NCBI RefSeq assembly: GCF_030382115.1 | Contig: NZ_JAUDRJ010000003.1 | Span: 6,012,804-6,024,759 of the forward strand | Length of the DNA stretch: 11,956 nt | From: Nostoc sp. GT001 | GTDB taxonomy: Bacteria; Cyanobacteriota; Cyanobacteriia; Cyanobacteriales; Nostocaceae | Direction: 5' to 3' | Shown: positions 1-11,956 of the stretch, piece after piece | How the letters are laid out: each line of letters begins with the position of its first letter | Numbering within the stretch: position 1 is the stretch's first letter | Translations under genes and position numbers: made by a program | Notes under the pieces: model-generated | Database searches by the model: none | Told to the model about the DNA's origin: nothing | Seen by the model: the letters and a program-made list of their open reading frames with translations, nothing else

Positions 1-572
1 CAAATTACTGGTTGATCTCGGTCAATCAAAAAGCCCATCGAAACTAATTTGACGCCGTGATTAAAAGCAGGTTCCAGGATCTCACCGGTTTCAGTAGAAC
101 GCACAACAATTTGGGCATCAGCCAGACCCAGCATGGTGGGGTCATTGGGGCCGTAAATATCAGCATCTAGCAAACCGACTTTCGCCCCAGTTTGAGCTAG
201 AGCCACTGCGACATTCACCGCCACCGTACTTTTACCAACGCCACCTTTACCGCTGGAAACAGCAATAATATTTTTCACTCCAGAAATACCAGTGCGATCA
301 GGTAAACTTTTTTGTTGTGGTGTTTCTGCCGTCACTTCTATACTGACATCTGTCACGCCTGGGAGTTTTTTGACAGCTTTCTGACAGTCTTCGACAATAA
401 ATTCACGTAAAGGACAGGCAGGGGTGGTTAACACTAAAGTGAAACTAACCTTACCACCATCAATTTTTACGTTGCGAATCATATTCAGTTCTACCAGACT
501 TTTGCGGAGTTCTGGGTCTTCCACTGGTCGCAAAACTTCTAAAACAGAGCGGGAATCGAGGACATCGTACAT
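1..572 (-). CDS. mrp: Mrp/ApbC family P-loop ATPase (Fe-S cluster carrier), N-terminal 190 residues
   Basis: This is the 5' part of mrp; the gene runs off the left edge, so only residues 1-190 are visible. Mrp/ApbC proteins are cytoplasmic P-loop ATPases that carry or assemble Fe-S clusters for apoproteins. Residues 1-80 form a DUF59/MIP18-like domain (LEVLRPVEDPELRKSLVELN, then TTPACPLREF). Residues 100-190 start the ATPase domain with the deviant Walker A motif SSGKGGVGKS (106-115), followed by LLDADIYGPN (134-143), typical of the Mrp subgroup. The C-terminal CxxC cluster-binding motif would lie outside the window. The ATG at 570-572 is the only start that retains the whole DUF59 domain. 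It has no Shine-Dalgarno; instead two heptamers ATTCAAA (577-590, plus strand) sit where one would be. The SRPBCC gene lies upstream on the same strand, 242 nt away, with a strong inverted repeat between them. Identification is firm. Confidence 0.95.
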   Translation of the reverse strand, partial: MYDVLDSRSVLEVLRPVEDPELRKSLVELNMIRNVKIDGGKVSFTLVLTTPACPLREFIVEDCQKAVKKLPGVTDVSIEVTAETPQQKSLPDRTGISGVKNIIAVSSGKGGVGKSTVAVNVAVALAQTGAKVGLLDADIYGPNDPTMLGLADAQIVVRSTETGEILEPAFNHGVKLVSMGFLIDRDQPVI

Positions 573-654
573 AAAAATTCAAAATTCAAAAAGAATAAAT
601 ACACTTGGGGGGAATATCTTAGCTATTAACTGGATGCCTTCTTAAGTAAGGTCA

Positions 655-694
655 GCTAAGTTTTATCACTGTTACTGCCGTGACAAAACTTAGC
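655..694. promoter_or_regulatory. Long inverted repeat in the mrp upstream region
   Basis: GCTAAGTTTT (655-664) is perfectly complementary to AAAACTTAGC (685-694). After one mismatch, TCAC (666-669) pairs with GTGA (680-683), giving a 10+4 bp stem with a 10-nt loop. It lies 83-122 nt before the mrp start and 121 nt after the end of the SRPBCC gene. It could be a terminator for the upstream gene, though no clear T-run follows in the minus direction. It could also be a 5'-leader hairpin or an operator for mrp. The symmetry is seen directly; the role is inferred. Confidence 0.5.
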
Positions 695-814
695 AAATAG
701 CATTATTACCTAATAGAATCTTAACTTTCTTTGGTCATGGGCATTTAAAAGAGACAGAAGGGCACGCTGCCACTCTTGCTGAGGGGAAACCTCTTCTCCC
801 CTGCTCCCCTGTAC

Positions 815-1339
815 CTAAAAATCAAAACAACTGTCATTAAGAGATTTTTTATTACCAGATACCGCTGGTAATGCCGTCTTTTCTACGGCCTCGACTAAAG
901 AGCGTGCAACGCGGTCTGCATAAGGACGGGATAAAGACCAAACTAGGGGCGATAACCAACCCCGTAGAGTTACAGAATAAGACAAACAAGTACCACAAAC
1001 CGTTGACTCTACTTGGTAAGTTACCCGTTCCTCTATTCCAGGAATCGCCATCACTCGGATACTCAACATCTCTCTGGGATTGACGCGTTCCACAAAAATT
1101 CTGATGGGTATCGGCGAAAAGCGTGTTACAGCTTGAAAAATTAATCCTGGTTTGGGTACTAATCCGTGAGGAACATTAGTACTCTTAAGTTGTGGATGCC
1201 AGGAAACATCTGTTAAGTCAACCACTTTTTGCCACAGTTCATCTACAGAAGCAGAACTAATCTCTCGATATGTCCACACCAGAGAAGCGCAAAACCGACG
1301 ACGTTTGCGGTGGATGAATTTGGATAACCAACCTTGCAT
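815..1339 (-). CDS. SRPBCC (START-like) fold protein, cyanobacterial hypothetical
   Basis: A 174-residue protein that reads as an SRPBCC/polyketide-cyclase-like ligand-binding fold. It has an N-terminal strand (VWTYREISSASVDELWQKVV, 21-40), the family-typical helix with a conserved Trp (DLTDVSWHPQLKST, 41-54), curved beta strands (about 63-130) and a long C-terminal helix (LSRPYADRVARSLVEAVEKT, 136-155). Ligand and reaction cannot be told; members bind lipids, pigments or quinones or act as cyclases. The start at 1339 is preferred over the in-frame ATG at 1402 because AGGAGG (minus strand, 1349-1354) lies 9 nt upstream of it. The residues before it are basic and not family-like. The first 15 residues are strongly basic (KFIHRKRRRF), which could suit contact with membrane or nucleic acid. 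It lies upstream of mrp on the same strand. Fold assignment is fairly good; function is unknown. Confidence 0.75.
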   Translation of the reverse strand: MQGWLSKFIHRKRRRFCASLVWTYREISSASVDELWQKVVDLTDVSWHPQLKSTNVPHGLVPKPGLIFQAVTRFSPIPIRIFVERVNPREMLSIRVMAIPGIEERVTYQVESTVCGTCLSYSVTLRGWLSPLVWSLSRPYADRVARSLVEAVEKTALPAVSGNKKSLNDSCFDF

Positions 1340-1428
1340 TTTCCTAATCCTCCTCCCTAGATACTTTCTGGTAACTCTGGTATGGTGTGCAATTACGTTC
1401 AACTGCTAAATTAACGTGAGTTCGATGA

Positions 1429-1531
1429 ACCTCTCCCTCCCAGCCTCTCTTTCCGTTTCGGAAAGGGAGGAGCAAGAAAAATTCCGTTTTTTGCTCTCCT
1501 CTCCGCGTCGGAGAGGGGCTGGAGGAGAGGT
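1429..1531. repeat. Cloverleaf-forming palindromic repeat (four-way junction)
   Basis: Four stems abut with no unpaired bases between them. The outer stem is 1429-1443 with 1519-1531 (13 bp, two bulged C). Arm A is CCTCTCTTTCCG (1444-1455) with CGGAAAGGGAGG (1459-1470), 11 of 12 pairs plus one G-U. Arm B is 1471-1481 with 1487-1495 (AGCAA/TTGCT and an A/T run). Arm C is 1496-1505 with 1509-1518 (CCTCTCCG/CGGAGAGG core). It resembles the pyrimidine/purine-rich palindromic repeats scattered through Nostoc-type genomes; the element at 7761-7818 has similar CCTCTCC arms. It has no anticodon arm or conserved T-loop, so it is not a tRNA. It may be a non-autonomous mobile repeat or a structured RNA. 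Confidence 0.65.
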
Positions 1532-1938
1532 CAAATAAGACTTGTCGAGATCACATTAAATTAAAACTTTCTCAAAAATGCCCTAAACATAGCAAGCCTC
1601 GATTCAATACAGACCCAAACAGCCGACATCAGCAATATGGCAAAAAAGTCTTGAGTAGACCAGTCAAATCCTTGATAATTCAAGCTTAAGTCTAAAATTT
1701 AGTCTTTATACCAGAATATTCCAATTAAGAATTTCAAAAAAAATTAATTCAATATACAAGCCTATACGCATTTGAGGGAAAATAACTCTAGTGATGCCCA
1801 TCAATCGAATAAATGCTTAACCCAGGAAGAAAAAGCGGGTTGGGCAAATAGAGCTAGATTGTTGGCGCTTGTTTCCCCCAAATTTTAAAATGAAAAATTT
1901 GTGGCTTTCTGGAAATTGTAATTTAGGTTCGGGAATCT
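1532..1938. other. Intergenic leader of hemF, AT-rich, with one inverted repeat
   Basis: No open frame with a plausible start or ribosome site is seen here. The only structure found is an 11-nt inverted repeat, CCCCAAATTTT (1876-1886) with AAAATTTGTGG (1894-1904), 10 of 11 complementary with a 7-nt loop. It ends 34 nt before the hemF start codon. It could be a leader hairpin or a regulator site for hemF. The rest is AT-rich and unremarkable. Confidence 0.4.
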
Positions 1939-2979
1939 ATGTTGACCAACTCGCAAACACCAACTGTAGAAGCAGAATCATCAAAGTCTTTGCCAGCACC
2001 TGATGCCCAGACTAGGGTCAGTCAGTTTATGAAACAACTGCAAGACGAAATTACCGAATCATTGGCAAAACTAGATGGTGTGGCTAAATTTAATGAAGAT
2101 AGTTGGGAACGCCCAGAAGGAGGGGGAGGGCGATCGCGCGTGCTGCGAGATGGTGCAATATTTGAACAAGCAGGTGTAAACTTTTCTGAAGTTCAGGGTT
2201 CCCATTTGCCACCCTCAATTTTAACCCAACGCCCTGAAGCCGCAGGGCATGGCTTTTATGCCACAGGCACTTCAATGGTATTACATCCTCGTAATCCTTA
2301 TGTGCCCACAGTTCATCTCAATTATCGCTACTTTGAAGCGGGGCCAGTGTGGTGGTTTGGTGGTGGTTTAGACTTGACACCTTATTACCCCTTTGCTGAA
2401 GATGCGGCACATTTACACAAAACGTTAAAACAGGCTTGCGACCAACACCACCCAGAGTATTACCCAGTGTTTAAGAAGTGGTGTGATGAATATTTCTACC
2501 TCAAGCATCGTGATGAGACACGGGGTGTCGGTGGTCTATTTTTTGATTACCAAGATGGTCGGGGTGCTTTATACCGCGGGCCAAATCCCAATGGAGAAGC
2601 GGCTATTTATAGCAACCAGGTGGGAACACCAGCAACCCGCAATTGGGAAGATTTGTTTGCTTTTGTGCAAGACTGTGGTAAAGCATTTTTACCAGCCTAC
2701 GTACCAATTGTAGAACGGCGCAATGGGATAGAGTATAGCGATCGCCAACGCAATTTTCAACTCTACCGCCGGGGACGTTATGTAGAATTTAACTTGGTTT
2801 ATGACCGAGGCACTATTTTTGGTCTGCAAACCAATGGACGCACCGAATCAATTCTCATGTCCCTACCTCCCTTAGTGCGCTGGGAATACGGCTATCAACC
2901 GGAACCCAATTCCCCTGAAGCCGAGTTGTATGAAACTTTCCTCAAACCTCAAGATTGGATTAACTGGACACCTAAATAG
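1939..2979 (+). CDS. hemF: Oxygen-dependent coproporphyrinogen III oxidase
   Basis: This enzyme catalyses the O2-dependent oxidative decarboxylation of coproporphyrinogen III to protoporphyrinogen IX in the cytoplasm. It feeds the heme, chlorophyll and bilin pathways. At 346 residues it is within the normal length for cyanobacterial HemF. Family signatures are [20 protein letters not shown] (61-80), [20 protein letters not shown] (114-133) with conserved His116 and His126, [17 protein letters not shown] (136-152) with Asp145, [10 protein letters not shown] (195-204) and [20 protein letters not shown] (285-304). The C-terminal WEYGYQPEP segment (315-323) is also typical. The N-terminal 25 residues are low-complexity and poorly conserved. 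The start has only a weak Shine-Dalgarno (TTAGGTTCGGGA). HIP1 sites fall inside the gene at 2130-2137 and 2738-2745. It is the aerobic enzyme, not the radical-SAM HemN. Confidence 0.98.
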
Positions 2980-3084
2980 TGCTGAGTGCTGAGTTAAGAG
3001 TTAGGAGTGAGGAGTTATGATAATTTATCCTCATCTCCCCCAACTCCCTCATCTCACTCATCTCCCTCATCTTTCCCACTCCCC
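2979..3084. repeat. Degenerate heptamer tract followed by a nonamer tract
   Basis: Six consecutive 7-mers start on the last base of the hemF stop codon: GTGCTGA, GTGCTGA, GTTAAGA, GTTAGGA, GTGAGGA, GTTATGA (2979-3020). After a 10-nt spacer come six 9-mers: TCATCTCCC, CCAACTCCC, TCATCTCAC, TCATCTCCC, TCATCTTTC, CCACTCCCC (3031-3084). Short tandemly repeated repetitive (STRR) sequences of 7-9 nt are a known trait of heterocystous cyanobacteria. The purine-rich and pyrimidine-rich halves can pair partly, so transcripts could fold downstream of hemF. Confidence 0.75.
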
Positions 3085-3166
3085 ACTATTTTGGTGAGTT
3101 ATAACTACTAAAGTTAAGCACTTACCTGAAAAAGGTGACAAATTTAGCTATAGCTTGTTAATCTCA

Positions 3167-3194
3167 AGTGACAGCATTAGAAAATTCTGTCACT
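3167..3194. promoter_or_regulatory. Perfect 8-bp inverted repeat upstream of the STAS gene
   Basis: AGTGACAG (3167-3174) and CTGTCACT (3187-3194) are perfect inverted arms around a 12-nt AT-rich spacer, ending 37 nt before the GTG start. A further GTGACA occurs at about 3135. The geometry fits a dimeric regulator's operator, and a 5'-leader hairpin is equally possible. No matching -10/-35 pair could be fixed with confidence. Confidence 0.4.
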
Positions 3195-3231
3195 AGTTAA
3201 TCTTAAAAGGAATGCCACGGGGAGGGCTTTA

Positions 3232-3600
3232 GTGATTCATATAGACCAAAAAACTTATACAACCCAAGACGGAAACACCGTTATCGTCTTGACACCATCA
3301 GGCCGTCTGGATATCACCACGGCTTGGCAATTTCGCCTGAAGTTACAAGAGTGTATTTCCAAACTCAGTCGCCATGTAGTTGTAAATCTGGCTCAGGTAA
3401 ATTTTATTGATAGTTCTGGTCTTACATCTTTGGTAGCTGGAATGCGTGATGCTGATAAAGTCAAGGGCAGTTTCCGCATCTGTAATGTACACCCAGAAGC
3501 CAAACTCGTGTTTGAAGTGACGATGATGGATACTGTTTTTGAAATCTTTGAAACAGAAGAGGAAGCTTTAGAAGGTGTACCTCGTAGCATTGCCAGCTAA
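3232..3600 (+). CDS. STAS-domain protein, anti-sigma-factor antagonist family
   Basis: A single 122-residue STAS domain of the SpoIIAA/RsbV type. These are small cytoplasmic proteins that bind and sequester anti-sigma or related kinases and are switched off by phosphorylation of one serine. Seen here are the N-terminal strand and GRLDITTAWQFR (24-35), the HVVVNLAQVNFIDSSGLTSL core (48-67) and a C-terminal helix ending in EEEALEGV. Within DSSG (60-63), Ser62 corresponds to the phosphorylated Ser58 of Bacillus SpoIIAA. The start is GTG, supported by GGGGAGGG at 3219-3226. No anti-sigma factor, phosphatase or sigma factor is encoded beside it, so its partner switch lies elsewhere. It runs convergently with the lyase gene that follows. 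Family certain; partner and target unknown. Confidence 0.93.
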   Translation: MIHIDQKTYTTQDGNTVIVLTPSGRLDITTAWQFRLKLQECISKLSRHVVVNLAQVNFIDSSGLTSLVAGMRDADKVKGSFRICNVHPEAKLVFEVTMMDTVFEIFETEEEALEGVPRSIAS

Positions 3601-3618
3601 AAAACAGTTAGAAGTTAA

Positions 3619-3676
3619 GAGTGAGGAGTGAGGAGTTGATTCAAAATTCATAACTCATAACTCATAACTCATAACT
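3619..3676. repeat. Tandem heptamer repeats between convergent genes
   Basis: GAGTGAG is repeated twice (3619-3632) and followed by a partial copy. After a 12-nt spacer come four perfect copies of CATAACT (3649-3676). They fill the gap between the STAS gene and the end of the cpcT/cpeT-like gene, ending 10 nt before that gene's stop. They belong to the STRR class of cyanobacterial repeats. The four identical units suggest recent slippage, so copy number may vary between strains. Confidence 0.8.
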
Positions 3677-3685
3677 TTATGTTAT

Positions 3686-4282
3686 TCAATACTGATTCCG
3701 CTTGGTGTAGCGATAAGGCCCCATAATAGCTCCCCAGGTTGCTTTTCCAGTTGCGGGATCAATTCCTTTGTCGTAGCTGTGAAATTCTGTCGCTGTAGCT
3801 GCAAAACCTAAAGAAACATGGATACTATTGCCAAGATAAGTAAAGCTACAATGACTCTCTGGTAGTGGGGTAGCGGTAAAATTATAGCGATCGCCAGCTA
3901 GTTTCTCCTGAGTAACTGTTAGGATACAACCTGGTAGTAAATCTAATTGTTCGGATGTCAGTGTGTTTAGTAGAGCAGGATTATCACCTGCGCCTTTTAA
4001 TGCACCTGGATCTTGAGGCATATAATATTGAACTTCCACCGTTGCGTCAGAGTCGCTGCTTTGACGCAACCGGATAATTCGCTGGCGATAAGGTTGATCT
4101 AAGGTAATAACGTTAGCCTGTTCGGCAAATAAGGTGATACTATCTTCTGCGAACAGATTAACTGGTCTTTGCCACAGGCACAGGTGGACATACCAAACTG
4201 GTTCTGCTATGGCTTGTTCCCGATTATCAAATTTACCAGCTAAGTACTCACCTAAAGCAATTAACTTTGGCGATAAGTTCAT
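3686..4282 (-). CDS. cpcT: CpcT/CpeT family phycobiliprotein chromophore lyase
   Basis: A 198-residue member of the CpcT/CpeT (CpxT) lyase family. These lyases attach phycobilin to cysteine residues (classically Cys-beta-155) of phycocyanin, phycoerythrocyanin or phycoerythrin, and fold as a calycin-like beta barrel. Family marks are DNREQA (19-24), AEQANVITLDQPYRQRIIRL (53-72), the LPGC motif (116-119) and the closing segment SYDKGIDPATGKATWGAIMG (169-188) followed by PYRY. Length is normal for the family. Heterocystous cyanobacteria often carry two or three paralogues, and the middle region (73-105) looks divergent. Whether this copy serves phycocyanin or phycoerythrin, or is a non-canonical paralogue, cannot be settled; read the symbol as family level. 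No phycobiliprotein genes are adjacent. No clear Shine-Dalgarno precedes the ATG. It is divergent from thf1, with a 209-nt shared upstream region. Confidence 0.88.
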   Translation of the reverse strand: MNLSPKLIALGEYLAGKFDNREQAIAEPVWYVHLCLWQRPVNLFAEDSITLFAEQANVITLDQPYRQRIIRLRQSSDSDATVEVQYYMPQDPGALKGAGDNPALLNTLTSEQLDLLPGCILTVTQEKLAGDRYNFTATPLPESHCSFTYLGNSIHVSLGFAATATEFHSYDKGIDPATGKATWGAIMGPYRYTKRNQY

Positions 4283-4491
4283 AAATACAAAAAATAAATC
4301 ATTAAGGATAATAATTTTTGGCTAGTTTTTTAAGAGAAAAGGTCTGATCTCCTGTAGCTATCAGTTTATAAAATACTTCTAATATGTATATATTGTAAAT
4401 GAAACCATCACCCGCAAAAAGCTCAACTTGGCAAAGTAGCCTTTAAGCGAGAAAATAAAGATACGTCGCCCTTAACATTTCTTTTTTCTTT

Positions 4492-5199
4492 GTGAATAAC
4501 GTCCGTACAGTCTCTGATACAAAGCGAACTTTCTACAATCTTCACACCCGTCCGATCAACACTATTTATCGTCGGGTAGTAGAAGAATTGATGGTGGAAA
4601 TGCATCTGCTGTCAGTAAATATCGATTTTAGCTACAATCCAATTTATGCCTTGGGTGTCGTCACTACTTTTGATCGCTTCATGGAAGGCTATCAACCAGA
4701 ACGGGATCAAGAATCAATTTTTAACGCCTTATGTCAGGCTATAGAAAAAGATCCGCAACAATATCGACAGGATGCCCAGAGATTGCAAACTGTAGCTAAA
4801 GGTTTGCCAGTCAAAGATTTAATTGGGTGGCTGGACCAAACTACTTACTTAGATAGAGATGCTGACTTGCAAGCAACCCTACAAGCAATCGCCAATAATC
4901 CTAACTTTAAATACAACCGTTTGTTCGCAATTGGTGTATTTTCGTTATTAGAACAGTCAGATCCCGAATTAGTCAAAGATGAAAAGCAACTCACTGAGGC
5001 GCTAAAAGCGATCGCTGCTGGCTTGCATCTTTCTGATGACAAACTCAACAAGGATTTGGAGTTATACCGTTCTAACCTAGATAAAATGGCGCAAGCGCTA
5101 GTAGTGATGGCAGATATACTCTCAGCCGATCGCAAAAAACGCGACCAACGTAAACAACAATCAACTACCCCACTTGCTCCCCCAAGTTCCAACGAATAG
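4492..5199 (+). CDS. thf1: Thf1/Psb29, thylakoid formation and photosystem II biogenesis protein
   Basis: This is the conserved cyanobacterial/plastid protein Thf1 (Psb29, Psp29). It supports photosystem II biogenesis and repair and thylakoid organisation, in part through FtsH proteases. At 235 residues it has normal length. The very conserved N-terminus is intact: VSDTKRTFYNLHTRPINTIY (7-26), VEELMVEMHLLSVN (30-43) and the GVVTTFDRFMEGYQPE region (55-70). Residues 130-180 form the second conserved block (YNRLFAIGVFSLLE, 141-154). A charged helix (about 183-225) likely forms the C-terminal coiled coil, and the last 12 residues are disordered. The start is GTG at 4492 with no Shine-Dalgarno, only a pyrimidine-rich leader; it is chosen because conservation begins at once. 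A HIP1 site lies at 5008-5015. The gene is divergent from the bilin lyase and convergent with the PF04020 gene. Confidence 0.97.
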   Translation: MNNVRTVSDTKRTFYNLHTRPINTIYRRVVEELMVEMHLLSVNIDFSYNPIYALGVVTTFDRFMEGYQPERDQESIFNALCQAIEKDPQQYRQDAQRLQTVAKGLPVKDLIGWLDQTTYLDRDADLQATLQAIANNPNFKYNRLFAIGVFSLLEQSDPELVKDEKQLTEALKAIAAGLHLSDDKLNKDLELYRSNLDKMAQALVVMADILSADRKKRDQRKQQSTTPLAPPSSNE

Positions 5200-5217
5200 T
5201 TAGAATTTGGCAGTGAT

Positions 5218-5268
5218 GAGTTAGGAGTTATGAGTGAGGAATTGTTAATAACTCCTAACTCCTAACTC
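5218..5268. terminator. 14-bp perfect inverted repeat between convergent genes
   Basis: GAGTTAGGAGTTAT (5218-5231) is perfectly complementary to ATAACTCCTAACTC (5248-5261), with a 16-nt loop; a further CCTAACTC follows to 5268. It begins 19 nt after the thf1 stop and sits just past the stop of the opposing gene, so it can act on both transcripts. No long T-run follows, so intrinsic termination is plausible but not proven. The arms are made of the same GAGTTAG/GAGTGAG heptamer units found elsewhere in the window. Confidence 0.55.
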
Positions 5269-5274
5269 TTAGCT

Positions 5275-5637
5275 TTAGACGCCCAATATTTTGTAGATTA
5301 AGCTGTTAATTATAGTCAGCGTAAACGCCCCAATAACAGCACTCCAAATTCCGTAGCGCAAGCGAAAGCCCTCTACTAACCAAGCAGCAATACTAAAACA
5401 AACCACGGCAATCATAAATGTGAAAATGCCGGATAATAAGTCCAAAGTGAGTAGGTTTGGTACTGCAAAAATGAGGCTTAAAATCGGTCTGACTATTGCC
5501 GTCACGATACCAAGCACTGCGGCAGAAAGAAACGCTTTACCAGGAGTATCAATTTCAACTCCCAAAGGCAACTTACTAATTATCAACAAGCTGATAGCGG
5601 TTACGACCCAAACAATTAAAAGCGTCACGATATTCAT
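5275..5637 (-). CDS. Small four-helix membrane protein, PF04020 (phage holin 4-2/YvlD-like) family
   Basis: A 120-residue integral membrane protein with four hydrophobic segments at about 3-22, 34-56, 64-88 and 96-118. The IVRPILSLI motif (48-56) after the second segment and NSLIYKILG (111-119) at the C-terminus are typical of PF04020 proteins, annotated as mycobacterial-type four-helix holins or YvlD. Despite the name, most bacterial members are chromosomal, are not tied to phage lysis, and have no firm function. No lysin or phage gene is nearby, so a holin role is not supported here. The ATG start is preceded by CAGGGG 8 nt upstream. It lies alone, convergent with thf1. Family assignment is good. 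Confidence 0.85.
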   Translation of the reverse strand: MNIVTLLIVWVVTAISLLIISKLPLGVEIDTPGKAFLSAAVLGIVTAIVRPILSLIFAVPNLLTLDLLSGIFTFMIAVVCFSIAAWLVEGFRLRYGIWSAVIGAFTLTIINSLIYKILGV

Positions 5638-5661
5638 GCCACAACCCCTGATACTAATTAG

Positions 5662-5682
5662 TAATTCGTAATTCGTAATTCG
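5662..5682. repeat. Three tandem TAATTCG heptamers
   Basis: Three perfect copies of TAATTCG occupy 5662-5682, followed by the start of a fourth (TAAC). They sit 24 nt upstream of the PF04020 gene start. This is an STRR-type tandem repeat. Because it lies in the probable promoter/leader of that gene, copy-number change could alter spacing there. Confidence 0.75.
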
Positions 5683-6033
5683 TAACTAGGACACACTGAA
5701 AGACGCTTGATACAAGTGCTTTTCAATCTGTTAACCTATTTGGACATCCTTCCCCAATTTGGTATGAAATGTGGATGGTAATTGGTGATAAATTGCTCAG
5801 TCTATAGGTGAAAAAATATTTAAAGCTCAACCAATTATTTGTAAATTAGCAGCTTTTTTTTATCTAGCCAAGATTTATTCTAGATATCTTTAGGTTTGGG
5901 AAAAAGCTTGCAGGGGAAGTGGGGAGTGGTGGATGAGGAAACAGGGGAGCAGAGGAGCAGGGGAGGCAGGGGAGGCAGGGGGAGAAGAACTATTAATTAT
6001 TGCCCTATGCCCCATGCCCCATGCCCCTCTATC
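5683..6033. other. Intergenic region with G-rich nonamer and ATGCCCC heptamer repeats
   Basis: No credible gene is seen; the open frame across 5896-6093 is made of repeats. From about 5911 to 5985 the plus strand is very G-rich. It carries CAGGGGAGG twice (5958-5966, 5967-5975), then CAGGGGGA, with further GGGG runs near 5913, 5924 and 5944, a candidate G-quadruplex. At 6007-6027 three copies of ATGCCCC follow. The block abuts the end of the exbD-like gene, so the C-rich strand is what its transcript would carry. Confidence 0.55.
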
Positions 6034-6726
6034 TCATCTTTTAAGAGGAGGTTGAGTTTGTTTGGGTGCTACAGGCGCTTGAGGCGCTGTTGAGTTAGGA
6101 ACTACAGGAGAAATACCAGGATTGATAGGACTGATGCCTTGCCCAGTTGGAGGCTGAGTGATGCTAGGAAAGGGTACAGAATTAGGTGCTAAGGGGAATT
6201 TTGGGGTAATATTCCCTTCGGGATTGATGCCTGGAAGTGGCGCAGCACCAGGATTGATTGGAAAAGAGGGGACAGCAGGCTCGTTAGGCGAGTTTATGGA
6301 TGGTTGAGATGGGCCAGGAATAATTCCCAAAGAAACGCGATCGCCCCCTACTTGTCGTAGCAAATCCAATGTCTCAATCACATCATTGTAAGTTGCGGTG
6401 CGCGAAGCATTCAGCACGACAACGGCATTAGGGTTTGCTTGCAGATACTGTTTTAAACTCTGTCTCAAATCTTCCTGTTTTACAGGCTGTTTTTCTATGT
6501 AAGTATTACCCACAGCATCGATGGTAACAATCACACTTCCACTCTGTGATGTTATTCCAGAGACTGTACTGGGGCTGGCTTTAGGCAAATCAACATTTAT
6601 TGCCTGTTGCCGTGTAAATTGTAAAGCCGCTAATAAAAAAAATGTCAGGATACAAAAAACGACATCAATTAAAGGGATGATTTGAATTTGGACTTCTTCA
6701 ATTGGAGTATGTAGATTAACTTTCAT
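6034..6726 (-). CDS. ExbD/TolR family proton-channel subunit with long proline-rich tail
   Basis: ExbD/TolR proteins pair with ExbB/TolQ in the inner membrane and use the proton gradient to drive an envelope process such as TonB-dependent uptake. A short cytoplasmic N-terminus is followed by one membrane helix (about 17-37, IPLIDVVFCILTFFLLAALQ), with Asp21 at the place of the essential ExbD Asp25. A periplasmic ExbD domain follows (about 42-136; VIVTIDAVGNTYIE, VVLNASRTATYNDVIETLDL). ExbD proteins are usually about 140 residues; this one has 230. Residues 137-230 are a proline-rich extension with 27 prolines and recurring PINPG/GINPEG units. No tonB gene is near. It follows the exbB-like gene by 42 nt and is surely co-transcribed. 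The ATG has only a weak GAGAG site upstream. A HIP1 site is at 6337-6344. Confidence 0.9.
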   Translation of the reverse strand: MKVNLHTPIEEVQIQIIPLIDVVFCILTFFLLAALQFTRQQAINVDLPKASPSTVSGITSQSGSVIVTIDAVGNTYIEKQPVKQEDLRQSLKQYLQANPNAVVVLNASRTATYNDVIETLDLLRQVGGDRVSLGIIPGPSQPSINSPNEPAVPSFPINPGAAPLPGINPEGNITPKFPLAPNSVPFPSITQPPTGQGISPINPGISPVVPNSTAPQAPVAPKQTQPPLKR

Positions 6727-6768
6727 GTCTCACTCTCAAGCCTGGTTCAGGGGTTGAATTATTGACTC

Positions 6769-7497
6769 TTAATTAGGTGTATTTGGGGGTTCAGGAGGTT
6801 CAGGCAACCTAGTTTTTACTGGCTTGCGGGGTGGAGTGAAATTTTCTGGCACAATTGCTGATGTCCTATTGCTAAAGTCAGGAGGAGACTGGCGATAGAG
6901 CAATTCCATTTCATTCCCTGCTTTCCGAAAAACTTTGACTTGGTTGACTACAAAACTTTGAAATAGGCGGTAAAATACCAAACTAATAATGGCGACTATT
7001 AGCCCACTTGCCGTACTAATTAAGGATTCACCAATACCAGTAGTCACCCCAGCAGTAGATTCAGTTCCCAAATCGCCAATCCGAATTGAACGCAGAGAGT
7101 GGATTAAACCCAAAACTGTTCCCAACAATCCTAGTAACGGCGCTAGAGCAATCACGGCTTCTAAAAGTTTTTCGCCCCGCCGCATCCCGGCTAATTCGTC
7201 TTCTGCCGTAGCCTCCAGTGCTAGTCGAAAGGTTTCCGCATCACTTTTCGCAAAACGTAGAGGGGCGTAGAGAAAGCGCCCAACAGGTTGATGGTTTGCT
7301 TGTCTTGCAATGTCCGCAGCTACTTCCCAATTATCCTGGGCAGCATCCAGGATGCGATCGACTATTTGCTTTTCCTGAGTCAAAATTCGCAACCAGAACC
7401 ATATACGCTCGAAAATGACACTCAACGCCAGAATCGAGAGAATTAGCAAAGGCCACATTGCTGACCCACCCTTATAAAACAAATCTAAAATATCCAC
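6769..7497 (-). CDS. ExbB/TolQ/MotA family proton-channel subunit
   Basis: A 242-residue ExbB/TolQ-type inner-membrane protein that forms the proton channel with the adjacent ExbD. There are three membrane helices: about 14-38 ([20 protein letters not shown]), 113-135 with the [14 protein letters not shown] motif (119-132), and 157-180 with [17 protein letters not shown] (154-170). Both motifs are family hallmarks. A cytoplasmic helical domain lies between helices 1 and 2. The C-terminus (about 204-242) is proline-rich ([16 protein letters not shown]), which is not usual for ExbB and echoes the tail of its partner. The start is GTG at 7497, supported by GGAGG/AGGAAA about 11 nt upstream. Which receptor or process it powers cannot be told from the window. 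Confidence 0.92.
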
Positions 7498-7895
7498 TGT
7501 TTAAGTTTCCTCCCTCCACGATTAGAGCAAATGTGTTAAAGCATTTTAATTCTAGAGATTAATGCAAAATGAGGGACTTCCAAAATATAAATTTCTCGAA
7601 AACCTAAAAAAACAGTGCAAAAATGACGTATTTGAATGATACTGTTGTACAAACTTGCTGCTAGGTAGGCAATTGAATGATAGACCGATAATTTTTGGCA
7701 TACTTTTGCTAGACTTCCTTGTAATACCAATTTGAAAAAACAATGCGATACATAGATAAGACCCTCTCCAACCCTCTCCAAGGCTTCGGGGAGGGTGCGT
7801 GTCAGTGAGGGTGGGTGTTTGGTCGCAAACATTTTTTGAATTGATATAACCTGAAATTTCACCACAGGATATTTTCACGTTAAGGAGAACAAATT
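7498..7895. other. Divergent intergenic region between the exbB-like gene and trmB
   Basis: This 398-bp gap separates two divergent genes and must hold both promoters. No clear -35/-10 pair stands out. Overlapping minus-strand open frames of 108-109 codons cross it in two frames, but they lack ribosome sites and recognisable products and run through the palindromic repeat, so they are not called. The repeat at 7761-7818 is the only marked structure. The last 20 nt contain the trmB ribosome site. Confidence 0.5.
7761..7818. repeat. Palindromic CCTCTCC-type interspersed repeat
   Basis: The element opens with two tandem copies of ACCCTCTCCA (7761-7780). The second copy pairs with GGGGAGGGT (7788-7796) across an 8-nt loop, 8 Watson-Crick pairs of 9 plus one T-G. 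The first copy's ACCCTC (7761-7766) pairs with GAGGGT (7807-7812) to give an outer stem. Composition and arm sequence match the cloverleaf element at 1429-1531 and the sub-terminal part of the MITE-like element (GGGGAGGGGTTGAGGGTGGG, 9187-9206). Confidence 0.6.
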
Positions 7896-8549
7896 TTGGC
7901 AGCAGTCCGAGTCCGCCAGCATGTTAATCCACTTGGTAAAAAGTATCAAACACCAGCAAGTCCCCAAGACTTGGAAAAAATTTATGCAAAGCCAAATCAA
8001 CCACTACATTTAGATATTGGCTGCGCGAAGGGCCTGTTTTTGTTGAATATGGCCAAGATAGAACCCAACTGGAATTTTCTCGGCTTGGAAATTCGGGAAC
8101 CGCTGGTGGTGGAGGCGAATAAGTTACGTTCTGAATTAGGTTTAACCAACCTGCACTATTTATTTTGCAATGTGAATAACTCACTGCACTCACTTTTATC
8201 TTCCCTGCCTCCAGGAAGTTTACAACGCGTTACTATTCAATTTCCCGATCCTTGGTTTAAAACCCGCCACGCTAAACGTCGTGTAGTGCAACCAGAACTA
8301 GTGGCAGACTTAGCTAAGTATCTTGCGGTTGGGGGGTTGGTATTTTTGCAATCAGATATGGAATTTGTAGCTGTAGAAATGCGCGATCGCTTTGCCGCTC
8401 ATCCAGCTTACCAGAAAGTTGGTACAGGAGAATGGTTCGCTGAAAATCCACTACCAGTCCCCACAGAACGGGAAGTAGGCACGCAAAAAAAGGGTGAGCC
8501 TGTTTATCGAGCTTTGTTTGTCAAGCAAGAAGTTGCGAATGAGGAGTAG
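7896..8549 (+). CDS. trmB: tRNA (guanine-N7-)-methyltransferase TrmB
   Basis: TrmB transfers a methyl group from S-adenosylmethionine to N7 of G46 in the variable loop of tRNAs, in the cytoplasm. The 217 residues contain the SAM-binding motif HLDIGCAKG (38-46), the acidic end of strand 2 in LGLEIREP (62-69), the TrmB signature FPDPWFKTRHAKRR (116-129) and the C-terminal PTEREV segment (189-194), the position of the usual P-T-x-[FY]-E tRNA-binding loop. The start is TTG at 7896, supported by AAGGAG at 7882-7887, 8 nt upstream. An ATG start further in would lose the RQHVNPL N-terminus seen in cyanobacterial homologues. It is divergent from the exbB-like gene and probably a single-gene unit. A HIP1 site is at 8383-8390. 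Confidence 0.96.
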   Translation: MAAVRVRQHVNPLGKKYQTPASPQDLEKIYAKPNQPLHLDIGCAKGLFLLNMAKIEPNWNFLGLEIREPLVVEANKLRSELGLTNLHYLFCNVNNSLHSLLSSLPPGSLQRVTIQFPDPWFKTRHAKRRVVQPELVADLAKYLAVGGLVFLQSDMEFVAVEMRDRFAAHPAYQKVGTGEWFAENPLPVPTEREVGTQKKGEPVYRALFVKQEVANEE

Positions 8550-8914
8550 TGATAGCCTTAGAGCGATAGTCTAGCGCCATGGCCAATATGGCTTGTTATC
8601 TTGAGATTTTAGAGTTTCTATCTTTTTTTAAGTTTATATAGAGTCAACTTAAACATTAGATATTTTCTGTCAGTTGGCAATATTTTCGGGACATAAATGT
8701 TTTAGTTAATGGTTGAAATTGCCTGAAATATGATATGAAAGTTTAATTGGTATGTAAGAGTTTACAGCTTGAGGAACTTATATGTCCCCCTACATAAAAT
8801 AAGAATAACTCAAAATTTATCGTTTTTTAGGGACATAAAAGTTTTATTTCTGTCTTATTCAAGTTCTAAAAAATAGAGTAATTAGCTTTATTTGTTTTTA
8901 ACATAAAGGTATAT
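8550..8914. other. AT-rich intergenic region with three GGGACATA sites
   Basis: No gene is seen. GGGACATAAATGTTTTA (8688-8704) recurs as GGGACATAAAAGTTTTA (8830-8846), 16 of 17 identical, 142 bp apart in direct orientation. A third core, inverted (TATGTCCC, 8781-8788), lies between them. The region otherwise is strongly AT-rich. The sites could bind a regulator or be worn ends of a mobile element; no integrase or transposase is present in the window to support the latter. Confidence 0.5.
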
Positions 8915-9240
8915 TATAGCGTTTCCTAATCACATGAGGTACATCTTAGCCCCCTCCTCGCTTGCCTATCCATTACCCGGATCTTTCTTAACATTTGTGA
9001 GAGTATTGACTCAGGCTTTTATAACCCTTATTGGTTCGTTGTTTATTCTCAATAAAAACGCAGTTTTAGCGACAATATTAAAAGCGAATTTGTCAAGTAT
9101 GCCTAACTCTTCAGTGTCTAAGACGGCTATAGAGCATAGGTTTCAAGATTGTAAAGAAAGATGTGACTAATGGATAGCTCGCTTGCGGGGAGGGGTTGAG
9201 GGTGGGGTTCTTGTACCTCACTCAACCGAGAATCGCTATA
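8915..9240. mobile_element. MITE-like element with 27-nt terminal inverted repeats and TA duplication
   Basis: The left end (8917-8943) begins TAGCGTTTC and ends TGAGGTACA. The right end (9212-9238), read on the minus strand, begins TAGCGATTC and ends TGAGGTACA. The two 27-nt ends are the same length and match at 18 positions, concentrated in the outer 5 and inner 9 bases. A TA dinucleotide flanks each end (8915-8916, 9239-9240), as expected for insertion by an IS630/Tc1-type transposase, which duplicates TA. No transposase fits in the 322 bp, so it would be a non-autonomous element. Sub-terminal segments are C-rich on the left and G-rich on the right. The 78-codon open frame inside (8934-9170) starts within the left repeat, lacks a ribosome site and is judged spurious. 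The element ends 70 nt before the double-glycine peptide gene. Confidence 0.7.
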
Positions 9241-9273
9241 GGCAATTACACTAATAAATATAATAATTGCCTA
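9239..9273 (+). promoter_or_regulatory. Perfect 10-bp palindrome enclosing a TATAAT box, upstream of the peptide gene
   Basis: TAGGCAATTA (9239-9248) and TAATTGCCTA (9264-9273) are perfect inverted arms with a 15-nt spacer. A consensus TATAAT lies at 9259-9264, inside the palindrome and 46 nt before the ATG of the double-glycine peptide. No good -35 hexamer is seen 17 nt further up; that position falls at the end of the MITE-like element. A repressor binding both arms would block this -10 box. An RNA hairpin is the alternative, but there is no T-run for a terminator. Confidence 0.45.
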
Positions 9274-9310
9274 AAAATAATCACTAGTCAAAAATTAGAG
9301 GAAAATCAAG

Positions 9311-9541
9311 ATGAAAGCGAAAGAAAGAAAGTATAACAGTCAAATTGAGATTAGCGATTTGATTGATGATGCTGTGAAAAATGCTGTGACACGTCGGAAC
9401 GAAGTTTTGAATTCAGAAGAAGCTTTTTTATCTATGTCTGACGAAGAAGCAAAAAACGTTGCAGGTGGAGTATTAGCACCTTTTATTCTTACTACTATAG
9501 GAATCATAGCACCCAATCCAACTGATACCAATTCTGTATGA
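9311..9541 (+). CDS. Double-glycine-leader peptide precursor (bacteriocin/secreted-peptide type)
   Basis: A 76-residue precursor-like protein. Residues 1-53 are a charged, helical leader ending in MSDEEAKNVAGG (42-53). This fits the double-glycine consensus: hydrophobic at -12, Ser at -11, Glu at -8, Val at -4, Gly-Gly at -2/-1. Such leaders are cut by C39 peptidase domains of ABC exporters during secretion. The predicted 23-residue product (54-76) is hydrophobic then polar (VLAPFILTTIGIIAPN, then PTDTNSV). It has four Thr and one Ser but no Cys, so thioether lanthipeptide rings are not possible. The ATG is supported by AGAGGA 8 nt upstream. Cyanobacteria encode many short double-glycine peptides, including secreted biofilm factors and bacteriocin candidates. 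No C39 transporter is in the window. A palindrome with a -10 box precedes it, and a Cys-rich gene follows on the same strand. Confidence 0.72.
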   Translation: MKAKERKYNSQIEISDLIDDAVKNAVTRRNEVLNSEEAFLSMSDEEAKNVAGGVLAPFILTTIGIIAPNPTDTNSV

Positions 9542-9558
9542 AGATGCGCCAAACTATA

Positions 9559-9660
9559 TGAGGAACGAACCGCATTCGCGCAGCATCTCGTTAGAGAAGG
9601 GCGCAAAGGACACAAAGAAGAAAGAAAATTTGGCGCAGCCTCACAAAGAAATGGTATGAG
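9559..9660. repeat. Probable degenerate interspersed repeat between the peptide and Cys-rich genes
   Basis: This stretch has the look of the purine-rich interspersed repeat common in Nostoc-type genomes, with the sequence pattern GAACCGCA...GGCGCAGAGGACACAGAG. Here it reads GAACGAACCGCATTCGCG, then GGGCGCAAAGGACACAAAG and GGCGCAGCCTCACAAAG. It contains two GCGCA(A/G) repeats about 35 nt apart. It fills most of the gap between the two genes. Recognition is from memory of the pattern, without a search, so confidence is limited. Confidence 0.35.
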
Positions 9661-9702
9661 ACGTTGTATTCATAAATATTATCTCCACTGGAGGCTCAAT
9701 TG

Positions 9703-10140
9703 ATGGAAGACATTGTTGTGGATAAAACTACACTCTGTCCCAGTGCTAGGCCCGAATCTTGGGATAGTGTTGTCTTTGGCGTAGTCGTTGGGACAGTAAC
9801 AGAACCCCGTGTAGCTTATCTCAAAAAGCCCCAACCTATCACAGATGAACTAATAGCAAAAGCTAGTCCAATTACACCTGCGGAAATTTTTCGAATGGCA
9901 GCACCTTGCGCTACTAAAGGTTGTCAGCATTTTGATGGACAAGATTGCCGTCTAGCGATGCGAATTGTAGAAAAGTTACCTGTAGTAGCAGAAGAACTAT
10001 CCCCCTGTTCCATACGCCGAAATTGTCGGTGGTGGCAACAAGAAGGTAGAGCCGCTTGTATGCGTTGTCCGCAAGTTATTACAGATAACTACAATGCATC
10101 TGAGTTAGCAGTTAAGGTAGCGGCACCAATATCTGATTAG
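9703..10140 (+). CDS. Unrecognised Cys-rich protein, possible metal or Fe-S binder
   Basis: A 145-residue soluble protein that I cannot assign to a named family. Seven of its eight cysteines are clustered: C69-x4-C74-x7-C82, then C102-x5-C108-x10-C119-x2-C122, with Cys12 alone near the N-terminus. The segments APCATKGCQHFDGQDCRLAM (67-86) and RNCRWWQQEGRAACMRCPQV (106-125) look like ligand loops, which suggests zinc or an Fe-S cluster. Residues 20-60 resemble a short beta region followed by a helix with TPAEIFRMA. There is no signal peptide or membrane helix. ATG at 9703 is chosen because GGAGG (9690-9694) sits 8 nt upstream; a TTG at 9700 would give one extra residue at 5-nt spacing. It follows the double-glycine peptide gene by 161 nt on the same strand. 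A role in maturation or regulation of that peptide is only a guess from position. Confidence 0.8.
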   Translation: MEDIVVDKTTLCPSARPESWDSVVFGVVVGTVTEPRVAYLKKPQPITDELIAKASPITPAEIFRMAAPCATKGCQHFDGQDCRLAMRIVEKLPVVAEELSPCSIRRNCRWWQQEGRAACMRCPQVITDNYNASELAVKVAAPISD

Positions 10141-10279
10141 AACAAATCAAAGTTCAATATTTTTCAAAAAACTTATTGATTAATGAGGAGAATTTTCATA
10201 TTAGATAAACACAAAAGCTAAATGTTTAAAGAGCTTTGATTATAAACTCAAAAAATACTAAATAGTTATCCAAAACCCA

Positions 10280-10310
10280 TGTAGAGACATAGCAGTGCTA
10301 CGTCTCTACA
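10280..10310. repeat. Palindromic TGTAGAGAC interspersed repeat, possible bidirectional terminator
   Basis: TGTAGAGAC (10280-10288) pairs perfectly with GTCTCTACA (10302-10310). Inside, TAGCA (10290-10294) pairs with TGCTA (10296-10300). It belongs to the GTAGAGACG...CGTCTCTAC palindromes that are very common in Nostoc-type genomes. Here it lies between the converging Cys-rich and isomerase genes. The stem is strong enough to terminate either transcript, but no long T-run follows. Confidence 0.65.
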
Positions 10311-10339
10311 TTCATTTTCATTCCTATGTTTATGTAATC

Positions 10340-11110
10340 CTAATCGTGGGTATTTTTCAAATTTTGCAACCACGCTTGAAACAACGAGTCCATAATTTGT
10401 TCTCTCACTGCTTGATTCAATTCTATCGGGAACCACTTTTCCACTCTCATAACGTGATACCCCACTTTTGTTTGCACAGGGCCAATAATTTCACCTTCCT
10501 TAGCTTCAGTAAGAGGTTTGGCAATTTCCGGTACCAGTTCTACTAAATAGCGAACTCCTACAAAACCGCCATTTTCTTGTGACTGCTGACCCTTAGAATG
10601 TTCCAAAGCCAAAGCACAGAAAGAAGCTTGTCCTTCGCGTAGAATTTGCACGATTTTCCAAGCAGTTGCCAGATCAGTAACCAGAATTTGCGATAGCGCT
10701 ACCCGTCTGTAGTTGTCGCGGTTGGAAACATAAGCGCCATCGACTGTTGCACCGAACAGATGTTCTTTAAGCTTCTTCTCCAACAGTACTACTTTAATTC
10801 CTTGCGACCACTCATCTACACTAATGCGCTGCTCCTCCAGCCATGCACTAGTTTCTGCATTTCCCCATAACTTGCGTTCCAAGCGAAAAGCATCGCCAGC
10901 GGCTTGCCATTCATCATCAGATATTTCAATTCCTAACTGGTTGCAGTTAGCTAAAACTAATGCCTCACGTTCAGCAGCGATCGCAATTTCTGCAAACCTA
11001 GCAGAATGACGCAGATATGTCAAAATTTCTGCATCGGTTGCTGGATGAGATTGCACGGGTTCGTTGGTTAAAACCTTGGGCGGTAAAGTTTGTTCTAATT
11101 GTTCGGTCAT
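10340..11110 (-). CDS. Parvulin-type (SurA-like) peptidyl-prolyl isomerase, no signal peptide
   Basis: A 256-residue protein with a SurA N-terminal-like helical domain (about 25-125) and a parvulin/rotamase domain (about 135-225). The parvulin marks are RRVALSQILVTD (135-146), EHSKGQQSQENGGFVGVRYL (170-189) and EIIGPVQTKVGYHVMRVEKW (207-226). Unlike true SurA it has no signal peptide or lipobox, so it should be cytoplasmic. Parvulins catalyse cis-trans isomerisation of peptidyl-prolyl bonds and often act as chaperones. Cyanobacterial proteins of this soluble type can occur near peptide-export genes, which makes the convergent double-glycine peptide interesting, but a direct link is inference. 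It begins 30 nt after the stop of the upstream aldo/keto-reductase-like gene, so the two probably form one operon. The ATG has no good Shine-Dalgarno. A HIP1 site is at 10977-10984. Confidence 0.9.
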   Translation of the reverse strand: MTEQLEQTLPPKVLTNEPVQSHPATDAEILTYLRHSARFAEIAIAAEREALVLANCNQLGIEISDDEWQAAGDAFRLERKLWGNAETSAWLEEQRISVDEWSQGIKVVLLEKKLKEHLFGATVDGAYVSNRDNYRRVALSQILVTDLATAWKIVQILREGQASFCALALEHSKGQQSQENGGFVGVRYLVELVPEIAKPLTEAKEGEIIGPVQTKVGYHVMRVEKWFPIELNQAVREQIMDSLFQAWLQNLKNTHD

Positions 11111-11140
11111 GGCTTAATGATATCTAAGTAATAGTGTTTT

Positions 11141-11956
11141 CTATCTGCCAACAAGCAAACGTTCTGTAGGGATTTCGTGAGGTTTGATGTGGTTGCGATG
11201 TAAGTCGCCGTAAAGGTTGAGGTAGTCGATTTCTTCAGGGGTAAGTTTGCCCTTTTGCACACCCTGAATTGCTGCATCTACATGTTCACGAGTTTGCCAA
11301 CCTGCTAACGCAACATCTACAGAGTTTTGACTTAAAGAATAGCGATATAAATCTGGGACTGAAGGTTGCCAGCATCCAGTTGGTAAACCAGCCGGGGGTT
11401 CCCAGAGCGCACCCATCATACCTGCGGACTTAAAGGTGACAATCCCTGGTCTATAGGGATCGTTGGCATCCAAATGGGGGAACACCTTTTTTTGGGCTGT
11501 ACGATGTGCCACATTGTGCCTCACCATCGCAACATCCAAAAAAGGGCTATTTAGCCACTGTTTTGCTAAATCGTGGTCGTGAAAAGAAGCACCAATATAG
11601 CGCACTACACCCATTTCTTTCATCTTTTCGGAAATACCAAATACTCTTTCTATTTGGCGCTGAGTTACTGACCCCGGGCCACGGATATCGTCAGAGGCCC
11701 TGATACACTTCTCAAAAGCAGGATGATTATGCTCATCAATCCAGCCCCAGAAAAACACATCAATGTAGTCAATACCTAAGTCGATAAATTGATCGAATAA
11801 ATAGGTGAATGCTGTGTCTGGGGTTCTAATCATGTAACTGACAGTTGCCAGAACTACCTTCTCACGCATTGAGGAACCGCGTCCGCATAATTGGCGGAGC
11901 GCAGGACGCATCGAACTATAAAGATATTGATGTAAATCGCTGGAGTAGAAAAAAAG
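11141..11956 (-). CDS. Aldo/keto-reductase-fold protein with altered catalytic residues, 5'-partial
   Basis: The reading frame stays open to the right edge, so the N-terminus is missing and the ATG at 11911 is internal. Visible are 271 residues of an aldo/keto reductase TIM barrel: MREKVVLATVSYM, FIDLGIDYIDVFFWGWIDEH, KEMGVVRYIGASFHDHDLAK, and a C-terminal tail after the QTREHVDAAIQGV NADPH-site-like helix. Active family members use a Asp-Tyr-Lys-His tetrad and reduce carbonyls with NADPH. Here the lysine of the usual ATK is Val (ATV, codon 11840-11842), and the histidine of the usual IHW is Gly (WGW, codon 11744-11746). The Asp and Tyr would lie at or beyond the window edge. The fold is clear, but ordinary reductase chemistry is doubtful. 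It is upstream of the isomerase gene on the same strand. Confidence 0.85.
   Translation of the reverse strand, partial: LFFYSSDLHQYLYSSMRPALRQLCGRGSSMREKVVLATVSYMIRTPDTAFTYLFDQFIDLGIDYIDVFFWGWIDEHNHPAFEKCIRASDDIRGPGSVTQRQIERVFGISEKMKEMGVVRYIGASFHDHDLAKQWLNSPFLDVAMVRHNVAHRTAQKKVFPHLDANDPYRPGIVTFKSAGMMGALWEPPAGLPTGCWQPSVPDLYRYSLSQNSVDVALAGWQTREHVDAAIQGVQKGKLTPEEIDYLNLYGDLHRNHIKPHEIPTERLLVGR

Follow-up and report, generated by a model that had tools for sequence, protein, structure and literature searches.

The stretch of DNA analysed here (the window; 11,956 nt, G000:C3:6012804-6024759) lies within the 7.9-Mb genome of Nostoc sp. GT001, whose nearest named relatives in the comparisons were Nostoc. 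It contains a gene for a small peptide with a double-glycine (GG) leader, followed by a gene for a Cys-rich protein, here termed Cys145 (Table 1). The locus raises the question of whether the two genes constitute a dedicated unit and, if so, what Cys145 might do for the peptide. The first-pass annotation had described a 76-residue precursor with a GG at residues 52-53 and a Cys-free product, together with ribosome binding sites for both genes. All these features were found, the predicted 23-residue product being VLAPFILTTIGIIAPNPTDTNSV. Database searches gave 40 precursor proteins including that of the window (39 further homologues), in which the leader was conserved and the core variable; the leader motif, on which the earlier reading could have failed, proved to be conserved, the GG being invariant in 40/40. 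On sequence grounds, a conserved leader ending in GG and a variable core place the precursor among the double-glycine peptides, and a C39-peptidase exporter lies nearby, with HlyD and PpiC.

Table 1. Features of the window and their positions (nt, counted from its first letter).
Feature	Position	Strand	Details
Conserved upstream dyad	8832-8854	+	GACATAAAAGTTTTATTTCTGTC; 1 match in the window, 0 in 200 shuffles
MITE-like insertion in the gap between dyad and promoter region	8914-9238	.	Ends approximate, ~325 bp
Inverted repeat, candidate operator	9239-9273	+	TAGGCAATTA-N15-TAATTGCCTA; arms 9239-9248/9264-9273
Ribosome site of the precursor	9297-9301	+	AGAGG; AGAGG in 9/10 relatives compared, AAAGG in L015
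Double-glycine precursor, 76 aa	9311-9541	+	Leader 1-53, core 54-76, core motif TTIGII
Dispersed repeat between precursor and Cys145	9545-9660	.	22 other match rows in own genome
Ribosome site of Cys145	9690-9694	+	GGAGG
Cys145, Cys-rich, 145 aa	9703-10140	+	146 aa if the TTG at 9700 is the start
Putative deletion scar	10153-10352	.	Nearest relatives have Nif11 peptide, radical SAM and PlpY-like genes here
PpiC/SurA-type isomerase, end of neighbouring row	10340-11110	-	PF00639, 53 bits
Aldo/keto reductase, running past the window end	11141-11956	-	PF00248; continues in L006

Searches with Cys145 gave 1486 matches at E <= 1e-3, the window copy included, of which the best 120 were listed. With this many matches to Cys145, and 39 homologues of the precursor with an invariant GG, the locus is not a product of chance. 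The Cys spacings noted in the first-pass annotation (C-x4-C-x7-C and C-x5-C-x10-C-x2-C) are present, but its count of seven was one short, since an eighth Cys lies at position 12; the full set is 12, 69, 74, 82, 102, 108, 119 and 122. Among 73 Cys145 sequences, C74, C82, C102, C108, C119 and C122 were invariant and C12 and C69 nearly so; with 121 sequences, C82 became nearly invariant. The protein has no long hydrophobic stretch. It had been described as belonging to no recognised family, and this held: no Pfam or NCBIfam family was found for the window copy (121 members scanned gave scattered weak matches only), there was no convincing match in the PDB, and a fold comparison of the predicted structure, which was of middling confidence (mean pLDDT 66), returned no match. 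None of these comparisons points to an activity, which tells against the maturation role proposed below; metal binding, immunity or sensing may be proposed for Cys145. Neither Cys145 nor its peptide was found described in the open PMC papers searched.

In 292 genomes sampled across the cyanobacterial phylum, a Cys145 match was found in 18 (in this search and that with the precursor, the best 13 or 18 candidates were scored in some genomes, and weak homologues may thus be missed). It was intact in 16 and broken in the other two, as a stop-containing fragment in G064 and truncated in G284. All 16 genomes with an intact Cys145 had a GG peptide adjacent to it, contrary to the refuting outcome named in the first-pass annotation (homologues rarely near such peptides), and all 14 genomes with a convincing match to the window-type precursor had an intact Cys145 (Fisher 4e-22, with the 292 genomes treated as independent). 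In G097 and G237 a GG peptide with a different leader and the core PPIT[LI]GII lay directly 3' of Cys145. The precursor profile had no match in the two genomes with a broken Cys145, nor in the four that carry a radical SAM protein above the TIGR04103 cut-off (see below) without Cys145. A fifteenth genome retrieved with this profile, G013, was discarded as spurious (E = 0.006, 33 positions within a 478-aa frame). Cys145 also followed the precursor in 13/13 named loci, but these were collected by means of the precursor itself, so an unbiased pairing rate comes only from the 292-genome searches. With the 16/16 pairing and the GG invariant in 40/40 proteins, the proposal of a dedicated unit of peptide and Cys-rich partner gained support. 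Gene comparisons thus indicate that the GG peptide and Cys145 are a conserved two-gene unit, very probably a real RiPP (ribosomal, post-translationally modified peptide) module. A second type of GG peptide, with a related leader and short cores such as FRIIFGYFPVDIA, was seen just 3' of Cys145 in three loci (L009 11051-11257, L062 8843-9067 and L063 8719-8925), and genome G101 contained further precursor-type matches (L097, L099) away from the contig that carries Cys145.

In the relatives, the pair usually stands at the head of a RiPP cluster in the order GG peptide, Cys145, Nif11-leader peptides with Tyr-Gly cores, TIGR04103 radical SAM protein and PlpY-like protein, after which come class V lanthipeptide-like genes and a C39 exporter. 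This larger cluster, the missing splicease of the window and its two repeats had not been foreseen in the first-pass annotation. An intact radical SAM protein of 420-435 aa was encoded in the same row in 9/13 of the precursor-found loci, and the three scanned scored 838-841 bits against the TIGR04103 cut-off of 725. TIGR04103 is here taken to be the splicease class and, presumably, to equal IPR026482. The passages on PlpX in a review assign it to the IPR026482 class (PMC11002830). The Nif11-leader peptides were encoded between Cys145 and the radical SAM protein (the order differed in L018). Three of them were scanned and all fitted the Nif11 leader model, and YG was present in 33/33 extracted Nif11-type cores, one of these from the distant L061 locus; the natural PlpXY sites given in sections of PMC10533398 are MYG and LYG. 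The 55-78-aa protein encoded 3' of the radical SAM gene was called PlpY-like from its position. The idea that Cys145 is itself the PlpY-like protein was rejected, given a probability of 0.4% in an hhalign profile comparison and the presence of both proteins in the same loci.

Among the 292 genomes, 17 had TIGR04103 above its cut-off, and 13 of these were among the 18 with a Cys145 match (Fisher 1.4e-15). The two genes were adjacent in 11 of the 13, the exceptions being GT001 (G000) and G101, in which the pair and the splicease are on separate contigs; in one of the 11, G251, the radical SAM gene was broken. An intact adjacent splicease was present in 10/16 genomes with an intact Cys145 in this unbiased set. 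G167, G278 and G103 had no TIGR04103 match at E <= 1e-80 and their pairs were intact, while G019, G042, G174 and G253 carried both TIGR04103 and a PlpY-like protein but lacked Cys145. As judged from gene content, the peptide tracks Cys145 more strictly than it tracks the splicease, and the comparison of genomes shows that intact pairs also occur in loci whose splicease is missing or damaged.

In a tree built from 29 Cys145 genes, 19 had an intact radical SAM gene adjacent and 10 did not, a distribution that needed nine changes, at least six of them forced by starred branches. The gene set was partly chosen by the precursor; L077 and L078, with a broken Cys145, were left out, and in rows L066, L067 and L070 the sequence took in the stop or went beyond it, by a few codons at most. 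Shuffled labels required a mean of 8.6 changes, and 380/500 shuffles were as low as the observed value; the nine changes thus reflect lability, not direction, and the label is unclustered on the tree. With a midpoint root and several weak branches, gains and losses look alike on the tree alone. Loss of the splicease is seen directly only in L009 and L076, where the radical SAM gene is broken in place.

The cores of the paired peptides offer a clue to what the module may do. A set of 23 cores, from which the three second-type peptides (L009, L062, L063) were excluded, ranged from 19 to 42 aa, varied in sequence and had a high content of Ile, Leu and Pro; the core counts do not include the first peptides of L009, L013, L017, L018, L019, L020 and L070. 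The pattern P-x(1-3)-[ILVTCF]-G-[LIVKY]-[IVFA] was found in 19/23 of these cores (shuffle mean 1.2) and 32/38 cores of the homologue set (shuffle mean 2.3), and the G element appeared twice in 11/23 (shuffle mean 0.1), although the pattern was picked after reading the cores, the shuffles take no account of shared descent, and some cores belong to both sets. The core PIILGKFPPITIGLIA (L073) mirrors the Nif11 core PLYGVIVWPPVQAMYGVV (L066) with an aliphatic residue at the Tyr position, and a WPP and xG layout is common to paired cores and Nif11 splicease substrates. In sequence, then, the paired cores look like splicease substrates whose Tyr is exchanged for an aliphatic residue (PITIGLIA, for example). 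YG was seen in 0/23 related cores and 1/38 homologue-set cores, a scarcity unremarkable by itself since the shuffle means were only 1.1 and 1.6. By eye, an xG[LIVK]-type element was retained by all ten pairs that lack an intact radical SAM gene next to them. The window core contains TTIGII with the P too distant, and so falls outside the P-x(1-3) form; it has no Tyr and hence no X-Tyr-Gly.

The reading we prefer is that the pair is a RiPP module in which Cys145 would be a soluble maturation factor, binding a metal or an iron-sulphur cluster and recognising the peptide. It might act on the motif [I/L/V/T]-G-[L/I/K]-[I/V], which often has a P before it and is often repeated, or hold this motif for a partner; the leader would be cleaved after the GG and the peptide exported through the neighbouring C39/HlyD transporter. 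A maturation role is favoured by the gene order and the strictness of the pairing, by the conserved Cys, by the lack of a long hydrophobic stretch and by retention of the motif in the absence of a splicease, and we put the prediction that Cys145 works in the cytosol as a maturation factor dedicated to the paired peptide at about an even chance. A bolder proposal, to be taken as speculative, is that Cys145 represents a RiPP maturation protein of a new class. This small, non-radical-SAM metalloprotein would modify side chains or the backbone at X-(Ile/Leu/Val/Thr)-Gly, its substrates being peptides that copy those of the splicease but have no Tyr.

Whatever the family does, the window pair itself may have lost its function and be a mere remnant of a splicease cluster, a reading compatible with the maturation role and one we hold to be quite possible, if on balance doubtful. 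The Nif11, radical SAM and PlpY-like genes are missing: the alignment with L016 ends at window position 10153 (L016 10708) and restarts at 10352 (L016 13069), the L016 segment 10738-12627 holding these genes, and neither a TIGR04103-type radical SAM nor a PlpY-like protein had a match in the window or in L006. The four rows nearest to the window in the tree (L014-L017) all retain the splicease, as would be expected had it been lost in the window line. This grouping was not starred, and L013 also lacks the splicease, has the same gene order and shares a repeat, window positions 10265-10318 having matches at several sites in L013; when the loss took place, and whether independently, is therefore unsure. 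The upstream region is disturbed as well. A slightly degenerate form of the dyad stands ~141-156 bp 5' of the precursor in L008, L009, L011, L012, L015 and L062, against 479 bp in the window, where the MITE-like insertion separates the two. This insertion was absent from the upstream regions of 10 relatives compared, has imperfect inverted repeats as its ends and gave at least 24 other match rows in its own genome, mostly to its two ends (the best 40 of 115 candidates were scored). Another repeat separates precursor and Cys145, with a gap of 161 nt against ~7-60 nt in most loci compared; longer gaps were also found in L009, L062, L068 and L070. The controlled promoter first suggested fared unevenly: the inverted repeat is exact (10-nt arms, 100% complementary), and an element like it is readable upstream in L009, L010 and L011 and partially in others, but a general sigma-70 scan found three sites against a shuffle mean of 3.6 and lent the promoter no support. 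Changes unique to the window branch of Cys145 (seven nonsynonymous and six synonymous, with T65M, P100S and K116R at conserved positions) also suit a relic, although L011, in which the splicease is intact, likewise showed seven to six. Against a relic stand the integrity of both frames, the GG, the IGII core element, the ribosome sites and all eight Cys, and a pairwise dN/dS for the window copy of 0.16-0.29 against 11 relatives, a value that averages both lines. On its own branch, the window Cys145 does not appear clearly constrained. Its expression is doubtful: with a disturbed upstream region and gene spacing and a lost splicease, this copy may be weakly expressed or disappearing.

For the family as a whole, the chief competitor of a dedicated maturation factor is that Cys145 serves the splicease itself (in recognition, electron supply or as a chaperone), the peptide being a regulatory decoy or a further radical SAM substrate and the pair-only genomes decaying remnants. 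The co-occurrence with TIGR04103 and the adjacency in 11/13 genomes would suit such an accessory, as would the WPP and xG layout of the cores. In GT001 a splicease could even act in trans: the only TIGR04103 copy found in this genome is at G000:C3:7010476-7011711, ~1 Mb from the window. That locus (L054, L061) also encodes a 153-aa Nif11-type precursor with a QALYGVV core and a PlpY-like protein, without Cys145. An accessory role accords poorly with the three genomes whose pairs are intact without a TIGR04103 match, with the four that have TIGR04103 and a PlpY-like protein yet no Cys145, and with the absence of the precursor match wherever Cys145 is missing or broken; we regard it as rather improbable.

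Immunity proteins for GG peptides are often membrane proteins. Cys145 might instead be dedicated to immunity against the peptide or to its sequestration, or be a sensor regulating it. This would also be in keeping with the strict pairing and adjacency, as for a toxin and its immunity partner, and with cores rich in Ile, Leu and Pro. However, Cys145 has no long hydrophobic stretch, and it is strongly conserved while the 23 cores vary in length and sequence, for which an enzyme-like role is better suited; immunity or sensing thus seems unlikely. A role in nitrogen fixation, after the NCBI name "nitrogen fixation protein" carried by many of the Cys145 homologues among the matches listed, is highly improbable: although 16/18 carriers have a nifD-family match (13 above the cut-off), G097 and G237 have none and their Cys145 is intact, so that Cys145 is not confined to genomes with nif genes, homologues occur in Microcystis, and the gene context is that of a RiPP. 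The name looks wrong, and probably derives from the neighbouring Nif11 peptides.

In convergent orientation to the pair, the minus strand carries a row of export and class V lanthipeptide-like genes, to which the PpiC isomerase (TIGR04500 76 bits, under the cut-off of 180) and the aldo/keto reductase of the window were assigned from their position. The row goes on in L006 982-12192 with HopA1 (PF17914, 211 bits), an LxmK-like kinase, four GG peptides, PpiC, HlyD and a 906-aa cNMP-C39-ABC exporter (L006 9472-12192, ~10.5 kb from the end of Cys145). Three of the four peptides are similar and of 75 aa, the fourth has 79 aa, and their cores are Asn-rich and Cys-free. HopA1 and the LxmK-like kinase recall class V lanthipeptide clusters of the LxmK/HopA1 type. 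The kinase, however, scored 96 bits with NF038156, below the curated cut-off of 315, and the precursor and the four row peptides all lack Cys, so no lanthionine is possible within any one of them. The GG leader, cNMP-C39-ABC, HlyD and SurA-type genes are shared with the CTB and other cyanobacterial double-glycine bacteriocins, and the long-transporter groups with SurA in the relevant passages of Wang et al. 2011 (PMC3140520) are like the adjacent row; those passages describe no counterpart of Cys145, and the CTB model NF038167 gave the precursor 13.7 bits against a cut-off of 32.

Splicease clusters have been studied for making alpha-keto-beta-amino acids. The closest known system is the spliceotide PlpA/PlpX/PlpY type (tyramine excision), in which PlpY is described, in the part of a review devoted to it, as a truncated recognition element (PMC11002830). 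The window differs from it in the absence of the Nif11 peptide, radical SAM and PlpY-like protein, and its peptide in the Tyr-free core and different leader; many relatives of the pair nevertheless adjoin Nif11/Tyr-Gly peptides, TIGR04103 and a PlpY-like protein. Many splicease clusters thus carry a conserved extra module, with its own peptide and a Cys-rich protein, that is also intact without the splicease, and that would represent either a second chemistry on a Tyr-free version of the splicease motif or an unrecognised splicease partner. The "nitrogen fixation protein" name on many database entries is put in question as well. The cluster is of a known kind; what is new is that a component without an assigned family, and a peptide type, go with it.
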